Source: an uncultured Lachnospiraceae bacterium
GTDB taxonomy: Bacteria; Bacillota; Clostridia; Lachnospirales; Lachnospiraceae
Assembly (NCBI GenBank): GCA_948470335.1
Contig: CAOKOL010000003.1
Span: 62,001-126,000, forward strand
Length of the DNA stretch: 64,000 nt
Direction of reading: 5' to 3'
Shown here: positions 1-64,000 of the stretch, piece after piece
Numbering within the stretch: the first letter of the stretch is position 1
Layout: every line of letters begins with the position of its first letter
Notes under the pieces: model-generated
What the model was told of the DNA's origin: nothing
The model's input: only the letters and a program-made list of their open reading frames with translations
Database searches by the model: none
Made by a program: the position numbers and the translations under genes

Positions 1-198
1 CAGCTCGTTCTCGATATTGTCCAGCCACTCATGGGTAAAATGTGCATCCACGGTGTCCATAACCGCGGTTTTCTCATCCAGAATTACGTATGAATTGTAT
101 GCCATGCCGTTTTCTACGACATACTGGCCTTCAAACAGATCCACGTCATGATCGTTTACACCTACATACTTGATATCGTTTGTAATTGTAACACTCAT
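1..198 (-). CDS. fprA: Flavodiiron protein (FprA family A-type flavoprotein), 5' part only
   Basis: The gene runs off the left edge; only the first 66 codons are visible. The N-terminus (MSVTITNDIKYVGVNDHDVD, followed by an EGQYVVENGMAYNSY segment) is characteristic of FprA-type flavodiiron proteins, cytoplasmic di-iron/FMN enzymes that reduce O2 to water or NO to N2O in anaerobes. The metal ligands and flavodoxin domain lie outside the window. The ATG at 198 is preceded by AAAGGAG at about 208-214. A -10-like TATAAT lies on this strand at 274-279, and a small hairpin (CTGTCC/GGACAG, 240-256) falls in the leader. Family assignment is by N-terminal similarity only. Confidence 0.85.
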   Translation of the reverse strand, partial: MSVTITNDIKYVGVNDHDVDLFEGQYVVENGMAYNSYVILDEKTAVMDTVDAHFTHEWLDNIENEL

Positions 199-379
199 TA
201 TAGTATCCGCTCCTTTATATGATAATGTAATATGAAGGGCTGTCCGGTCGGGACAGTCGTCAGATTCGTGAATATTATAACACTGTTTGGGTGGAAAAGA
301 TAGCCTTTTCTTTATAAAAGAATGTATGAAAATTGGTTCATTGCGGCCGGTATTTTCCTGTTATTGACAGCCGCTCCAA

Positions 380-406
380 ACGAAATCCCGGATTGTGCAT
401 ATAATT
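380..406 (+). promoter_or_regulatory. Candidate mother-cell sporulation (SigK/SigE-like) promoter
   Basis: AC at 380-381 is followed after 16 bases by CATATAATT at 398-406. This approximates the SigK pattern AC-N16/17-CATANNNTA, differing only at the last base. It lies 54 bases upstream of the first collagen-like gene and resembles the better match upstream of the second one. Inference from consensus only. Confidence 0.35.
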
Positions 407-459
407 TAGTAGAATAAATGATTATCAGACAATATCAAATATGAACGAGGTGGTTTCAA

Positions 460-1374
460 TTGAATGGATGTTATGCAAACCGGATATTCGGTCCGCCGAA
501 TCTGTTCGGTATGGGGAGAAATCCCAACAGAACCCCTGGCCGGAATAGTCATCAAAACAGCGGCCGGAACCAGGTGCAGCCTTCTTGCGGTTTTGTATCC
601 GGAACGGACACGGACACAGCGGAGGAACCGCAGAATGGGGGCGCTGCAAAACCGGAAGGAACGGATGGTTTCCGCTGTTTCGGGCAGGGTTCGACGGAGT
701 CGGGCCCGCCGGTCTGTCCCGGCGGGTGCGCAGAGCCTTGCTTACAGGGAGCAGGAGAAGAGCCGCATTCCTGGGGCTGTTCCGGCAATCGGGGAGAACC
801 GGGTCCCCAGGGACCAAGAGGGGAGCCGGGTCCTCAGGGCTGTCCCGGTGATCGGGGAGAAGCAGGTCCCCAGGGGGTGACAGGCCCTCAGGGTCCCCAG
901 GGCGCAACCGGGCCGATGGGCCCAAGGGGAGAACCTGGTCCGCGGGGTCCGGCAGGCCCGGCCGGTTATCCCCAGAACAGTATCTTTGCGACATTTTCAG
1001 GTCAGAATCTTATCGTGCCGGAAAGCGCCGGCCTTCCGCTTAGAGCGGATATACCGGATATCACCCGGAATATTTCTCCCTGCGATCACTATTCGGTAAT
1101 GCTGACTCCCGGCTGTTACGCCATCAGCTATTATATCGCCGCGCTTCTGAAAAAGCCCGGCGTGATCAGGCTGACTCCGGTATTTAATGACCGTAAGCAG
1201 ACCGTATACACCACACATGCGGAGGCGGTCAGGCGGAAGGAAACGGTTGTGCTGTCGAGATATTTTATTATCGAAGTAGCCGATGCATCCACGCTGTTTT
1301 TTTCCTGGAATTCTTCGGCAGGCCCCTCCAGGATCAGCATGAATCTGAGCATTGAGAAGCGATGCAGGCAGTAG
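460..1374 (+). CDS. Collagen-like spore-surface protein, BclA type (304 aa)
   Basis: A 304-residue protein with three parts: a Gly/Asn/Pro/Cys-rich N-terminus (1-108), a collagen-like stretch of about 20 Gly-X-Y triplets (about 109-170, rich in GPQ, GEP and GPR) and a roughly 130-residue C-terminal domain. That layout is typical of exosporium filament proteins, whose C-terminal domain trimerises as a beta jelly roll. The start is taken as TTG at 460 behind CGAGGTGG; no ATG in this frame has a better site. Two other frames through the GC-rich repeat are open but carry no recognisable protein. It lies 20 bases upstream of a glycosyltransferase gene and is probably co-transcribed with it. There is no secretion signal, consistent with assembly from the mother cell. 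The spore location is inferred from family and promoter. Confidence 0.8.
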
Positions 1375-1394
1375 AGAAAGGAGACGGAGGACGT

Positions 1395-2471
1395 ATGGCG
1401 ACGATAAGCCTTTGCATGATTGTCAAAAATGAGGAAATGCATCTTGCCCGCTGCCTGGACAGTGTGGCGGGACTGGTGGAGGAAATTGTGATCGTGGATA
1501 CCGGGTCGGATGACCGGACGGTGGAAATAGCTTCCGCTTTTACGCCGAAGGTTTATTCCTATCCGTGGAAGGATGACTTTTCCGATGCCAGAAACTATTC
1601 CTTTTCCAAAGCAACAATGGACTACTGTATGTGGATGGATGCCGACGATATTCTGGAGGAGGCGCAGAAGGCTCCGTTTTTGCAGCTAAAACAGTCTCTG
1701 CAGCCGGATGTGGATATGGTTATGATGAGATATCATACTGCCTTTGACGAGGCCGGCATGCCTTCTTTTTCTTATTTCAGGGAGAGATGGATCAGAAACT
1801 GTCCCCGATACCGCTGGGTCGGGGAAGTTCATGAGGTGATTCCTCCCGGCGGCAGCGTAATTTATTCCGATATCGCCATCTGCCATAAAAAAATGAATGG
1901 CGGGGATCCTGACCGGAATCTGAACATATACCGGAAGATGATTGAGGAAGGAAAGCATTTGGAACCGAGGCAGCAATATTATTATGGGCGGGAGTTATAT
2001 TATCATAAACAGTATAAGGAAGCCGTTTCGGTGCTCGAACAGTTTCTGCTCTCCCCGGAAGGGTGGATTGAAAACAAGATAGAAGCCTGTTCTGTCTGTG
2101 CCGACTGTTACGGGCATCTGGGGCAGGAGCAGGCGGCGCTTATGACGCTTTTGCGCAGTATGAGCTTTGATCTGCCAAGAGCCGAGCTGTGCTGCGAAAT
2201 TGGGAAATATTTTCTGGAACATGGAAATTTCCGTCATGCGGTCTACTGGTACGAAACCGCATTGAACAGGCCACGAAATGAATGTTCCGGCGGATTTATT
2301 CTGCCGGACTGCTATGATTATGTTCCTCTTTTGCAGCTATGTGTATGCTATGACAAAATGGGAGACCGGCTGAAGGCAGAGGAGTATAATGAAAGAGCCG
2401 GAGCCTGCAAGCCTTATTCCAAGGCGTATCTTTATAATAAACGGTATTTTGACAGCATACAGGGTTCTTAG
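1395..2471 (+). CDS. Family 2 glycosyltransferase with TPR-like C-terminal part
   Basis: The N-terminus MATISLCMIVKNEE and the later IVDTGSDDRT are the nucleotide-sugar binding start of GT-A, family 2 glycosyltransferases. MWMDADD near residue 80 supplies the metal-binding DXD. After about residue 190 the protein is helical and tetratricopeptide-like (for example YYYGRELYYHKQYKEA), as in the SunS/SgtA-type subgroup. The ATG at 1395 is chosen because GGAGACGGAGG ends 4 bases before it; an upstream ATG at 1362 overlaps the collagen gene and lacks a site. Position between two collagen-like genes suggests that it glycosylates their Thr-rich repeats, as SgtA next to bclA3 is known to do in Clostridioides difficile. 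That role here is inference. Confidence 0.85.
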   Translation: MATISLCMIVKNEEMHLARCLDSVAGLVEEIVIVDTGSDDRTVEIASAFTPKVYSYPWKDDFSDARNYSFSKATMDYCMWMDADDILEEAQKAPFLQLKQSLQPDVDMVMMRYHTAFDEAGMPSFSYFRERWIRNCPRYRWVGEVHEVIPPGGSVIYSDIAICHKKMNGGDPDRNLNIYRKMIEEGKHLEPRQQYYYGRELYYHKQYKEAVSVLEQFLLSPEGWIENKIEACSVCADCYGHLGQEQAALMTLLRSMSFDLPRAELCCEIGKYFLEHGNFRHAVYWYETALNRPRNECSGGFILPDCYDYVPLLQLCVCYDKMGDRLKAEEYNERAGACKPYSKAYLYNKRYFDSIQGS

Positions 2472-2500
2472 CGTGCCGGCGGGGGATGGTGGGTAAAAGA

Positions 2501-2540
2501 AAAACGTCAGGACGGCTCATCCATATCCTGGCGTTTTCTT
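2501..2540 (+). terminator. Intrinsic terminator after the glycosyltransferase
   Basis: Left arm AAAACGTCAGGA (2501-2512) pairs with TCCTGGCGTTTT (2526-2537), with one G-T mismatch, and runs into a short T stretch. It closes the collagen/glycosyltransferase unit, so the second collagen gene must have its own promoter. Confidence 0.75.
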
Positions 2541-2587
2541 ATGTTTTTTCGCTTTTTTGGCGGTCCTGATTTTTTTGTAATATAGTA

Positions 2588-2614
2588 ACAAATAGCTCGG
2601 ATTTACATAAAATA
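2588..2614 (+). promoter_or_regulatory. Candidate SigK-type promoter of the second collagen-like gene
   Basis: AC at 2588-2589 and CATAAAATA at 2606-2614 are separated by exactly 16 bases, a full match to AC-N16/17-CATANNNTA recognised by the late mother-cell sigma factor SigK in Bacillus and clostridia. The start codon lies 60 bases downstream. No equally good SigA promoter is seen in the same gap. Confidence 0.55.
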
Positions 2615-2673
2615 TTTGTAGAAAAAGGTATTTTCTGAGTATCTTTTTATCATAAAGAAAGGATGTATTTTGG

Positions 2674-4242
2674 ATGAATCAAGGAAATATATGCGGCTGC
2701 TGTCAAAATCAGTGTTATAATCAGTGCCAGAACCAATGTCAGAATCAGTACCCGAACCAGTGCTGTCCGTCCTGCTGTGAACGCGGCCCTGCGGGCCCGA
2801 AAGGCGATCAGGGTCCTATAGGGCCTCAGGGAATGAAAGGGGATACCGGCTGTCCCGGACCGAAGGGCGACAGAGGTGAGCCGGGGCCGATGGGTCCGCA
2901 GGGCGTTCCCGGTGTTCCCGGTGCAAGAGGACCCAGAGGAAATACAGGTCCGGTAGGTCCCACCGGAAACACGGGTCCGAGAGGCTGTGTGGGTCCGAGA
3001 GGGTATGCGGGACCTCAGGGTATTCAGGGTGTCCAGGGTGTTCGGGGAGATGTGGGCCCGAAAGGCGATCCGGGTTGTGAAGGCCCGAAAGGCGATGTGG
3101 GCCCTCAGGGCCCGGCAGGCCCGGTGGGTCCGGCAGGCCCAGCAGGGCCGCAGGGTGATGTGGGGCCTCAGGGTCCAAGAGGTATTCCCGGCCCGGCAGG
3201 CCCGGTAGGTCCCACCGGTTCTATGGGTCCGCAGGGCGTAACCGGCCCGCAGGGCATTCAGGGAGTAACCGGCCCGGTCGGTCCACAGGGCCCGAAAGGA
3301 TGTCCGGGAGATGAGGGTCCGATGGGAGCGACGGGGGCGACAGGAGCCACAGGAGCCGACGGAGTGACAGGAGCTACGGGAGCGACAGGAGCGACAGGAG
3401 CCACGGGGGCAACAGGAGCTACGGGAGCGACAGGAGCTGACGGAGCGACAGGAGCTACGGGAGCCGACGGAGCTACGGGAGCGACAGGAGCCACAGGAGC
3501 TACGGGAGCCGACGGAGTGACAGGAGCTGACGGAGCTACGGGAGCGACAGGTGCAACAGGAGCCACGGGAGCTGACGGGGCCACAGGAGCTACGGGAGCC
3601 ACAGGTGCCGACGGAGCCACAGGAGCGACAGGAGCTACGGGAGCCACAGGAGCTGACGGAGTGACAGGAGCTACGGGAGCGACCGGCGCCACAGGTGCAA
3701 CAGGACCGACCGGCGCTGCGGGCACGGGGGCGATTATTCCGTTTGCGTCGGGGCTTCCGGTTTCTCTGACGACGGTTGCCGGAGGGCTTGCGGGACTGCC
3801 TGCATTTGTCGGATTTGGAAGCAGCGCGCAGGGGATTACGGTGCTGGGTTCCACGATTGACATCACAAATGCCAGCGGGACACTTTCTAACTTTGCTTTC
3901 CAGGTTCCCCGGAATGGTATTATTACCTCCTTCAGCGCATTCTTTAGTACGACGGTGGCCCTTTCTCTGATCGGCTCCACTGTTACGGTAAATGCGCAGA
4001 TTTACCAGTCTGCAACACCGAATAACGTATTTTCTCCGATTGCCGGAACACTGATCAGTCTGGCGCCGTCGATTTCCGGAATTGTTTCCGTCGGGACATT
4101 GCTAAACGGTGCGCTTACAGGGCTGAATATCCCTGTGACGGCTCAGACCCGGCTGATGCTGGTATTTTCGGCAGCGGCAAGCGGGGTGACGCTGCTTAAT
4201 ACGATTGCAGGGTATGCAAGCGCCGGTTTGAGCATTAATTAA
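2674..4242 (+). CDS. Collagen-like exosporium glycoprotein with BclB-type C-terminal domain (522 aa)
   Basis: Residues 1-37 form a Cys/Asn/Gln-rich head with repeated NQC motifs. Residues about 38-350 are an uninterrupted Gly-X-Y collagen-like region: first mixed triplets with many GPQ, GPK and GPR, then (about 217-345) almost pure GAT with interspersed GAD/GVT. The last 170 residues, with [26 protein letters not shown] and a [14 protein letters not shown] segment, match the C-terminal domain of the BclB exosporium glycoprotein family. The ATG at 2674 follows AAGAAAGGA. Dense Thr in the Y position would be ideal for O-glycosylation, as in BclA. It has its own SigK-like promoter and terminators on both sides. 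Spore-surface location is inferred from the family. Confidence 0.88.
3322..3717 (+). repeat. 9-bp codon-triplet tandem array (Gly-Ala-Thr/Asp)
   Basis: About 44 near-identical 9-base units of the form GGAGCNACN or GGAGCNGAC run without interruption and encode Gly-Ala-Thr with scattered Gly-Ala-Asp and Gly-Val-Thr. The third codon position varies (ACA, ACG, ACC), so the array is old enough to have drifted or is kept heterogeneous. The mirror-strand open frame (Ala-Pro-Val repeats) is a by-product. Confidence 0.9.
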
Positions 4243-4279
4243 TATCCGCCGCAGTGCGATCCCGCCCGGAGGGCTTTTT

Positions 4280-4370
4280 GTATCATAGGGAAGTTCGTAA
4301 GACTTTCCTATGATACGGTAAATCCCGGAGGCTTCGATATTCGAAACCTCCGGGATCGTTTCTTTCTTTT
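4280..4370. terminator. Double hairpin between convergent bclB-like gene and argG
   Basis: Hairpin 1 pairs GTATCATAGG with CCTATGATAC (4280-4316). Hairpin 2 pairs ATCCCGGAGG with CCTCCGGGAT (4322-4355), with an inner TTCG/CGAA extension. T-rich sequence follows on the plus strand, so hairpin 2 is a good rho-independent terminator for the collagen gene. As convergent genes meet here it may also serve argG. Confidence 0.75.
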
Positions 4371-5582
4371 TTATTTCTTTTCTACCTCGGCTTTTTTCAT
4401 AGCCCGTACTTTTAAAGACAGCCCGAACAGGTTGATAAATCCTTCCGCATCATGATGGTCGTACAGATCGCCTGTGGTGAAGGAGGCGATGGACTCATTG
4501 TATAAGGAATAAGGAGCGTTGGTGCCCTGCTTGATGATATTGCCTTTGTACAGCATCAGCTTTACATCGCCGGTCACATATTCCTGGGTCTTTTCAATAA
4601 AAGCCTGATAAGCTTCCCGCAGAGGGGTGAACCATTTGCCGCTGTATACCAGGTCGGCAAACTGGATGGCGATGGTTTTCTTGGCAGCCATGGTGTCCTT
4701 GTCAAGAATCAGTTCTTCCAGTTGCTGATGGGCTTCCATCAGGATGGTGCCGCCGGGGGTTTCGTATACGCCTCTGGACTTCATGCCTACCACCCGGTTT
4801 TCCACGATATCCACGATGCCGACGCCGTGCTTGCCGCCCAGGGTGTTTAACCTGCGGATAATGTCAGAAACCTTCATTTCCTCTCCGTCGATGGAAGTGG
4901 GAACGCCTTTTTCAAAATGAATGCTGATGGTTTCCCCTTCGTCGGGCGCTTCCTGGGGCGTTACGCCCAGCACCAGCAGATGGCTGTAGTTCGGTGCCTG
5001 ACCGGGGTCTTCCAGCTCCAGGCCTTCATGGCTGATATGCCACAGGTTTCTGTCCCGGCTGTAGCTGTTGTCAGCGGAGAAGGGCAGGTAAATATCGTGG
5101 TCTTCACAGTAACGGATTTCTTCCTCACGGGAGGAAATATCCCAGGTTCTCCACGGAGCAATGATTTTCAAATCGGGCGCCAGCGCCTTGATGCCCAGTT
5201 CAAACCGGACCTGATCGTTGCCCTTTCCGGTAGCGCCGTGGCAGATAGCCGTAGCCCCTTCTTTTCTGGCAATTTCCACCAGACGTTTTGCGATTACGGG
5301 GCGGGCCATGGAGGTGCCCAGCAGATATTTATTTTCATAGACAGTGCCGGCCTGAACGCAGGGCAGTACATAGTCGTCGCAGAACTCGTCCACCACGTCT
5401 TCGATGTACAGTTTGATGGCGCCGCCCACTTTGGCCCGTTCCTCCAGGCCGTCCAGCTCATTGCCCTGTCCCACGTCGATGCAGCAGCATACCACGTCGT
5501 AGTCGTAGTTTTCCTTTAACCACGGAATAATGGCCGTGGTGTCCAGTCCGCCTGAGTAGGCCAGTATTACTTTTTCTTTCAT
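4371..5582 (-). CDS. argG: Argininosuccinate synthase
   Basis: This 403-residue cytosolic enzyme joins citrulline and aspartate with ATP cleavage to form argininosuccinate, the penultimate step of arginine synthesis. The ATP pyrophosphatase P-loop AYSGGLDTT is at residues 8-16. The internal CHGATGKGNDQVRFE segment, which binds citrulline/aspartate and ATP, is intact. Length is normal for the family (about 400). The ATG at 5582 has AGGAGGA 11 bases upstream. argH is not adjacent, so the two genes are not in one operon here. A promoter at 5817-5845 would give a leader of about 230 bases with two stable hairpins, pointing to control at the RNA level besides any ArgR control. Confidence 0.97.
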   Translation of the reverse strand: MKEKVILAYSGGLDTTAIIPWLKENYDYDVVCCCIDVGQGNELDGLEERAKVGGAIKLYIEDVVDEFCDDYVLPCVQAGTVYENKYLLGTSMARPVIAKRLVEIARKEGATAICHGATGKGNDQVRFELGIKALAPDLKIIAPWRTWDISSREEEIRYCEDHDIYLPFSADNSYSRDRNLWHISHEGLELEDPGQAPNYSHLLVLGVTPQEAPDEGETISIHFEKGVPTSIDGEEMKVSDIIRRLNTLGGKHGVGIVDIVENRVVGMKSRGVYETPGGTILMEAHQQLEELILDKDTMAAKKTIAIQFADLVYSGKWFTPLREAYQAFIEKTQEYVTGDVKLMLYKGNIIKQGTNAPYSLYNESIASFTTGDLYDHHDAEGFINLFGLSLKVRAMKKAEVEKK

Positions 5583-5689
5583 AATTATGAATCCTCCTGA
5601 GATAATGGTTGGTCAATAAATGTATTCCCTGTACAAAGGATATGTATCCGGTGAAAATACGCCGGTCATGCAGATCGGATTGCGGAACA

Positions 5690-5802
5690 TCCGGCAAAGC
5701 GTGCCGCATCGAAAGCGATTCTGTGCGGCACGCTTTGTTTGCCGGATTGGCGTACTGTCAAACCGGGAATGAGAAACACACCCAACATGGATTGGATGTG
5801 TA
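5690..5802 (-). other. Structured argG leader with two hairpins
   Basis: A long inverted repeat (arms 5690-5708 and 5723-5746; TCCGGCA plus AAAGCGTGCCGCA against the complement with a 3-base bulge) and a shorter one (5776-5802; ACACATCCAA/TTGGGTGTGT on the transcript) lie in the presumptive 5' untranslated region. Neither is followed by a convincing U-run, so simple termination is not shown. No T-box consensus was recognised. Confidence 0.5.
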
Positions 5803-5816
5803 TTTCGTGCTTATTA

Positions 5817-5845
5817 AATATACAATAAAAATGCATATTTTGCAA
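5817..5845 (-). promoter_or_regulatory. argG promoter overlapped by an ArgR-like palindrome
   Basis: On the minus strand TTGCAA and TATATT are separated by exactly 17 bases, a good SigA promoter. A palindromic TGCATATTTTGCA at 5832-5844 overlaps the -35 box and spacer and resembles an ARG-box half-site pair (consensus rich in TGNAT/ATNCA). The ArgR assignment is inference. Confidence 0.5.
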
Positions 5846-6062
5846 TAGGTTCTTTGCGGGAAATCAGCGGAAAGCCGATTCTTTATGGGAAAATGCGGGC
5901 AGATGTTTTAGGGACAGATATTTAGGGGATGGGATAATAGTTGATTTTTGGCTGTTAAAATGGGATGATTTCTGATAAAATATAAATATCGGAATATCTG
6001 TTTCCATCCTATATAAGGATAGAAAACAACAGTTAGGAAGTATACATTCAGGAGGTGTATCA

Positions 6063-7667
6063 ATGGGCAGTTATTTGAATCCGGGAAGCAAAGCGTTACG
6101 GATGGCGCTCAATTCTGAGATCTATGTGGATAAAAGCGGCCTGATCGAAGAAATGAACCGTCGTGTTGATACATTGCAGCGTTTTGTCTGTGTCAGCCGT
6201 CCCAGGCGTTTCGGGAAGTCAATGGCGGCGGATATGCTGGCGGCTTACTATGGCTGCGGGGAGGATACAAAGGAGTTGTTTGACTGGTTAAAGGTCAGCC
6301 AGTCGCCGTCATATCGGGAGCATTTGAACAAATATGATGTGATTAAGATTAATATGCAGGAGTTTTCAAGCCTTACGGGAAGCGTGGACGAGATGCTTGA
6401 GATGCTTGAGATGCTGCAAAAATATTTGCGCTTCGATCTTTTGAACCAGTTTGATCAGGCGGTGTGTTTCAGGGATGAGGATAATCTGATTCAGGTGATG
6501 AAGGATATTTATTCCGGGACGCAGCGTTCTTTTGTAATTCTGATTGACGAGTGGGACTGTCTGTTCCGTGAATACCAAGAGGATAAAAAAGCACAGAAAA
6601 AATATCTGGACTTTCTGAGAATGTGGCTGAAAGACAAGGACTATGTGGGTCTGGCCTATATGACAGGTATCCTGCCGGTCAAAAAGTACGGTTCTCACTC
6701 TGCCCTGAACATGTTCACTGAATATTCCATGACCAATCCCCGTGAAATGGCGGAATTTTTCGGCTTTACGGAAAAGGAGGTACAGGCGCTTTGCGAAAAA
6801 TACGGCAGGAATTTTGAGGAAATCCGGGCTTGGTATGACGGATATGCCCTTGTGGCAATGGAGGGAACCGTACCCAGGACCTATTCCATGTACAGTCCGA
6901 AATCTGTCGTGGATGCTGTGTTAAGCGGTATATTTGATAATTACTGGAATCAGACGGAGACTTATGAAGCGCTGAAAGTTTATATCAGGATGAATTTTGA
7001 CGGCCTGAAGGATGCCGTAATCAGGATGCTTGCGGGAGAGAGTGTGCTGATTAATACAGGAACCTTTTCCAACGATATGACAACCTTTACAGGCAGGGAC
7101 GATGTACTGACTTTGTTGGTGCATTTGGGTTATCTGAGCTATCACTGGCCGGATAAAACGGTTTTCATTCCGAACAAAGAGGTTTCTCAGGAATATGTCA
7201 ATGCCATCAGTACCATGGACTGGCATGAGGTGATTCGTTCTTTTGAGCGTTCCCGAAGGCTTCTGGAGGAATTGTGGAAAATGAATGCGGAGGCCGTGGC
7301 AGAAGGGATCGACCGGGCTCATGAGGAGATATCTATTCTGCGATACAATGATGAAAATGCCCTAAGCTGTACGATTAATCTGGCCTTTTATTTTGCGAGA
7401 GAGTACTATACGATTGTAAGAGAGCTGCCTGTGGGGAAAGGATTTGCGGATATCTGCCTGATTCCCCGGAAGCTGTACGGGGACAAACCGGCCGCAGTGA
7501 TCGAACTGAAATGGGATAAAAGCGCAGAGGGAGCCGTCGCCCAAATCAAAGAAAGACGCTATGTGGAGGCATTGAAAGCGTATCGGGGGGAGCTGCTTCT
7601 GGTTGGGATTAATTATGACAAAAAAAGTAAAAAACATACCTGTGTAATTGAGCGGACTGAGAAATAA
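6063..7667 (+). CDS. AAA-ATPase-like protein with C-terminal PD-(D/E)XK nuclease-like domain (534 aa)
   Basis: The N-terminal part, with YVDKSGLIEEM followed by SRPRRFGKSM (P-loop-like, about residues 44-53) and ILIDEWD (Walker B-like, about 158), is the AAA-ATPase-like domain (Pfam AAA-ATPase_like). The C-terminal 100 residues, with GKGFADICLIPR and AAVIELKWDKS, form the PDDEXK_9-type restriction-endonuclease fold that usually accompanies it. This architecture is common and often multicopy in Bacteroides and Lachnospiraceae; its function is unknown. The ATG at 6063 follows AGGAGGTG. A hairpin (CTGTTT...ATCCT/AGGAT...AACAG, 5998-6032) sits just upstream of the ribosome binding site. It stands alone between terminators and has no partner gene. 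Confidence 0.85.
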   Translation: MGSYLNPGSKALRMALNSEIYVDKSGLIEEMNRRVDTLQRFVCVSRPRRFGKSMAADMLAAYYGCGEDTKELFDWLKVSQSPSYREHLNKYDVIKINMQEFSSLTGSVDEMLEMLEMLQKYLRFDLLNQFDQAVCFRDEDNLIQVMKDIYSGTQRSFVILIDEWDCLFREYQEDKKAQKKYLDFLRMWLKDKDYVGLAYMTGILPVKKYGSHSALNMFTEYSMTNPREMAEFFGFTEKEVQALCEKYGRNFEEIRAWYDGYALVAMEGTVPRTYSMYSPKSVVDAVLSGIFDNYWNQTETYEALKVYIRMNFDGLKDAVIRMLAGESVLINTGTFSNDMTTFTGRDDVLTLLVHLGYLSYHWPDKTVFIPNKEVSQEYVNAISTMDWHEVIRSFERSRRLLEELWKMNAEAVAEGIDRAHEEISILRYNDENALSCTINLAFYFAREYYTIVRELPVGKGFADICLIPRKLYGDKPAAVIELKWDKSAEGAVAQIKERRYVEALKAYRGELLLVGINYDKKSKKHTCVIERTEK

Positions 7668-7783
7668 AAACTCGCTTTTCGGAATTGTGTACTCACTAAA
7701 CGGGCTTATAAATATACATTGCAGGCAACAGGCAGATATTTTATAATCAAATATATAAATCAGAAGTTGCAAAGGAGAACTTT

Positions 7784-7972
7784 ATGAAATCAAGCAATAG
7801 AGATGATGGCTGGTTAACCGGAAGACTATATTTCAACAGAGAAGACAAAAGAGTAATCATCAGGAGACCGCAAAGTGGGTTTGGCTATACAATGAATTTA
7901 GGAAATAAGTGGACATGGATATTTAATATTATTGTTGTAATTATGATAGTTATACTGGCCAGTGTTCTTTAA
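7784..7972 (+). CDS. Small membrane protein, DUF5808-like (62 aa)
   Basis: A 62-residue protein with a hydrophilic N-terminal half containing DDGWLTGRLYFNREDKRV and then FGYTMNLGNKW, which resembles the DUF5808 pattern (DDxxWxxGxxYxNxxDxRxxVxxRxGxGxTxNxx). A single C-terminal membrane helix follows (WIFNIIVVIMIVILASVL). AAAGGAG sits 8 bases before the ATG, so it is probably translated. It follows the AAA-ATPase gene by 116 bases with no clear operon link. Function unknown. Confidence 0.65.
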   Translation: MKSSNRDDGWLTGRLYFNREDKRVIIRRPQSGFGYTMNLGNKWTWIFNIIVVIMIVILASVL

Positions 7973-8100
7973 AACAACGTCCGGTTTGAAGCGCTGTCAG
8001 GTGAATGTAAATCAGTAATCCTATGTGAAAATATACATTATACTTCAAATTTTAAACAGCGGGTACACTTTTCCGAAAAAGAAGAAGTTATTCCACAAAA

Positions 8101-8166
8101 TATCCGGCAGAATCCGCCGCATCAAAGGACGTGCCTTGTATGCATAAAGACGCATTCTGCCGGATA
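8101..8166 (-). terminator. Terminator-like hairpin at the end of the alpha-galactoside operon
   Basis: Perfect 13-base arms (TATCCGGCAGAAT, 8101-8113, and its complement, 8154-8166) with a 40-base loop lie 34 bases beyond the ATPase stop codon. On the minus strand the stem is followed by TTTTG. The 7973-8100 stretch to its left holds nothing recognisable. Confidence 0.55.
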
Positions 8167-8199
8167 TCAAGTTTTAAATTGTTTCAGAAGAAGAATGGA

Positions 8200-9312
8200 T
8201 TAGTCGATAATCGTCTTCTCCGTATCAAAATCAAAGATATGAATCTTTTCCGTATCCATGGCCAGACGGATCTTGTCGCCGGTTCTGGCGGTGGTTCTGG
8301 CGTCTACGGAAGCGACCCAGCCGGCTTCTGCGATATCGAAGTAGAGCAGGGTGCTGGAGCCGAGCATTTCGTATACTTTAATTTCGGCGTCGAAAGCAGA
8401 TTTTGCAAAGGTTTCCAGAGCGGCCTGGCCCTCGTGGATATCCTCAGGTCGGATGCCCAGAACCACTTTCTTTCCGATATATCCGCCTTCCTTCAAAGCG
8501 TTGGCTCTTGTGGCGTTCAGAACGATCTGCTGTCCGGCGAATTTCAGGATCACTTCTCCGTTTTCTTCCACGGCGTCGGCTTCGATCATGTTCATCTGAG
8601 GAGAACCGATGAAGCCTGCCACGAATTTGTTGCAGGGATGGTCGTACAGGTTCTGAGGGGTGTCGATCTGCTGTACCACGCCGTCTTTCATCACAACGAT
8701 TCTCGTACCCAGGGTCATGGCCTCTGTCTGGTCATGGGTTACGTAGATGATGGTGCTGCCCAGACGCTGATGCAGTTTGGAGATTTCCACACGCATCTGG
8801 CCTCTTAACTTGGCATCCAGGTTGGATAAGGGCTCATCCATCAGGAATACCTTGGGGCTTCTTACGATGGCACGGCCCATGGCCACACGCTGTCTCTGGC
8901 CGCCGGAAAGGGCTCTGGGCTTTCTGTCTAACAGGTGCTCCAGATCAAGGATGCGGGCGGCTTCTCTTACCTTTTTGTCGATCTCATCCTTGGGAGTCTT
9001 TTTCAGTTTTAAAGAGAAAGCCATGTTATCATAAACGCTCATATGAGGATACAGCGCGTAGCTCTGGAATACCATGGCGATATCTCTGTCTTTGGGCTCT
9101 ACGTCGTTCATCACCTTGCCGTCGATGATCAGTTCGCCGGAAGAAATATCTTCCAGACCTGCCACCATACGCAGGGTAGTGGATTTACCGCAGCCGGAAG
9201 GGCCTACGAAAATGATAAATTCTTTATCTTCAATATCCAGGTTGAAATCCTGAACAGCTTCAAAACCATTGGGATATTTTTTGCACACATGTTTTAATTG
9301 AACGCTTGACAT
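8200..9312 (-). CDS. ugpC: MalK/UgpC-type sugar ABC transporter ATPase
   Basis: This 370-residue cytoplasmic ATPase powers a carbohydrate importer. Walker A GPSGCGKST is at residues 37-45, the Q-loop in VFQSYALYPH, the LSGGQ signature at 135-139, Walker B VFLMDEP at 155-161 and the switch His in YVTHDQTEA. The C-terminal 120 residues form the OB-fold regulatory domain of MalK/MsmK/UgpC proteins (GIRPEDI). It is last in a minus-strand operon with a binding protein and two permeases, so it likely energises that transporter. ATPases of this class are often shared by several importers. The ATG follows AGGAGGATAATA. The gap before it contains stem-loop element A. Confidence 0.93.
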   Translation of the reverse strand: MSSVQLKHVCKKYPNGFEAVQDFNLDIEDKEFIIFVGPSGCGKSTTLRMVAGLEDISSGELIIDGKVMNDVEPKDRDIAMVFQSYALYPHMSVYDNMAFSLKLKKTPKDEIDKKVREAARILDLEHLLDRKPRALSGGQRQRVAMGRAIVRSPKVFLMDEPLSNLDAKLRGQMRVEISKLHQRLGSTIIYVTHDQTEAMTLGTRIVVMKDGVVQQIDTPQNLYDHPCNKFVAGFIGSPQMNMIEADAVEENGEVILKFAGQQIVLNATRANALKEGGYIGKKVVLGIRPEDIHEGQAALETFAKSAFDAEIKVYEMLGSSTLLYFDIAEAGWVASVDARTTARTGDKIRLAMDTEKIHIFDFDTEKTIID

Positions 9313-9325
9313 TATTATCCTCCTA

Positions 9326-9444
9326 ATTGAGTTCCGTGACTCCCCTCCTGAGCCCCCTGGGTCTGGAAGAATTTCCGGCCATGTGCCATGTCCGTAAATC
9401 CTTCCGGGGGCTCATGCGGTCCGTCGCTGATTGATTGAGTTCCG
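9326..9444 (-). repeat. Intergenic stem-loop element A (upstream of ugpC)
   Basis: A long hairpin (9350-9413) has an outer stem GAGCCCCC/GGGGGCTC, a middle stem GGAAG/CTTCC and an inner core ATTTCCGGCCATG/CATGTCCGTAAAT with two mismatches. It is flanked by direct copies of ATTGAGTTCCG (9326-9336 and 9434-9444), the inner-left copy abutting the ugpC ribosome binding site. It shares core and flank layout with element B (16029-16148), while the outer stems differ in sequence but keep pairing. Confidence 0.7.
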
Positions 9445-9454
9445 CAGTATCGTT

Positions 9455-11293
9455 TTATTTTACAAGCAGCATCCACCGAATCCCGTAGGGCGTCATGGGT
9501 ACGTCCTTGGCACGGATGGTTTCCCGGGAAAGGAGGTCCTGGTACATGCCGTCTTCGCTGATCCAGGCTGTCCGCTCGGTCGGAGCGAAGTTGAACAGTG
9601 CAAGCAGCTTTTCGCCGTTTCGCTCCCGGACCAGGCAGAGAACGCAGGGGTCGCAGGTTTCTCTGGTGGATACCGAGGCTGTGTTCAGAAACACGTCATG
9701 GCTTTTTCGAATATGCAGCATGTTTCCGATGCCTGCAAACAGCTTTCCCTGAACCGTTTCGGGGTCTTTGCGCAGCTTCGCATTTTCCCAGAGGAAGGGG
9801 CCTCTGTGGAGGTAGCGGGAGTCGGCGGCTTTTTTTGCGTCATCTTTATAGCCGTAATCATTTAGCTGTCCGATTTCGTCGCCGCTGTACAGCATGGGGA
9901 TGCCGGACTGGGTCAGCATGTAGCCGTGGAGCATCAGGTCGCAGGCGACCGCCAGCGCAAGCTGTTCGCTGTCCTTCTGTTCGGCAGCAGCCTCAACGCC
10001 GCACAGAGAAGCGGTGGTGCCGCAGAGCCTTGCGTCTCCCGATGTGGGATCGTCATTGTACAGCTCGCCTCTTGCCGGGGAGCCGTAAAATCCACCGGTG
10101 AAATAGCTGCTTAAAAACTGCTTGTGGGGAACCTCGCTGACCGACTGATTTTTCAGCCAGTCATATTCCAGACCCCATCCGATGTCGTCGTGGCATCGGA
10201 GATAGTTTAAAAAGACATATTCTTTGGGCAGGCCGCTTACGATTTCCATCTGCCGTTTCAGCAGGGTGGTGTTTTTGGTGGCGACGGTGTGCCAGGTGGT
10301 GGCCATCGTCGTCACATTGTAGAGCATATGGCATTCCGGCTTTTCCACCGTTCCGAAGTAGGGAACCACCTTCACCGGCTCCATCACCACCTCGCCCAGC
10401 AGCAGGACGCCGGGGCAGACAATCTCGGTGATCATCCGCAGCATACGGACAATATTGTGAACCTGGGGGAGATTTCGGCAGTTGGTGCCCAACTGCTTCC
10501 AGATATAGGGAACGGCATCAATTCGGATAATGTCGATTCCCTGATTGGTCAGGTTCAGCAGATTTTCCGTCATGGCGTGAAATACCGCCGGATTCCAGTA
10601 GTTCAGATCCCACTGATAAGGATAGAAGGTGGTCATCACAAACTTGCCCGCATCCTCCAGCCAGGTAAAGTTTCCCGGGGCGGTGGTGGGGAATACCTGA
10701 GGGCAGGTCCGCTCAAACTGGGCGGGAATATCATAGTTATCATAGAAAAAGTACCGGTCCTGATATTCCTTTTCTCCGGCCCTTGCCCGCCGTGCCCACT
10801 CATGTTCCTGGGAGGTATGGTTCATAACGAAGTCCAGGCAGAGGCAGATTCCTCTGTTATGGCATTCATCGGCCAGCCCGGCCAGATCGTCCATGGTTCC
10901 CAGGTCCTTTCGCACCTTCCTGAAATCGGACACCGCATAGCCGCCGTCATTGTCCCTTTCGGGGGAGTCTAAAAGAGGCATCAGATGAAGACAGTTTACA
11001 CCGCAATCCTCTATATAATCTAATTTTTCCCGGATTCCCTTTAACGTTTTTGCAAAAGCGTCCGTATACATCATCATGCCGGCGATATCGTTTTGCCGGT
11101 ACCAGTCCGGATGAGCCAGACGCTTCTCGTCCAGCGCCTTCAATGCCTTCGAACGTTTTGCAGATTGGGTTTCCAGCATGGCGCACAGTTTTTGAAATTC
11201 TGTTTCGCCGCCTTCATACAGCTCGCAGTAGAGCCATTTCAGCTCGTCATAGTGGCGTTTGAAACGCTCTTTGAATTGTTCCTGCTTTGTCAT
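9455..11293 (-). CDS. GH13 amylosucrase-like / sucrose-active alpha-glucosidase
   Basis: A 612-residue glycoside hydrolase family 13 enzyme whose length and helical N-terminal extension (about 1-90) match subfamily 4 (amylosucrase and sucrose hydrolase). Catalytic residues are visible: nucleophile Asp259 in IIRIDAVPY, acid/base Glu301 in LLLGEVVM and Asp369 in RCHDDIGWG. No signal peptide is seen, so it should be cytoplasmic. Next to an alpha-galactosidase it plausibly cleaves the sucrose left after galactose is removed from raffinose. Whether it hydrolyses sucrose or transfers glucose cannot be told from sequence. The ATG at 11293 is about 60 bases downstream of the preceding gene's end. Codon use matches its neighbours. 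Confidence 0.88.
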   Translation of the reverse strand: MTKQEQFKERFKRHYDELKWLYCELYEGGETEFQKLCAMLETQSAKRSKALKALDEKRLAHPDWYRQNDIAGMMMYTDAFAKTLKGIREKLDYIEDCGVNCLHLMPLLDSPERDNDGGYAVSDFRKVRKDLGTMDDLAGLADECHNRGICLCLDFVMNHTSQEHEWARRARAGEKEYQDRYFFYDNYDIPAQFERTCPQVFPTTAPGNFTWLEDAGKFVMTTFYPYQWDLNYWNPAVFHAMTENLLNLTNQGIDIIRIDAVPYIWKQLGTNCRNLPQVHNIVRMLRMITEIVCPGVLLLGEVVMEPVKVVPYFGTVEKPECHMLYNVTTMATTWHTVATKNTTLLKRQMEIVSGLPKEYVFLNYLRCHDDIGWGLEYDWLKNQSVSEVPHKQFLSSYFTGGFYGSPARGELYNDDPTSGDARLCGTTASLCGVEAAAEQKDSEQLALAVACDLMLHGYMLTQSGIPMLYSGDEIGQLNDYGYKDDAKKAADSRYLHRGPFLWENAKLRKDPETVQGKLFAGIGNMLHIRKSHDVFLNTASVSTRETCDPCVLCLVRERNGEKLLALFNFAPTERTAWISEDGMYQDLLSRETIRAKDVPMTPYGIRWMLLVK

Positions 11294-11352
11294 GTCATCT
11301 ACCTGCCTTGCATTTGTGTAATCAGTATTTCTGCTCTTATGGCGGGAGCGGT

Positions 11353-11811
11353 TTACAGCCCGTGGTAATATTTTTTCATCTCGTTCAGAAAATCCTCACA
11401 GGGCTCGATGTAAACCAGCTGCTGTGCCGTCTTTATGGTGTAGACCGCTGCGTCCGGCCGGCCGGAGGTAAGGTCTTTCACCGATTTTCCCGGCACGGTT
11501 GCCCGGCCTTTCACAAAATCGTCAAAGCGCAGCCGGTCTGCCTGATATATGTCTTTCCGCTTTGCCTTGCGGATGATTTTGGAGACGGTGAAGTCCCCGT
11601 TTACATAGACATATTCATATTCGAACTTCCAACTGCGGAACAGAAAGAAGCCGAAGACAGCCAGCGCCAGAGCAAAATAGAACATGCCCGGTGCGAAGAC
11701 AAAAGCATCAAACAGAAATACCAGCACGGCCGAGGTAATCACGGCTTTTAACAGCAGTTGTTTTTTTCCGGGGATATAGGGGATATACCATTCAAAAACT
11801 ACGTCCTTCAT
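11353..11811 (-). CDS. Small two-helix membrane protein, unknown function (DUF6106-like)
   Basis: 152 residues. A hydrophobic hairpin at about 20-60 (AVITSAVLVFLFDAFVF then FYFALALAVFGFFLF) suggests two transmembrane segments, followed by a soluble domain with FEYEYVYVNGDFTVSKI and a basic KRKDIY stretch. It resembles short PH-like membrane-anchored proteins often annotated DUF6106 in Lachnospiraceae; that assignment is from memory and uncertain. It is embedded between the alpha-galactosidase and GH13 genes of the sugar operon but shows no sugar-related feature, so it may be a hitchhiker. Function unknown. Confidence 0.6.
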   Translation of the reverse strand: MKDVVFEWYIPYIPGKKQLLLKAVITSAVLVFLFDAFVFAPGMFYFALALAVFGFFLFRSWKFEYEYVYVNGDFTVSKIIRKAKRKDIYQADRLRFDDFVKGRATVPGKSVKDLTSGRPDAAVYTIKTAQQLVYIEPCEDFLNEMKKYYHGL

Positions 11812-11937
11812 AAATATTCAGTCAGTCCTTTCCCTTCGCTTCGGGCCGATGTGCCGCCTGCATATATGCCAGGCAGTATATCAAAAGCCCTGTGATATCG
11901 TTTTCTCAAATCGTTTCAACTCAGGTTTTTTGATTCG

Positions 11938-14133
11938 TCAGATCATTTCCAGGCAGAACTGAATGCCTTCGTACTCATTCAGCTCGCCGGGAACCGGCAG
12001 GCCCGCATGCATCAGCAGGGCGCCGGAATACCGGCCTTCCAGTCCTTCGACCGTGTACATGGCATCTTTGTCAAGTCCTTTCAGCCGCAGGTACATCTGG
12101 GCGTCATTACTCTCCTTATCCGTAAGGACCAGGCTGACCAGCGACTTTTTCCTGTCTTTGGACACATGCTGCCATGCGGTATAATACGGGTTTTCATAAG
12201 GGCTTGACAGCCGGTAGTAATCTCCGTCTGCGATAATATGATAATGCTTTTTGTAAAAATGAATCTGTTCCCTGCAGGCGTCCTTTTCTTCTTTTGTCAG
12301 CTTAAAGGCGTCCAGCTCATATCCCAGGATGCCGTCCATGGCTACGATGCCTCTTGTCTCGATGGGGACGGTTCTTCTGGTCTGGTGGTTGGGACAGATG
12401 GATACATGGGCTTCCAGGCTGTTGACCGGGTAGGCGAAGGAGGTGCCGTACTGGATTTTCAGCCGGGCCTTGGCATCCGTGTTATCGCTGCACCAGATCT
12501 GGGGCTGATAATAAAGCATGGCTGCGTCAAACCGGCCGCCGCCGCCGCTGCATCCGCAGAAGATTACCTCAGGGTGGGTCAGAATCACATGATCCATGAT
12601 ATAATACAGTCCCAGGATGTAGCGGTGGAGGGTTTCTCCCTGCCGGTGGGCGGGAAGCTGGGCCGACCACACATCGGAGATGCTCCGGTTCATATCCCAT
12701 TTGACATATTCGATTTTGGCATCCTGAAGGATGGCATTGATGGAATCAATCAGGTAATCGCATACGTCCTTCCGGGAGAGATCCAGTACAAGCTGATTTC
12801 TTCCTCTGGTCATGGGACGGCCGGGCGCTTTCAGGCACCAGTCGGGGTGGGCCCTGTAAAGATCACTGTCTTCGGACACCATTTCCGGTTCAATCCAGAT
12901 GCCGAACTGGAGTCCCATTTCATGAATCCGGTCGGACAGGCCGCTGATTCCGTTGGGCAGCTTGTTTAAGTTGACCTTCCAGTCGCCCAGGCCCGAATTG
13001 TCGTCGTCCCGTTTTCCGAACCAGCCGTCGTCCAGGACAAACAGCTCCATGCCCATCTCCAGGGCGTCTTTTGCGATCTGCAAAAGCTTTTCCTCATTGA
13101 AATCAAAGTAGGCGGCCTCCCAGCTGTTGATCAGAATGGGACGGGGCTCTTTGATATAGGGAGAGCGGCACAGGTTTTCCCGAAAGATATTGTGGTACAG
13201 GTGGGAGAGGGTGGTGAATCCTTTTCCGGAGTACGCCAGAACCACTTCCGGCGCCTGGAACTCCTCTCCGGGTTCAACCACAAAAGAGAAACTTTTGGGG
13301 TTGATGCCCGCATTGAGCCGAACCTGTTTGTACTGGTCTTTTTCCGCTTCGATGATAAAGTTTCCGCTGTAGATCAGAGCGTATCCATAACAGCGTCCAT
13401 AATCCTCGTTGGTATTCCTTTCGCACAGGATGGCAAAAGGATTGTGCTGGTGAGAGGAAGCTCCCCGGCAGCTCTGTACGGACTGAACGCCGCTTCTTAC
13501 GGGAGTTCTGGTGAATTCCCGTTCCATGGTATGACGGCCGTCAAAGGTAACCAGGTCATAGTCGGAAAGCCGGAAATCCATCGTGACGGACATCAGCTTG
13601 TGCAGCCGGATCGACTCTCTGCCTTCGTTGATAAAACGGGCCGCTCTGGTGATAATGTTTTTTTCCTCAAAGACGCTGTAATAAAGAATGACGGCGGCTT
13701 TGCTTTCATTATCCTTTAAGCGGATTTCCAGCGTCTGAACGGAATCCTCCGAGATTGCACGCAGGGAAGGCATCCCCGTGGTACAGTATTTTCCCTTGTA
13801 AATTTTATACCCGTCCACTTTTCCGGAGAAAATCCGGCTGCCGTCCCCGTTAATGACTTCGATGCTGGGGATGCGGTAGTCGCCTTTGCCGTCGGTGGAA
13901 AACTCCTGGGCCAGATAATCCAGGGAGAATGTCCGGTCATTGCCTGCCTCATTGGGATTGGGAGAAAATCCTCTGTCCTGGATTTTGATCAGATAGTCCA
14001 GATTTTCGTCAGGAATCCGGTCTCCATAATATAAGTGCAGCAAGTTTCCGTATCTGCTGATTTCCATCAGATAGGAGCTGTCTCGGGTTTCCAGTATAAA
14101 AGTTTTGCTGTCTGCATTATATTTGATTGCCAT
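11938..14133 (-). CDS. aga: Alpha-galactosidase, GH36
   Basis: A 731-residue cytoplasmic enzyme that removes terminal alpha-1,6-galactose from raffinose, melibiose or stachyose. It has the full-length GH36 layout: N-terminal beta-sandwich, a (beta/alpha)8 barrel from about 320 to 640 and a C-terminal beta domain. LFVLDDGWFGKRDDD, YVKWDMNRSISD (nucleophile Asp480) and GCSGGGGRFD with WCSDNTDA (acid/base Asp550) are all present. It follows the second permease by about 60 bases in the minus-strand transporter operon, and no signal peptide is present, so oligosaccharides are presumably imported intact and cut inside. Very high confidence in family; the exact oligosaccharide is inferred. Confidence 0.95.
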   Translation of the reverse strand: MAIKYNADSKTFILETRDSSYLMEISRYGNLLHLYYGDRIPDENLDYLIKIQDRGFSPNPNEAGNDRTFSLDYLAQEFSTDGKGDYRIPSIEVINGDGSRIFSGKVDGYKIYKGKYCTTGMPSLRAISEDSVQTLEIRLKDNESKAAVILYYSVFEEKNIITRAARFINEGRESIRLHKLMSVTMDFRLSDYDLVTFDGRHTMEREFTRTPVRSGVQSVQSCRGASSHQHNPFAILCERNTNEDYGRCYGYALIYSGNFIIEAEKDQYKQVRLNAGINPKSFSFVVEPGEEFQAPEVVLAYSGKGFTTLSHLYHNIFRENLCRSPYIKEPRPILINSWEAAYFDFNEEKLLQIAKDALEMGMELFVLDDGWFGKRDDDNSGLGDWKVNLNKLPNGISGLSDRIHEMGLQFGIWIEPEMVSEDSDLYRAHPDWCLKAPGRPMTRGRNQLVLDLSRKDVCDYLIDSINAILQDAKIEYVKWDMNRSISDVWSAQLPAHRQGETLHRYILGLYYIMDHVILTHPEVIFCGCSGGGGRFDAAMLYYQPQIWCSDNTDAKARLKIQYGTSFAYPVNSLEAHVSICPNHQTRRTVPIETRGIVAMDGILGYELDAFKLTKEEKDACREQIHFYKKHYHIIADGDYYRLSSPYENPYYTAWQHVSKDRKKSLVSLVLTDKESNDAQMYLRLKGLDKDAMYTVEGLEGRYSGALLMHAGLPVPGELNEYEGIQFCLEMI

Positions 14134-14192
14134 AAATGATCATCCCATGTATGAAAGAATAAGTTGTATATAAGTGTTGCTGATAATTCGGT

Positions 14193-15029
14193 TTATTTTC
14201 CGCCTGTCATGGCTACGCCCTCGATGAACTGCTTCTGGAAGAACAGATACAGAACCACCATGGGGATCATGGCGAGCAGGGAGCCTGCCATCATAACAGG
14301 GAAGTTGGTGCTGAACTGTCCTCTTAACGTAGCCAGGCCGGAGGACAGGGTCATCATTTTCAGGTCGGTATTGACGATCAGGGGCCACATCAGGTCTCCG
14401 TAAGCGAACACCGCCGTAAATACGGCCAGGGCTGCCATGGATGCGGTGGTCAGAGGCGCCATGACTTTGTAAAAGGTCTGCCACTGATTACAGCCGTCCA
14501 GATAGGCGGCCTCTGCGATTTCGTCCGGGATGCCCATGTAGGACTGGCGCAGGAAGAAGGTTCCGAAAGCGCTGACCAGTCCGGGGAATACCAGGGCGAA
14601 AATCGTATTGGTCAGGCCGACCTTCGCCAGCATCTGATACTGAGGGGTGATGAAAATCTGTGAAGGCAGCATCATCTGGATCAGTACCAGCGAGAACAGA
14701 ATGTTTTTGCCCTTGAAATTCAGCTTTGCAAACGCATAGCCGGCCATGGAGGAAAATGCCACGGCGCAGACCACTCTCCAGATAATCATCAGGATCGTGT
14801 TTTTATACAGTGAGAAGAAGGGCAGAGACGCCATGGCGTCGGTGAAGTTTTTTATCTGCCAGCTCTGAGGTAAGATGGTGGGAGGAACGATCATACTTTC
14901 TTCCACGGTCTTGAAGCTGGTTAAAAACATCCACACAAAGGGGAATATCATAATGATAGAACCGATAATGAAAAACGCATACACGCCGCCGGTCCGTATC
15001 TTTCTTGCTCTTTCTAATGATGAATTCAT
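14193..15029 (-). CDS. Carbohydrate ABC transporter permease, MalG type
   Basis: A 278-residue inner-membrane permease with six predicted membrane spans, starting with a short cytoplasmic tail and VYAFFIIGSIIMIFPFVWMF. The EAA loop that contacts the ATPase is visible as IPDEIAEAAYLDGCNQWQTF around residue 165. It pairs with the upstream MalF-type permease. The start ATG lies 102 bases after the upstream permease, behind AGGAGGTC. The gap contains a weaker relative of the stem-loop element. Confidence 0.92.
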   Translation of the reverse strand: MNSSLERARKIRTGGVYAFFIIGSIIMIFPFVWMFLTSFKTVEESMIVPPTILPQSWQIKNFTDAMASLPFFSLYKNTILMIIWRVVCAVAFSSMAGYAFAKLNFKGKNILFSLVLIQMMLPSQIFITPQYQMLAKVGLTNTIFALVFPGLVSAFGTFFLRQSYMGIPDEIAEAAYLDGCNQWQTFYKVMAPLTTASMAALAVFTAVFAYGDLMWPLIVNTDLKMMTLSSGLATLRGQFSTNFPVMMAGSLLAMIPMVVLYLFFQKQFIEGVAMTGGK

Positions 15030-15046
15030 AATACAAGACCTCCTAA

Positions 15047-15125
15047 ATTGAGTTCTGCTTCAGTCTTCCGGGCCCTTTTGATCTTTTCCGGGCCTTGTAC
15101 GGACTTTTGCTGATACAGAAGTTCC
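15047..15125 (-). repeat. Intergenic stem-loop element C (degenerate)
   Basis: Between the two permeases, TCCGGGCCC and CCGGGCC-type arms can pair around a T-rich loop, with outer AGTC/GACT pairing. The box just before the ribosome binding site (minus strand AGAACTCAATTTAGGAGG) matches the equivalent boxes of elements A and B. The core resembles element B's inner stem loosely. A single compact fold is less certain than for A and B. Confidence 0.4.
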
Positions 15126-15131
15126 TCTGTT

Positions 15132-16016
15132 TTAAACTTCGTAGTTAACCCACTTTTTCTGTCCCACGAACTGTACCACCGTTACCAGTCCGATCAGGGC
15201 CACGGTCCAGATAACCACGGAGGAACCCAGGCCTCTGTTGCCGGTGACATAGGACTCACGGTAGAACAGGTACATCAGGGACTGGGCGCTGGTAAGGGCC
15301 GGATTCGATTCCTCAATCATCATGTAGATCAGGTCGTACACTTTGATGGAAGCCATCAGTCTCATAATCAGTACCACGAACAGGGTGGGAGATACCATGG
15401 GCAGCGTGATATGGAAAAACTGCTGCATCTTGGTGGCGCCGTCTAAGCTGGCCGCTTCATAGTAGGACTTGGAAATGTTCTGCAGTCCGGACAGAAGAAG
15501 CACCGCGTCATAGCCGATAGCGGACCAGATGGCCACGATGGCACAGGTAATCATAACGATATTGGCGTCGGTAATCCAGTTTACTTTGTGTGCCAGAATG
15601 GTATTGATAATACCGTACTCCGTGTTGAACATCCACTTCCATACCATGGCCACTGCGGCGGGAGCCACAACCATAGGCAGGAAGAAGATGGCACGGAACG
15701 CGGTCTGTCCTTTGATCTTGGTGTTCAGCATAACCGCCACCACCAGGGAGAGGAAGATGCCGATGGGCACCGTCAGCACGCAGAAATAGATGGTGTTCAT
15801 ATTTGCCCGCCAGAATTCGGGGCTGGCAAACATCTGTACATAGTTCTGAATGCCTTTCAGTTCATAGAGGCCGAAAGGCAGGGTTTTGGAAAAACTCAGT
15901 TTGATCGTGTCGATCAGCGGGTATATGTTTAATGCCAGAAGTCCGATAATGGTGGGTGCAACCATGATGTAGGCCCACATGCTTTCAGACTTGGCATGCT
16001 TGCTTGCTTTTACCAT
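15132..16016 (-). CDS. Carbohydrate ABC transporter permease, MalF type
   Basis: A 294-residue inner-membrane permease with six predicted spans. The EAA-loop equivalent is ISKSYYEAASLDGATKMQQF (about residues 185-205), followed by FFHITLPMVSPTLF. It partners with the MalG-type permease to form the pore of the alpha-galactoside importer. The ATG at 16016 has AGGAGGT about 8 bases upstream. It is separated from the binding-protein gene by 136 bases that hold element B. Confidence 0.92.
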   Translation of the reverse strand: MVKASKHAKSESMWAYIMVAPTIIGLLALNIYPLIDTIKLSFSKTLPFGLYELKGIQNYVQMFASPEFWRANMNTIYFCVLTVPIGIFLSLVVAVMLNTKIKGQTAFRAIFFLPMVVAPAAVAMVWKWMFNTEYGIINTILAHKVNWITDANIVMITCAIVAIWSAIGYDAVLLLSGLQNISKSYYEAASLDGATKMQQFFHITLPMVSPTLFVVLIMRLMASIKVYDLIYMMIEESNPALTSAQSLMYLFYRESYVTGNRGLGSSVVIWTVALIGLVTVVQFVGQKKWVNYEV

Positions 16017-16028
16017 ATATAACCTCCT

Positions 16029-16148
16029 AATTTAGTACCGCATCTGCCCTCCCAGCGCTGTATCCGGCAGAGAATTTCCGGCCACCCGTGTCCGTAAATC
16101 CTCTGAGCGCTGTCCGGTCCGATGCTGAATTTAGTACCGCATCTGCCC
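16029..16148 (-). repeat. Intergenic stem-loop element B (between binding protein and permease)
   Basis: A hairpin (16053-16112) has an outer stem CAGCGCT/AGCGCTG, middle CAGAG/CTCTG and inner core AATTTCCGGCCAC/GTGTCCGTAAAT. It is framed by an exact 21-base direct repeat (16029-16049 and 16128-16148; begins AATTTAGTACCG). Core, flanking CGGTCCG and box positions match element A, while outer and middle stems differ with pairing preserved. It sits just 3' of the binding-protein gene, the classic site for mRNA-stabilising hairpins that raise binding-protein yield. Confidence 0.75.
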
Positions 16149-16152
16149 CGGA

Positions 16153-17448
16153 TTAATCCTCCAGCGCAGCGTTGTTGATTGCGTCCTGCATGGCTTTCAT
16201 GCCGTCCTCGAAGGACTGCTGACCGGAGTAGATTTTCAGCAGGTTGTCGGATACCTGTGTTTTCCAGGTGGGGCGATATTTATTGTTGACTGACTGAACG
16301 CCGTATTCAAACATATCTGTGAAACAGCTTACATTCAGTTTGTAATCAAATTGATCAAATACGCCGACCCATGTGTCTTCCAGCCCTATGTAGGCGGGGA
16401 TTGCCGCACCGGATTCGCCCTGAACCCGCTGGCCTTCTTCGGAACCCATAAAACGGAGCAGGTCTTTTACGATCTCATAATTTTTTCCGGTGGGGGAGGT
16501 GGCGTAGCAGAGGCCGTTGGAGATGGTGGCACGTCCGTCGCCGTTGGCGGGAGTGGGGCATTTGGGCAGAACTGCCACGTCCCATTTTCCCTGCATGTTA
16601 GGGTAATTGTTCATTTCCTGCAGGATGTTCCAGTTTCCTTCAAAGAACATGGCGCCCTGCTCGGAGAAAAAGGCGGTTCCCGGAGCGGTTTCCGCAAAGT
16701 AGTTCTGGTCGGGACACCAGTCGTTTTTCTGCAGGTCCATGTAGAACCGCATGGCGTCGATGGTGGCCTGCTGGTCAAAGCCGCCGGTGATGTTGTCCTC
16801 GGATAAGATGCAGCCGCCATTCTGGTATACAAAGTTCCAGTAGCCAAGCTGATCGTCGCCGTAGGCCATATATCCGTATTTTCCGGTGGCGTCGTAGATT
16901 TTCTGTGAAGCGTCGCACAGATCATCCCATGTCCAGGTTTCGTCGGGATAAGGTACTTTGGCCGCGTCAAACATTTCTTTGTTGTACACAAGACCTACCG
17001 TATCCTTGTCTTTGGGGACGCCGTAATATCTTCCGTCACTGCCCTGTACATTGGACAGGGATATTTCGGAAAAGTGTTCCTGGAAGAATCCGGGCTGTCC
17101 GACCTCGTCATACAGGTCGGTAAGATCGGCGATCTTTCCGTAATCCGCATACTTCAGGATTTCGTTGGTGTGCATCCAGAAGATGTCGGGCATCTGATTG
17201 GAGATGGCGGCGGCCTCCAGCTTGGTCCAGTATTCGTTCCAACTTGTTACCTGAACCTCCACTACCACGTCCGGATGCTGTGCGGTGTACGCATCGCATA
17301 CGGCCTGCATGCCATCTCTCTGATAAACATCCCAGATCTGGAATGTAAGATGGGTCTTGCCGTCTGCGGAGCCGTTGCTGCAGCCGGTTGCCAGGGCCAC
17401 AAGGATACATACCAATGACAGTATCGTTGCTTTTTTGAGCTTTTTCAC
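16153..17448 (-). CDS. Sugar-binding lipoprotein of the ABC transporter (family 1 extracellular binding protein)
   Basis: A 431-residue extracellular lipoprotein. A basic start (MKKLKKATILSLVCILVALA) leads to the lipobox LATGC, with lipidation at Cys23. The mature part is a type-1/MalE-like solute-binding protein (LTFQIWDVYQRDG, GSDGRYYGVPKDKDTVGLVYNK, MFFEGNWNILQE). The start codon is GTG at 17448 behind AAGGAGG. It is the first gene of the importer operon, with a long leader rich in hairpins. Ligand is inferred to be an alpha-galactoside from the co-transcribed GH36 enzyme. Confidence 0.92.
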   Translation of the reverse strand: MKKLKKATILSLVCILVALATGCSNGSADGKTHLTFQIWDVYQRDGMQAVCDAYTAQHPDVVVEVQVTSWNEYWTKLEAAAISNQMPDIFWMHTNEILKYADYGKIADLTDLYDEVGQPGFFQEHFSEISLSNVQGSDGRYYGVPKDKDTVGLVYNKEMFDAAKVPYPDETWTWDDLCDASQKIYDATGKYGYMAYGDDQLGYWNFVYQNGGCILSEDNITGGFDQQATIDAMRFYMDLQKNDWCPDQNYFAETAPGTAFFSEQGAMFFEGNWNILQEMNNYPNMQGKWDVAVLPKCPTPANGDGRATISNGLCYATSPTGKNYEIVKDLLRFMGSEEGQRVQGESGAAIPAYIGLEDTWVGVFDQFDYKLNVSCFTDMFEYGVQSVNNKYRPTWKTQVSDNLLKIYSGQQSFEDGMKAMQDAINNAALED

Positions 17449-17527
17449 AAGCTTCCCTCCTTTTGGTTAGTTTGCGCACTCTCAGAATCTCTTGACGCCT
17501 GCTTCTGCGGCTGATTTCGGTCGGTTC

Positions 17528-17651
17528 TGCATAAATGATTCGGCATACGCCCCACGTATGTCTGATGATTTATGCATATCTGACAAAAAACATCTCACAA
17601 AGTCAAACGCTGTGAGATTCCGGGGGTACATTAGCCTAAAAACTTCAGGCT
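17528..17651 (-). other. Hairpin-rich leader of the alpha-galactoside operon
   Basis: Three inverted repeats lie between the operon promoter region and the first gene: an imperfect 22-base-arm palindrome with outer TGCATAAAT/ATTTATGCA (17528-17576), ATCTCACA/TGTGAGAT (17592-17618) and AGCCT/AGGCT (17633-17651). No poly-T follows them. They may shape mRNA stability or be regulator sites; which is not known. Confidence 0.45.
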
Positions 17652-17709
17652 TTTATACAAAAATTGTACCAATTTACCCATTTCACGTATATAAATCATA
17701 AAAACACTT

Positions 17710-17768
17710 ATATACCAAAATGAAAAATATATACATTTTTTGGTTTATGTGTTATCATTTTGGTATAT
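17710..17768 (+). promoter_or_regulatory. Probable operator of the AraC-type regulator
   Basis: Perfect 14-base inverted arms, ATATACCAAAATGA (17710-17723) and its complement (17755-17768), flank a third half-site-like CATTTTTTGG at 17734-17743. The site lies in the divergent region 47 bases before the regulator start, suiting autoregulation and activation of the sugar operon. Binding is inferred. Confidence 0.5.
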
Positions 17769-17814
17769 GGATTGATTCTGTGTCAGATTGACGCAAGAAG
17801 GGAAGGCTCCGTTC

Positions 17815-18672
17815 ATGGACAAAAGAGTTAAGTTTGATGTTTTTCAGGGAGGTAAAAATATTGACATAACGATGTTTCAGTACGGGTGGGAACAATGTCT
17901 GCCCATGCATTCCTACGGCCCGGCCAAACGGAATCATTATCTGTTCCACTATGTTTTATCAGGAAAAGGATTTTTAAGCTCCAACAATACGGCGGGAGAG
18001 ACAAAGCTGTATCAGTTGGAGGCCGGCCAGGGGTTTTTAATCTGCCCCGGACAGGTGAATACTTATTATGCCGACGACAAAAAGCCCTGGGAATATGCCT
18101 GGGTGGAGTTTGACGGATTGAAGGCGGTGGAGTTTATGCAGCAGGCGGGCATGGATTTTGACCACCCGGTATACCGGCTGAAAAAGCGGGAGCTGCACGA
18201 CTGCATCAAAAGCGAGATTATGCAGCTTGTGGACAATCCTTACAGTTCGGATGTGAATCAGATCGGTCATCTGTATCTTTTTTTTGACGGACTGATCAGA
18301 GGAGGGGGGGCGGTCGGCAAGAATTCGCAGCCCTCCGGAAAAATGCGGGATGCCTATGTGAGAGAGGCGATTTCTTTTATCGAGCAGAATTTCGGCGACG
18401 ATATCACGGTGGAGGATATCGCCGAATATTGCAGCCTGAACCGGAATTATCTGGGAAAATTGTTTAAGGAGAGTACCAATCAGACGCTCCAGCATTTCCT
18501 GATTTATTATCGGATGACAAGGGCTTCGGAATATCTGAAATATTCCGATATGACGGTGGGAGAGGTAGGAAAAATGTGCGGTTATCAGAATCAGCTGCAT
18601 TTTTCCAGAGCGTTTAAGAATATTTATGGAGTATCCCCCAATCACTGGAGGGAAAAGAACAAACCCAGTTAG
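17815..18672 (+). CDS. AraC-family transcriptional regulator of the alpha-galactoside operon
   Basis: A 285-residue DNA-binding protein with an N-terminal cupin/AraC-ligand domain (MHSYGPAKRNHYLFHYVLSG, and LEAGQGFLICPGQ) and two C-terminal helix-turn-helix units beginning AISFIEQNFGDDITVEDIAEYC and ending LHFSRAFKNIYGVSPNHWR. It is divergent from the transporter operon, the usual position of RafR/MsmR-type activators. The ATG at 17815 is preferred because GGGAAGG ends 8 bases upstream; an in-frame TTG at 17788 lacks a site. The likely effector is an alpha-galactoside or melibiose (inference). Confidence 0.88.
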   Translation: MDKRVKFDVFQGGKNIDITMFQYGWEQCLPMHSYGPAKRNHYLFHYVLSGKGFLSSNNTAGETKLYQLEAGQGFLICPGQVNTYYADDKKPWEYAWVEFDGLKAVEFMQQAGMDFDHPVYRLKKRELHDCIKSEIMQLVDNPYSSDVNQIGHLYLFFDGLIRGGGAVGKNSQPSGKMRDAYVREAISFIEQNFGDDITVEDIAEYCSLNRNYLGKLFKESTNQTLQHFLIYYRMTRASEYLKYSDMTVGEVGKMCGYQNQLHFSRAFKNIYGVSPNHWREKNKPS

Positions 18673-18697
18673 GGTGTGTTTTGATAAAGGAGTTTGT

Positions 18698-20623
18698 ATG
18701 TCTGCTGTTGAATATGCAAGGGCCTGTAAGATGGCCCAGAAAATTTACCGACAGGATATGGCGGAGAAGCGGTATCCCTATCTGCGTGTGCTTGATGAGC
18801 TGCTGCCCTTCGTAAAGACGGCGGGAGAGCGGGATCTGGGCCTGATCGAGATTCCCGTCGAGCGGATTGTGGGAACGAAAACGGCCGGAAGAACCAAGGC
18901 TTTTGCCAGTAATTTTATGCCGCTGCTCTCTGAAAATTCGGAATTTGCCTCAAAATGGATTTCCCTCTACAATTCCCATATAGAAGAAGGCATCAGGGAG
19001 CCGGTGATCGCCTGCGAGTTTATGAATGAGTACTATATTATAGAAGGAAATAAGCGGGTCAGCGTGCTGAAATATTCCGGGGCGGTGACCGTGTCCGGTT
19101 ATGTTACCAGAATTATCCCGGTGTTGGATGACACAAAAGAGGTTAAAATATATTATGAATTTATGGATTTTAACCGGGATTCCAGGATGAACACCATTTA
19201 TTTTACCAGGCCGGGCAGCTTCCGGAAGCTGTGCGAGCTGACGGGAAAGGAGCCGGGGGAGCCCTGGTCCGAGGATGACAGGCGGCTTCTGTCTTCCTGT
19301 CTCCTTCATTTTACCAAGGTATTTCAGGAAAAGGGCGGGGCGAAGATCGGGATTACTCCGGGAGACGCCCTGCTGGTCTATCTGAATGTATATGGCTATG
19401 AGGGCATGGTGGACAAACGGGACGAGGTGCTGAAAAAGGAGCTTGTGCCTCTATGGGATGATATTGAGGCGCTGCCGGAAGCGGATAATGTAAACGTGGT
19501 GATGCAGCCGGAACAGGAGCCGGAAAAAAATCTGATTCAGAGACTGATCGAGCCTGTTTTTCTTCCCCATCGCCTGAAAGTGGGCTTTCTCTATTATAAG
19601 ACGGCGGAAACCTCCAGTTGGACCTACAGCCACGATCTGGGCCGCCTGTATCTGGAGGACAATATGGCCGGGCAGTTGGATATCCGCATTTACGATGGGA
19701 TTGAGACGGAGGAACAGTGCCTGGAACAGATTGAGCGGGCCATCGGCGAGGGATGCACGGTGCTCTTTACCACGTCGCCCCGTTTTCTCGGCCCCAGCAT
19801 GAAAGCGGGGATGAAGCATCCGCAGGTGAAGATCCTGAACTGTTCTCTGAATTCCTACAGCGGTCATATGCGTACGTATTACGGCAGGCTGTATGAAGCG
19901 AAGTTTCTGGTAGGCATGCTGGCCGGCATTCTGACGTACACGGACAATATCGGTTATATTGCGGATTTTCCGATTTTCGGGACGCCGGCGGCCGTCAATG
20001 CTTTTGCGCTGGGGGTGAAAATGGTGAACCCTCCGGCAAAGGTGCATCTGGCCTGGTCTACCAGGAAGGACTGCGACGTTTACCGGTTGCTGACGGATGC
20101 CAATGTGAGCCATATCGCAGGCAGGGAGATGCGGGCGCCGCTGCATTCTTCCAGGCGGTACGGGCTGTATGATCTGGCCGATGAAAAGGGAAAGGCGCTT
20201 GCTATGGCCATCTGGCACTGGGGGAAATTTTATCAGCGTATCCTGATGACCATTCTGAACGGAAACTGGAAGCGGGCTTCCCAGGCCCATGAAGGCGAGT
20301 CGGTGAATTACTGGTGGGGAATTTCTTCCGGCATGGTGGATCTGGTCTGTTCTCAGGTGATTCCGGAGCGGACCCGTGCGCTGGTGGAGCTGGTCCGGAA
20401 ACAGATCGTAAACGGCGGGTTCCAGATCTTTTCCGGGGACATTCCGGATCAGCAGGGTGTGATGCGGTGTGCCGGAAATCAGGTGCTGACGCCGGAAGAA
20501 ATCATACGGATGGACTGGCTGGTGGACAATGTGACGGGAGAGATTCCCACGGAGGACCAACTGGTGGCGGAAGCGGTGCCGATGGTGAAAATTCAGGGGA
20601 TTGATTCGGCGAATCTGATGTGA
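18698..20623 (+). CDS. Cytoplasmic ParB-like / BMP-type ligand-binding fusion protein (641 aa)
   Basis: No signal peptide or lipobox is present, unlike true BMP (PnrA-like) binding lipoproteins. Residues about 40-145 read like a ParB/Srx-type domain (IEIPVERIVGTKTAGRTKAF, then EYYIIEGNKRVSVLKYSG, close to the ParB box II pattern IxGxRRxxA). Residues about 310-600 match the BMP periplasmic-binding fold (LKVGFLYYKTAETSSWTYSH, TSPRFLGPSMKAG, IGYIADFPIFGTPAAVNAFALG). AAAGGAG precedes the ATG at 18698, 25 bases after the AraC stop, so it could be co-transcribed with the regulator. The combination suggests an intracellular purine-nucleoside-type sensor. Annotated genomes usually call such proteins BMP family binding proteins; the ParB-like call is mine. 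Confidence 0.65.
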   Translation: MSAVEYARACKMAQKIYRQDMAEKRYPYLRVLDELLPFVKTAGERDLGLIEIPVERIVGTKTAGRTKAFASNFMPLLSENSEFASKWISLYNSHIEEGIREPVIACEFMNEYYIIEGNKRVSVLKYSGAVTVSGYVTRIIPVLDDTKEVKIYYEFMDFNRDSRMNTIYFTRPGSFRKLCELTGKEPGEPWSEDDRRLLSSCLLHFTKVFQEKGGAKIGITPGDALLVYLNVYGYEGMVDKRDEVLKKELVPLWDDIEALPEADNVNVVMQPEQEPEKNLIQRLIEPVFLPHRLKVGFLYYKTAETSSWTYSHDLGRLYLEDNMAGQLDIRIYDGIETEEQCLEQIERAIGEGCTVLFTTSPRFLGPSMKAGMKHPQVKILNCSLNSYSGHMRTYYGRLYEAKFLVGMLAGILTYTDNIGYIADFPIFGTPAAVNAFALGVKMVNPPAKVHLAWSTRKDCDVYRLLTDANVSHIAGREMRAPLHSSRRYGLYDLADEKGKALAMAIWHWGKFYQRILMTILNGNWKRASQAHEGESVNYWWGISSGMVDLVCSQVIPERTRALVELVRKQIVNGGFQIFSGDIPDQQGVMRCAGNQVLTPEEIIRMDWLVDNVTGEIPTEDQLVAEAVPMVKIQGIDSANLM

Positions 20624-20730
20624 AAACCAGTGTTTTGCCTTTTTTCAGGCGGCAGGCGCGGCTGCCGCGCGGGAAAACCGGCATAAGATGCAAACGATGC
20701 GTTTACAGGGAATGAAAAACGGATAACAGG

Positions 20731-21339
20731 ATGAAGATTTTAGCAATTTCCGATACGGAATCAAAAATACTGTGGGATTATTTTGACAAAAGCCGTCTGG
20801 AGGGGATCGATGTGATCCTCTCCTGCGGCGATCTGGCTTCGGAATATCTGTCTTTTCTGGCTACTTTTTTCAAGGGGCCTGTTCTTTATGTCCACGGAAA
20901 CCATGACACTTCTTATGAGCAAAAGCCGCCGGAAGGGTGTATCTGTATTGAAGATCAGATATATGTATATAAGGGTGTCCGTTTCCTGGGGCTGGGCGGC
21001 TCCATGCGGTATAAGCCGGGCCCTCATCAGTATACCCAGGCCCAGATGACAAGGCGGGCGGCCAGGATGTGGTTTTCTATTTGGAAAGCCAGAGGATTTG
21101 ACGTGCTGGTGACCCATGCCCCGGCCAAAGGGCTGGGAGACGGAACCAGCCTGACCCACACGGGGTTTCAGGCCTTCTGCGGGCTGCTGGAACGGTGGAA
21201 GCCCGCCTATATGGTCCACGGGCATATGCATCTGAATTATGATCCGCTGGCGAAGCGGGTGAGGAAATTTGGGGAGACGGTGATTGTGAATGCGTATGAG
21301 AAGTGGGAGTTTGAGGTGGGGGAAAAAAAAGTATTTTGA
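20731..21339 (+). CDS. Metallophosphoesterase family protein (202 aa)
   Basis: A calcineurin-like phosphoesterase fold with the standard motif order: ISDTES near residue 6 (usually DXH), SCGDLASE (GD), HGNHDTS (GNHD), VTHAP and GHMHL (GHXH). The first metal-ligand His is replaced by Glu, which may be a subfamily feature or alter metal use. There is no signal peptide, so cytoplasmic. It lies 107 bases after the BMP-like gene. Substrate unknown. Confidence 0.85.
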   Translation: MKILAISDTESKILWDYFDKSRLEGIDVILSCGDLASEYLSFLATFFKGPVLYVHGNHDTSYEQKPPEGCICIEDQIYVYKGVRFLGLGGSMRYKPGPHQYTQAQMTRRAARMWFSIWKARGFDVLVTHAPAKGLGDGTSLTHTGFQAFCGLLERWKPAYMVHGHMHLNYDPLAKRVRKFGETVIVNAYEKWEFEVGEKKVF

Positions 21340-21491
21340 CGCGGTAAATGTTCTGAAAGGCTGCCGGGATGTTGGCAAAGCCGGTATTTGTTTATAATTG
21401 GTTTATATAAAAAGGGAAAAATGTGATGTTTTGTATAGAAACACCTGGAAAAACGGCAGGGTAAAAAACTGACCGGAAAAAGAAAAGCGGA

Positions 21492-21529
21492 TATTTTGGG
21501 GAGGGATTTTTGTATCCTCCCCAAAATAC
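21492..21529. terminator. Hairpin between convergent genes
   Basis: TATTTTGGGGAGG (21492-21504) pairs with CCTCCCCAAAATA (21517-21529) around a T-rich loop. It lies between the phosphoesterase gene and the ABC-F gene that run towards each other. No strong T-tract follows, so it may be a bidirectional but modest terminator. Confidence 0.6.
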
Positions 21530-21556
21530 CTGGTGCTATCCGAACCATGAAACGTT

Positions 21557-23110
21557 CTAGAGCTCCACTACCTCCGTCGCAATCCGTTCCCGAAACCTGA
21601 CATCATGCTCCACAAACACCATAGTGGGCTGATAATCCAGCAGCAGTTTTTCGATCTGCATTCTGGAAAAGACATCAATATAGTTCAGCGGTTCATCCCA
21701 TATATACAGGTGAGCCGGCGTTAAAAGGCTGGCAGCGATGAGGATTTTCTTTTTCTGGCCTTCGGAGTAATCCTCGATGTTTTTCGCAAATTGGACCCGT
21801 TCCAGTCCAAGCTGCCGCAGAATGGAACAGAACAGGCTTTGGTCTAACTGCCGTTCCTTACAGAACCGGGAGATATCGCCTTTGATTCCGGAGGTGTCCT
21901 GATTAATATAGGAAATAATCAGGCCGGAAGCAGTCTCACAGCAGCCGGACAGAGAATCCGTTTCCGTCGTCAAGGGCGGTTCGCCGGACAGTGCCGTGAC
22001 GCCCGCCGTCTGCAGGATCATCTTAATCAGCGTAGATTTACCGCAGCCGTTTTCTCCGTGGAGCGCGATCCGCTGTCCGCGTTTGACGGTAAAGGTTAGA
22101 TTGGTAAATACAGGCCCGTCGCCCGTGAGATATTTTACGCTGTAGTCCCGGACATTCACCAGCGTCTCTTTATGGTGAGTGAGAGGCATAAGCTTTAAAT
22201 CCACGGTCTGTTCCAGATCCACCAGAAGCCCTTCTTTTTCTTCGATTTCCCGGCTGATCCGGTTTTGCATCTGTTTGACCCGGCGCTGCATCTTCTTGGT
22301 TTTTGCGCCGATATAAGGCCTCATACCGATGGTAGAAACCCGGTCATGGTCTTTGATCGGATTGACACCGATTTTGGTGCTTTCATTTTTGTCGGCCCAC
22401 TGGGCGCTGCGTGCGGCAGCCTGTCTCAGTTTTCCGATTTCTTTCAGATGCTTTTCGTTTTCCGCCTGTGCGAACCGGTCTTTTCGCTGTTTGTTTTCCC
22501 ACCAACTGGAGAAATTTCCGGTCTGTACCTCAATGGTCTGCCGGTTCAGCACAAGAACATGGTCGACACAGGCATCCAGCAGATCCCGGTCATGGGAGAC
22601 AAGGATAAAGCCTTTCTTTTGGGACAGATAAGCTTTGACCTGTTCGCGGGATTCCTGGTCTAAATGATTCGTAGGCTCGTCGATCAGCAGAAAATCATTT
22701 TCACCGGAAAACAGGACGGCCAGCAGAACCTTGGTCCGTTCTCCGGGACTTAATGTTAAAAATGGCCTGTATAAAATCTCTGCGTCCTCGCATAACTGTT
22801 CCAGTTCACATATGATCTTCCACAGTTCGCATTGATTTTTCAGCTCATCCGCAAATTCTGCGGCGGGCCGGCGCATCTGCTCCTGGGAAATGAGATAGGG
22901 GAAATAATCAAATACGGCGGAACTGCTGATGGTTCCGGCATATTCATATTTTCCCAGCAGCAAATTTAGAAAAGTGGTCTTTCCTTTTCCGTTCCGGCCG
23001 ATCAGCCCAAGCTTCCAGTCTGTGTCAACGGAAAAAGAGACGTTCTCGAAAATATTGTCAAAACTTCCCTCATAGGAAAACGTGATGTTGTTGATATGAA
23101 TCTGTGACAT
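21557..23110 (-). CDS. ABC-F ATPase, Lsa-type ribosome protection protein
   Basis: 517 residues with two ABC domains and no membrane segment, the ABC-F architecture. First domain: Walker A GRNGKGKTT (38-46), signature LSPGERTK, Walker B FLLIDEPTNHLD. The linker includes AAARSAQWADKNESTK, IGMRPYIGAKTKKMQRR and long helices. Second domain: GENGCGKST, YSEGQKKK and LYIWDEPLNYID. The linker wording is that of Lsa/Vga-like antibiotic-resistance ABC-Fs, which displace lincosamides, pleuromutilins and streptogramin A from the ribosome. Actual resistance is inferred only. The ATG at 23110 has GGGAGGG about 7 bases upstream. A leader of about 430 bases suggests drug-inducible attenuation. Confidence 0.85.
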   Translation of the reverse strand: MSQIHINNITFSYEGSFDNIFENVSFSVDTDWKLGLIGRNGKGKTTFLNLLLGKYEYAGTISSSAVFDYFPYLISQEQMRRPAAEFADELKNQCELWKIICELEQLCEDAEILYRPFLTLSPGERTKVLLAVLFSGENDFLLIDEPTNHLDQESREQVKAYLSQKKGFILVSHDRDLLDACVDHVLVLNRQTIEVQTGNFSSWWENKQRKDRFAQAENEKHLKEIGKLRQAAARSAQWADKNESTKIGVNPIKDHDRVSTIGMRPYIGAKTKKMQRRVKQMQNRISREIEEKEGLLVDLEQTVDLKLMPLTHHKETLVNVRDYSVKYLTGDGPVFTNLTFTVKRGQRIALHGENGCGKSTLIKMILQTAGVTALSGEPPLTTETDSLSGCCETASGLIISYINQDTSGIKGDISRFCKERQLDQSLFCSILRQLGLERVQFAKNIEDYSEGQKKKILIAASLLTPAHLYIWDEPLNYIDVFSRMQIEKLLLDYQPTMVFVEHDVRFRERIATEVVEL

Positions 23111-23481
23111 TTGGCTCCCTCCCTTCTGATATCAGCCCTATCTGATTAAGATATGGCCGGCTGAAATGCGGCAGGCGGTCTGTTGTCTGTTTATGCTGCC
23201 GGCAGTCCATGGCAATGTATGATGCGAAGATCTGTGTTTGCCGGTGTATGCCTGTTCTTTCAAAGATACGGCGGATCATTTTGCCGGATACTTTGTAATG
23301 GGTATGTTCTTGGGAAGACCTCCCGGAGCGGGAAATATGACAGGAGCACAGAATGGCTTTCCATATATCCGCACACAAAAAGAGAGGTTATGAGAACATA
23401 ATCCACTTCTGGCAGCATGATAAAAAACAGTTACAGGTTCTGCCTGACACTGCAAAATCATCTCATGCGATCAAAAGTCGA

Positions 23482-23493
23482 TTATATTCTCAT
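23482..23493 (-). other. Three-codon leader ORF (Met-Arg-Ile) upstream of the ABC-F gene
   Basis: ATG AGA ATA TAA lies downstream of the strong promoter and is preceded by AGAGAGGTGG ending 5 bases before the ATG. Short leader ORFs that stall ribosomes are known to induce erm and several ABC-F genes. The role here is inferred; the ORF is too short for coding statistics. Confidence 0.3.
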
Positions 23494-23552
23494 CTTTCCA
23501 CCTCTCTCTTTGGCGTGATGCGTCACGGAAAACTGTTCCCGCGACATAAGGG

Positions 23553-23581
23553 ATTTTAACATGGATCAAGGCGGTTGTCAA
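23553..23581 (-). promoter_or_regulatory. Strong SigA promoter of the ABC-F gene
   Basis: Minus-strand TTGACA (23576-23581) and TAAAAT (23553-23558) are 17 bases apart. The -35 box overlaps the stop codon of the upstream gene. This gives a leader of about 430 bases before the ABC-F start; besides the mini-ORF it contains short GC-rich inverted repeats but no clear terminator that I can see. Confidence 0.65.
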
Positions 23582-24018
23582 GCGTCTGCACTCCACCAAA
23601 AAAGATTTTCAGACAGAGCCAATGAAGATAGAAGCTGCTGTAAATGTGTGTTTGGATTATATACGGTTAAATTCAAAACGCCGCCTTCAATATGCAGCAG
23701 GCAGTCTTCGTCTGCAAGCAGGATATAAATATCTCCTTTTTTGCTTGTTACAGTATTATAAATCATTTTTGTAAGCTGTTTGACTTCTATGCTGCCAAAC
23801 CATTGCCTGCAATAGATGTCAAAATGGAAATAGCAATATAATTTTAAAATGATCCGTATGATTTTCAGAGCATGATTCTTGATTTCGGTATTGCTCATAA
23901 AATATTGTTCAATATCAAAAAAACGCTTCTGTGAAGTCTGCGGAACTTGTTCCGGGAGAAAATCAATTACAAAACAGGGCTTATTGAGCAATGATTCTAT
24001 TTGTGCATGATTGTCCAT
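23578..24018 (-). CDS. Conserved hypothetical protein (146 aa)
   Basis: A soluble protein starting MDNHAQIESLLNKPCFVIDFLPEQVP, with mid-region LKIIRIILKLYCYFHFDIY and an aromatic end LALSENLFWWSADA. It resembles a small conserved family of unknown function in Lachnospiraceae whose members begin with a short helix and the phrase VIDFLPxQVP; I do not know a name for it. The ATG at 24018 has GAGGTG 5 bases upstream, better than the ATG at 24030. The gene is AT-richer than the surrounding DNA, as is the nitroreductase remnant beside it, suggesting a shared foreign origin. Function unknown. Confidence 0.65.
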   Translation of the reverse strand: MDNHAQIESLLNKPCFVIDFLPEQVPQTSQKRFFDIEQYFMSNTEIKNHALKIIRIILKLYCYFHFDIYCRQWFGSIEVKQLTKMIYNTVTSKKGDIYILLADEDCLLHIEGGVLNLTVYNPNTHLQQLLSSLALSENLFWWSADA

Positions 24019-24100
24019 TTTACACCTCATTTTAGTATGACAGACCCTATTTGCTTTAGCAGAAATATTCTAACATAGGTGTAAAAATATTTCCATATGC

Positions 24101-24430
24101 TTTGAAACTTTTGCGGATAAACCCATTATCATTCAAGTCACAAACAAAGAGATTCGTGATGAAATTTCAAGAATGAATTGTAAAATTGGTGGTTGGAAAG
24201 ACGGCTTTGACCCATTCTATGGTGCGCCTGCAATGCTGATTGTCTTTGCAAAAAAGGATTGGGTAAATCGCGTGTATGATGGTAGCCTTGTAATGGGAAA
24301 CCTTATGCTTGCGGCACATGAACTTGGTATTGGCAGTTGTTGGATTCATAGAGCAAAAGAAGAATTTGAAATGGAAAGGGGAAAGATTACAGAATATTCA
24401 CAGTTTATTTATTCATGCGTTTGCCGTGGG
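24101..24430 (+). pseudogene. Nitroreductase-family remnant
   Basis: The frame reads DKPIIIQVTNKEIRDEISRM, then DPFYGAPAMLIVFAKKD, DGSLVMGNLMLAAHELGIGS and CWIHRAKEEFE, which is the middle of an FMN nitroreductase. The N-terminal FMN-binding Arg-rich start is absent, with stops upstream of 24074. After GKITEY the frame no longer resembles the family. AT-rich codon use differs from the neighbours. It is most likely the debris of a transferred gene. Confidence 0.7.
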
Positions 24431-24592
24431 TGCTTAATAAGAAAGGCTATACAGACAGCCGCCCGATATGGTATAATAACAACCCTATTATTCTTTTGCC
24501 GTCGAGGCGGAACCGCCCGGCGTATAAAGCCTGGCCTGTCAGGCAGTCAGTCAGGGAGTTGCGGAACTTTAAAATAGTGAGAGGAAAACGGT

Positions 24593-25450
24593 ATGGAACG
24601 GAAATGGCGAATAACGGTCTGGGGGGTCAGAGGTTCGGCGCCCAGGCCGGAGGCCGGTTATCTGGAATATGGAGGAAATACGGTCTGCACCTCATTGGAA
24701 CGGAAGGATGACCTGGTGATTCTGGATGGGGGAAGCGGTCTGTCCTGTCTGGGGCGGAAGATTGGAGGCGGGCAGTCTGCGGACGGGGCAGACTTTAAGC
24801 GACTGCATATTTTATTCAGTCATCTGCATCTGGACCATGTGATGGGGCTGTTTCAGTTTCCGCCCTTCTATCGCCAGGAAACAGAAATACATCTCTATGG
24901 CGGTTCCGGATTTCAAGAGAAACTGGAGACGCTGGTTGGTCCGCCTCTGTGGCCGGTGGGATTCCGGGAATTTCGTGCAAAGCTGGCCTTTCATGAGCTG
25001 TGTCCGGGAGGAGCCTTTTATCTGACCGGCTTAAAAGATCTGAGAGGATATACGATGGAGGGAAATCATCCGGGAGGGAGCCTGCTGTACCGTCTTGAGG
25101 AGATGACGGATGAGAACGGAGGATACAAAACCGGCGGCAAAAGCCTGGTTTACGGCCTGGACTGCGAGATAAACGAAGTTATTTTTTCTGCCTGCGCCGC
25201 ATTCGCAAAGGAGAGCAGTCTGCTGATCTGGGATGCCGGCTTTGCGGGAGAGGATCTGCGTCCGGGCTGGGGGCATTCCACCTGGCAGCAGGGAATTGCC
25301 ATGAGACAGGCCGCAGGAGCGGAAAGGGTGCTGATGACCCATTATAACTGGGCGTATTCGGATACATTTCTGCGGCGGCAGGAGGAACTGGCGGGGAGAA
25401 TGGATCCTGCATGTATATTCGGAAGGGAAGGGATGGTGATTACCTTATGA
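24593..25450 (+). CDS. MBL-fold metallo-hydrolase (285 aa)
   Basis: Metallo-beta-lactamase superfamily: the N-terminal VRGSAPRPEAGYLEYGGNT motif resembles the phosphodiesterase branch, and SHLHLDHVMGL supplies the HXHXDH zinc site, with later His/Asp ligands (GNHPGG, IWDAGF, THYNW). No signal peptide, hence cytoplasmic. The ATG at 24593 has GTGAGAGGAAAA upstream. Its stop overlaps the start of the following GAF-HD-GYP gene (ATGA), so the two are translationally coupled and probably share a signalling function such as cyclic nucleotide turnover. Substrate unknown. Confidence 0.85.
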   Translation: MERKWRITVWGVRGSAPRPEAGYLEYGGNTVCTSLERKDDLVILDGGSGLSCLGRKIGGGQSADGADFKRLHILFSHLHLDHVMGLFQFPPFYRQETEIHLYGGSGFQEKLETLVGPPLWPVGFREFRAKLAFHELCPGGAFYLTGLKDLRGYTMEGNHPGGSLLYRLEEMTDENGGYKTGGKSLVYGLDCEINEVIFSACAAFAKESSLLIWDAGFAGEDLRPGWGHSTWQQGIAMRQAAGAERVLMTHYNWAYSDTFLRRQEELAGRMDPACIFGREGMVITL

Positions 25451-26907
25451 GGCAGGAGGATGTGGAGAAAATATTAAAGATCGGGGTACAGTTGTCGGCG
25501 GAGCGGGATTTTGACCATCTGCTGGAGCAGGTTCTGTCTTGTGTGATGGAGCTGGCCAACTGTGATGCGGGGACGCTGTATCTGCTGGACGGAGAGGCGC
25601 TGCGTTTTAAGATTATGCGGAATCATACGATGAATGTCTATGCCGGCGGAGACGGAAAGGATCCGGATATGACGCCGGTTCCTTTAAGACAGGAAAATAT
25701 GTGCGCCATGGCATTGCTGGAAGGGCGGACCATCTGCGTGGCAGATGTAAAGAACTGTTCCGAGTATGACTTTTCCGGCCCGATCCGATATGACGCCATG
25801 ACCGGCTATGATACCCGTTCGATGCTGGCGGTACCCATGTGCAGCAGAGAGGGAAATAAACTGGGTGTTCTGCAGTTAATCAATGCTATGGATGAGGCGG
25901 GGAATATACGGCCATTTCCGGAACATATGATTTTGATTCTGGAATCCGTGGCCTCCCAGGCGGCCATTACGATTCAGAATGCCAGATATATTCAGGAGAT
26001 GAAAGAGTTGTTTCAGTCTTTTGTCCGTGTGATGTCCACGGCCATTGACGAGCGCAGTCCCTACAATGCCAGCCACACCCGGCATATGGCCGTATATGGA
26101 GATCGTTTTCTTTGTGAGCTGAACCGGAAAGCGGCGGAAGAAGGGAAGGAGCCGCCTTTTTCCGCCGCCCGGCGGGCAGAATTGCTGACAAGCGTGTGGC
26201 TTCATGATATCGGCAAGCTGGTCATTCCGCTGGAGGTGATGGATAAACCGGCCCGTCTGCGTCCGGAGCAGCATACCGCGATTTTTCACCGCATGGAGGT
26301 ACTGCGGCTGCGGGGGGAGATTGATTGCCTGTCGGGACGGATCAGCGCCGGCGAACAGGAACGGCTGACGCAGCAGACCAGAGAGGCGGAGGAACTGGTG
26401 GAGTCGATCAATACCGCCGGATTTCTTTCTGATGAAACGCTGGAAGCGCTCAGGATACTGTCGGAGCAGACGTACACGGACGAACAGGGACAGACACAGC
26501 CCTGGCTTACGGCAGAGGAATATAAAATGCTGTCGATCCGCAAAGGGACATTATCGGAGAAAGAACGGGCGGTGATAGAAGAACATGTGGTAATCACGGA
26601 AAAACTGCTTTCCCAGATCCGGTTTTCGGAAGAACTGTCCCACGTCAGAGAATGGGCTTCCATGCATCATGAATTTTTAAACGGGGAAGGTTATCCCGGC
26701 CATCTGACGGCCGACCAGATCCCCATGGAGGTGCGCATTATCACGATTCTGGACATTTTTGACGCGCTGACGGCCGACGACCGCCCATATAAGCCGGGAA
26801 TGCCCGCGGAAAAAGCATTGTCAATACTGGAAACCATGGCCGTAAAGGAAGGAAAGCTGGATTCGGAGCTGGTTCGTCAGTTTGCCGAAAGCAGGTGCTG
26901 GGAGTAA
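25447..26907 (+). CDS. GAF and HD-GYP domain phosphodiesterase (486 aa)
   Basis: A GAF sensor domain (about 10-175; ERDFDHLLEQVLSCVMELAN, CDAGTLYLLDG) is followed by an HD-GYP domain: ASHTRHMAVYGDRF, VWLHDIGKLVIP and MHHEFLNGEGYPG with RIITILDIFDALTADDRPY. The HD and GYP metal and substrate residues are intact, so cyclic-di-GMP hydrolysis to pGpG or GMP is likely. An insertion of about 100 residues splits the HD-GYP core (GEIDCLSGRISAGEQ...), as seen in a subgroup of these proteins. Start at 25447 overlaps the MBL gene stop (ATGA). An in-frame ATG at 25411 would add 12 residues but has a poor site. No membrane segments. Confidence 0.92.
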   Translation: MRQEDVEKILKIGVQLSAERDFDHLLEQVLSCVMELANCDAGTLYLLDGEALRFKIMRNHTMNVYAGGDGKDPDMTPVPLRQENMCAMALLEGRTICVADVKNCSEYDFSGPIRYDAMTGYDTRSMLAVPMCSREGNKLGVLQLINAMDEAGNIRPFPEHMILILESVASQAAITIQNARYIQEMKELFQSFVRVMSTAIDERSPYNASHTRHMAVYGDRFLCELNRKAAEEGKEPPFSAARRAELLTSVWLHDIGKLVIPLEVMDKPARLRPEQHTAIFHRMEVLRLRGEIDCLSGRISAGEQERLTQQTREAEELVESINTAGFLSDETLEALRILSEQTYTDEQGQTQPWLTAEEYKMLSIRKGTLSEKERAVIEEHVVITEKLLSQIRFSEELSHVREWASMHHEFLNGEGYPGHLTADQIPMEVRIITILDIFDALTADDRPYKPGMPAEKALSILETMAVKEGKLDSELVRQFAESRCWE

Positions 26908-27245
26908 CGATCAATCTTGCTTCCGGTCGGTCTGGCAGGGAAAAAACGGGGATATGGACAATATTTACATAGAACCTGAGAAAAATGCCGACAATACTGA
27001 TAAAAGCACAGCCCCATAAAGAGGGCCGTAATCATTATGACCAAAACAATTTTTGATTCAAATGAAAGTTTGTGCACACTGATTGGCACAGCTCATATAT
27101 AATAAGTATCGTAAATCCCCCCAATACATTTTATAGTTTTTGCTACACCCCAAAAATACCTTCTCCTAAAAAGGCAGCGTTCGAAAGCTGCCTTTTTAAC
27201 GTTAGAGGGAAACAGATCAGTTTACGACGCAGGAGAATATTGAGT
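26908..27245 (+). other. Gap between the HD-GYP and thioesterase genes
   Basis: Apart from the hairpin at 27168-27197 and a TATAAT at about 27098, no gene or known RNA was recognised. Short open frames here lack ribosome binding sites. Confidence 0.5.
27168..27197 (+). terminator. Intrinsic terminator
   Basis: AAAAAGGCAGC (27168-27178) pairs with GCTGCCTTTTT (27187-27197) around GTTCGAAA, with A and T tracts on both sides, so it could act in both directions. It lies between the HD-GYP gene and the thioesterase gene. Confidence 0.8.
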
Positions 27246-27644
27246 ATGAGAGAAGAAGTTTTAGACGGCATCCGCCGTCATATCCATCCGCTGGGAGGCT
27301 TTGAGAAAGCGCAGCTTCTGATTGCGGAGGAAGGACATATCAGGCTGCGGATTCTTGTGGAGGAAAACGGGCTGAATCTTTACGGTCATCTGCACGGAGG
27401 CTATATTTTTACCCTGTGTGATTCCATTTCCGGCATGTGCGCCTATTCCCATGGAATGACCAACGTAACCCAGCAGGGCAGCATTAATTTTATCCGGGGC
27501 TTTCAGACAGGCCTTTTGTTTGTGGAGGCCCATACGCTGCATAAAGGGCGGAAGACCGCGGTCATCCGGGTGGAAGTCACTTCGGAGGAAGGAAAATTGA
27601 TTGCGTCGGGGAACTTTTCCATGTTTCTGGGGGAGCCAGTCTGA
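27246..27644 (+). CDS. PaaI-type hotdog-fold thioesterase (132 aa)
   Basis: LNLYGHLHGGYIFTLCDSISG near residue 40-60 is the HGG catalytic segment of PaaI/YdiI-like acyl-CoA thioesterases, followed by INFIRGFQTGLLFVEAHTLHKG and ending GNFSMFLG. Length fits a single hotdog domain that dimerises or tetramerises. The ATG at 27246 is used because AGGAG lies 11 bases upstream; the frame stays open farther upstream through the terminator without coding character. Substrate unknown. It stands alone between a terminator and the glnS leader. Confidence 0.85.
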   Translation: MREEVLDGIRRHIHPLGGFEKAQLLIAEEGHIRLRILVEENGLNLYGHLHGGYIFTLCDSISGMCAYSHGMTNVTQQGSINFIRGFQTGLLFVEAHTLHKGRKTAVIRVEVTSEEGKLIASGNFSMFLGEPV

Positions 27645-27773
27645 AAAACCCTTTATGGGCGGCGTGAAAAGCGGAATAGCGGCACCTGAACAGTAACCAA
27701 TCTGACAAAGTGAAGCTGTTTCATATTTACAATTGAATGAAATGTGCTATTATAATATGTAATGATAGAATAT

Positions 27774-27852
27774 CAGGGAAACGGCTCTGCCCATCATATG
27801 CCCCTGTGCGCACGGGAAAATTGTGCCGCAAAGGGCGGCGGGTATTTCCCTG
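27774..27852 (+). other. Foldable leader upstream of glnS
   Basis: CAGGGAAA (27774-27781) pairs perfectly with TTTCCCTG (27845-27852), enclosing two further hairpins (CCC...GGG around TGTGCGCAC, and GCCGC/GCGGC). TATAAT at 27751-27756 would start transcription about 10 bases before it, so most of the 5' untranslated region is this structure. No known riboswitch consensus recognised. Confidence 0.4.
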
Positions 27853-27879
27853 TAAAAATAAGTTTGGAGGAAACCTGTA

Positions 27880-29583
27880 ATGGACAGCGAAAACACAGTG
27901 AATGTAGAGACGGATTCCGAAAAGGAGCCCGTTTCCAGAAATTTTATCGAACAGATTATCGAGAAGGATCTGCAGGAAGGACAGTATGATCATGTGCAGA
28001 CCAGATTTCCCCCGGAACCCAACGGTTATCTTCATATCGGACATGCCAAGTCGATCCTTCTGAATTATGGATTGGCAAAGAAATATAACGGCAAGTTTAA
28101 CATGCGGTTTGATGATACCAATCCTACCAAGGAAAAAGTGGAATATGTGGAGTCCATCAAGGAGGACATCGCATGGCTGGGGGCGGACTGGGAGGACCGT
28201 CTGTTTTTTGCATCCGATTATTTTGACGAGATGTACGCGTGCGCCGTCAAGCTGATTCGGAAGGGAAAAGCTTATGTCTGCGACCTGACGGCGGAGCAGA
28301 TCAGAGAATACAGAGGCACGCTGACGGAGCCGGGCAGGGAAAGCCCTTACCGGAACCGAAGCATAGAGGAGAACCTGGAGCTGTTTGAAAATATGAAAAA
28401 CGGCGTCTATGAGGACGGAAGCAAAGTACTCCGGGCCAAAATCGACATGGCTTCTCCCAATATTAATATGAGAGATCCGGTGATTTACCGTGTGGCTCAT
28501 ATGACCCATCACAACACGGGAGACAAATGGTGCATCTACCCCATGTATGATTTTGCCCATCCCATCGAGGATGCCATTGAGCATGTAACCCACTCCATCT
28601 GTACGCTGGAATTTGAGGACCACAGGCCGCTGTATGACTGGGTGGTGAGAGAGTGTGAGTTTGTTCATCCGCCGAAGCAGATCGAGTTTGCCAAACTTTA
28701 TCTGCGCAATGTGGTGACGGGAAAACGGTATATCAAAAAACTGGTGGAGGACGGCATTGTAGACGGCTGGGATGATCCCCGTCTGGTATCCATCAGCGGG
28801 CTGCGTCGCAGGGGCTATACGCCGGAAGCGATCCGGATGTTTGTGGAGCTGGCAGGCGTTTCCAAAAGCCAGAGCGCCTGTGATTATCAGATGCTTGAAT
28901 ATTGTATCAGAGAGGACCTGAAGCTGAAACGGCCCCGTATGATGGCGGTGCTGCGGCCTCTGAAAGTGATTATTGACAATTATCCGGAAGGACAGGTGGA
29001 ATATCTGGATGTGCCCAACAACCAGGAAAATGAGGAGATGGGCAGCAGGAAGGTGCCTTTCAGCCGGGAGCTGTATATCGAGCGGGAAGACTTTATGGAG
29101 GTGCCGGTAAAAAAATATTTCCGTATGTTTCCGGGCAATGAGGTGCGGCTGATGAACGCATACTTTGTCACCTGCAACAGCTTTGAGAAGGATGAAAACG
29201 GAGAGATCACGGCGCTTCACTGCACTTACGACCCGGAAACCAGAAGCGGCAGCGGCTTTAACGGCAGAAAAGTAAAAGGTACCATCCACTGGGTAGCGGC
29301 GCCCACAGCGGTGCAGGCGGAGGTGCGTCTCTATGAGAATATCGTGGATGAGGAAAAAGGCGTGTATAATGACGACGGAAGCCTGAACCTGAATCCAGAT
29401 TCACTGACTGCCCTGAAAGACTGTTATGTGGAGCCTGCGCTGGCAGAGGCAAAGTCCCCCGACAGCTTCCAGTTTGTGAGAAACGGCTTTTTCTGCGTGG
29501 ACAGCAAAGACAGCAAAGAGGACCATCTGGTATTCAACCGCATCGTATCGCTGAAAAGTTCCTTTAAGCTGCCGCAAAAATAA
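27880..29583 (+). CDS. glnS: Glutaminyl-tRNA synthetase
   Basis: A 567-residue class I synthetase that charges tRNA-Gln. [15 protein letters not shown] carries the HIGH signature (about residues 45-60), followed by MRFDDTNP and the [12 protein letters not shown] segment typical of GlnRS rather than Glu[22 protein letters not shown] is present. The usual VMSKR loop reads VVTGKR here, a variant of the KMSKS class. The C-terminal two beta-barrels are complete. The ATG at 27880 has TGGAGGAAA upstream. Many Firmicutes lack GlnRS and use Glu-tRNA amidotransferase; a subset of clostridia carry this enzyme, probably by ancient transfer. Confidence 0.96.
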
Positions 29584-29594
29584 AACCGGCCGAA

Positions 29595-29627
29595 AAAGGC
29601 TCTCCGGAACCATGGCGGAGAGCCTTT
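29595..29627. terminator. Intrinsic terminator after glnS
   Basis: AAAGGCTCTCCG (29595-29606) pairs with CGGAGAGCCTTT (29616-29627). Located between the convergent glnS and the small acidic membrane protein gene; A/T runs on both sides allow two-way function. Confidence 0.85.
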
Positions 29628-29662
29628 CATGAATCTGAAACTTGCGAAGCAGGATTCTTACT

Positions 29663-29941
29663 TTATTCGTCTTTCCCGGAATCCTCCTCGTCCGTATCGG
29701 CGCCGGCTTTCGTGTCCTCAGCAGCCGGATCTTCGGAATCCGTATCTTCCGCGGCTTCCGTCGTGCCGTCGAAATCGTCTTCATAGTCGGAGAGGTCATC
29801 TAAATCATCAAGATCATCAAACTCGTCGAAATCGTCTAAGTCCGAGTCGTTGAAAAATTTGTTTTTAACAAAATAGGCGATTCCTGCTGCGGCTGCGGTA
29901 ACTGCCGCGAAGGCTGCGATTTTTTTCAATTTTTTTGCCAT
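29663..29941 (-). CDS. Small membrane-anchored, highly acidic protein (92 aa)
   Basis: A basic start (MAKKLKKIAAFAAVTAAAA) forms a single N-terminal membrane segment up to about residue 24, followed by KNKFFND and then a strongly acidic tail dominated by Asp and Glu (repeated DDLDDL). No enzymatic motif. The ATG at 29941 has GAAAGGACTG upstream. The layout, a membrane anchor with a long negatively charged tail, resembles small YtxH-like proteins of unknown role. Disordered tail likely. Function unknown. Confidence 0.7.
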   Translation of the reverse strand: MAKKLKKIAAFAAVTAAAAGIAYFVKNKFFNDSDLDDFDEFDDLDDLDDLSDYEDDFDGTTEAAEDTDSEDPAAEDTKAGADTDEEDSGKDE

Positions 29942-30170
29942 GGTATTCAGTCCTTTCTCTTTGTGGCATTGGTAATTTATGCTTATCTTATTGTAATACG
30001 AAGGCGGAAAAATGGGAAGGGATAAACGGATAATTTAATATGAATTTCAGAAATTTGTAACAAAACATTCACAATAGACGCTTGTGTCGGCTTTGTTGAC
30101 ACAATGACGTAAGGAAAAAGCGTTTTTTTGTAAGCTTTAAGAAACAAGCCTGCAATGACAGGAGGTGCCT

Positions 30171-30971
30171 GTGGAACCTGGAAAAAAAGCCATTTTTTTT
30201 GATATTGACGGTACCTTGTATGACAGGGAGCATTCGGAAGAAGTTCCCGACAGCACAAAACTGGCCCTAAAAATGCTGCGGGAGAACGGTCACAGGATTT
30301 TTATCTGTACCGGCCGGGTAAACTGTGCGGTGGAGCAGTCTCTCAGGGGGCTGAACTTTGACGGTATGATCTTGGGCTGCGGCACACAGATTCTCTATCA
30401 CGGGAAGCAGTTGTTTTATCACCGGATGGATGCGGAAACCGTATATCATCTGATGGGGCTTGTGAACAGCGGAGACGGACTGGCGATTCTGGAGGGGAAG
30501 GATGCGCTGTACTGCGACCCGCCGGCGCCGGATTCCCAGTTGTATGCCTATTATCAGAAACGGCTGAGGCTGCTGCGGGATTTGTTAAGGCCCGTATCCG
30601 GGCAGAGCTGGGAGATCAGCAAGATGACCGTGCGTTTCCCAAGAGAGGCGGCGGACAGGCGGCCGGGGCTTCTGCGCAGGGCTTCCGCGTGGGTAACGGT
30701 GATTGACTCCGGCAAATCGGTGGAATTTGTGCCGAAAGGTTTTTCAAAAGCAACCGGCATTGCATATATTCTGGAAAAACTGGGAATAAATAGAGAGGAC
30801 ACCGCTGCGTTTGGCGACAGCATGAATGATTACGAGATGCTTTCCTTTGTGGGAGAAGGCATCGCCATGGGCAACAGTTCCGAAGAGATTTTAAAACTGT
30901 GTGCCCGTCATACGGATTCTGTTTATGAGGACGGGATTTACAAAGCATGTGTCAGAAACCGGTGGATCTGA
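30171..30971 (+). CDS. HAD-superfamily sugar-phosphatase-like hydrolase (Cof type, 266 aa)
   Basis: Motif I IFFDIDGTLYD near residue 10, the motif II-like ICTGR, motif III Lys in GFSKATGI and motif IV FGDSMNDYEM are all in order, with the large type-II cap between, as in Cof-like phosphatases. It probably removes phosphate from a small phosphorylated metabolite. Start: GTG at 30171 with AGGAGG ending 5 bases before it; an in-frame GTG at 30165 lies within that site. Stand-alone gene. Confidence 0.9.
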   Translation: MEPGKKAIFFDIDGTLYDREHSEEVPDSTKLALKMLRENGHRIFICTGRVNCAVEQSLRGLNFDGMILGCGTQILYHGKQLFYHRMDAETVYHLMGLVNSGDGLAILEGKDALYCDPPAPDSQLYAYYQKRLRLLRDLLRPVSGQSWEISKMTVRFPREAADRRPGLLRRASAWVTVIDSGKSVEFVPKGFSKATGIAYILEKLGINREDTAAFGDSMNDYEMLSFVGEGIAMGNSSEEILKLCARHTDSVYEDGIYKACVRNRWI

Positions 30972-31151
30972 ACGACCCGCGGCACAACAGGCCCTGTACG
31001 CCGCATCGGGCTGACAGGTTTTCGGTTGGGTGTGTAAAACGGCGTTCCTTCGTCGGTGTAAATAAATGCGATAAAGCATAAAAATAAGAGAAAACAAGAG
31101 AAAACAGAATATAATATCCTGAAAAAGAAAAAATAAGCGATATTTAGGCTG

Positions 31152-31218
31152 TTGCATTTCAACTGCAATTCCACTAATATATAACCAGTCGTTAGCACTC
31201 GGAGGAAATGAGTGCTAA
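31152..31218 (+). promoter_or_regulatory. groES promoter and CIRCE operator
   Basis: TTGCAT (31152-31157) and TAATAT (31175-31180) are 17 bases apart. The transcription start region is followed by a perfect CIRCE element, TTAGCACTC-N9-GAGTGCTAA (31192-31218), the binding site of the HrcA heat-shock repressor. groESL should therefore be repressed by HrcA and induced by heat. hrcA itself is not in the window. Confidence 0.95.
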
Positions 31219-31243
31219 TAATCAAACAGGAGGAATCAGAATT

Positions 31244-31531
31244 ATGAAATTAGTACCATTAGGTGACAAAGTTATTTTAAAGCAAAAAGACGCAGAAGTG
31301 ACCACCAAATCCGGCATTGTGATTGCCGGCGCTGAAAAAGAGAAACCCCAGGAAGCCGAGGTAATCGCAGTAGGTCCCGGCGGTATGGTAGACGGCAAGG
31401 AAGTTACCATGATGGTAAAGCCCGGCGACGTTGTAATCTATTCCAAGTATGCCGGAACAGAAGTGAAACTGGAAGACGAAGAATTCATCGTTGTCCGCCA
31501 GAATGATATCGTAGCGATTGTAGAGAAATAA
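31244..31531 (+). CDS. groS: Co-chaperonin GroES
   Basis: A 95-residue GroES (MKLVPLGDKVILK, then AVGPGGMVDGK, GDVVIYSKYAGTEVK and FIVVRQNDIVAIVE). It caps the GroEL ring. The mobile loop (VTTKSGIVIAG) is present. The ATG at 31244 follows CAGGAGG. Transcribed from the CIRCE-controlled promoter together with groEL 75 bases downstream. Confidence 0.97.
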   Translation: MKLVPLGDKVILKQKDAEVTTKSGIVIAGAEKEKPQEAEVIAVGPGGMVDGKEVTMMVKPGDVVIYSKYAGTEVKLEDEEFIVVRQNDIVAIVEK

Positions 31532-31600
31532 AATCATAAAACCATAAAACAGGATCGGTCCGAAGCAGACAGTATGAGACCGAAAAATCAGGAGGAATGA

Positions 31601-33229
<1,629 letters not shown>

Positions 33230-33271
33230 TCAGACGCTTTATGCGGAGGGAAAGGCAATTGTAATTGACGG

Positions 33272-33299
33272 TTGCTTTTTCCGGGAAAAGTGTTATAAT
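33272..33299 (+). promoter_or_regulatory. Promoter of the tRNA-Val gene
   Basis: TTGCTT (33272-33277) and a perfect TATAAT (33294-33299) are 16 bases apart, about 50 bases upstream of the tRNA. A GC-rich hairpin (CCGGCATCCCGG/CCGGGATGCCGG, 33317-33345) lies between, probably a structured 5' leader removed by processing. Confidence 0.6.
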
Positions 33300-33351
33300 G
33301 AGTGTAGTTTAAACATCCGGCATCCCGGTTCAGCCGGGATGCCGGAATAAA

Positions 33352-33425
33352 GGAAGCATAGCTCAGCCGGGATGAGCGTTCGCCTCACACGCGAGAGGTC
33401 ATGGGTTCGAGCCCCATTGCTTCCA
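33352..33425 (+). tRNA. tRNA-Val (anticodon CAC)
   Basis: A full cloverleaf can be drawn: acceptor GGAAGCA/TGCTTCC, D arm with GCTC/GAGC, anticodon stem TTCGC/GCGAG around loop CTCACAC (anticodon CAC, reading GTG) and T arm ATGGG/CCCAT with TTCGAGC. The 3' CCA is not encoded, so it is added after transcription. Coordinates include the discriminator base. Confidence 0.93.
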
Positions 33426-33440
33426 TATCGGATACATTCG

Positions 33441-33476
33441 AAAAGGAGCCATGATTTATCAATCATGGCTCCTTTT
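33441..33476 (+). terminator. Terminator of tRNA-Val
   Basis: AAAAGGAGCCATGATT pairs with AATCATGGCTCCTTTT over a 4-base loop, ending in a T run. The minus-strand bactofilin frame runs into this hairpin, which is why its tail is abnormal. Confidence 0.88.
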
Positions 33477-33479
33477 ATG

Positions 33480-34198
33480 CGGGTGCCTTTTTCAGCCGTA
33501 ATATCCCGTTTGACCGAGACATTTCCCTGGATGCCTCCTTTCATGAAACGCAGCTTCTCCGCGCTGACGTCGCCTTCGATGCTGCCCGACAGCACGATGG
33601 TTCCCTCACAATCTACGTTTCCGAATACTTTTCCCAATATTTTAAGGTTGGAGCCGGCGATGATATTACCGTTGATAATAACGTCCGGTGTGATCACGGC
33701 TTCGTATACGGGTTTTTCAGGTACCGCAGGACGGGAAGGGGAGATATCTGAATTTCCCCCGGAGACAACCGGCGGTTCCGAAGCGGGAAGGGTTTCCTGA
33801 GGAAGCTGGTCCCCGGAAGCCGGCTCGTCCGTAACAGGCTCTGCCGTATCGTGTTCGTCTGTGGTATCATCTTCTTTATTGTATTGGTCTGTGGCATTTT
33901 CTGCTCGATCGTATTCGTCTGAGACATCCTCTGCCGTGTCATAATCGTCTGCGGTATTCTCTGCCCTATTGTAATCGTCTGCGGTATCCTCTGTTCTGTC
34001 GTATTCGTCCGCAGTTTGGTTATCCGTATCGTATTCGTTTGAAGTCTGATTTTCCTGAGACTCTTTCGCCTGCGCAGCTTCCGTATCTGTCTGGCGGTAA
34101 TCCGTTTCAGGCTCCCTCTGGGTTTTGGACGCTTCGTCAGAACCGCTCCCTAACAGCTCATTGAGCGCCTTTTTAAAATTACTTTCGTTTTTTTTATT
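33480..34198 (-). pseudogene. Bactofilin-like gene without a start codon and truncated at the 3' end
   Basis: The frame contains a roughly 70-residue bactofilin-type beta-helix stretch (VIINGNIIAGSNLKILGKVF, GTIVLSGSIEGDVSAEKL, VKRDITAEKGTRIKG) that then reads straight into the tRNA terminator and antisense of the tRNA, so the last rungs are missing. The N-terminal 140 residues are an acidic linker with six 10-residue repeats of the type ADEYDRTEDT. A good promoter (34242-34270) and AAGGAG (34206-34211) are present, but no ATG, GTG or TTG follows at the right distance. The sequence CCAAT then eight A can be explained by loss of one G from an original ATG. An internal GTG at 33697 lacks a site. 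Confidence 0.6.
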
Positions 34199-34241
34199 GG
34201 AATATCTCCTTACCCAGGCTGTTTTTAGGCGTATTAATCCA

Positions 34242-34270
34242 ATTATAGCATTGGACAGGCGGATTTACAA
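34242..34270 (-). promoter_or_regulatory. Promoter of the decayed bactofilin gene
   Basis: Minus-strand TTGTAA (34265-34270) and TATAAT (34242-34247) with a 17-base spacer. The transcript would begin about 25 bases before the ribosome binding site. Confidence 0.55.
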
Positions 34271-34398
34271 GCTAATTAAATGAAAAAATCGGAAAACTTC
34301 CGCCATGAAACAGGCCGGGGCAGCGTTTTGTCAGATAAAAATGTTTATTTTGTCTGAGTTCGAGGAAACGCAAAGATATGGCGCGGCACAAAAGCGAA

Positions 34399-34427
34399 TT
34401 GACACCCTAACCCCTTTGTAGTAAGAT
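34399..34427 (+). promoter_or_regulatory. Promoter of the AIM24-like gene
   Basis: TTGACA (34399-34404) and TAAGAT (34422-34427) are separated by 17 bases; the coding start lies 28 bases farther on behind AAAGGTGG. Confidence 0.6.
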
Positions 34428-34454
34428 TGGAAAAAACGAAAGGTGGAAGATAGA

Positions 34455-35132
34455 ATGCAGTATCAAATTACGGGAGAGCCGATGCCGGTGGTTATCTGTG
34501 ACTTAAGCGCCGGAGAGAGTATGATTACGGAGAAAGGCTCCATGGTGTGGATGAGTCCTAATATGGAGATGCAGACCACGGCCGGCGGCATCGGAAAGGC
34601 TTTTGGACGGATGTTCTCCGGTGAATCCATGTTTCAGAATATTTACACGGCGAAGGACGGTCCCGGAATGATTGCTTTTGCCTCCAGTTTTCCCGGCGCG
34701 ATCCGGGCGGTGGAGATCACGCCGGAACGGTCCGTAATCGCCCAGAAGTCAGCCTTTCTGGCTGCGGAGGAAGGGGTGGAGCTGTCCGTATTCTTCCAGA
34801 AGAAGATGGGATCGGGCTTCTTTGGCGGCGAGGGCTTTATTATGCAGAAGCTGTCCGGCCGCGGCATGGCTTTTCTGGAGATCGACGGTTCGGCTGTGGA
34901 ATATGATCTGGGTCCCGGCCAGCAGATGATTGTGGATACGGGCAACCTGGCGATGATAGACGATACCTGCTCGATTGACATTAAGAGCGTTAAGGGCGTT
35001 AAAAACGCGCTGTTTGGCGGAGAAGGACTGTTTAACACCGTGGTGACAGGCCCGGGACATATCGTGTTGCAGACCATGCCCATCAGTGGTTTCGCGGGTG
35101 CCATCTCGGCGGTGCTGCCCAATAAAAATTAA
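34455..35132 (+). CDS. TIGR00266 / AIM24 family protein (225 aa)
   Basis: A beta-rich soluble protein of the TIGR00266 (AIM24) family, with MQYQITGEPMPVVICDL at the start and GSMVWMSPNMEMQTTAGG, GGEGFIMQKLSGRGMAFLE and a VDTGNLAMID segment. These proteins form TRAP-like beta-barrel oligomers; the bacterial role is not established. The ATG at 34455 is chosen over the GTG at 34443 because the ribosome site overlaps the latter. Followed by a terminator. Confidence 0.85.
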   Translation: MQYQITGEPMPVVICDLSAGESMITEKGSMVWMSPNMEMQTTAGGIGKAFGRMFSGESMFQNIYTAKDGPGMIAFASSFPGAIRAVEITPERSVIAQKSAFLAAEEGVELSVFFQKKMGSGFFGGEGFIMQKLSGRGMAFLEIDGSAVEYDLGPGQQMIVDTGNLAMIDDTCSIDIKSVKGVKNALFGGEGLFNTVVTGPGHIVLQTMPISGFAGAISAVLPNKN

Positions 35133-35147
35133 GCGTTTTATTCAGAC

Positions 35148-35182
35148 AAAAAGCTTCGGATCCTGCCGGTCGGAAGCTTTTT
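35148..35182 (+). terminator. Intrinsic terminator after the AIM24-like gene
   Basis: AAAAAGCTTC (35148-35157) pairs with GAAGCTTTTT (35173-35182). The remaining gap to 35418 contains no recognisable gene. Confidence 0.8.
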
Positions 35183-35418
35183 GCCTGCTTATGACCGTAC
35201 CCGAATGCATTCGCTTTCGTGGTCTGCCGTAAATGGCTTTTTATAAATGACGCAGGTGAATTCTGGTTCACTTCTCTATTTCCCCAATTTTTAAAACGAT
35301 TATAAATACGGCAGTCCTTTCTGATATGTGTTGTCTACCGGTTTTTAAATATCACTTATGATCATCTTAAATCTGAGATATAAGCTGTTTGACTCATTTG
35401 AAAATTCCAAATTCTTCT

Positions 35419-35449
35419 TGACATAGAGCTGGCTCCAGGATATATACTG
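35419..35449 (+). promoter_or_regulatory. MerR-family-type promoter of the flavodoxin gene (19-bp spacer)
   Basis: TTGACA (35419-35424) and TATACT (35444-35449) are 19 bases apart, the hallmark of promoters that MerR-type activators untwist. The spacer contains a dyad (TAGAGC-TG-GCTCCA, one mismatch) much like NmlR/AdhR operators. No merR-type gene is in the window. Confidence 0.55.
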
Positions 35450-35484
35450 AACAAAATAAACGCAGAGGAGAGGAGAAATCTGTT

Positions 35485-35967
35485 ATGAGTAAAAAACTGG
35501 TAGCCTATTTCAGCGCCGGCGGTGTGACCGCGAAAGCGGCGGATATATTGGCGGAGGCGGCGGGTGCTGATCTTTATGAGATTAAGCCGGAAGTGCCGTA
35601 CACAAAAGCCGATCTGAACTGGATGGATAAAAAATCCCGCAGTACAGTCGAGATGAATGATCTGTCCTTCCGTCCGGTCATTGCGGACCGGAACGCAGGT
35701 GTTGAGAAGTATGATGTAATTTTTGTCGGCTTCCCTATCTGGTGGTATATCGCTCCTACGATTATCAACACGTTTTTGGAAAGCTATGATTTTTCCGGAA
35801 AGACAGTCGTTTTGTTTGCCACCTCCGGAGGCAGCGGGATGGGAAAGACGGCGGACGGGCTGAAAGGCAGTGTGGCGGCTGATACGGTGATTGTGGAAGG
35901 GAAATTGTTAAACGGCATACAGTCCGCGAAAGATTTGAAAGAGTGGGTGGACAGTCTGGATGTGTAG
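35485..35967 (+). CDS. Flavodoxin-like protein (160 aa)
   Basis: The Rossmann-like start [22 protein letters not shown] is the FMN phosphate-binding region of the flavodoxin_4/MdaB-like group; [12 protein letters not shown] and [13 protein letters not shown] form the other FMN loops. Length fits a single-domain flavodoxin. The ATG follows AGAGGAGAGGAGA. Its promoter looks MerR-dependent, which suggests induction by oxidative or electrophile stress. Its stop overlaps the next gene's first codon, consistent with a small operon. Confidence 0.9.
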
Positions 35968-37249
35968 GAGCAAGGTCGGCCGGAATTGTGTGAAAAAAAT
36001 AGCGCTGTCCCTGTTGCTGTTTGCGCTTGTATCCGGTTTTGCGGGATGCAGCCGTGATACTTCCGGTGAGACGCAGGCGCGGACAGATCAGCCGGAGAGC
36101 GGAGAGAGTCAGACAGCCGGTGAAAAGGAATCCGTCCTGTCTTCGGAAAATCATGAAGGAGAGAATGAGACGGACTACAGTGAAAATGGAATAAAGCAGA
36201 CGGCACAAAGTTCGGAAGACGGGGAGGAAACCGGAACCGGATCAGAGTCCGCGGCGGAAGCCGAAGCTGCGCCCGAAACAGAGGAGCCGGAACCGGACTG
36301 GCAGTGGCAGCATGATCTTCCGGAGAATCATGGGTTGGATACCGGTGCGTTGGAATCGCTGCACAGGATTCTGGACACAACGGATGTGTTTGCGATGGTG
36401 ATTGTCAGGGATGACCGGATTGTAGATGAATATTATAAGGAAGGTTATGACGAAACCAGCCTGTTTGAGCTTCATTCCTGCTCAAAAAGCATTACCAGCG
36501 CGCTGATGGGAATCGCCATCGACAAAGAATATGTTGCGGGAGTGGATGTGCCGATTGTAGATTATTTCCCGCAGATTGCGGATTCGGAGGATGCGGCTTT
36601 AAAGCAGATCAATTTATGGCACCTGCTTACCCACACCACCGGATTTGCCGCCAATGATACCAATAACTGGGAAGCCTGGAGGGGTTCGGAGAACTGGGTG
36701 GATTTTGTGCTGAATCTCCCGGTGGTTTCCGCTCCTGGGACAAATTTTGATTATTTCACCGGGAATACCCATCTGCTGGCCGCGATGATACAGGAAGCCA
36801 CAGGAAAAACCCTTTATGATTTTGGGCAGGAATATCTGTTTTCGCCTCTGGGGATGGACAGTGTTCAGTGCGGAACCGACGCCCAGGGCATCTCGGACGG
36901 CGGCAACGGTTTTGTGATGAATGTCTATGACATGGCAAAGCTGGGCCGGCTGTTTCTTCACGGCGGTGTCTGGGAAGGGAAGCAGATTATCTCGGAGGAA
37001 TGGGTCAGAGAATCCACCGGTTTACAGTTTAAGCGTTCCACCGGGTCGGCAGATTATGGCTATCAGTGGTGGGTGCGTACGTTTGGAGCGGAAAATTATG
37101 ATGCTTTTTTTGCCCAAGGGCATTTCGGACAATATATTTTCTGCGTGCCAGAGCTGGATCTGATTGTAGTTTTTACCAGTCATCATACGGGAAGCAGCGA
37201 GATGTACTGGGATTTTATGGAAAGTATTGTGGCGGCGTGTGAGCCGTAA
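35960..37249 (+). CDS. Beta-lactamase-fold serine hydrolase lipoprotein (class C / PBP-like)
   Basis: A signal peptide with lipobox ([19 protein letters not shown]) is followed by an acidic, Ser/Glu-rich linker of about 70 residues and then a beta-lactamase family domain. SCSKS within [13 protein letters not shown] supplies [13 protein letters not shown] the YXN-like motif and [11 protein letters not shown] the HXG equivalent. These enzymes are usually esterases, DD-peptidases or D-aminopeptidases rather than drug-resistance lactamases. Start is uncertain: ATG 35960 overlaps the flavodoxin stop, while GTG 35990 gives the shorter typical signal peptide. Anchored outside the membrane. Substrate unknown. 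Confidence 0.82.
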
Positions 37250-37683
37250 GGGGGGTATTGCTGAAAAGGGGCTTCTTTGGAGGTCTCTTTTTGGTTGGGG
37301 ATTATTGGGAGGGGGGGGGATCGGGCTGCTTGGAGAAAAGATGATTTGGGGAATTGCTACATTCGCAGGACCATGTTAATTATAAAAGAAAAATGTAATT
37401 ATAAACAAAAATGGGATTTTGATTATGGAAAATGCTCAGAATAGCATAGATTTGGTTTATACGGAGGCGGATGATATTTTGAAAAATTAAATATTGAAAA
37501 ATTTTAAGGGGGATGGCAGATTTGTCATTCCCTGTCTGTTTTCATTTAAAAAAAATCTTTTGTTATGTAATCAATTTTGCTGAATTATTAGTTAATTTTG
37601 CAAAGTCCGTATCAATCTCATTTATTCCATAGTATAATTTCACGCAGTCAAATTTTAAAGAAAGATAAAATGAGAGAGAGAAA
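37250..37683 (+). other. AT-rich gap with a G-tract
   Basis: The first 80 bases contain clustered G-runs (37297-37325). A 22-codon ATG frame at 37425 lacks a good ribosome site. A weak hairpin (GGGGATGGCA/TGTCATTCCC) lies near 37510-37535. TATAAT at about 37635 is the likely -10 of the following operon. No other gene seen. Confidence 0.5.
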
Positions 37684-38859
37684 ATGACAGTAATGAAAGA
37701 TCGGGTAATAAAAAAATTGTTTCTGCTTATGATGTTGATAGCGGCGTTATTTTTGTTGTCAGGATGCAAAAAGCAGGAGGAACAGAACGGAGAAAAGGTA
37801 GCTGACTGGGGGCTTGGCTTGGCGGTGCCGTCCAGAACTTTAAAAAGTGAAGATCAAAGTCAGGATATGCGGGATACGACGGTGGCCAGAATGAAGGCGT
37901 GGTCAGACGAAATGGAGACGGAATGGGCGGAGATGTTTCCTGACGGCAGGTTTTCAGATATCAATGCCAGTGTGGATGCGTTTGTATGGATCGATGAGGT
38001 CAGACAGTTAAATGGCTATGAGGACCAGGTTTCCGTACACTATGTTCCTTTTGAATATACACTTGCGGAGCTGCCTGTTTTACTGCGGATTGAAGCGCCG
38101 GATCTGGCATCCGGTTTGGATGAGTGGCTGCGGTTGGTATCCGAAGGCGGAACCGACATGAACTGGCAGCAATTTCTGGAGCAATGGCTGACAGAGCATG
38201 ATGAACAGAAAACGTTTCTGGTGGAGGCAATTGTGGAGGATGGTGGATATCCCGAACACCAGGGATATGATCTTTTGTTAAGCACCAGGGAGCTTTGTGA
38301 TGCGGTCAATGGCGGTATTCCGGAATATTTGCGAGCCTTCGCGGCAGATCAGCGTGAGAAAGGGAATGTACGGCTATGGGAACTTTTGAATGAGCAGGAG
38401 TGGATGTTTACGTATGCCAAAATTATTGATATTGCCGGAGAAATGGTGTCCGGACAGGAGACAACAGGCGGCAGGAATGAAATGCCGGAGGACGGGCAAA
38501 CCGGACCGGATACAACTGGGGATGAGCAGTCAGGACAGGAGCGGGTGTCCATGGATGGGAAGCTTTACGAAACGTTTGCGGAAAGCTATACGCTGTCAGG
38601 AACCTTGTCTTACCGTACTTTTGCCTGGGAATGGAATCAGGCAGAAAATGAAGGGATTATATTGATTCTGGATCAGCCGATTCAGGTAATCGGTTATAGT
38701 CATCTTATTGAGGAAATACAGTTGATTATGGATGGAAATGCGGCTGCGGCAATGGACGGAAGCCATTTGTCTGTTACCGGAAAGTTGATGGATAGTGGGG
38801 ATACATCTACCTGGATTCGGGATGTGGGCATGATGGTAGACTTGTATCAGGCTGAATAA
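37684..38859 (+). CDS. Lipoprotein of unknown function (391 aa), first gene of the zinc-ribbon operon
   Basis: The hydrophobic start KKLFLLMMLIAALFLLSGC has lipobox LSGC, so it should be anchored on the outer face of the membrane. The mature part is rich in acidic and aromatic residues (WSDEMETEWAEMFPDG, WEWNQAENEGIILILDQPIQ). The last 100 residues, separated by a Gly/Gln/Thr-rich linker, resemble a small OB-like domain seen at the end of some zinc-ribbon proteins. The start is ATG 37684 (or 37693). Four zinc-ribbon genes follow in the same direction, the nearest 119 bases away. Not recognised as a named family. Confidence 0.7.
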   Translation: MTVMKDRVIKKLFLLMMLIAALFLLSGCKKQEEQNGEKVADWGLGLAVPSRTLKSEDQSQDMRDTTVARMKAWSDEMETEWAEMFPDGRFSDINASVDAFVWIDEVRQLNGYEDQVSVHYVPFEYTLAELPVLLRIEAPDLASGLDEWLRLVSEGGTDMNWQQFLEQWLTEHDEQKTFLVEAIVEDGGYPEHQGYDLLLSTRELCDAVNGGIPEYLRAFAADQREKGNVRLWELLNEQEWMFTYAKIIDIAGEMVSGQETTGGRNEMPEDGQTGPDTTGDEQSGQERVSMDGKLYETFAESYTLSGTLSYRTFAWEWNQAENEGIILILDQPIQVIGYSHLIEEIQLIMDGNAAAAMDGSHLSVTGKLMDSGDTSTWIRDVGMMVDLYQAE

Positions 38860-38978
38860 TGAAGCCAGGTCGGCCAATCAAAAGACGCCTTAAATAAAAT
38901 CAAACGGATAAAGTCTAATATATAAAACCAGGCACAGAAATTTTGGGTATATATAAAAAATGACGAGGAGGAAGGAAA

Positions 38979-39632
38979 GTGGAGTTTTTTAACAATGTTG
39001 GAAAAACGTTGACAGAAACCAGTCAGGGAGCGGTACAGAAGACAAAAGAAATGGCAGAGATTGTAAAGCTGAATGCGGCGCTGGCGGAAGAAAATAAAAA
39101 GATCGCGGCGCTGCAGCAGGAGATTGGCGTTCTGGTCAGCGACAGCTTTCGGGCATTTGAGAAGGGAGCGCTGATTGCCTGCCTAAATGATCGAGAGCAG
39201 AAAAATAATGAGAAGGTTCATGATACGGAAGTTGTAAATATGGAGTCAAAGGGAACCGTTTGGCCGAAAGAAGGAATTGGAACAAGCACAGTTGAAATGC
39301 CGGTATCTGCGGATATCTCCGGGACGGAAGCGCAAATCCGGAAAACGCTGGCGGAGAATGGCGACGTTTTGCTGCGGATTGTACAGATTAAAGTCTGTCA
39401 GGAAACGATCACAAACTATCAGGAGCAAATCAGCATACTGAAAGGAATTAAGAAATGCCCTCATTGCGGCGGCGATATTCCTCAGAATGCCGTTTTTTGC
39501 GGTAGTTGCGGCAAAAAAGTGACAGAAGAGGAAAATAAGGAGGAACAAACCGTTGGATTCTGTACGGTCTGCGGCGCAAAGGTTGAACCTGACTTTGCGT
39601 TTTGCGTAAATTGTGGTCAGAAACTTGGTTGA
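38979..39632 (+). CDS. Coiled-coil protein with two C-terminal zinc ribbons (217 aa)
   Basis: Residues 1-80 form an amphipathic, coiled-coil-like N-terminus (TETSQGAVQKTKEMAEIVKL, then AALAEENKKIAALQQEIG). Two zinc ribbons follow near the end: CPHCGG...CGSCGKK and CTVCGAK...CVNCGQK. No membrane segment. The start is GTG at 38979 behind GAGGAGGAAGG. The ribbons match those of the next three gene products, suggesting a protein family built on this module, used for protein contacts rather than catalysis. Function unknown. Confidence 0.75.
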   Translation: MEFFNNVGKTLTETSQGAVQKTKEMAEIVKLNAALAEENKKIAALQQEIGVLVSDSFRAFEKGALIACLNDREQKNNEKVHDTEVVNMESKGTVWPKEGIGTSTVEMPVSADISGTEAQIRKTLAENGDVLLRIVQIKVCQETITNYQEQISILKGIKKCPHCGGDIPQNAVFCGSCGKKVTEEENKEEQTVGFCTVCGAKVEPDFAFCVNCGQKLG

Positions 39633-39667
39633 AGGTTCCCATTATGAAACAAGGAGAAGGATTTGCG

Positions 39668-41575
39668 ATGTATTGTACTTCATGCGGACGTAAACTGGAA
39701 GAACGCATGGTATTTTGTCCTGGCTGCGGCGCTCCGGTAGGAGGAGGGGCACAGAAAAGCGTGCCTGCGGATTCAGTACCGAAAACGCTTTCGGAGATGC
39801 CGACGGCGTTCGAGGAGGCGGCGGGACAGGATAAGTGTCCGGCAGACTCGGACATAGTGGGTCGAAAGAGACGTAGTTATAAAGTGTTGCTGGCAGGACT
39901 GACAGTTGTCGCCACAGCAGTTTGCTGTGTGATGGTTGTTTTGAGACTGAAAAAGGCGGAGAGGGTCTATTATTTTAAAGACAATGGAATATGGGCAGCC
40001 ATACCCGGAAAAGAAGAGGCGGAGATTGTGGGCAGTCCGGTATTTGCCAATCCTGATGTGGCGGCTTATGACATGGTAGAGGTTAAAGAGACGGTGGACG
40101 GTCGATACTTGTTATTCCCCATGAATATGGATGCCTGGCGGGAATCTTATGATTTGGTCTGTGTGGGACCGGAAAACAAACAGCCTGTTCGATTAGGAAT
40201 AAATATTATCAGATATCAGGTGATTGGCAGCGAGGGGGTTTACTGTCTGAGCCGGGACGGGTCGCTTGTGTACAGTGATTTAAAAGGAGGGCATAGGCCG
40301 ATTGCCGACGGCGTGGCGGATTTTTTCTCATCGGATGACGGACAGATAGTTGTCTGTCTGAAAAATGATTGTCTGACTGTGGTCGAAAGCGGAGGAGAAG
40401 AAAAACAAATTGATGAATTTGTGTCAAATGTCACTGTCTCAAATCTGAATGGAATGTTCAGAATTTATTATGAAAAACAGCGGGAACATATAGATACCTG
40501 GCATTATTCCGATTTTGTAAAAGAAGACTTTGAAAGGGAGCTGCGCACGGAGGATCCTGTAGGTGAAAAGGATATTTATAATAATACGGAGGAAATTCAA
40601 CGTTTCTGGGGCGTCCAGACCAGAAATTGGACCGGTTTGGATTATTATGAGGATTTGGGAGTCGTGGTTCTCCGGGCATCTTATCAGATAACTCGAGAGA
40701 AACTGAATCAGACGGAGACGAAACTGCAGGGACAGTGGGACAGAGTGAATTTGATGGTATATGACGGTGAAACGGAGGAACGCAGGATAATCGCCAAAGA
40801 TATTGTGGTTGCGTCGGACAACAGAAATACGTCCCGAATTGCAAAAACTGACGGACCATATGTGACGGCTTTCCGGTGTCTAAATAAGAAGAATATCCCT
40901 GTTCACAGTATTGTCGAGATCGATCATATGTCCTGGGAGGAAGCGCAGAGCCTGCTGGATCATGATATTGCTGCCGGGGTCAGTCTATGGGTGCAATGGG
41001 AAGAATCCATTGTGGAGACAGATGTGAGTGGGAACGGATATAACGGACTTTTTGCGGATATTAGCACAAAAGAGGCATATATCCTGACCGGTCTGGACGG
41101 CGAATATGAAGGCGTGAAGGCGGTTATCCGTCAGCCATGCGGACAGGATGGCGGGGAAGCCGAGATTATGGATATGGAAGTAGACAGCCTGGCCGGAATG
41201 GCAGGGAAACAGCTTTATTATTTAAAAGACAGAGAGCAGGGAGGAAAAGAGCTGTACCGCAACGGCGTTAAGGTTGCTTCCGGTGTTCCAGGTCGGATAG
41301 AGCTGAAGGTTGAAAACAAAGTGTATTACATGACAGATTACGACGCGGAAACAGGCGGGGGAATCTTATATTGTTATGATGGCAGTGAGACGGAGAAAAT
41401 CGCGTCCGGTGTATATCATGTATGGCCGGCAAACGAAAAGGGGATTCTTTTGCTAACGGATTACAGTCAATATTATGATCGGGGTACGTTGCAGTATTTT
41501 GACGGAAAACGGCTTACGCCTATGGAGGAAAAAGTGGGGTGGGTTCTGAAAACGTCGACAACAAAGCCCGAATAA
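39668..41575 (+). CDS. Zinc-ribbon membrane protein with large extracellular beta-rich domain (635 aa)
   Basis: N-terminal zinc ribbon (MYCTSCGRKLEERMVFCPGC), a variable linker, one membrane helix (VLLAGLTVVATAVCCVMVVL, about residues 76-95), then about 530 residues presumably outside the cell. That part has repeated strand-turn-strand pieces (RVYYFKDNGIWAAI, LLFPMNMDAW, VYYMTDYDAETGG, ILYCYDGSETEKI) reminiscent of DUF5050-type beta-propellers. ATG 39668 is preferred over an upstream ATG at 39602 that overlaps the previous gene. The topology (cytosolic ribbon, single span, outer domain) is like TcaA/YvbJ proteins. Function unknown. Confidence 0.75.
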   Translation: MYCTSCGRKLEERMVFCPGCGAPVGGGAQKSVPADSVPKTLSEMPTAFEEAAGQDKCPADSDIVGRKRRSYKVLLAGLTVVATAVCCVMVVLRLKKAERVYYFKDNGIWAAIPGKEEAEIVGSPVFANPDVAAYDMVEVKETVDGRYLLFPMNMDAWRESYDLVCVGPENKQPVRLGINIIRYQVIGSEGVYCLSRDGSLVYSDLKGGHRPIADGVADFFSSDDGQIVVCLKNDCLTVVESGGEEKQIDEFVSNVTVSNLNGMFRIYYEKQREHIDTWHYSDFVKEDFERELRTEDPVGEKDIYNNTEEIQRFWGVQTRNWTGLDYYEDLGVVVLRASYQITREKLNQTETKLQGQWDRVNLMVYDGETEERRIIAKDIVVASDNRNTSRIAKTDGPYVTAFRCLNKKNIPVHSIVEIDHMSWEEAQSLLDHDIAAGVSLWVQWEESIVETDVSGNGYNGLFADISTKEAYILTGLDGEYEGVKAVIRQPCGQDGGEAEIMDMEVDSLAGMAGKQLYYLKDREQGGKELYRNGVKVASGVPGRIELKVENKVYYMTDYDAETGGGILYCYDGSETEKIASGVYHVWPANEKGILLLTDYSQYYDRGTLQYFDGKRLTPMEEKVGWVLKTSTTKPE

Positions 41576-41608
41576 TAATACAATTTTACAAGAAAAGAGG
41601 AAAAAAAT

Positions 41609-42265
41609 ATGTTTTGTCCAAAATGCGGAACAGAAAACAAAGACGGAAATGCTTTTTGTCAGAACTGTGGAACGGATATGCGGCGGGCCGGTCAGGCTCC
41701 TAAAACGCCGATACAAAACAATACCGGAGGAACAGGCTCTGCGTCCCAACTGCAAAATATGATGCAGAGGGTTCAGGGAAGCGGCGCGGCTGCAAGAATT
41801 CCGTTTTTTTACATAACAGTGGCTATTGCAGCCATACAGGCGCTTATGCCATTTATGAAATGGTTTGAAATTCCGGCTGTAAACAGCCTTTACGGCTTTC
41901 TTGGAGGGTCAAATAACGCGGCTTCCTTTTCCCTGTTTGGGCTTTTGTTCAACGGGGGAGCGGTTGGTGGCAACACTGTTATTGTGTTAATCAGTTGGCT
42001 GCTCTGTCTTTTTGCGTTTCTGGGAAGTGTGTTTGATATTCTCTATATAGCAAAAGGCTTTCCTCAAAAAAAGGGGTATTATAAATATGGGAAGATTGCC
42101 TCTATTATGTTATTGGTAATCAGCCTGTTGTTTGTTCTTACATTCGGACTGATAGCCGCCGCGTCGGCAGGAGTATTTAAAGTGAAAGCGGCGCCATGGA
42201 TTGTGGTGATATCGGCGGTTGCCAATCTGATTCTGATCGGACAGGTGAAAAGAGCTGAAAATTGA
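41609..42265 (+). CDS. Zinc-ribbon polytopic membrane protein (218 aa)
   Basis: A zinc ribbon (MFCPKCGTENKDGNAFCQNC) and a short linker are followed by four predicted membrane helices (PFFYITVAIAAIQALMPF, TVIVLISWLLCLFAFLGS, IASIMLLVISLLFVLTF, WIVVISAVANLILIG). It differs from its neighbours in having no large extracellular domain. ATG follows AAGAGGAAAAAA. It lies 33 bases after the previous gene. Function unknown. Confidence 0.78.
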   Translation: MFCPKCGTENKDGNAFCQNCGTDMRRAGQAPKTPIQNNTGGTGSASQLQNMMQRVQGSGAAARIPFFYITVAIAAIQALMPFMKWFEIPAVNSLYGFLGGSNNAASFSLFGLLFNGGAVGGNTVIVLISWLLCLFAFLGSVFDILYIAKGFPQKKGYYKYGKIASIMLLVISLLFVLTFGLIAAASAGVFKVKAAPWIVVISAVANLILIGQVKRAEN

Positions 42266-42318
42266 AAATAAATTGTCAATCTAAAAAGGCGCGGTCAGCG
42301 TGTCGGAAAGAGTAAAAG

Positions 42319-44133
42319 ATGTTTTGTACAAAGTGTGGAACAAAGATGGAAGACGGAGTTTCCGTATGTTCAAATTGCGGCGCGTCTATAAAAACGGCAA
42401 ACGAACCTTCACAAGAGGCTGTGGCTGTGCCGGAAGCCGCCGAAAACGCGAAGGCGGAAACGCCATCGAAGACAGATTCCGTGAGTAATGGGAAAAAGCT
42501 TCCACAGAAAAAGTTTCTGATTGGAGGCATTGCGGGTACCGTTATTTTGATTGTTATGATTGCGGCAGTTGTATTACAGCCAAAAAAAATAAATATAGAA
42601 GATTATGTCTCGATCAGCTATAGCGGGTATGAAGGGCATGGGAAGCCAAAGGCAGAGCTGGATATTAACGGCCTGTATATGGCTATTATGAAGGCGCAGG
42701 GAAAAGAGACAGATTATAAAAATATCGCTTCCTGGAACGTGCTGGGCTCGGCCGTAAAAGACGGGGCGGATATCGTCAGATGTATCGAAACGGTGGAACT
42801 TTCTGTTACGCCGGGGGACGGACTTTCGAATGGAGATAAAATAACGGTGGCCATTACATATGATAATGACATCGTGAAAAAGCAGAATATCAGATTTACG
42901 GGAAAAACTGTAGAAACAACGGTAGAGGGGTTGGAAACGATAGAGGAAGTGGATCCTTTTGACGGACTGGTTGTCACCTTTGACGGAACCGCGCCTAACG
43001 GGAGAGCGGAATATCAATATACGGGGAGCTCTTCTTATATTGATACGTATGCTTTTTCCATTGATAAAAGAGATGGGCTGCGCAACGGAGATACGGTCAC
43101 GGTGTCCATTAATACCGATGATGAGTATACGATGCGTTATGGATATGTGGTATCGGAAAAAGAAAAACAATTTACAGTGAGCGGACTGGAAGAATATGTA
43201 AATAAGTATTCTGATCTGACCGATGCGTTTCTGGATAAGCTGAGAGCGGAAGCGGAGGATACGATTTATTCCTATACAGCCGGTTCTTATAATGACGGTA
43301 CTACACTGAGTGATCTGGCATATGTGGGATATATTTTCAGTATGGTGAAGGACGGAATCGGATATGACGGCGATTATAATGATCTGTATCTGGTTTACAG
43401 CGGCACAGTTTCTAACACGGACGGAGATTTTAGAACGTCGAAGGTTTATTATCCGGTAAGGTTTCTGGATCTGATGAACGGAGCGGACGGTATGCAATAC
43501 CGGGAGAATCGGGGCATTATGGGAAGTTCTCGGGTGGATAAATCATATGATACAAACGGATATGTAAATCCCCTGATTTGTTACATGGATATTGTGGAGA
43601 GCAACAGAGACAGCTATACGTCAGAATGCGGAGACGGATTTGAAAAATTTGCGGACAGTGAACAGATTGCTTCTCTGGCCGATATCAGTGATGTTTATAA
43701 AGAAGTGCTGCATGCGGAAGCAAAAGACAGCATAGAAAGCTATATAGCCTCTTCCTATGAGCCCTCCTTTGCGGTTTCCGGTCTGGCAGTTGTGGGAGAA
43801 TATTTATTACTGGCAAAAACCCAGGGAACGGATTATGGGAATAATAATAAGTATTTTGTGATTTACTCGGCGGATGTGACAAGCGAGGACGATGCGTTCC
43901 CTCCGACTACCGTTTATTTCCCTGTGGAATATGATGGTATTGTCCGACTGCCTGATGAGGAATATATGGTAACGAAAGCTGCCGGGATTATGGGAAATGT
44001 CGCTTTTCCTGACAGCTATTACGGAACCAAAGGTTATATAGACGGAACGGAGATGTATGATAAACTGGTGACGATAAACAGAGATCTTTATACATATGAA
44101 GTGTCCGAAAGTCTGAAAACGTTTGGAGAATAA
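42319..44133 (+). CDS. Zinc-ribbon membrane protein with duplicated extracellular domains (604 aa)
   Basis: Zinc ribbon (MFCTKCGTKMEDGVSVCSNC), a Pro/Ala/Glu linker and one membrane helix (FLIGGIAGTVILIVMIAAVVL, about 76-96). Outside, two Ig-like repeats of about 80-100 residues share GDGLSNGDKITVAI and RDGLRNGDTVTVSI, and then two copies of a roughly 140-residue domain share HAEAKDSIESY/RAEAEDTIYSY, DLYLVYSG/KYFVIYSA and GIMGSSRV/GIMGNVAF, each ending near NRDxYT. It is the last gene of the operon, followed by a terminator. Not matched to a named function; the architecture suggests an envelope sensor or anchoring protein. Confidence 0.78.
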   Translation: MFCTKCGTKMEDGVSVCSNCGASIKTANEPSQEAVAVPEAAENAKAETPSKTDSVSNGKKLPQKKFLIGGIAGTVILIVMIAAVVLQPKKINIEDYVSISYSGYEGHGKPKAELDINGLYMAIMKAQGKETDYKNIASWNVLGSAVKDGADIVRCIETVELSVTPGDGLSNGDKITVAITYDNDIVKKQNIRFTGKTVETTVEGLETIEEVDPFDGLVVTFDGTAPNGRAEYQYTGSSSYIDTYAFSIDKRDGLRNGDTVTVSINTDDEYTMRYGYVVSEKEKQFTVSGLEEYVNKYSDLTDAFLDKLRAEAEDTIYSYTAGSYNDGTTLSDLAYVGYIFSMVKDGIGYDGDYNDLYLVYSGTVSNTDGDFRTSKVYYPVRFLDLMNGADGMQYRENRGIMGSSRVDKSYDTNGYVNPLICYMDIVESNRDSYTSECGDGFEKFADSEQIASLADISDVYKEVLHAEAKDSIESYIASSYEPSFAVSGLAVVGEYLLLAKTQGTDYGNNNKYFVIYSADVTSEDDAFPPTTVYFPVEYDGIVRLPDEEYMVTKAAGIMGNVAFPDSYYGTKGYIDGTEMYDKLVTINRDLYTYEVSESLKTFGE

Positions 44134-44172
44134 GAGCGGCAACATCGATACCCGAAAAAAGTAATTTTGAAG

Positions 44173-44215
44173 AAGTAAGTTCCATCCTGATGTGCTGAAT
44201 GGAATTTACTTTTTC
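44173..44215 (+). terminator. Terminator of the zinc-ribbon operon
   Basis: AAGTAAGTTCCAT (44173-44185) pairs with ATGGAATTTACTT (44199-44211) with one mismatch, followed by T residues. It separates the zinc-ribbon operon from the kinase genes. Confidence 0.75.
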
Positions 44216-44249
44216 ATTTCCTCCGGGTAATGGAAAGTTGGTGCGGTTA

Positions 44250-44278
44250 TTTACTTTCATAGGAAATATTGTTATACT
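44250..44278 (+). promoter_or_regulatory. Promoter of the histidine-kinase operon
   Basis: TTTACT (44250-44255) and TATACT (44273-44278) with a 17-base spacer, 75 bases before the first kinase start. Confidence 0.5.
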
Positions 44279-44352
44279 AGAAAAAAAGCACTATTTAAAA
44301 ATATGTATATATTACGGCGGTTATTATTATATTCTTAAGAGGAAAATTTAAA

Positions 44353-45684
44353 ATGTATACATTGTCTGACATCATATTGATTGGTCTGTTTTCCCTTCAG
44401 GTTTTATATGTATCTATCTTTTTTTCTTACACGCTGAAACACAGATACTCGCGACGGTTGGCCATATTCGTCGGCTGGGCCATTCTGATGACCGGTATTA
44501 TTATCACTTATCAAAGTTATACAAATATATTGCTGCGGCAGTTTTTTTTCTTGACAGATGCGATGATTATTTGTCGGGTTATATATAAAAGCTCCTGGAA
44601 AGAGGATCTGTTTTCCATTGCTATGATATGGAGCATTGGCTTTATCTGCGATACCGCGGCGGCGAGTTTTATCTTTGTCTGTTTTCCGAAGGCATCTGAT
44701 TATCTCTCCGGCTTTTACTTAATATTGGCTAATGTTTTTTATGAGATCATCTATATACCAGTTATGCATATAATCCTTTTCTTTTGGAAAAAGCGCCGCA
44801 GGTGGATTTTAAATAAAAGTATATATGCTACATTTCTATTTCCGGTCAGTCAAATGTTGATGATGGAAATTTTGGTTTATTACATTACTTTACAGATTGC
44901 CACGACGCGTCGCTATTATCCCGAAGCTATTGCCATTGCCATGACTGGCATTATCCTATACATATTTGCGGATATTTTTCTTTTTCAGGTGATTTTGGAT
45001 GATTCTCAGAAAGAACGGCTGGCGGTGCAGTTGGAGATGATGAATTTGCAGGCTTGCAGGGAACTGGAATACTATCAATATATCAATGAAAAAATTCGTG
45101 AAAGCCGAAAGCTTCGTCATGATTTTGGCAATCAACTGCAAACGGTATATTGTATCATTCAAAATGATACGGCGCCTGAACAAGAGTTTGCCGTCCGGGT
45201 TTCAAAAGCCCTGGAAGAATCCGGGGAGCAAAACTTTTCTGCTGAATTTTGTGAAAATATAATCGTCAACGTGATTCTGGAAGAAAAAGCCCGTATAGCT
45301 GCTAGACAGGGAATTTCCCTGCACGTGTCCGTGGCGCTTCCGGAGGAAATCTTTGTGGAAAAGGTGGATTTGTGCAGCGTTTTCTCCAATTTGTTGGATA
45401 ATGCCATTCATGCTGCCGCCAAAGTTTCGGAGGACCGGTATATTCAGGTGACGGCTTCAGTTTCCGGTTGCTGCTGTAAGTTTATCACGGTAAATTCATG
45501 TAGTCGAGATACGGAAAAAATTTCTTGTGCTGCTTTTGATGCTGATAAAACGGATATTCACGGCGGCTATGGCTTGTGTATTCTGCGTTCGATTGGGGAG
45601 AAGTACAAAGGGGAGCTGGTCACACAAAAGGAAAACGGGCGGTTTACCGCCAGACTGACGTTGAACCAGACCGAAATGCAGTAG
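44353..45684 (+). CDS. GHKL-type sensor histidine kinase 1 (443 aa)
   Basis: Six hydrophobic segments in residues 1-215 form an AgrC/ComD-like membrane sensor. The His box reads KLRHDFGNQLQT (about residue 255). The ATPase part has the N box (SNLLDNAIHAA) and a G box (GGYGLCILRSIGEKYKG). It belongs to the HPK10/GHKL kinases that pair with LytTR regulators. A paralogous kinase follows 21 bases downstream. No AgrD/AgrB-like pheromone genes are seen nearby. Confidence 0.88.
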   Translation: MYTLSDIILIGLFSLQVLYVSIFFSYTLKHRYSRRLAIFVGWAILMTGIIITYQSYTNILLRQFFFLTDAMIICRVIYKSSWKEDLFSIAMIWSIGFICDTAAASFIFVCFPKASDYLSGFYLILANVFYEIIYIPVMHIILFFWKKRRRWILNKSIYATFLFPVSQMLMMEILVYYITLQIATTRRYYPEAIAIAMTGIILYIFADIFLFQVILDDSQKERLAVQLEMMNLQACRELEYYQYINEKIRESRKLRHDFGNQLQTVYCIIQNDTAPEQEFAVRVSKALEESGEQNFSAEFCENIIVNVILEEKARIAARQGISLHVSVALPEEIFVEKVDLCSVFSNLLDNAIHAAAKVSEDRYIQVTASVSGCCCKFITVNSCSRDTEKISCAAFDADKTDIHGGYGLCILRSIGEKYKGELVTQKENGRFTARLTLNQTEMQ

Positions 45685-45705
45685 TATTTTTAAGGAGTGT
45701 GCGAT

Positions 45706-47007
45706 ATGTCATATTTTTTTGATGTTGCCATTGCTGCCGCCTGGATTCTAGAGGGCGGCTTGATGGCTTTCTGTTTTTACCACATACTGAACCGAAAATA
45801 TTCTATGAAGATTACCATGGCAGCAAGTTTGCTGATTATTTTTTCTGTTATAGTTATTGATTATGTTCTTAATCTGCATATGGTATTCCGGCAACTTCTT
45901 TTTTTTTCTTCTCTGCTTTTGATTTGCCGGTGTTTGTATCGAAGTTCGTGGAAAGCAGACTTGTTTTCTATTTTGGTTGTCTGTGTTATGGCTTTTGTAT
46001 GTGACATGGTTGTAGCTGCTTTGATGTGGTTTTTCTTTCCGGGTATGGATGGATATCCGAATGGTTCTCTTATGTTGACAGCAAATTTGCTTTTCTTGTT
46101 GTTGTATCTCACTTTTATTTTTACTTTTCTGTTGTTGTGGAAGAGGAATCAGGATCGGATACTGAAAAAAAGTATTTATGCCACTCTGTTGTTTCCTCTC
46201 AGTCAGTTTTTCCTCTTGGAAGCGGTGGGATATTATATGGTTGTTCAGATTATCCAGGGAAGTTATTATCTGATTCCCATGTGCTGTATCACGGTTGGAA
46301 GCATTCTCTGCGTTGTGGCCGATATCGTTTTGTTTCAGGTGATCCTGTCTAATTCTCAAAAGGACCGACTGGTAGCACAGTTGGAAATGATGGAAGCTCA
46401 GGCTTACAGAGAACTGGAGTATTATCACTCAATTAATGAAAAAATTCAGGAAATCCGAAAAATCCGTCATGACTTTAATAATCAGCTTCAAACAGCCTAT
46501 TGTGTAATTGCTAAAGAACGGATTGAAGGGAAGAAAACCGCCCTTTTATTGTTAGAACAGTTGGAGCGGCAGATAGAACATTCCACACCTCCGGTTTTCT
46601 GCCCGAATTTGATGGTAAACGTGATTCTGGAGGAAAAATCAAGGGTGGCAGAGAGACAGGGAATTAAGATGAAGATATCCGTTCGTATTCCGGAACAGAT
46701 GAATATGGAAAAAGCAGATTTGTGCAGCGTGTTTTCCAATCTGCTGGACAATGCTGTTTGCGCCGCCGCTCAGGCTCCGGCCGCTAAAATTGTCGTCGTC
46801 CGTGCCTGGATGAAAGCTGGTTATTGTATGGTAAAGGTGAGAAATACATATGCCGCCGACAATTCGTTGAATCAGGGGAAAAATACGGTTCATCAGGGTC
46901 TTGGACTGTTTATCCTTCAGTCTGTTGCTGAAAAATATGGCGGGGAATTGACTGTTGTAAAAGCGGAAGCGGTTTTTACGTCATCCATTAAGCTGCGACT
47001 GCAATGA
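45706..47007 (+). CDS. GHKL-type sensor histidine kinase 2 (433 aa)
   Basis: Same layout as the preceding gene: about six membrane spans (residues 1-210), His box KIRHDFNNQLQTAYC, N box SNLLDNAVCAAA and G box HQGLGLFILQSVAEKYGG. Aligned segments such as QKDRLVAQLEMMEAQAYREL and NPRKSIYAT-like KKSIYATLLFPLSQ mirror its neighbour, so the two arose by tandem duplication, but the sensor regions have diverged. ATG 45706 has AAGGAG 8 bases upstream, better than the GTG at 45697. Upstream of a LytTR regulator. Confidence 0.88.
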   Translation: MSYFFDVAIAAAWILEGGLMAFCFYHILNRKYSMKITMAASLLIIFSVIVIDYVLNLHMVFRQLLFFSSLLLICRCLYRSSWKADLFSILVVCVMAFVCDMVVAALMWFFFPGMDGYPNGSLMLTANLLFLLLYLTFIFTFLLLWKRNQDRILKKSIYATLLFPLSQFFLLEAVGYYMVVQIIQGSYYLIPMCCITVGSILCVVADIVLFQVILSNSQKDRLVAQLEMMEAQAYRELEYYHSINEKIQEIRKIRHDFNNQLQTAYCVIAKERIEGKKTALLLLEQLERQIEHSTPPVFCPNLMVNVILEEKSRVAERQGIKMKISVRIPEQMNMEKADLCSVFSNLLDNAVCAAAQAPAAKIVVVRAWMKAGYCMVKVRNTYAADNSLNQGKNTVHQGLGLFILQSVAEKYGGELTVVKAEAVFTSSIKLRLQ

Positions 47008-47086
47008 AAGCATTCTGTTTTGAGACAGAAATCATAAATGGAATAAAAAATATTATATAACAAACGAAAGGTGAGGAAGCTGTGAC

Positions 47087-47800
47087 ATGAAATTTTTAAT
47101 CTGTGATGACGATTTGATTTTTGCCGAAGCTCTGGGCGGGTTTTTGGAGAAAAAGCTGCCTGACTGCATTCAGTTTCAGGTATGCGGGGATCGGAGCCGT
47201 CTGTCGGAGCTTCTTGAGGGAAATGTTCACTATGATCTGCTTCTAATGGATATATGCCTTGAGGAAGATAATGGGATCTGTCTGGCAAAGGATATCTTAA
47301 CCTGTTTTCCTCAGATGCCCGTAATCTTTATTACCGGATATCCTGATTTGTATTATGAAAAGGTGTTTCTGACATTGCGTCCCTATGGTTTTGTCAGAAA
47401 GCCTGTTGATGAACAACTTTTGCTAACATTGATTAAACAGGTGACAGAAGAAATCCGGCAGACAAAACGAGATTCACGCCAGTGGATATTGCTGAAGACC
47501 AAAAACGGTATGGAGAAAATTCCACTTTCCCAAATTCGCTATGTTGAAAGTCAGAAGCATATGCTGATAGTTCATGGTACGCAGAATACATGGGAAACTT
47601 ATGGCCGTTTGGGGGATATGGCTTCGGACATGCCAGATTATTTTTTTCACTGTCATAAAAGCTTTCTGGTGAACGCTCATTATATTCAAAGTTATGAGGG
47701 GCGTTATTTTATGTTAGATAATAATATTCGAGTCAGTATAAGTCAGAATAGGCGTAAAGAGATACGGATGAAGTTTTTTTGGTATCTTGATCAGGAGTAG
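47087..47800 (+). CDS. LytTR-family response regulator (237 aa)
   Basis: Receiver domain (FLICDDDLIFAEALGGFLEK; phospho-acceptor Asp in LLLMDICLEED, about residue 55; Thr in FITGY; Lys in VRKP) followed by a C-terminal LytTR DNA-binding domain (residues about 135-235; KIPLSQIRYVESQKHMLIVH, CHKSFLVNAHYI). It is the single cognate regulator after two paralogous kinases and probably receives phosphate from both. Targets unknown; the adjacent zinc-ribbon operon is a candidate. Confidence 0.92.
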   Translation: MKFLICDDDLIFAEALGGFLEKKLPDCIQFQVCGDRSRLSELLEGNVHYDLLLMDICLEEDNGICLAKDILTCFPQMPVIFITGYPDLYYEKVFLTLRPYGFVRKPVDEQLLLTLIKQVTEEIRQTKRDSRQWILLKTKNGMEKIPLSQIRYVESQKHMLIVHGTQNTWETYGRLGDMASDMPDYFFHCHKSFLVNAHYIQSYEGRYFMLDNNIRVSISQNRRKEIRMKFFWYLDQE

Positions 47801-47830
47801 GGGGTTCGGCCAAATTTCTTCAACTTCTCC

Positions 47831-47859
47831 TTGATTTTTATCTTCGTCGGTTCTATACT
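47831..47859 (+). promoter_or_regulatory. Promoter of the YitT-family gene
   Basis: TTGATT (47831-47836) and TATACT (47854-47859) are separated by 17 bases. The following 85-base leader contains short inverted repeats but no terminator. Confidence 0.5.
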
Positions 47860-47945
47860 ACATTGGTATGGCGTGAAATGGATTGGGAAACCCGTATCAG
47901 TACGCCAATCACTATGGAAAGAAGGATCGAAAGGATTAGTATCGT

Positions 47946-48842
47946 ATGAAGAAAACACAATGGCAGTCGCCTGCGGAGCTGAAAAAAATGCTGACGGCAT
48001 TTGCAGGCGTTTTGATTTACGCGTTGGGACTGAATCTGTTTCTTGTTCCCGCAGGGCTTTACAGCGGGGGCGTTATGGGATTCTGTCAGGTGCTGCGGAC
48101 GCTTCTGGTGAATTATCTGCACCTGCCTTTAGCGGGGTTTGATATTTCCGGTATTATCTATTATCTGGTGAATATTCCTCTGTTTATTATGGCGTTCAGG
48201 TCTATCGGGAAATATTTCTTTGCAAAGACGCTGATCTGCGTATCGGCGGTGACATTGTGCATGTCTCTGATTCCCATACCGTCGGCGCCGATTTTAACGG
48301 ATGATATTCTGGGGTGCAGCCTGATCGGCGGCCTGATCACCGGATTCGGCACCGGGCTTGTTTTGAAAATGGGCAGTTCTCAGGGCGGATTGGATATTGT
48401 AGGGCTGTATATGATCAAAAAGAATGGAAATGCCAGCATCGGGAAGATCAGCCTGTCATCCAACGTGGTACTGTACGGAATCTGTCTGTTTTTGTTTGAT
48501 GTCCCTACGGCGATTTATTCCGTAATCTATGCGGCGGTCGCTTCCTTTGTGGTGGATAAGATCCATTCTCAGAATATTAATATGGAAGTGCTGATTATTA
48601 CCAAGACCGGCGTAAAAGAAATGGAAGATGAAATTTTCAGAGAGCTTGGCAGAGGCGTTACCCAGTGGAATGCCCAGGGAGCTTATACGAAGGAAGATAC
48701 CAGCATTCTGCTTGTAGTGCTGTCCAAATATGAGATTCCTCATCTGAAACGGATTGTGCATAAACATAACCAGGACGCTTTTGTCATCGTGCAGGAAGGG
48801 GCGTCTATCGACGGTAATTATATGAAGAAGCTGAACGGCTGA
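47946..48842 (+). CDS. YitT-family membrane protein (298 aa)
   Basis: Five to six membrane helices (KKMLTAFAGVLIYALGLNLF, then FSGVMGF-like SGGVMGFCQVL, and GSSQGGLDIVGLYM) followed by a C-terminal DUF2179 soluble domain (MEVLIITKTGVKEMEDEIF, RELGRGVTQWNAQGAYT). This is the standard YitT/YqfU layout; transport function is suspected but unproven. The ATG at 47946 follows AAAGGA. Confidence 0.9.
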   Translation: MKKTQWQSPAELKKMLTAFAGVLIYALGLNLFLVPAGLYSGGVMGFCQVLRTLLVNYLHLPLAGFDISGIIYYLVNIPLFIMAFRSIGKYFFAKTLICVSAVTLCMSLIPIPSAPILTDDILGCSLIGGLITGFGTGLVLKMGSSQGGLDIVGLYMIKKNGNASIGKISLSSNVVLYGICLFLFDVPTAIYSVIYAAVASFVVDKIHSQNINMEVLIITKTGVKEMEDEIFRELGRGVTQWNAQGAYTKEDTSILLVVLSKYEIPHLKRIVHKHNQDAFVIVQEGASIDGNYMKKLNG

Positions 48843-48856
48843 TGACAGGATGCCCA

Positions 48857-48947
48857 AGGATTCGCAGAGATGCACACGCAAACGCGGAGGAAATTGTCGC
48901 TTGAAAGCAACGTGTTTGCGGCGCAGAATCCTGTAAAGCAGGATTCT
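48857..48947 (+). other. typA leader with two mutually exclusive folds
   Basis: Fold 1: AGGATTC (48857-48863) pairs with GAATCCT (48926-48932), enclosing CGCAAAC/GTTTGCG (48877-48883 and 48914-48920) and a small inner hairpin. Fold 2: AGAATCCTG (48925-48933) pairs with CAGGATTCT (48939-48947). The central GAATCCT is shared, so only one can form. No T-run follows. Confidence 0.45.
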
Positions 48948-49001
48948 CATTCATGTGTGGCATTCGTGACTATATATAGGAAAGAGAGTGAGCGAAAGAG
49001 T

Positions 49002-50846
49002 ATGAGAACAAAAAGAGAAGATGTCAGAAACGTGGCGATTATCGCCCATGTCGATCATGGCAAAACCACACTGGTGGACGGGCTGTTAAAGCAGAGCGGT
49101 GTGTTCCGGGAAAACCAGGAAGTGGCGGAGCGGGTTATGGACTCCAATGATATCGAGCGGGAAAGAGGCATTACGATTCTTTCCAAAAATACGGCGGTTT
49201 TTTATCGCGATACGAAGATTAATATTGTGGATACTCCCGGCCATGCGGATTTCGGCGGCGAGGTGGAACGTGTGCTGAAAATGGTAAACGGCGTAGTCCT
49301 GCTGGTGGATGCCTTTGAAGGCGCCATGCCTCAGACCAAATTTGTGCTGAAAAAAGCGTTGGAGCTGGATCTGGCGGTGATTGTCTGCATTAACAAAATT
49401 GACCGTCCCGAAGCGCGCCCGGAGCAGGTGGTGGATGAGGTGCTGGAACTTCTGATCGAGCTGGACGCCTCAGACGCCCAGCTTGACTGCCCCTTTATCT
49501 ATGCGTCGGCCAGAGACGGATACGCAAAGGCGGATCTGGCCGATGCATCTAAGGATATGACGCCGCTGTTTGAAACGATTTTAAATCATATTCCGGCGCC
49601 GGAAGGAGATCCGGACGCAGATACACAGATGCTGATCAGCACCATTGATTACAATGAATATGTGGGGCGCATCGGCGTGGGCAAAATTGATAACGGCTCT
49701 CTGCGCGTCAATCAGGAAGTGGTGATTGTGAATGCCCATGACCTGCAGAAGATGAAAAAGGTAAAGGTAAGCCGTCTCTATGAATTTGACGGTTTAAATA
49801 AGGCGGAGGTGCAGGAGGCCGGCATGGGGTCTATCGTGGCGGTGTCCGGCATCGCGGATATCCATATCGGGGATACGCTGTGTTCTCCGGAGCATCCGGA
49901 GCCGATTCCCTTTCAGAAAATTTCCGAGCCTACGATTGCCATGAACTTTATGGTAAACGACAGTCCGCTGGCAGGACAGGAGGGAAAATTTGTCACTTCC
50001 CGCCATATCAGGGAGCGTCTGTTCCGGGAGCTGAACACGGACGTCAGTCTTCGGGTGGAAGAAACGGACAGTGCGGACTGCTTTAAAGTGTCCGGCAGAG
50101 GGGAACTGCATCTGTCTGTCCTGATTGAGAATATGAGACGGGAAGGCTATGAATTTGCGGTCAGCAAGGCTGAGGTACTGTATAAGGAAGACGATAAGGG
50201 ACGGAAATTAGAGCCTATGGAGCTGGCTTACATTGACGTGCCTGAGGAGTTTTCCGGTACGGTGATCCAGAAGCTGAGTCTGCGAAAGGGCGAGCTGCAG
50301 GGCATGTCCGCGTCGGACAGCGGCTATACCCGGATGGAATTTGCCATTCCGGCCAGAGGGCTGATCGGATACCGGGGTGAATTTCTGACCGATACAAAGG
50401 GAAACGGTATTATCAATACCATTTTTGACGGATACGGCCCTTATAAGGGAGATATCCAGTACCGCAAGCAGGGGTCTCTGATCGCTTTTGAGTCCGGAGA
50501 GACGATTACTTATGGTCTGTTTAACGCCCAGGAGAGAGGACTTCTGTTTGTGGGACCTGGCGAAAAGGTATATGCCGGCATGGTAATCGGCCAGAACGGA
50601 AAGAGCGAGGATGTGGAAGTCAATGTCTGCAAGCGCAAGCAGTTGACCAACACCAGGGCATCCGGTTCCGACGATGCGTTAAAACTGACGCCGCCGAAGC
50701 TTTTAAGTTTGGAGCAGGCGCTGGAGTTTATTGACACCGACGAGCTTCTGGAAGTGACGCCTGAAAATATCAGGATCAGAAAGCGGATTCTGGATTCTGC
50801 CATGAGAAAACGAATGATTCACAATCAGAAATCAAAAGCGAACTGA
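49002..50846 (+). CDS. typA: Ribosome-associated translational GTPase TypA/BipA
   Basis: A 614-residue EF-G-like GTPase important for ribosome assembly at low temperature. G1 AHVDHGKTT, the switch region [13 protein letters not shown]3 [12 protein letters not shown]4 NKIDRP and G5 YASARDG are all visible in order. The C-terminal TypA-specific domain (TGKNGI-like [20 protein letters not shown]) is intact. ATG 49002 is used because residues before it are not conserved. Length matches the family (about 610). It follows the YitT gene, and the intervening 159 bases form the folded leader. Confidence 0.95.
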
Positions 50847-50897
50847 CATTTGTGAAATTCCATACAAAGAAAACTGAAAAAACGACATATTTTTTGA

Positions 50898-52526
<1,629 letters not shown>

Positions 52527-52551
52527 ATCAAAAAGTCAGGAAAAGATATGA

Positions 52552-52598
52552 AAAACCCGGACAAGGCGGAGGATCGGATGCCGTTTTGTCCGGGTTTT
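52552..52598 (+). terminator. Terminator of guaB
   Basis: AAAACCCGGACAA (52552-52564) pairs with TTGTCCGGGTTTT (52586-52598). Confidence 0.85.
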
Positions 52599-52643
52599 CA
52601 AATGTTATCAGAAAAGTTCTTCGAACTTCTCCTTTATGCCATT

Positions 52644-53516
52644 TTACAAATAATTTCTTGCGTCTTCTTCCGACAATTGATATTCTTTCATTACCAGCAG
52701 CAAAATTTTTTCATCATCGTTGCCCAGCGTTCGCAGGATATCAACGGCTCCTTGAATTCCTTCTTTGCGTCCTTCCCTGCGTCCTTCCCTATGGCCTTCT
52801 TTGCGTCCCTCCGCTTTAAACATCCTCATAGTTTCGGCTTCATTATATTCCGTTATACACATCTGCAACACCTCCGCTCTGTTGCCCAGCAGGAACTGCC
52901 TGATTTCGAATTCCCAGGGCATTTCGTTCAGCGCTCTGTCTACGGCTTCCTCTATCTGTATTTCCTTTTTATGTTCCCGGATTCTGTCTATCAGCCACGA
53001 ATATTCGAATAAGGGCCTGCATGATTCCATCAGTTTTCTGTTTCTTCCATAATTAATGTTCAGCATCCGTACCTTTACGGCAATATCCGGTTCGGCGCCC
53101 GGTTCAAAAGCATCCTTCAATTCCAGCAACATATTGTCCATCTCATCCGTTCCGTTATAAAACACCATCAATTTGGGCACGGGAAGACTGATCAGTTCCG
53201 TTCCGTAAATGTTTAGTTCATGGTCATGGATATACTTGTCATAGAGCCTTGCCGCATACATGAACTCCCGCAGCGGCATATTCGGGTTGAACGTAGACTG
53301 TTGTTCGTAAATGCTGACGATATTTGCAAGAATAAATGAAATATCATTTTTCATTCCCATGTACAGCACGTCTGACATGGTTGTGATCTGAATGTCCTCC
53401 GGATTCGTATAAAAAGAGTGGTTGACCGCATTGTACAGGCTGAGCGTCCATTTTTTGTTTTCTTCACGTCCGAATATATAGCTGAACAGACGGTCTTTGT
53501 GCTTATTGTTTATCAT
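52644..53516 (-). CDS. Rpn/YhgA-like PD-(D/E)XK family protein (290 aa)
   Basis: Starts MINNKHKDRLFSYIFG, typical of the recombination-promoting nuclease/transposase-like (Rpn, YhgA) families of Lachnospiraceae. The central part (PVPKLMVFYNGTDE, FEPGAEPDIAVKVRMLNIN) corresponds to the late part of the nuclease fold. A charged helical repeat near the end (KEGHREGRREGRKEG) is characteristic. The upstream frame is open to 53732, but ATG 53516 has GAGG at a sensible distance. Such genes are multicopy and their function in non-enteric bacteria is unproven. The classic catalytic D-X-EXK is not clear here, so the enzyme may be degenerate. Confidence 0.75.
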   Translation of the reverse strand: MINNKHKDRLFSYIFGREENKKWTLSLYNAVNHSFYTNPEDIQITTMSDVLYMGMKNDISFILANIVSIYEQQSTFNPNMPLREFMYAARLYDKYIHDHELNIYGTELISLPVPKLMVFYNGTDEMDNMLLELKDAFEPGAEPDIAVKVRMLNINYGRNRKLMESCRPLFEYSWLIDRIREHKKEIQIEEAVDRALNEMPWEFEIRQFLLGNRAEVLQMCITEYNEAETMRMFKAEGRKEGHREGRREGRKEGIQGAVDILRTLGNDDEKILLLVMKEYQLSEEDARNYL

Positions 53517-53875
53517 ATCCGGCGCCTCATGATACTTGGGAATCTGTAGAAACGTTTGTTTGGCAATATTATAACACAGACATGGCTGCAAGGCAACAAA
53601 ACAAAAATACATTTGCAGAGCCCAAATTGCAGGGGATATTAGAGATATTTCATATGCGGATGACAATGGATTTTCCATATACGATGACTGCTGCGGTGCG
53701 GATCGGAATCCGGCGGTGGTGCGGTTCCCCACAGTTTTTAATTCTTTTAGACATTCTATATGTTTCCGTAATCATTTCGTAAGATATTTTAAGCGAAAAA
53801 AATGTCGGAAGCTGGTATACTGTTTATGGAACAGGAATGTCAGCGGAAGTATGGAATGAGTGAGATTTGATTACG

Positions 53876-54718
53876 ATGAACCGTTTTACGGAAAGAAGAT
53901 ACAGAGGGACGGAACAGGAAGATACGGAGAGAAGACCAAAGCGGTACCCAGAAGAATATGAACCTGAGAGAGATTTGCAGGGCAGCAGACAGCGGAATGC
54001 AGAGCAGCAGGAAAGGCGTCAGCGTGCAGAACAGCGGCGCGACGAGGACTTCCGGCGCCGGAAACAGAAGATGCTGCGGCGCAGAAAACGGCGGTGCCGG
54101 CTGCGCAGGCTGCGAAAGGTGCTGTTCCGGCTGCTGCTGGCGGCCGCGGTTGGGGCCGGTCTGGTATTTTTATGCCTGCGTCTGTCCCAGCTTTCGATGT
54201 TTCGGAAAAAAATCGACGTGTCCAAACTGGATAAGCCCCAGTGGATTGAAGAAAATTATATCAAGCCCAATCCCTATTCCCGCCCGCAGACGGAGCTGGA
54301 ATGGGTAAACGGCATTGTGGTTCATTACGTGGGAAATCCGGGCACCACCGCCAGGCAGAACCAGAGCTATTTCAACGGTCTGGCCGAGAGCCACAAAACC
54401 TATGCCAGCAGCCATTTTGTGATCGGGCTGGAAGGGGAGGTGATCCAGTGTGTTCCGCTGGATGAGATCGCCTACTGTTCCAACGACCGGAACCAGGACA
54501 CCATCTCTATCGAGTGCTGCCACCCGGACGAGAGCGGAGAATTTACCCAGGCTACTTACGATTCTCTGGTGCGTCTGACGCAGTGGCTGTGCGAGTCGTT
54601 TAAGCTGGACGGCAGCGAGGATGTGATCCGCCATTATGATGTGACGGGAAAAGAATGCCCCCTGTATTATGTGCGGAATCAGGAGGCATGGGAGCAGTTT
54701 ATTCGGGATTTGCGGTAA
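53876..54718 (+). CDS. N-acetylmuramoyl-L-alanine amidase, PGRP/amidase_2 type (280 aa)
   Basis: The N-terminus is extraordinarily rich in Arg, Glu and Gln (residues 1-85), then one membrane helix (LFRLLLAAAVGAGLVFLCL), then an amidase_2 domain: VNGIVVHYVGNPGTTARQN (zinc His), SSHFVIGLEGEVIQCVP, NDRNQDTISIECCHP and HYDVTGKECP (zinc His). It probably cuts the amide bond between MurNAc and L-Ala outside the cell, anchored by the N-terminal helix. The start may be ATG 53876 or TTG 53867, neither with a strong site. Its end overlaps the convergent PucR-type gene by 20 bases. Confidence 0.88.
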   Translation: MNRFTERRYRGTEQEDTERRPKRYPEEYEPERDLQGSRQRNAEQQERRQRAEQRRDEDFRRRKQKMLRRRKRRCRLRRLRKVLFRLLLAAAVGAGLVFLCLRLSQLSMFRKKIDVSKLDKPQWIEENYIKPNPYSRPQTELEWVNGIVVHYVGNPGTTARQNQSYFNGLAESHKTYASSHFVIGLEGEVIQCVPLDEIAYCSNDRNQDTISIECCHPDESGEFTQATYDSLVRLTQWLCESFKLDGSEDVIRHYDVTGKECPLYYVRNQEAWEQFIRDLR

Positions 54719-56201
54719 GGTTGGCGCTGTCGTAGGGGTACAGCAGGTAGGAGAGGAGAAAAAGCTCTTTTTCGTTGATATTCTCCGGGTCAATATGGAC
54801 AATTTCCCGGATGCGGTTGATCCGGTAAATCAATGTGTTCCGGTGCAGGTTCAACTGACTGGCAGCGTCCGTGAAATTGCCGGAGTAGAACAGATACCAG
54901 TACAGAGAGCTGGTATACTGGGTGTTGTTTTCGATATCGTAATGGGTCAGCGCCAGAAAATCCGGATGAAGCAGGCTTTTCAGCCAGGGATTCTGCATCA
55001 GGTTTTCCCGCAGGCAGCTAATGGCGATGCTGTGCATGGTGCTGTAGGGAAGACGGAACCGGATTGCATGTTCCAGTGCGTAGACCGCCTGCCGGTGATA
55101 GTCCAGAAAACCGTCCAGTCCCCGGAAGCTGTGGCTCAGTCCCCAGGAAAAAGAGCGTTTGGGGATGATTTTCCGGAGCATCTGGATTGCTTCGTCAAGA
55201 TCCTTCCAGTATTTTAAACTGATCAGCGCCACGGCCATATTGTCATGGGGAAAGGCCTGGACATTGGCGATGGAGTCTTCCAGGTCGTCGCAGAGTCTGC
55301 CGATCACATCCGACTGTCCGGATTTTTTGGCCTGGGCACAGAGGATGACGAAAGGATTGTCCGCCTCCCAGCCGTACAGGGACAGAAGGTAGCCGATATT
55401 GTAATGATCCAGCGGTTTTAGCAGCAGCATGTCCTGCAGATATTCCGATACCACGGAGCGGGAGCGCAGCACGCTGGGATTGTTCCGTGCGTAGGCGGCT
55501 ACCACGTCCTGGAAAATCTGCATGACCTGAATATCTTTTTCGGTAAAGGGCCGGTTGTTTTCATAGGCCATAATCTCTCCGATCCGTTCCCCTTCAACCA
55601 CGATATCCGCATAGAGCACCATGCCGCCGGAAGCAGTGGAATAAGCCACCGTCGGCTTGTTGTCTTTGTTTAACGGACGGGTTTTCATTTCCTGGCTGAT
55701 GTCGTTGTTCAGCTCGTAGGAGGTGTCTTTGGAGACATAATTTTTCCAGTGGGGATGGACATAGGAGCCGTAGCCTTTTGTGATGGCATAGATCCAGGCG
55801 CGGGTGTTGCAGATGTTCATGGGCCGTCCGATTACCACATGGGCCAGGTCCAGAAGGTCCTGCAGAGAGGTTTCCGTCACGATTTTCTGAAGCAGGGAGG
55901 TTTCCCAGCTTGAATAGAATTCAAAAGCTTCCAGCGTGTGCTCCATAATCATGTCTGCGGACAGTCCGGGCAGCAGGATATAATCTTCGCCGTTGACCAG
56001 AGCCGGGCAGTCCGGGCGGTCCGCAGAATAAGACTGGTTTTCAGACCGGGAAGCCGCCATAAGACAGACGTAGTTCGGATGGGGGTCTTTCCGGAAAAAC
56101 CTGGCGCCGGACAGGCACAGCTTCCCGCTCACAATATGTGATTCCGGGGCGCAGCCTTGAGAGCGGAACCAGGCATCCAGTATGAACATGGACAGCTTCA
56201 T
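54699..56201 (-). CDS. PucR/CdaR-type transcriptional regulator (500 aa)
   Basis: The C-terminal 60 residues, with YSGNFTDAASQLNLHRNTLIYRINRI, are the PucR helix-turn-helix domain (HTH_30). The middle (about 270-400) is a GGDEF-like/CdaR region, and the N-terminal 250 residues include GAF-like sensor strands (GGMVLYADIVVEGERIGEIMAYE). No membrane segment. Such regulators usually respond to small metabolites and control nearby catabolic genes; here the nearest candidate is the radical SAM gene 84 bases upstream on the same strand. Ligand unknown. Confidence 0.85.
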   Translation of the reverse strand: MKLSMFILDAWFRSQGCAPESHIVSGKLCLSGARFFRKDPHPNYVCLMAASRSENQSYSADRPDCPALVNGEDYILLPGLSADMIMEHTLEAFEFYSSWETSLLQKIVTETSLQDLLDLAHVVIGRPMNICNTRAWIYAITKGYGSYVHPHWKNYVSKDTSYELNNDISQEMKTRPLNKDNKPTVAYSTASGGMVLYADIVVEGERIGEIMAYENNRPFTEKDIQVMQIFQDVVAAYARNNPSVLRSRSVVSEYLQDMLLLKPLDHYNIGYLLSLYGWEADNPFVILCAQAKKSGQSDVIGRLCDDLEDSIANVQAFPHDNMAVALISLKYWKDLDEAIQMLRKIIPKRSFSWGLSHSFRGLDGFLDYHRQAVYALEHAIRFRLPYSTMHSIAISCLRENLMQNPWLKSLLHPDFLALTHYDIENNTQYTSSLYWYLFYSGNFTDAASQLNLHRNTLIYRINRIREIVHIDPENINEKELFLLSYLLYPYDSANLTANPE

Positions 56202-56285
56202 GGTAATTTCTCCTATTCGTCAGCTTTTTCAACATTCCGGCAGCAGTTCGGATCCGTGCGCCTTCTGCTGCCGAAAAAGCCCGGA

Positions 56286-57752
56286 TCAGTGCCGGAACAG
56301 ATTTACTACCAGTTTGATGCCGTATTTTGCATAATTGAGAAATACTTTTGGCTGTCGCACGCATTCTTTCATTTTTTTCAGAATATAGGCGGGCCGCAGG
56401 TAGAACTGGAGCAGCATATTCCGTCTGAGCTTCATCAGCTCATCCGTAGTCAGATATTTGGTGCCGGTCATGCTGGAATGAAAGAAATCGCTTCCCAGAA
56501 CAGACTGGGCCAGCAGGTTGTTTTCTCTGCACATCTCATACAGCTTTGTCCCATAAAAAGGAAGGGCGATGGTGATCTCGATAAAATCGGGGGACAAATC
56601 GAAGATCAGCTTTTTCGTCTTCATGATATGCTTTTTCGTCTCCCAGGGAAAGCCGATGACAAAATAACCCCATACGGCCAGTCCGGCTTCCCGGCACCAT
56701 TTCATGGCCTGATAGTTCTGGGCCACGGTGGCGTTTTTGTGTACCAGCTTTAATGTTTCGTCGCTGCCGGATTCAAAGCCGAAGGCCACCAGGAAGCAGC
56801 CCGCCTCTTTCATCAGGAAAATAGTCTCTCGTTTTAAAGGATTTACCCGGGAATTGGCCGTGAACGTAATTTTTCCGTGTAAAGGAGAGGCGATAATCAG
56901 TCTGCACAGCTCGTCCACCCAGTCTGCCTTGATCGTAAAGGTGTCCGCCTTGAAGAAAAAGGTTCTGATATGATGCTTTTCATAGCATTCCGTCATTTCA
57001 TCCAGTACATTTTGGGGACTTCTGAACCGTACCCGCTTGCCGGAAATCTCAGGGGACAGGCAGAAAATACAGTTGGAGGGACAGCCTCTTGAGGTGGCGA
57101 TGGTAGCCATGGGTTCGTCGGTGTCCGGTCTGGTGTACAGACTGTTGTTCATCAGATGTCTTGCCGGGAATGGCTGGCCGTCCAGATCCTCGTCCCAGAC
57201 ATGGAACTGATTTTTACGGATTTCTCCCGTCTCATCCTTATATAAAATGCTGTGGACGGCCGTGATATCGCCCTGTCTGCGCAGCGCATAGTCAGCGATT
57301 TTGTCAATGGCGAAATCTACCTCGCCGCCGATCATATAATCGATCTGAGACAGATCAAGAAGCGCAAGCATCGCATCCTCAGGATCATAAAACAGAGCGC
57401 CTTTTAAAACCACCAGACAGCCGAACGTCTCTTTTAACCGGTTGGCAATTTTGATATCGTCAAAGATGGTGGTGTTGGTGATGCTGAGCATAATCATATC
57501 CGGCTTGAACCGTTCCATATCCTGGAACAGATCTTTTTCGGTGGCTTTCTCCGTCTGATAATCCCGCAGCTTTACCTTATAATTTTTCTTTAACAGCACG
57601 GCGGCGGCGTAGCCTAAGTCGTTGCAGGCCCGCATGGCCTGAGCCGAGCCGTCGTCCACATTTTGCTGACAGCGGTCCTCGCCCCGCTGAAATAAGGGTC
57701 CCGGCGGGTAAAACAGTAAAATCCGGTGGGATCTGCCTGTTGTTCTTTCCAT
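56286..57752 (-). CDS. Cobalamin-binding-domain radical SAM enzyme (488 aa)
   Basis: An N-terminal B12-binding Rossmann domain (about 1-150; RILLFYPPGPLFQRGEDRCQ, FKPDMIMLSITNTT) is followed by a radical SAM core (about 205-420) whose CPSNCIFC motif supplies the CX3CX2C cluster ligands. It belongs to the class B / BchE-type group, whose members methylate or rearrange unreactive carbon centres. The typical B12 DXHXXG motif is not seen, so cobalamin need not be bound through the lower axial His. There is no biosynthetic neighbour in the window. The ATG at 57752 follows AGGAGGTTATAAC. Substrate unknown. Confidence 0.85.
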   Translation of the reverse strand: MERTTGRSHRILLFYPPGPLFQRGEDRCQQNVDDGSAQAMRACNDLGYAAAVLLKKNYKVKLRDYQTEKATEKDLFQDMERFKPDMIMLSITNTTIFDDIKIANRLKETFGCLVVLKGALFYDPEDAMLALLDLSQIDYMIGGEVDFAIDKIADYALRRQGDITAVHSILYKDETGEIRKNQFHVWDEDLDGQPFPARHLMNNSLYTRPDTDEPMATIATSRGCPSNCIFCLSPEISGKRVRFRSPQNVLDEMTECYEKHHIRTFFFKADTFTIKADWVDELCRLIIASPLHGKITFTANSRVNPLKRETIFLMKEAGCFLVAFGFESGSDETLKLVHKNATVAQNYQAMKWCREAGLAVWGYFVIGFPWETKKHIMKTKKLIFDLSPDFIEITIALPFYGTKLYEMCRENNLLAQSVLGSDFFHSSMTGTKYLTTDELMKLRRNMLLQFYLRPAYILKKMKECVRQPKVFLNYAKYGIKLVVNLFRH

Positions 57753-57812
57753 TTGTTATAACCTCCTGTGATTCCTGTGTACGTTCGGAGCTTTCCGGTC
57801 TTTGTGATTCGT

Positions 57813-58910
57813 TTACACATTAAAACGGAATAAGATAACGTCGCCGTCCTTTACTACATAGTCCTTGCCTTCCAGTCCCACCAGTCCTTTTTCCTTTGCG
57901 CCTGCGTAGGTGCCGGCATCCAGCAGATCCTGGTAGTTTACCACCTCGGCCCGGATAAAGCCCCGCTCGAAATCGGAGTGGATTTTTCCGGCGGCCTGAG
58001 GGGCTTTGGTTCCCCGCTTAATGGTCCACGCCCTGGTTTCCTGTTCTCCGGCGGTCAGGTAGCTGATCAGCCCCAGAAGCTGGTAGCTGGCTTTTATCAG
58101 TTTTTCAAGGCCTGACTCCGAAAGTCCGAGATCCTCCAAAAAAAGTTTCTTTTCCTCGTCATCCAGCTCGGCGATCTCCTGTTCGATCTGGGCGCAGATA
58201 ACGAAAACCTCACTGCCTTCCGCTGCGGCGAATGTGCGTACCTGTCCCACAAAAGGATTGGAAGCGGCATCGTCGGCCAGCTCGTCTTCCGCCACGTTGG
58301 CCGCATAGATAACCGGTTTTCCTGTCAGCATGTTTAAAGAGTGGAGCAGCACTTCCTCATCCTCGTCCGCAGCCTCAAAGCTTTTGGCCAGTTTTCCATC
58401 TTCCAGATGGGCTTTTAACCGTTCCAGAAGCGCCAGTTCCCTGGCCAGCGCCTTGTCATTGCGGGCGCCCTTTGCGGTTTTGGAAATGCGCCGTTCCAGA
58501 ATTTCCAGGTCGGAGAACAGCAGTTCCAGATTAATGGTTTCGATATCTCTGGCAGGGTCTACGCTGCCGTCTACATGGACTACGTTGGCATCCTCAAAGC
58601 AGCGTACCACATGGACGATGGCGTCCACCTCACGGATATTGGACAGAAACTGGTTGCCCAGTCCCTCGCCTTTGGAAGCGCCTTTGACAAGTCCGGCAAT
58701 ATCTACGAATTCCACAACTGCGGGAGTGGTTTTTCTCGAATGATATAAATCCGTCAGCAGTTTTAAGCGGAAGTCCGGCACGGGAACGATTCCCACATTG
58801 GGGTCTATGGTACAAAAGGGATAATTGGCAGATTCTGCGCCGGCTTTGGTCAGAGCGTTGAACAGAGTGCTTTTTCCTACGTTGGGCAAACCTACAATAC
58901 CTAGTTTCAT
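57813..58910 (-). CDS. ychF: Redox-regulated ATPase YchF
   Basis: A 365-residue Obg-family P-loop protein that prefers ATP. G1 GLPNVGKST (8-16), the switch FCTIDPNVGIVPVPD, G3 DIAGLVKGASKGEG and the NVAEDELADD segment in place of a normal NKXD motif all match YchF/OLA1, and a C-terminal TGS domain (residues about 280-365; TAGEQETRAWTIKRGTKAPQAAGKIH) completes it. ATG 58910 is chosen as the conserved start (MKLGIVGLPNVGKS); AAGGAGG lies 12 bases upstream. Widely conserved, linked to ribosomes and stress response. Confidence 0.96.
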   Translation of the reverse strand: MKLGIVGLPNVGKSTLFNALTKAGAESANYPFCTIDPNVGIVPVPDFRLKLLTDLYHSRKTTPAVVEFVDIAGLVKGASKGEGLGNQFLSNIREVDAIVHVVRCFEDANVVHVDGSVDPARDIETINLELLFSDLEILERRISKTAKGARNDKALARELALLERLKAHLEDGKLAKSFEAADEDEEVLLHSLNMLTGKPVIYAANVAEDELADDAASNPFVGQVRTFAAAEGSEVFVICAQIEQEIAELDDEEKKLFLEDLGLSESGLEKLIKASYQLLGLISYLTAGEQETRAWTIKRGTKAPQAAGKIHSDFERGFIRAEVVNYQDLLDAGTYAGAKEKGLVGLEGKDYVVKDGDVILFRFNV

Positions 58911-59155
58911 GTTTCTTGTATCCTCCTTAAAAATCCTGGTTGTATAGATCGGCCGTTTAACGGTATGCACAGCCTGAAAAATATACCCGTAAGTATAAAA
59001 CCGATTTGAAAATGTTTACCCTTTAGTCTAACACAAGATTGGGAAAAGGGAAAGAGAATTGGTTTGCTTTTTGTGAAAAAATAGAGTAAGATGTTAGGAA
59101 AGTAAAAAAACCTATGTTTTTTCAACAGAATTTTATCATACGAGGTGGAATTGAT

Positions 59156-60088
59156 ATGAGTTTAGCGGCTGGCTATGACATCGCTTTTGTGAATCTGGGA
59201 ATTCAGATTCAGCGGATTGTGAATGGATTTGTGCTGCCCATATTCGGCGGGTTTGAGATTAAGTATTACGGCCTGATTATCGGTATCGGCGTGCTGGCCG
59301 GAATGTTTATCGCAGATAGGAATGCGAAGGCCGCGGGGATGGGCGGAGACGTCATCTATGATTTCGGCATTTATGCCGTGATTTTTTCCGTGCTGGGGGC
59401 CAGGATTTACTATGTGATTTTTTCCTGGGACATGTATAAAGACAATCTGATGCAGATCTTTCAGATCAGGAACGGCGGACTGGCCATTTACGGGGCGGTG
59501 ATTGCGGCGGTTGTGACGCTTTTTGTATTCTGCAGGCTGAAAAAAGTGCCGGCGTTAAAGCTGGGAGACTGCTGTATTCCCGGACTGATTCTGGGACAGG
59601 CCATCGGGCGGTGGGGAAATTTTGTAAACTGCGAGGTGTTCGGCGGGTATACGGACAATCTGTTCGCCATGCAGATCCGCAGGTCTCTGGCGGATCCGGC
59701 CATGGTGTCTCAGGACCTTCTTGAACATCTGGTGGTAAAGGACGGCGTGGAATATATCCAGGTGCATCCTACTTTTCTGTATGAGTCGGCATGGGACTTT
59801 TGTGTTTTTGCCATACTGATGTGGGTGTTTTACAAAAGCCTCCCTTCCGGCGGCGGTTCAAAAGGGACGGGGCGCAGAAGAATTTACAGGAAAAAATTTG
59901 ACGGGGAGATTATGTGTCTGTATTTTATTCTGTACGGCATCGGCCGTTTTGTGATCGAGGGGATCAGGGTGGACCAGTTGATGCTGTTTTCCACGGGGAT
60001 TGCCGTGTCTCAGCTTTTGTCGGCGGTGATGGTGACTGCGGCGGCGGGGATACTGGTGTGGAAGCGGAGAGGAGTGAAATCTCCGTGA
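59156..60088 (+). CDS. lgt: Prolipoprotein diacylglyceryl transferase
   Basis: A 310-residue integral membrane enzyme that attaches diacylglycerol to the lipobox Cys of prolipoproteins, such as the three lipoproteins in this window. Several hydrophobic spans, with GQAIGRWGNFVNCEVFGG (Lgt signature, catalytic Arg) at about 158-175, HPTFLYESAWDF and FFIRYGIGRF-like ILYGIGRFVIEGIR. ATG 59156 follows CGAGGTGG. The C-terminus is longer than needed and overlaps a Uma2 remnant. Confidence 0.94.
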   Translation: MSLAAGYDIAFVNLGIQIQRIVNGFVLPIFGGFEIKYYGLIIGIGVLAGMFIADRNAKAAGMGGDVIYDFGIYAVIFSVLGARIYYVIFSWDMYKDNLMQIFQIRNGGLAIYGAVIAAVVTLFVFCRLKKVPALKLGDCCIPGLILGQAIGRWGNFVNCEVFGGYTDNLFAMQIRRSLADPAMVSQDLLEHLVVKDGVEYIQVHPTFLYESAWDFCVFAILMWVFYKSLPSGGGSKGTGRRRIYRKKFDGEIMCLYFILYGIGRFVIEGIRVDQLMLFSTGIAVSQLLSAVMVTAAAGILVWKRRGVKSP

Positions 60089-60357
60089 TCTGCGACCTTT
60101 CGAAGCTGGACGAAAAAGGGTGTCACGGCGCGCCGGACTGGATTATTGAGGTGGTATCGCCTTCCAGTAAGCGGATGGACTATTTCAGAAAGCTTTTCAA
60201 ATATAACAGCGCCGGCGTCAGAGAGTACTGGATTGTGGACCCGATCAAAGAGTTGGTGACGGTATACAATTTTGAACAGGAGACAATGGAGCAGTATGCT
60301 TTCGGGGAGGATGTGCCGGCAGGGATTTATGAGGGATTTGTGATGAATATCAAATGA
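60079..60357 (+). pseudogene. Uma2-family endonuclease remnant fused behind lgt
   Basis: In a different frame from lgt, residues read EISVICDLSKLDEKGCHGAP then DWIIEVVSPSSKRMDYFRK, YNSAGVREYWIVDP and FEGFVMNIK-like, the C-terminal half of Uma2 (DUF820) PD-(D/E)XK proteins, including DISVI and the E...S active region. The N-terminal half is absent; upstream in this frame is lgt's alternate frame. No ribosome site. It appears to be an incomplete insertion or deletion scar. Confidence 0.7.
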
Positions 60358-60422
60358 TATGCGGGATTCTCGGTTGCAGACAATGAAGCGGTGCGTTAAT
60401 TATATCATTTTATGATGGAGCA

Positions 60423-60447
60423 GGGACAGTTTCGGCTGTCTCTTTTT
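60423..60447 (+). terminator. Intrinsic terminator
   Basis: GGGACAG/CTGTCTC stem around TTTCGG, followed by TTTTT (about 60440-60447). It separates lgt and the Uma2 scar from the division cluster. Nothing else recognised in 60448-60600. Confidence 0.75.
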
Positions 60448-60600
60448 CATATCATAACTTATCATTTCCAAACGGTTGTTCTGAATTGTATTCAAACACC
60501 TGTTCCGCGCGCGAAAAATGAGGAAAAAACAGGAAAAGAAATTCAAATTTTTTTTTCTCTGCCCTTGTGTTTTCCGGCGTATTATTATAAAATGAATGTC

Positions 60601-60640
60601 AAGTGGTAAAAAAGTACATAAAGTGGTGGCTGGTGGTGGA
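60601..60640 (+). promoter_or_regulatory. Candidate MraZ operator
   Basis: AAGTGG (60601-60606), AAAGTGGTGG (60620-60629) and TGGTGG (60631-60636) form closely spaced GTGG-type direct repeats upstream of mraZ. MraZ proteins bind short G-rich direct repeats in their own promoters. Inference from position and motif. Confidence 0.4.
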
Positions 60641-60701
60641 AAGCTGAGGGAATAGGTTTAAGACGCGGCGCAGGCTCCATAAGATGAGGCAGGTGAGAGG
60701 C

Positions 60702-61133
60702 GTGAGTGAATTTATCAGTCAATATGCACATTCACTGGACGCCAAAGGGCGTCTGATTATTCCTGCCCGCTACAGAGAGGAACTGGACGAAAGTGCCAGA
60801 ATGACCGTGGGTCTGGATCACTGCCTGTTTATCTTTAAAGGAGAGGACTGGCAGGCGCTGACGGCCAAACTGAACGCCATTCCCATTTCCAACCGCGACG
60901 GACGTAAATTTGCCCGGTTTCTGATGTCGAACGCTTTTCCATGCGAGACGGACAAGCAGGGACGTATGGTGATTCCCCAGGTGCTCAGGGATTACGCGGG
61001 CCTGGAGAAAGATGTGGTGCTGGCCGGCGTGGGCAACCGGATTGAGATCTGGGACAGCAAAACCTGGGCGGGGAGCGTCACATATGACGATATGGATGAA
61101 GTCGCCGAGAAAATGGAGGGGCTGGGAATTTGA
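60702..61133 (+). CDS. mraZ: Transcriptional regulator MraZ
   Basis: A 143-residue protein with two SpoVT/AbrB-like domains; [16 protein letters not shown] and [19 protein letters not shown] are the twin DXXGR motifs. It represses the division-and-wall cluster it heads. Start taken as GTG 60702 ([17 protein letters not shown]) behind AGGTGAGAGG; an ATG at 60684 is possible. Overlaps the following rsmH start (TTGATG). Confidence 0.92.
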
Positions 61134-62068
61134 TGGAGTTTCAACATAAATCTGTCCTGCTGGGTGAATGTATCGAATACCTGAATATCAGACCGGACGG
61201 TATTTATGCGGACGGAACCCTGGGCGGCGCAGGACATTCTCTGGAGATCGTGAAGCGGCTGACGGACGGCGGGCTGCTGATCGGCATCGACCAGGATCAG
61301 GCGGCCATTGAGGCGGCCGGAGAACGGCTGTCGGCATACGAAGGGCGTTTTCGGATTATACGCAGCAATTATGTACATATGGCCGAGGTGCTGGCTGCGC
61401 AGGGAGTCCGGGGCGCGGACGGTATTCTGCTGGATCTGGGGGTATCCTCCTATCAACTGGATACGCCGGAACGGGGATTTTCCTATATGGAAGACGCACC
61501 GCTTGATATGCGTATGGATCAGAGGCAGGAGAAAACGGCAAGAGATCTTGTGAATGACTATACGGAACAGGAATTGTACCGGGTAATCAGAGATTACGGA
61601 GAAGATAAATTCGCGAAGAATATCGCAAAGCACATTGTAAGAGCCAGGCAGGACAAGCCGGTAGAGACGACGGGAGAGCTGGCGGAGCTGATTAAAAGAG
61701 CGATACCGGCCAAGGTCAGGGCCCAGGGAGGCCATCCGGCAAAACGGACATTTCAGGCTATCCGGATTGAGCTGAATCAGGAGCTTTCGGTTCTGACAGA
61801 GGCGCTGGATCAGATGGCAGGACTGCTGAAACCGGGAGGAAGGCTGTGTATCATTACCTTCCATTCTCTGGAGGACAGGATTGTAAAACGCAGGTTTCGG
61901 GAATGGGAACATCCCTGTACCTGTCCGCCGGATTTTCCGGTCTGTGTCTGCGGTAAAAAAAGTCAGGGGCGGGTGGTAACGAGAAAGCCGGTTCTTCCCG
62001 GAAAGGAAGAACTGGAGGAGAATGCAAGGTCAAAGAGCGCAAAGTTAAGAGTATTTGAGAAAAAATAA
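61133..62068 (+). CDS. rsmH: 16S rRNA (cytosine1402-N4)-methyltransferase RsmH
   Basis: A 311-residue SAM-dependent methyltransferase that modifies C1402 in the decoding centre. [14 protein letters not shown] (SAM motif I), [14 protein letters not shown] and [17 protein letters not shown] are present. ATG 61133 overlaps the mraZ stop codon. Second gene of the dcw cluster. Confidence 0.96.
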
Positions 62069-62113
62069 AAGATCGACAGCAGGACATCGGTCAGACAGAG
62101 AGTGAGGGGAGTT

Positions 62114-62614
62114 ATGGCCAGCAGGAGACAGCAGGGGGCACACAGAAGGACGCCGCAGGCGGAGAGAAGAAACCGTTATTATACGGAAGGAAATGTGGTA
62201 CGCCAGGAAAGACATTCCGAGGAGTATGTCCGTGTCGGAACGGAACGGGAACGGAAACGGTATCATGTGCGCAAAAACTGGAAGAAAGCCAGTTTTATGA
62301 CGCTGCCCTATGTGTTTGCGCTGACCCTTGCCAGCATTGCGCTGGTGGTGGTATCCACCCGGTATCTGGAGGCCAGGAATGGGATTAATGACAGTGCCAG
62401 GACGGTCAGGATGCTGGAGAGCGAGCTGGAGGGACTGCGGGAGTCCAACAGCGGTTTGCGGAAAAGCATCAGTAATTATACGGATCTGGAGTATGTTTAT
62501 AAAGTCGCTACGGAGGAGCTGGGCATGGTGCCGGCCGGGGAAGATCAGGTCATTTATTTTAACAGGACAGAAAGTGAGTACGTAAGACAGAATGAGGACA
62601 TCCCGAAAGAATAA
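62114..62614 (+). CDS. FtsL-like septum component (166 aa)
   Basis: A basic N-terminal cytoplasmic stretch, one membrane helix (LPYVFALTLASIALVVVSTRY, about residues 67-88) and an extracellular coiled coil (ARTVRMLESELEGLRESNSG, then ISNYTDLEYVYKVATEELGM). Position between rsmH and ftsI and topology identify it as FtsL-like, partner of the septal peptidoglycan synthase complex. The ATG at 62114 has GAGGGGAG upstream. Sequence identity in this family is low, hence no symbol. Confidence 0.8.
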   Translation: MASRRQQGAHRRTPQAERRNRYYTEGNVVRQERHSEEYVRVGTERERKRYHVRKNWKKASFMTLPYVFALTLASIALVVVSTRYLEARNGINDSARTVRMLESELEGLRESNSGLRKSISNYTDLEYVYKVATEELGMVPAGEDQVIYFNRTESEYVRQNEDIPKE

Positions 62615-64000
62615 GGTGAAACCATTTTACCGGTATATGCAGAGAAAACTGGTGCTGTTGTTTCTGATCGGCTTTATGGTCTTATTCGGCCTGAGTGTCG
62701 TTTTGTTTACGATAGCCGGCAACGATGTGGAATATAAACAGATCGTCCTGAATCAGCAGTCTTATGAAAGCAGGGATATTGCTTTTGAGCGGGGAGAGAT
62801 TCTTGACCGGAACGGGACGGTGCTGGCGGGAAATGAAAGGGTCTATAATCTGATTTTAGACCCTAAAATTATTTTATCCGACGACCGGAAATATACGGAG
62901 ACAACTCTGAACGCGCTGACGGAGTGCTATGGCTACGACAGGGCCGAGCTGCAGAAGATTCTTGACGAACAGCCGGGCAGCAGTTACGTTCGTTTTGAAA
63001 AGCAGATGTCGGAAGAACGCAAGGAGCTGTTTGATACCTATGAGGCCGAATTCAATGAGAACCAGGCGAAAACCGGCGGCAAACAGAAGATTGCGGGGGT
63101 CTGGTTCGAGGAAGAATACCGCAGAATCTACCCTTATGATAATCTGGCCAGTCAGGTCATCGGCTTTACCTCCTCCGACGGCAAGGACGGACGAATGGGG
63201 CTGGAAGCCTATTACAACGATGTGCTGAACGGCGTCAACGGCAGGGAATACGGTTATTTCGACGATGATTCCACCAGGCAGAGGGAGATCGAGCCGGCAA
63301 AAAACGGTTATACGCTGGTGTCCACCATTGATCTTTATGTGCAGCAGGTCTGTCAGAAATATGTGGACAAATATGTGAACGAGGTAGGCTGCAAAGATGT
63401 GGGCGTGATCGTGATGAATCCTCAGAATGCGGAGATTCTGGCCATGGCCATGAAAAGCTCCTATAACCTGAACGATCCTTCCGATCTGTCCGGTTACTGC
63501 ACGCCGGAGGAACTGGCGGCGCTGGAGAACAATGAGGAAGAACGGACGCTGAAAATGAACGAGATGTGGAAAAACCACTGCATCAGCGATACTTTTGAGC
63601 CCGGTTCCACCGCCAAGACCTTTACCATAGGAGCAGCGCTGGAGGAAGGAAAAATCACCGGCAATGAGGCCTATCCCTGCGGCGGTTCGCTTTGGGTGGG
63701 CGGCCATGAGATCCACTGCCATAACGAGCTGGGACATGGAACGCTGACGGTTACTCAGACGCTGATGAGTTCCTGCAATGTGGGCCTGATGTATATCGCG
63801 AAGGCCACCACCGCAGAGGTTTTTTCCAGGTATCAGGAGATTTTCGGTTTCGGCCAGTTGACCGGCATCGACCTGCCCAATGAGGCTTCCGCGTCCGGAC
63901 TGCTTTATACGGCGGAAAATATGGACCCTACCAGTCTGGCAACCAACTCTTTTGGACAGAATTATAATGTGACGATGATCCAGATTGCGGCGGCCTATGC
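62592..64000 (+). CDS. ftsI: Penicillin-binding protein 2 / SpoVD-FtsI type transpeptidase, 3' end missing
   Basis: Class B PBP: an N-terminal membrane anchor (LVLLFLIGFMVLFGLSVVLF), the pedestal domain (RGEILDRNGTVLAGN), and a transpeptidase domain with SXXK as STAK in DTFEPGSTAKTFT and SXN as SCN in LMSSCNVGLM. The KTG motif lies beyond the window end. It could be the vegetative FtsI or the sporulation SpoVD; C-terminal PASTA domains would decide. ATG 62592 overlaps the previous gene by 23 bases; GTG 62616 is an alternative. Last visible gene of the dcw cluster. Confidence 0.92.
   Translation, partial: MRTSRKNKVKPFYRYMQRKLVLLFLIGFMVLFGLSVVLFTIAGNDVEYKQIVLNQQSYESRDIAFERGEILDRNGTVLAGNERVYNLILDPKIILSDDRKYTETTLNALTECYGYDRAELQKILDEQPGSSYVRFEKQMSEERKELFDTYEAEFNENQAKTGGKQKIAGVWFEEEYRRIYPYDNLASQVIGFTSSDGKDGRMGLEAYYNDVLNGVNGREYGYFDDDSTRQREIEPAKNGYTLVSTIDLYVQQVCQKYVDKYVNEVGCKDVGVIVMNPQNAEILAMAMKSSYNLNDPSDLSGYCTPEELAALENNEEERTLKMNEMWKNHCISDTFEPGSTAKTFTIGAALEEGKITGNEAYPCGGSLWVGGHEIHCHNELGHGTLTVTQTLMSSCNVGLMYIAKATTAEVFSRYQEIFGFGQLTGIDLPNEASASGLLYTAENMDPTSLATNSFGQNYNVTMIQIAAAY

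Follow-up and report, generated by a model that had tools for sequence, protein, structure and literature searches.

Background

Correia/NEMIS and ERIC-type repeats form hairpins that are transcribed with neighbouring genes and can undergo processing in mRNA leaders, and Correia elements have terminal inverted repeats and a TA target. To our knowledge, neither group docks at Shine-Dalgarno (SD) sequences. Streptococcus pneumoniae has ~100 short structured intergenic repeats, BOX, RUP and SPRITE, which are patchy among relatives, show no functional theme and have been judged parasitic (PMC3049150). BOX elements, built from boxA-boxB-boxC, carry terminal inverted repeats as well as target-site duplications and are enriched between convergent genes (PMC3049150). 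In marine Beggiatoaceae, more than 100 sets of TAACTGA direct repeats lie within a few nucleotides of the start codons of unrelated genes, including those for ribosomal proteins, and are also patchily distributed (PMC4679880). Of the comparable repeats, those studied best either stay out of gene leaders or have no fixed orientation.

A previously uncatalogued ~100-nt folding repeat is described here from the genome of an uncultured Lachnospiraceae bacterium, of which a stretch of 64,000 nt (the window) was analysed. Full-text literature searches for a published description returned only analogues. Rather than being a switch for a sugar operon, the repeat appears to be a DNA element that spreads and, in doing so, rebuilds gene leaders.

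Copies within the window

The original prediction described two related hairpins, A and B, and a possible relative, C, in the gaps of an alpha-galactoside operon. All three are present, A and B at the positions first given, and so is a fourth copy:

8200-9312 and 9455-11293: MsmK-type ABC ATPase gene and GH13 gene, with unit A in the gap between them
9319-9338, minus strand: box2 and SD of A, CACGGAACTCAATTAGGAGG, directly 5' of the ATG at 9312 (from sequence)
9330-9430, minus strand: unit A, full ~99-nt hairpin with stems P0-P1-P2-P3 and 3' end ACGGAACT (model R1, 89 bits, E 7e-20)
9430-9447, minus strand: box1 of A, CTGCGGAACTCAATCAAT (from sequence; arrangement repeated at many loci)
15051-15113, minus strand: element C, ending in GCAGAACT, 5' of the second permease gene at 14193-15029 (5'-half profile, 21.1 bits, E 3e-4; box and SD)
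15132-16016 and 16153-17448: first permease gene and solute-binding protein gene, with unit B in the gap between them
16023-16049, minus strand: box2 and SD of B, GGGCAGATGCGGTACTAAATTAGGAGG, directly 5' of the ATG at 16016 (from sequence)
16034-16128, minus strand: unit B, full hairpin (R1, 79.5 bits, E 2e-17; fold)
16128-16148, minus strand: box1 of B, 21 nt that repeat the box2 region exactly and in direct orientation, outer stem arm included (from sequence, repeat family D18)
24554-24568, plus strand: 5'-truncated fourth copy, GGGAGTTGCGGAACT, before a metallo-beta-lactamase-fold gene starting at 24593

For A and B, the strand that matters is the minus strand, which is the coding strand. 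The inner core proposed for them is confirmed by the sequence they have in common, ATTTCCGGCCA / TGTCCGTAAAT. Their outer and middle stems have different bases and still pair in both, as the fold bears out; that predicted for unit A has an energy of -50.1 kcal/mol (z -4.06). C proved to be a real relative, core-deleted, with P2/P3 lost and the outer stems kept.

Direct repeats do flank A and B as first described, but their nature had to be corrected. They are the element's own 3' end, consisting of the box GCGGAACTNAAT and part of the outer stem arm, and they recur genome-wide. Judged by sequence, box1 of A is best interpreted as what is left of the 3' end of a 5'-truncated preceding unit, and box1 of B as the remnant of a truncated unit. 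A target-site duplication was rejected as the main reading of these repeats because they include the outer stem arm and resemble truncated units.

Structure of the unit

The unit is an imperfect hairpin of ~99 nt with a GC-foot, 3x3 purine loops (GGA/GNA), stems P0, P1 and P2, and a core conserved as ATTTACRGAC...GYGGCYGGAAAT with two A.G mismatches. Its 3' end is the box GCGGAACTNNAA. A composite variant with extra hairpins is present at several loci. Apart from the hairpin itself, no terminal inverted repeats were seen.

Model R1 identified more units in the same genome, with E-values down to 1.5e-24. The predicted fusion of the inner box with the next ribosome-binding site is also general, the box-plus-SD motif having 76 matches in this genome and the reversed pattern, used as a control, only 1. 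Together these results exclude chance. A covariance-model search for further homologs, on which the original prediction had staked itself, returned hundreds. No named RNA motif had been recognised and no Rfam family matches: a tRNA was the sole match in the window at the gathering cut-off, and the elements and related loci gave only sub-threshold chance matches at gathering and permissive thresholds.

The covariation of the hairpin stems is overwhelming. Among 19 units from this genome, 22 of the 35 pairs have double changes, rising to 33 of 35 across 147 units. In most variable stem pairs both bases have changed and G-U intermediates are few; G-U makes up 5% of MFE pairs in the units against 15% in shuffles. 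Folding favours the coding strand over its complement in all 40 of the units tested from this genome and in 123 of 128 from other genomes. Compensatory change had been taken as strong evidence of selection on RNA structure. It does show that a single-stranded fold is conserved, but alone does not prove RNA-level selection, since changes on both sides with few G-U pairs could also come from DNA-level arm correction or single-stranded DNA folding.

Copy number and distribution

An 859-kb portion of the window's own genome (G000) served as an unbiased sample for copy number, placement and truncation counts. It contains 40 full units in 29 arrays, which suggests a genome total of roughly 130 loci. 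G000 and G015 each have at least 67 units, compared with 1 and 0 in the congeners G001 and G002. Of 397 family genomes sampled, 8 have the element and 389 do not. The same architecture recurs in some dozen further Lachnospiraceae/Clostridia genomes, of which many come from mouse gut; the isolates Bacterium D16-50 and 1xD8-48 also bear the element. The viral, phage and plasmid collections searched hold no copies, which speaks against such a vehicle and also against mobility in general. The genes msmK, cooC, purA, gpsA, yqeY, terD and a cobI-like gene carry the element in different genera, a counterpoint to a mobile reading of it.

Location at ribosome-binding sites

Arrays consist of 1-3 units. 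In virtually every one, the 3' end is GCGGAACTNNAA, followed by an SD and, ~13-23 nt downstream, a start codon in the same orientation. At loci from ~13 other genomes, 84 of 88 arrays are followed by a start codon in the same orientation at a distance of 9-49 nt (13-23 in nearly all), with the SD typically 5 nt past GGAACT. In the unbiased sample, 22 of the 29 arrays pass the SD/start test automatically and nearly all others show an SD and start by eye. The AATTAGGAGG motif had suggested that the SD is part of the element; this was dropped because the SD and its spacing vary in the unbiased sample and because the native SD of a CvfB ortholog resembles the element-site SD.

The hairpin is presumably co-transcribed as a 5'-leader hairpin of the downstream gene. 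Its position is fixed to that gene's start codon, the upstream stop codon being anywhere from 5 nt to more than 1 kb away. The downstream genes are functionally unrelated and include rpsR, purA, gpsA, msmK, thiI and comM. The idea of a role special to the alpha-galactoside operon is therefore not supported, and operon-specific regulation is rejected for an element found genome-wide.

Variation between genomes

The RidA, MTA/SAH nucleosidase, ComM, CvfB, PepI and ThiI orthologs in G001/G002 keep the SD and lack both hairpin and box. At rpsR, the element is in G000 alone among 19 genomes. Between G433 and G434, loci of ~98-99% identity show a difference of exactly one unit (108/109 nt) or a core deletion of 40 nt, and one compensatory T-A to C-G change was found between close genomes. 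Adjacent units share 94% identity, compared with 74% elsewhere. G433 and G432 have 6 of 12 loci in common, with quite different stems.

The unbiased sample has ~10 copies that have lost 5' sequence and kept the 3' box intact, and two candidate 3'-truncated copies. At some copies the truncation point coincides with an internal GGAGG motif, suggesting that short homology led to the deletion. Neither an insertion between otherwise identical sequences nor a clean empty site for a target-site duplication was caught among the G001/G002 orthologs and the G432-G434 loci.

Interpretation

SD docking before unrelated genes, orthologs without the element, and one-unit differences between near-identical genomes argue for a proliferating interspersed repeat. 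This is probably a non-coding structured repeat of MITE-like type, which multiplied in some Lachnospiraceae and became docked at ribosome-binding sites. A mobile hairpin was among the roles offered at the outset, and it gains from the ~130 loci and the unit changes. The observations beneath it are of fold, covariation, copy number, placement, orientation, absence at same-genus orthologs and unit-number change. New copies would lodge directly 5' of the SD, pointing at the start codon, by a mobility mechanism that would recognise the SD region, and the hairpin would become part of the downstream gene's 5' leader. The repeated box would promote local duplication and deletion of units (1-3 or more), and copies would decay by 5' truncation or core deletion to solo boxes. 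The copies are likely to be transcribed, with any modulation of translation or processing perhaps only secondary. Searches revealed neither an autonomous parent nor a mobiliser: the Y1 transposase family PF01797 has 0 matches in G000, and the reverse transcriptase family PF00078 is absent from the element-rich G015. It may even be, and this is put forward tentatively, that the repeat represents a new class of mobile element homing to ribosome-binding sites, with SD insertion in one orientation, hypermutable tandem arrays that re-tune translation of at least 100 unrelated genes per genome, and an enzyme not yet recognised.

The main rival is a host-beneficial cis-regulatory RNA module, in which a protein-bound or nuclease-processed leader hairpin would set translation or stability post-transcriptionally and unit number would tune the effect. 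This is possible but unlikely. The strict 5'-leader placement, co-orientation, better folding of the coding strand, conserved core with compensated stems, and the T-A to C-G change are all as such a module would have them. Recurrence at the same genes across genera is somewhat above random expectation (13 raw matched pairs, ~8-9 distinct genes, against 2-5 expected by a rough estimate) and, with the G433/G432 shared loci whose stems differ, could reflect host function. Against it, the downstream genes show no functional theme, congeners that possess the same genes lack the element, as do nearly all of the family genomes, and unit number is unstable across 1-2% divergence. CsrA would be a concrete candidate binder, as the box and SD carry GGA motifs. 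Counting carriers alone, csrA is in 18 of 19 multi-copy genomes, and it is in neither G001 nor G002, both only ~84% complete. However, the box sequence is not the CsrA consensus, and G427 has elements and no csrA match.

Retroposition of a SINE-like element, in which reverse transcription of the leader RNA would start at its 3' end and target SD-bearing sites, would give intact 3' ends and frequent 5' truncation, which the excess of 5'-truncated copies would fit. It is nevertheless improbable: the PF00078 reverse transcriptase is absent from the carriers G015, G199, G426 and G427, selection to keep the SD would give the same polarity, and the truncations at internal GGAGG suggest short-homology deletion instead. 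More improbable still is a REP/RAYT- or IS200/IS605-type single-stranded DNA hairpin mobilised by a Y1 HUH transposase, which the dispersed imperfect hairpins, conserved mismatches and scarcity of G-U pairs would fit, since G000 lacks PF01797 at 93% completeness and REPs would be expected without orientation or SD bias. A role for the upstream gene, as intrinsic terminator or as stabiliser of its mRNA 3' end, including the suggested protection of the binding-protein mRNA, is hardly credible even for stable GC-rich hairpins in intercistronic gaps, as no T-tract follows the stem (GCGGAACTNNAA and then AGGAGG do) and the element is tied to the downstream start, not the upstream gene's end.

If the repeat proliferates at SDs, a structured element that rebuilds the leaders of more than 100 genes, including ribosomal-protein and biosynthesis genes, with unit number variable between near-identical genomes, would rapidly generate heritable differences in translation. 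An SD-directed insertion mechanism is implied, of which no description was found in the literature as far as searched.

Comparison with other repeats

The repeat can be likened to the Correia/NEMIS and ERIC-type repeats, from which SD docking sets it apart. Dispersed imperfect hairpins with conserved mismatches and clustered copies are shared with REP/BIME; unlike those with RAYT, its own genome has no Y1 transposase, its orientation is fixed by the SD, and its foot sequence is different. It resembles the TAACTGA repeats in its patchiness and its location near start codons of unrelated genes, but those are heptamers at which an SD is rare, whereas this is a covarying hairpin unit with the SD retained (PMC4679880). 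The many dispersed structured copies, patchy among relatives and without functional theme, are like BOX, and the gain and loss of units between G433 and G434 resembles its variable internal modules. However, there is one covarying hairpin unit without visible terminal inverted repeats, and where BOX is enriched between convergent genes and lies mainly outside leaders, essentially all arrays are at an SD, pointing at a start codon. The Lachnospiraceae repeat works like pneumococcal BOX but is not a BOX, and its novelty is the orientation-locked docking.

Repeat elements in the alpha-galactoside operon

Elements A and B had been predicted as covarying stem-loop repeats in gaps of the alpha-galactoside operon; both their presence and their description were borne out when the sequence of the window was re-inspected. 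Both are read on the operon's coding strand, here the minus strand. Against Rfam, the elements score below the cut-off of every family.

Features of the operon, with the genes assigned by Pfam
9330-9430, minus strand: element A, full hairpin unit, fold -50.1 kcal/mol, z -4.06
15051-15113, minus strand: element C, core-deleted relative
16034-16128, minus strand: element B, full hairpin unit, fold -45.0 kcal/mol, z -1.98
Gene: MsmK/MalK-type ATPase
Gene: GH13 amylase-like enzyme
Gene: GH36 alpha-galactosidase
Genes: two BPD permeases
Gene: SBP_bac_1 binding protein

A truncated copy, GGGAGTTGCGGAACT, is found at 24554-24568, 5' of a metallo-beta-lactamase-fold gene and beyond the originally described interval (9326-16148). 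Two inverted repeats lie in the gap that separates the binding-protein gene from the divergently oriented AraC-like regulator gene (17788): the first, at 17512-17592, has 38-nt arms that are 74% complementary and 5 nt apart, and the second, at 17710-17768, is a pair of 17 nt. Both are possible regulator sites.

Structure of the unit

On the coding strand, the consensus unit begins with A/T-CA-GC, a 3x3 loop (GGA/GNA), stem P0, a second 3x3 loop (GNA/GNA) and stems P1 and P2, which are separated on the 3' side by a bulge of 7-9 nt. The core that follows is ATTT-A-CRG-A-C...G-G-CYG-G-AAAT, with two A.G mismatches. A short loop leads into the return arms, which terminate in GCGGAACTNNAA. As we read the alignment, the GGA loop appears to float within P0 by subtype (GC-GGA-AGTCC versus GCAGC-GGA-CC).

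In the alignment of 19 units from which the model was also derived, 90.2% of cells are paired and double changes occur at 22 of 35 pairs, against 3-8 in slid controls. The figure is 33 of 35 when the model is used to align 147 distinct units, an alignment that is biased towards the model. Folding favours the coding strand over its complement in all 40 units of the window's own genome (G000) and in 123 of 128 from others, and G-U pairs make up 5% and 4% of MFE pairs in units versus 15% in shuffles. A strand-specific single-stranded fold is thus conserved, either as RNA or as ssDNA.

Location at ribosome-binding sites

The 88 arrays in the fetched loci comprise 56 single, 23 double and 9 triple units. 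A co-oriented start codon lies 9-49 nt 3' of GGAACT in 84 of these, nearly always at 13-23 nt, and the Shine-Dalgarno (SD) sequence most commonly starts 5 nt (48 cases) or 6 nt (17 cases) downstream of GGAACT. The other four are mostly clipped by locus ends or 5' of another unit. Within 859 kb of G000 sampled without bias, which contain 40 full units in 29 arrays, 22 arrays passed an automatic SD-plus-start test; nearly all of the remaining seven have both by eye, or are clipped at the end of the stretch. One exception is locus L292 in genome G434, where what comes after the array is another kind of hairpin element. The genes 3' of the arrays, putatively named by reading their sequence, have no common theme, including rpsR, comM, thiI, cvfB, ridA, cooC and msmK and, elsewhere, purA, gpsA, argH, prfC and a dnaK-like gene.

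Copy number and distribution

A core pattern search found five copies in G000, including a tandem pair, while the box-plus-SD motif GCGGAACTNAATTAGGAGG has 76 matches there versus 1 for the reversed control (3 or fewer mismatches). The model scored at least 67 matches in G000 and at least 67 in G015, from another genus, one in the same-genus relative G001, and none in its congener G002 or 57 further relatives. Extrapolation from the 859-kb sample gives roughly 130 loci and 180 units in G000. At least 8 of 397 genomes in the family are positive, a lower bound, since the filters were strict and few candidates in each genome were scored. Public genomes of named Lachnospiraceae/Clostridia also contain element loci, several of them on contigs whose MGBC names mark them as part of a mouse-gut catalogue. 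The loci from public genomes and the window gave 169 model matches; some of the weakest are the same hairpins matched again on the opposite strand.

The RidA, MTA/SAH nucleosidase, ComM, CvfB, PepI and ThiI orthologs of G001 and G002 have the SD only, with neither unit nor box. The CvfB ortholog reads TGACAAAGGAGAAAACAGGTG, and the G000 copy retains AAAAGGA 5' and AGGAGAAAA 3' of the insert. This single example, in which the DNA is 72% identical, points to the native SD as the docking site. Among 19 genomes with rpsR, G000 alone has the element there.

Array variation

Adjacent units have a mean identity of 94%, versus 74% between units of different loci. Genomes G433 and G434 share all 13 examined loci; at several of these the difference is precisely one unit of 108/109 nt, and at another it is a core deletion of 40 nt. 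At one locus (L282 against L317), the two copies are distinguished by a compensated change from T-A to C-G. When G432 is compared (75-95% identity over matched coding stretches), a hairpin with quite different stems is kept at 6 of 12 loci, 2 have an unrelated hairpin of a second kind at that SD, and 3 have just a box-like remnant. About ten copies in the 859-kb sample are 5'-truncated with the 3' box intact, and others lack only the core; such truncation and core loss account for the direct repeats flanking A and B, and for element C.

Many G000 units, L043, L053 and L215 among them, but not all, have a leader, GGYAGTGTCAARTGRTTTATGAAAA, on their 5' side. A similar string, AAATGTCAAGTGTTTAACAG, is 5' of the second hairpin family at L304 in G432. 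That family (GACGGTAAAGTCGCAAAGGCRCACGAGAGGAACTTTCATGAG...CCTTTAGTGCCATCACGCAGTGATTTTAATAGGAGG), which has no Rfam match, is SD-adjacent at L304, L314 and L292 (G432/G434), and at two of its loci G433 has the first family instead. In G000, units at several loci (L017, L018, L020, L025, L032, L203 and L242) have an insert of two hairpins, AATAGTAAGCGGCTAAAGAACACCCGCTAACTATTTT...AGGGTCTAAAAAACAGACCCTAAGTGCTCATAGC, or fragments of it, in or close to the junction of P0 and P1, which could reflect the spread of a composite variant.

Origin of the element

Its repeat nature, structure, placement, lineage-specific presence and array dynamics are directly observed. The element is probably an interspersed repeat that proliferates and uses ribosome-binding sites as its docking places, any effects on the host being secondary. 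Copies would arrive by mobility aimed at the SD, and the element would be transcribed and may affect expression.

The main alternative, a host RNA module, is rather unlikely, with two observations in its favour. The same genes carry the element in different genera: the raw count of matched pairs is 13, representing about 8-9 distinct genes from a list with some false positives, against an expected 4.7 by a rough script estimate or about 2-3 by a cleaned count. Also, csrA occurs in 18 of the 19 multi-copy genomes and was not found in the element-poor G001 and G002, which are only about 84% complete and make up the whole comparison group. The 5'-truncation polarity would fit retroposition; however, selection to keep the SD could produce the same polarity, and the lack of a PF00078 reverse transcriptase in G015, G199, G426 and G427 argues against it. 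REP/RAYT mobilisation is disfavoured because G000 has no Y1 transposase.

Comparison with known repeats

The nearest published analogues are the pneumococcal BOX repeats (PMC3049150) and the TAACTGA repeats of Beggiatoaceae (PMC4679880). The element behaves like a BOX-type repeat, but it follows a placement rule opposite to the one reported for BOX, which is enriched between convergent genes (PMC3049150), and terminal inverted repeats are not seen. No paper on this family was found in the open-access literature, to which the search was confined.
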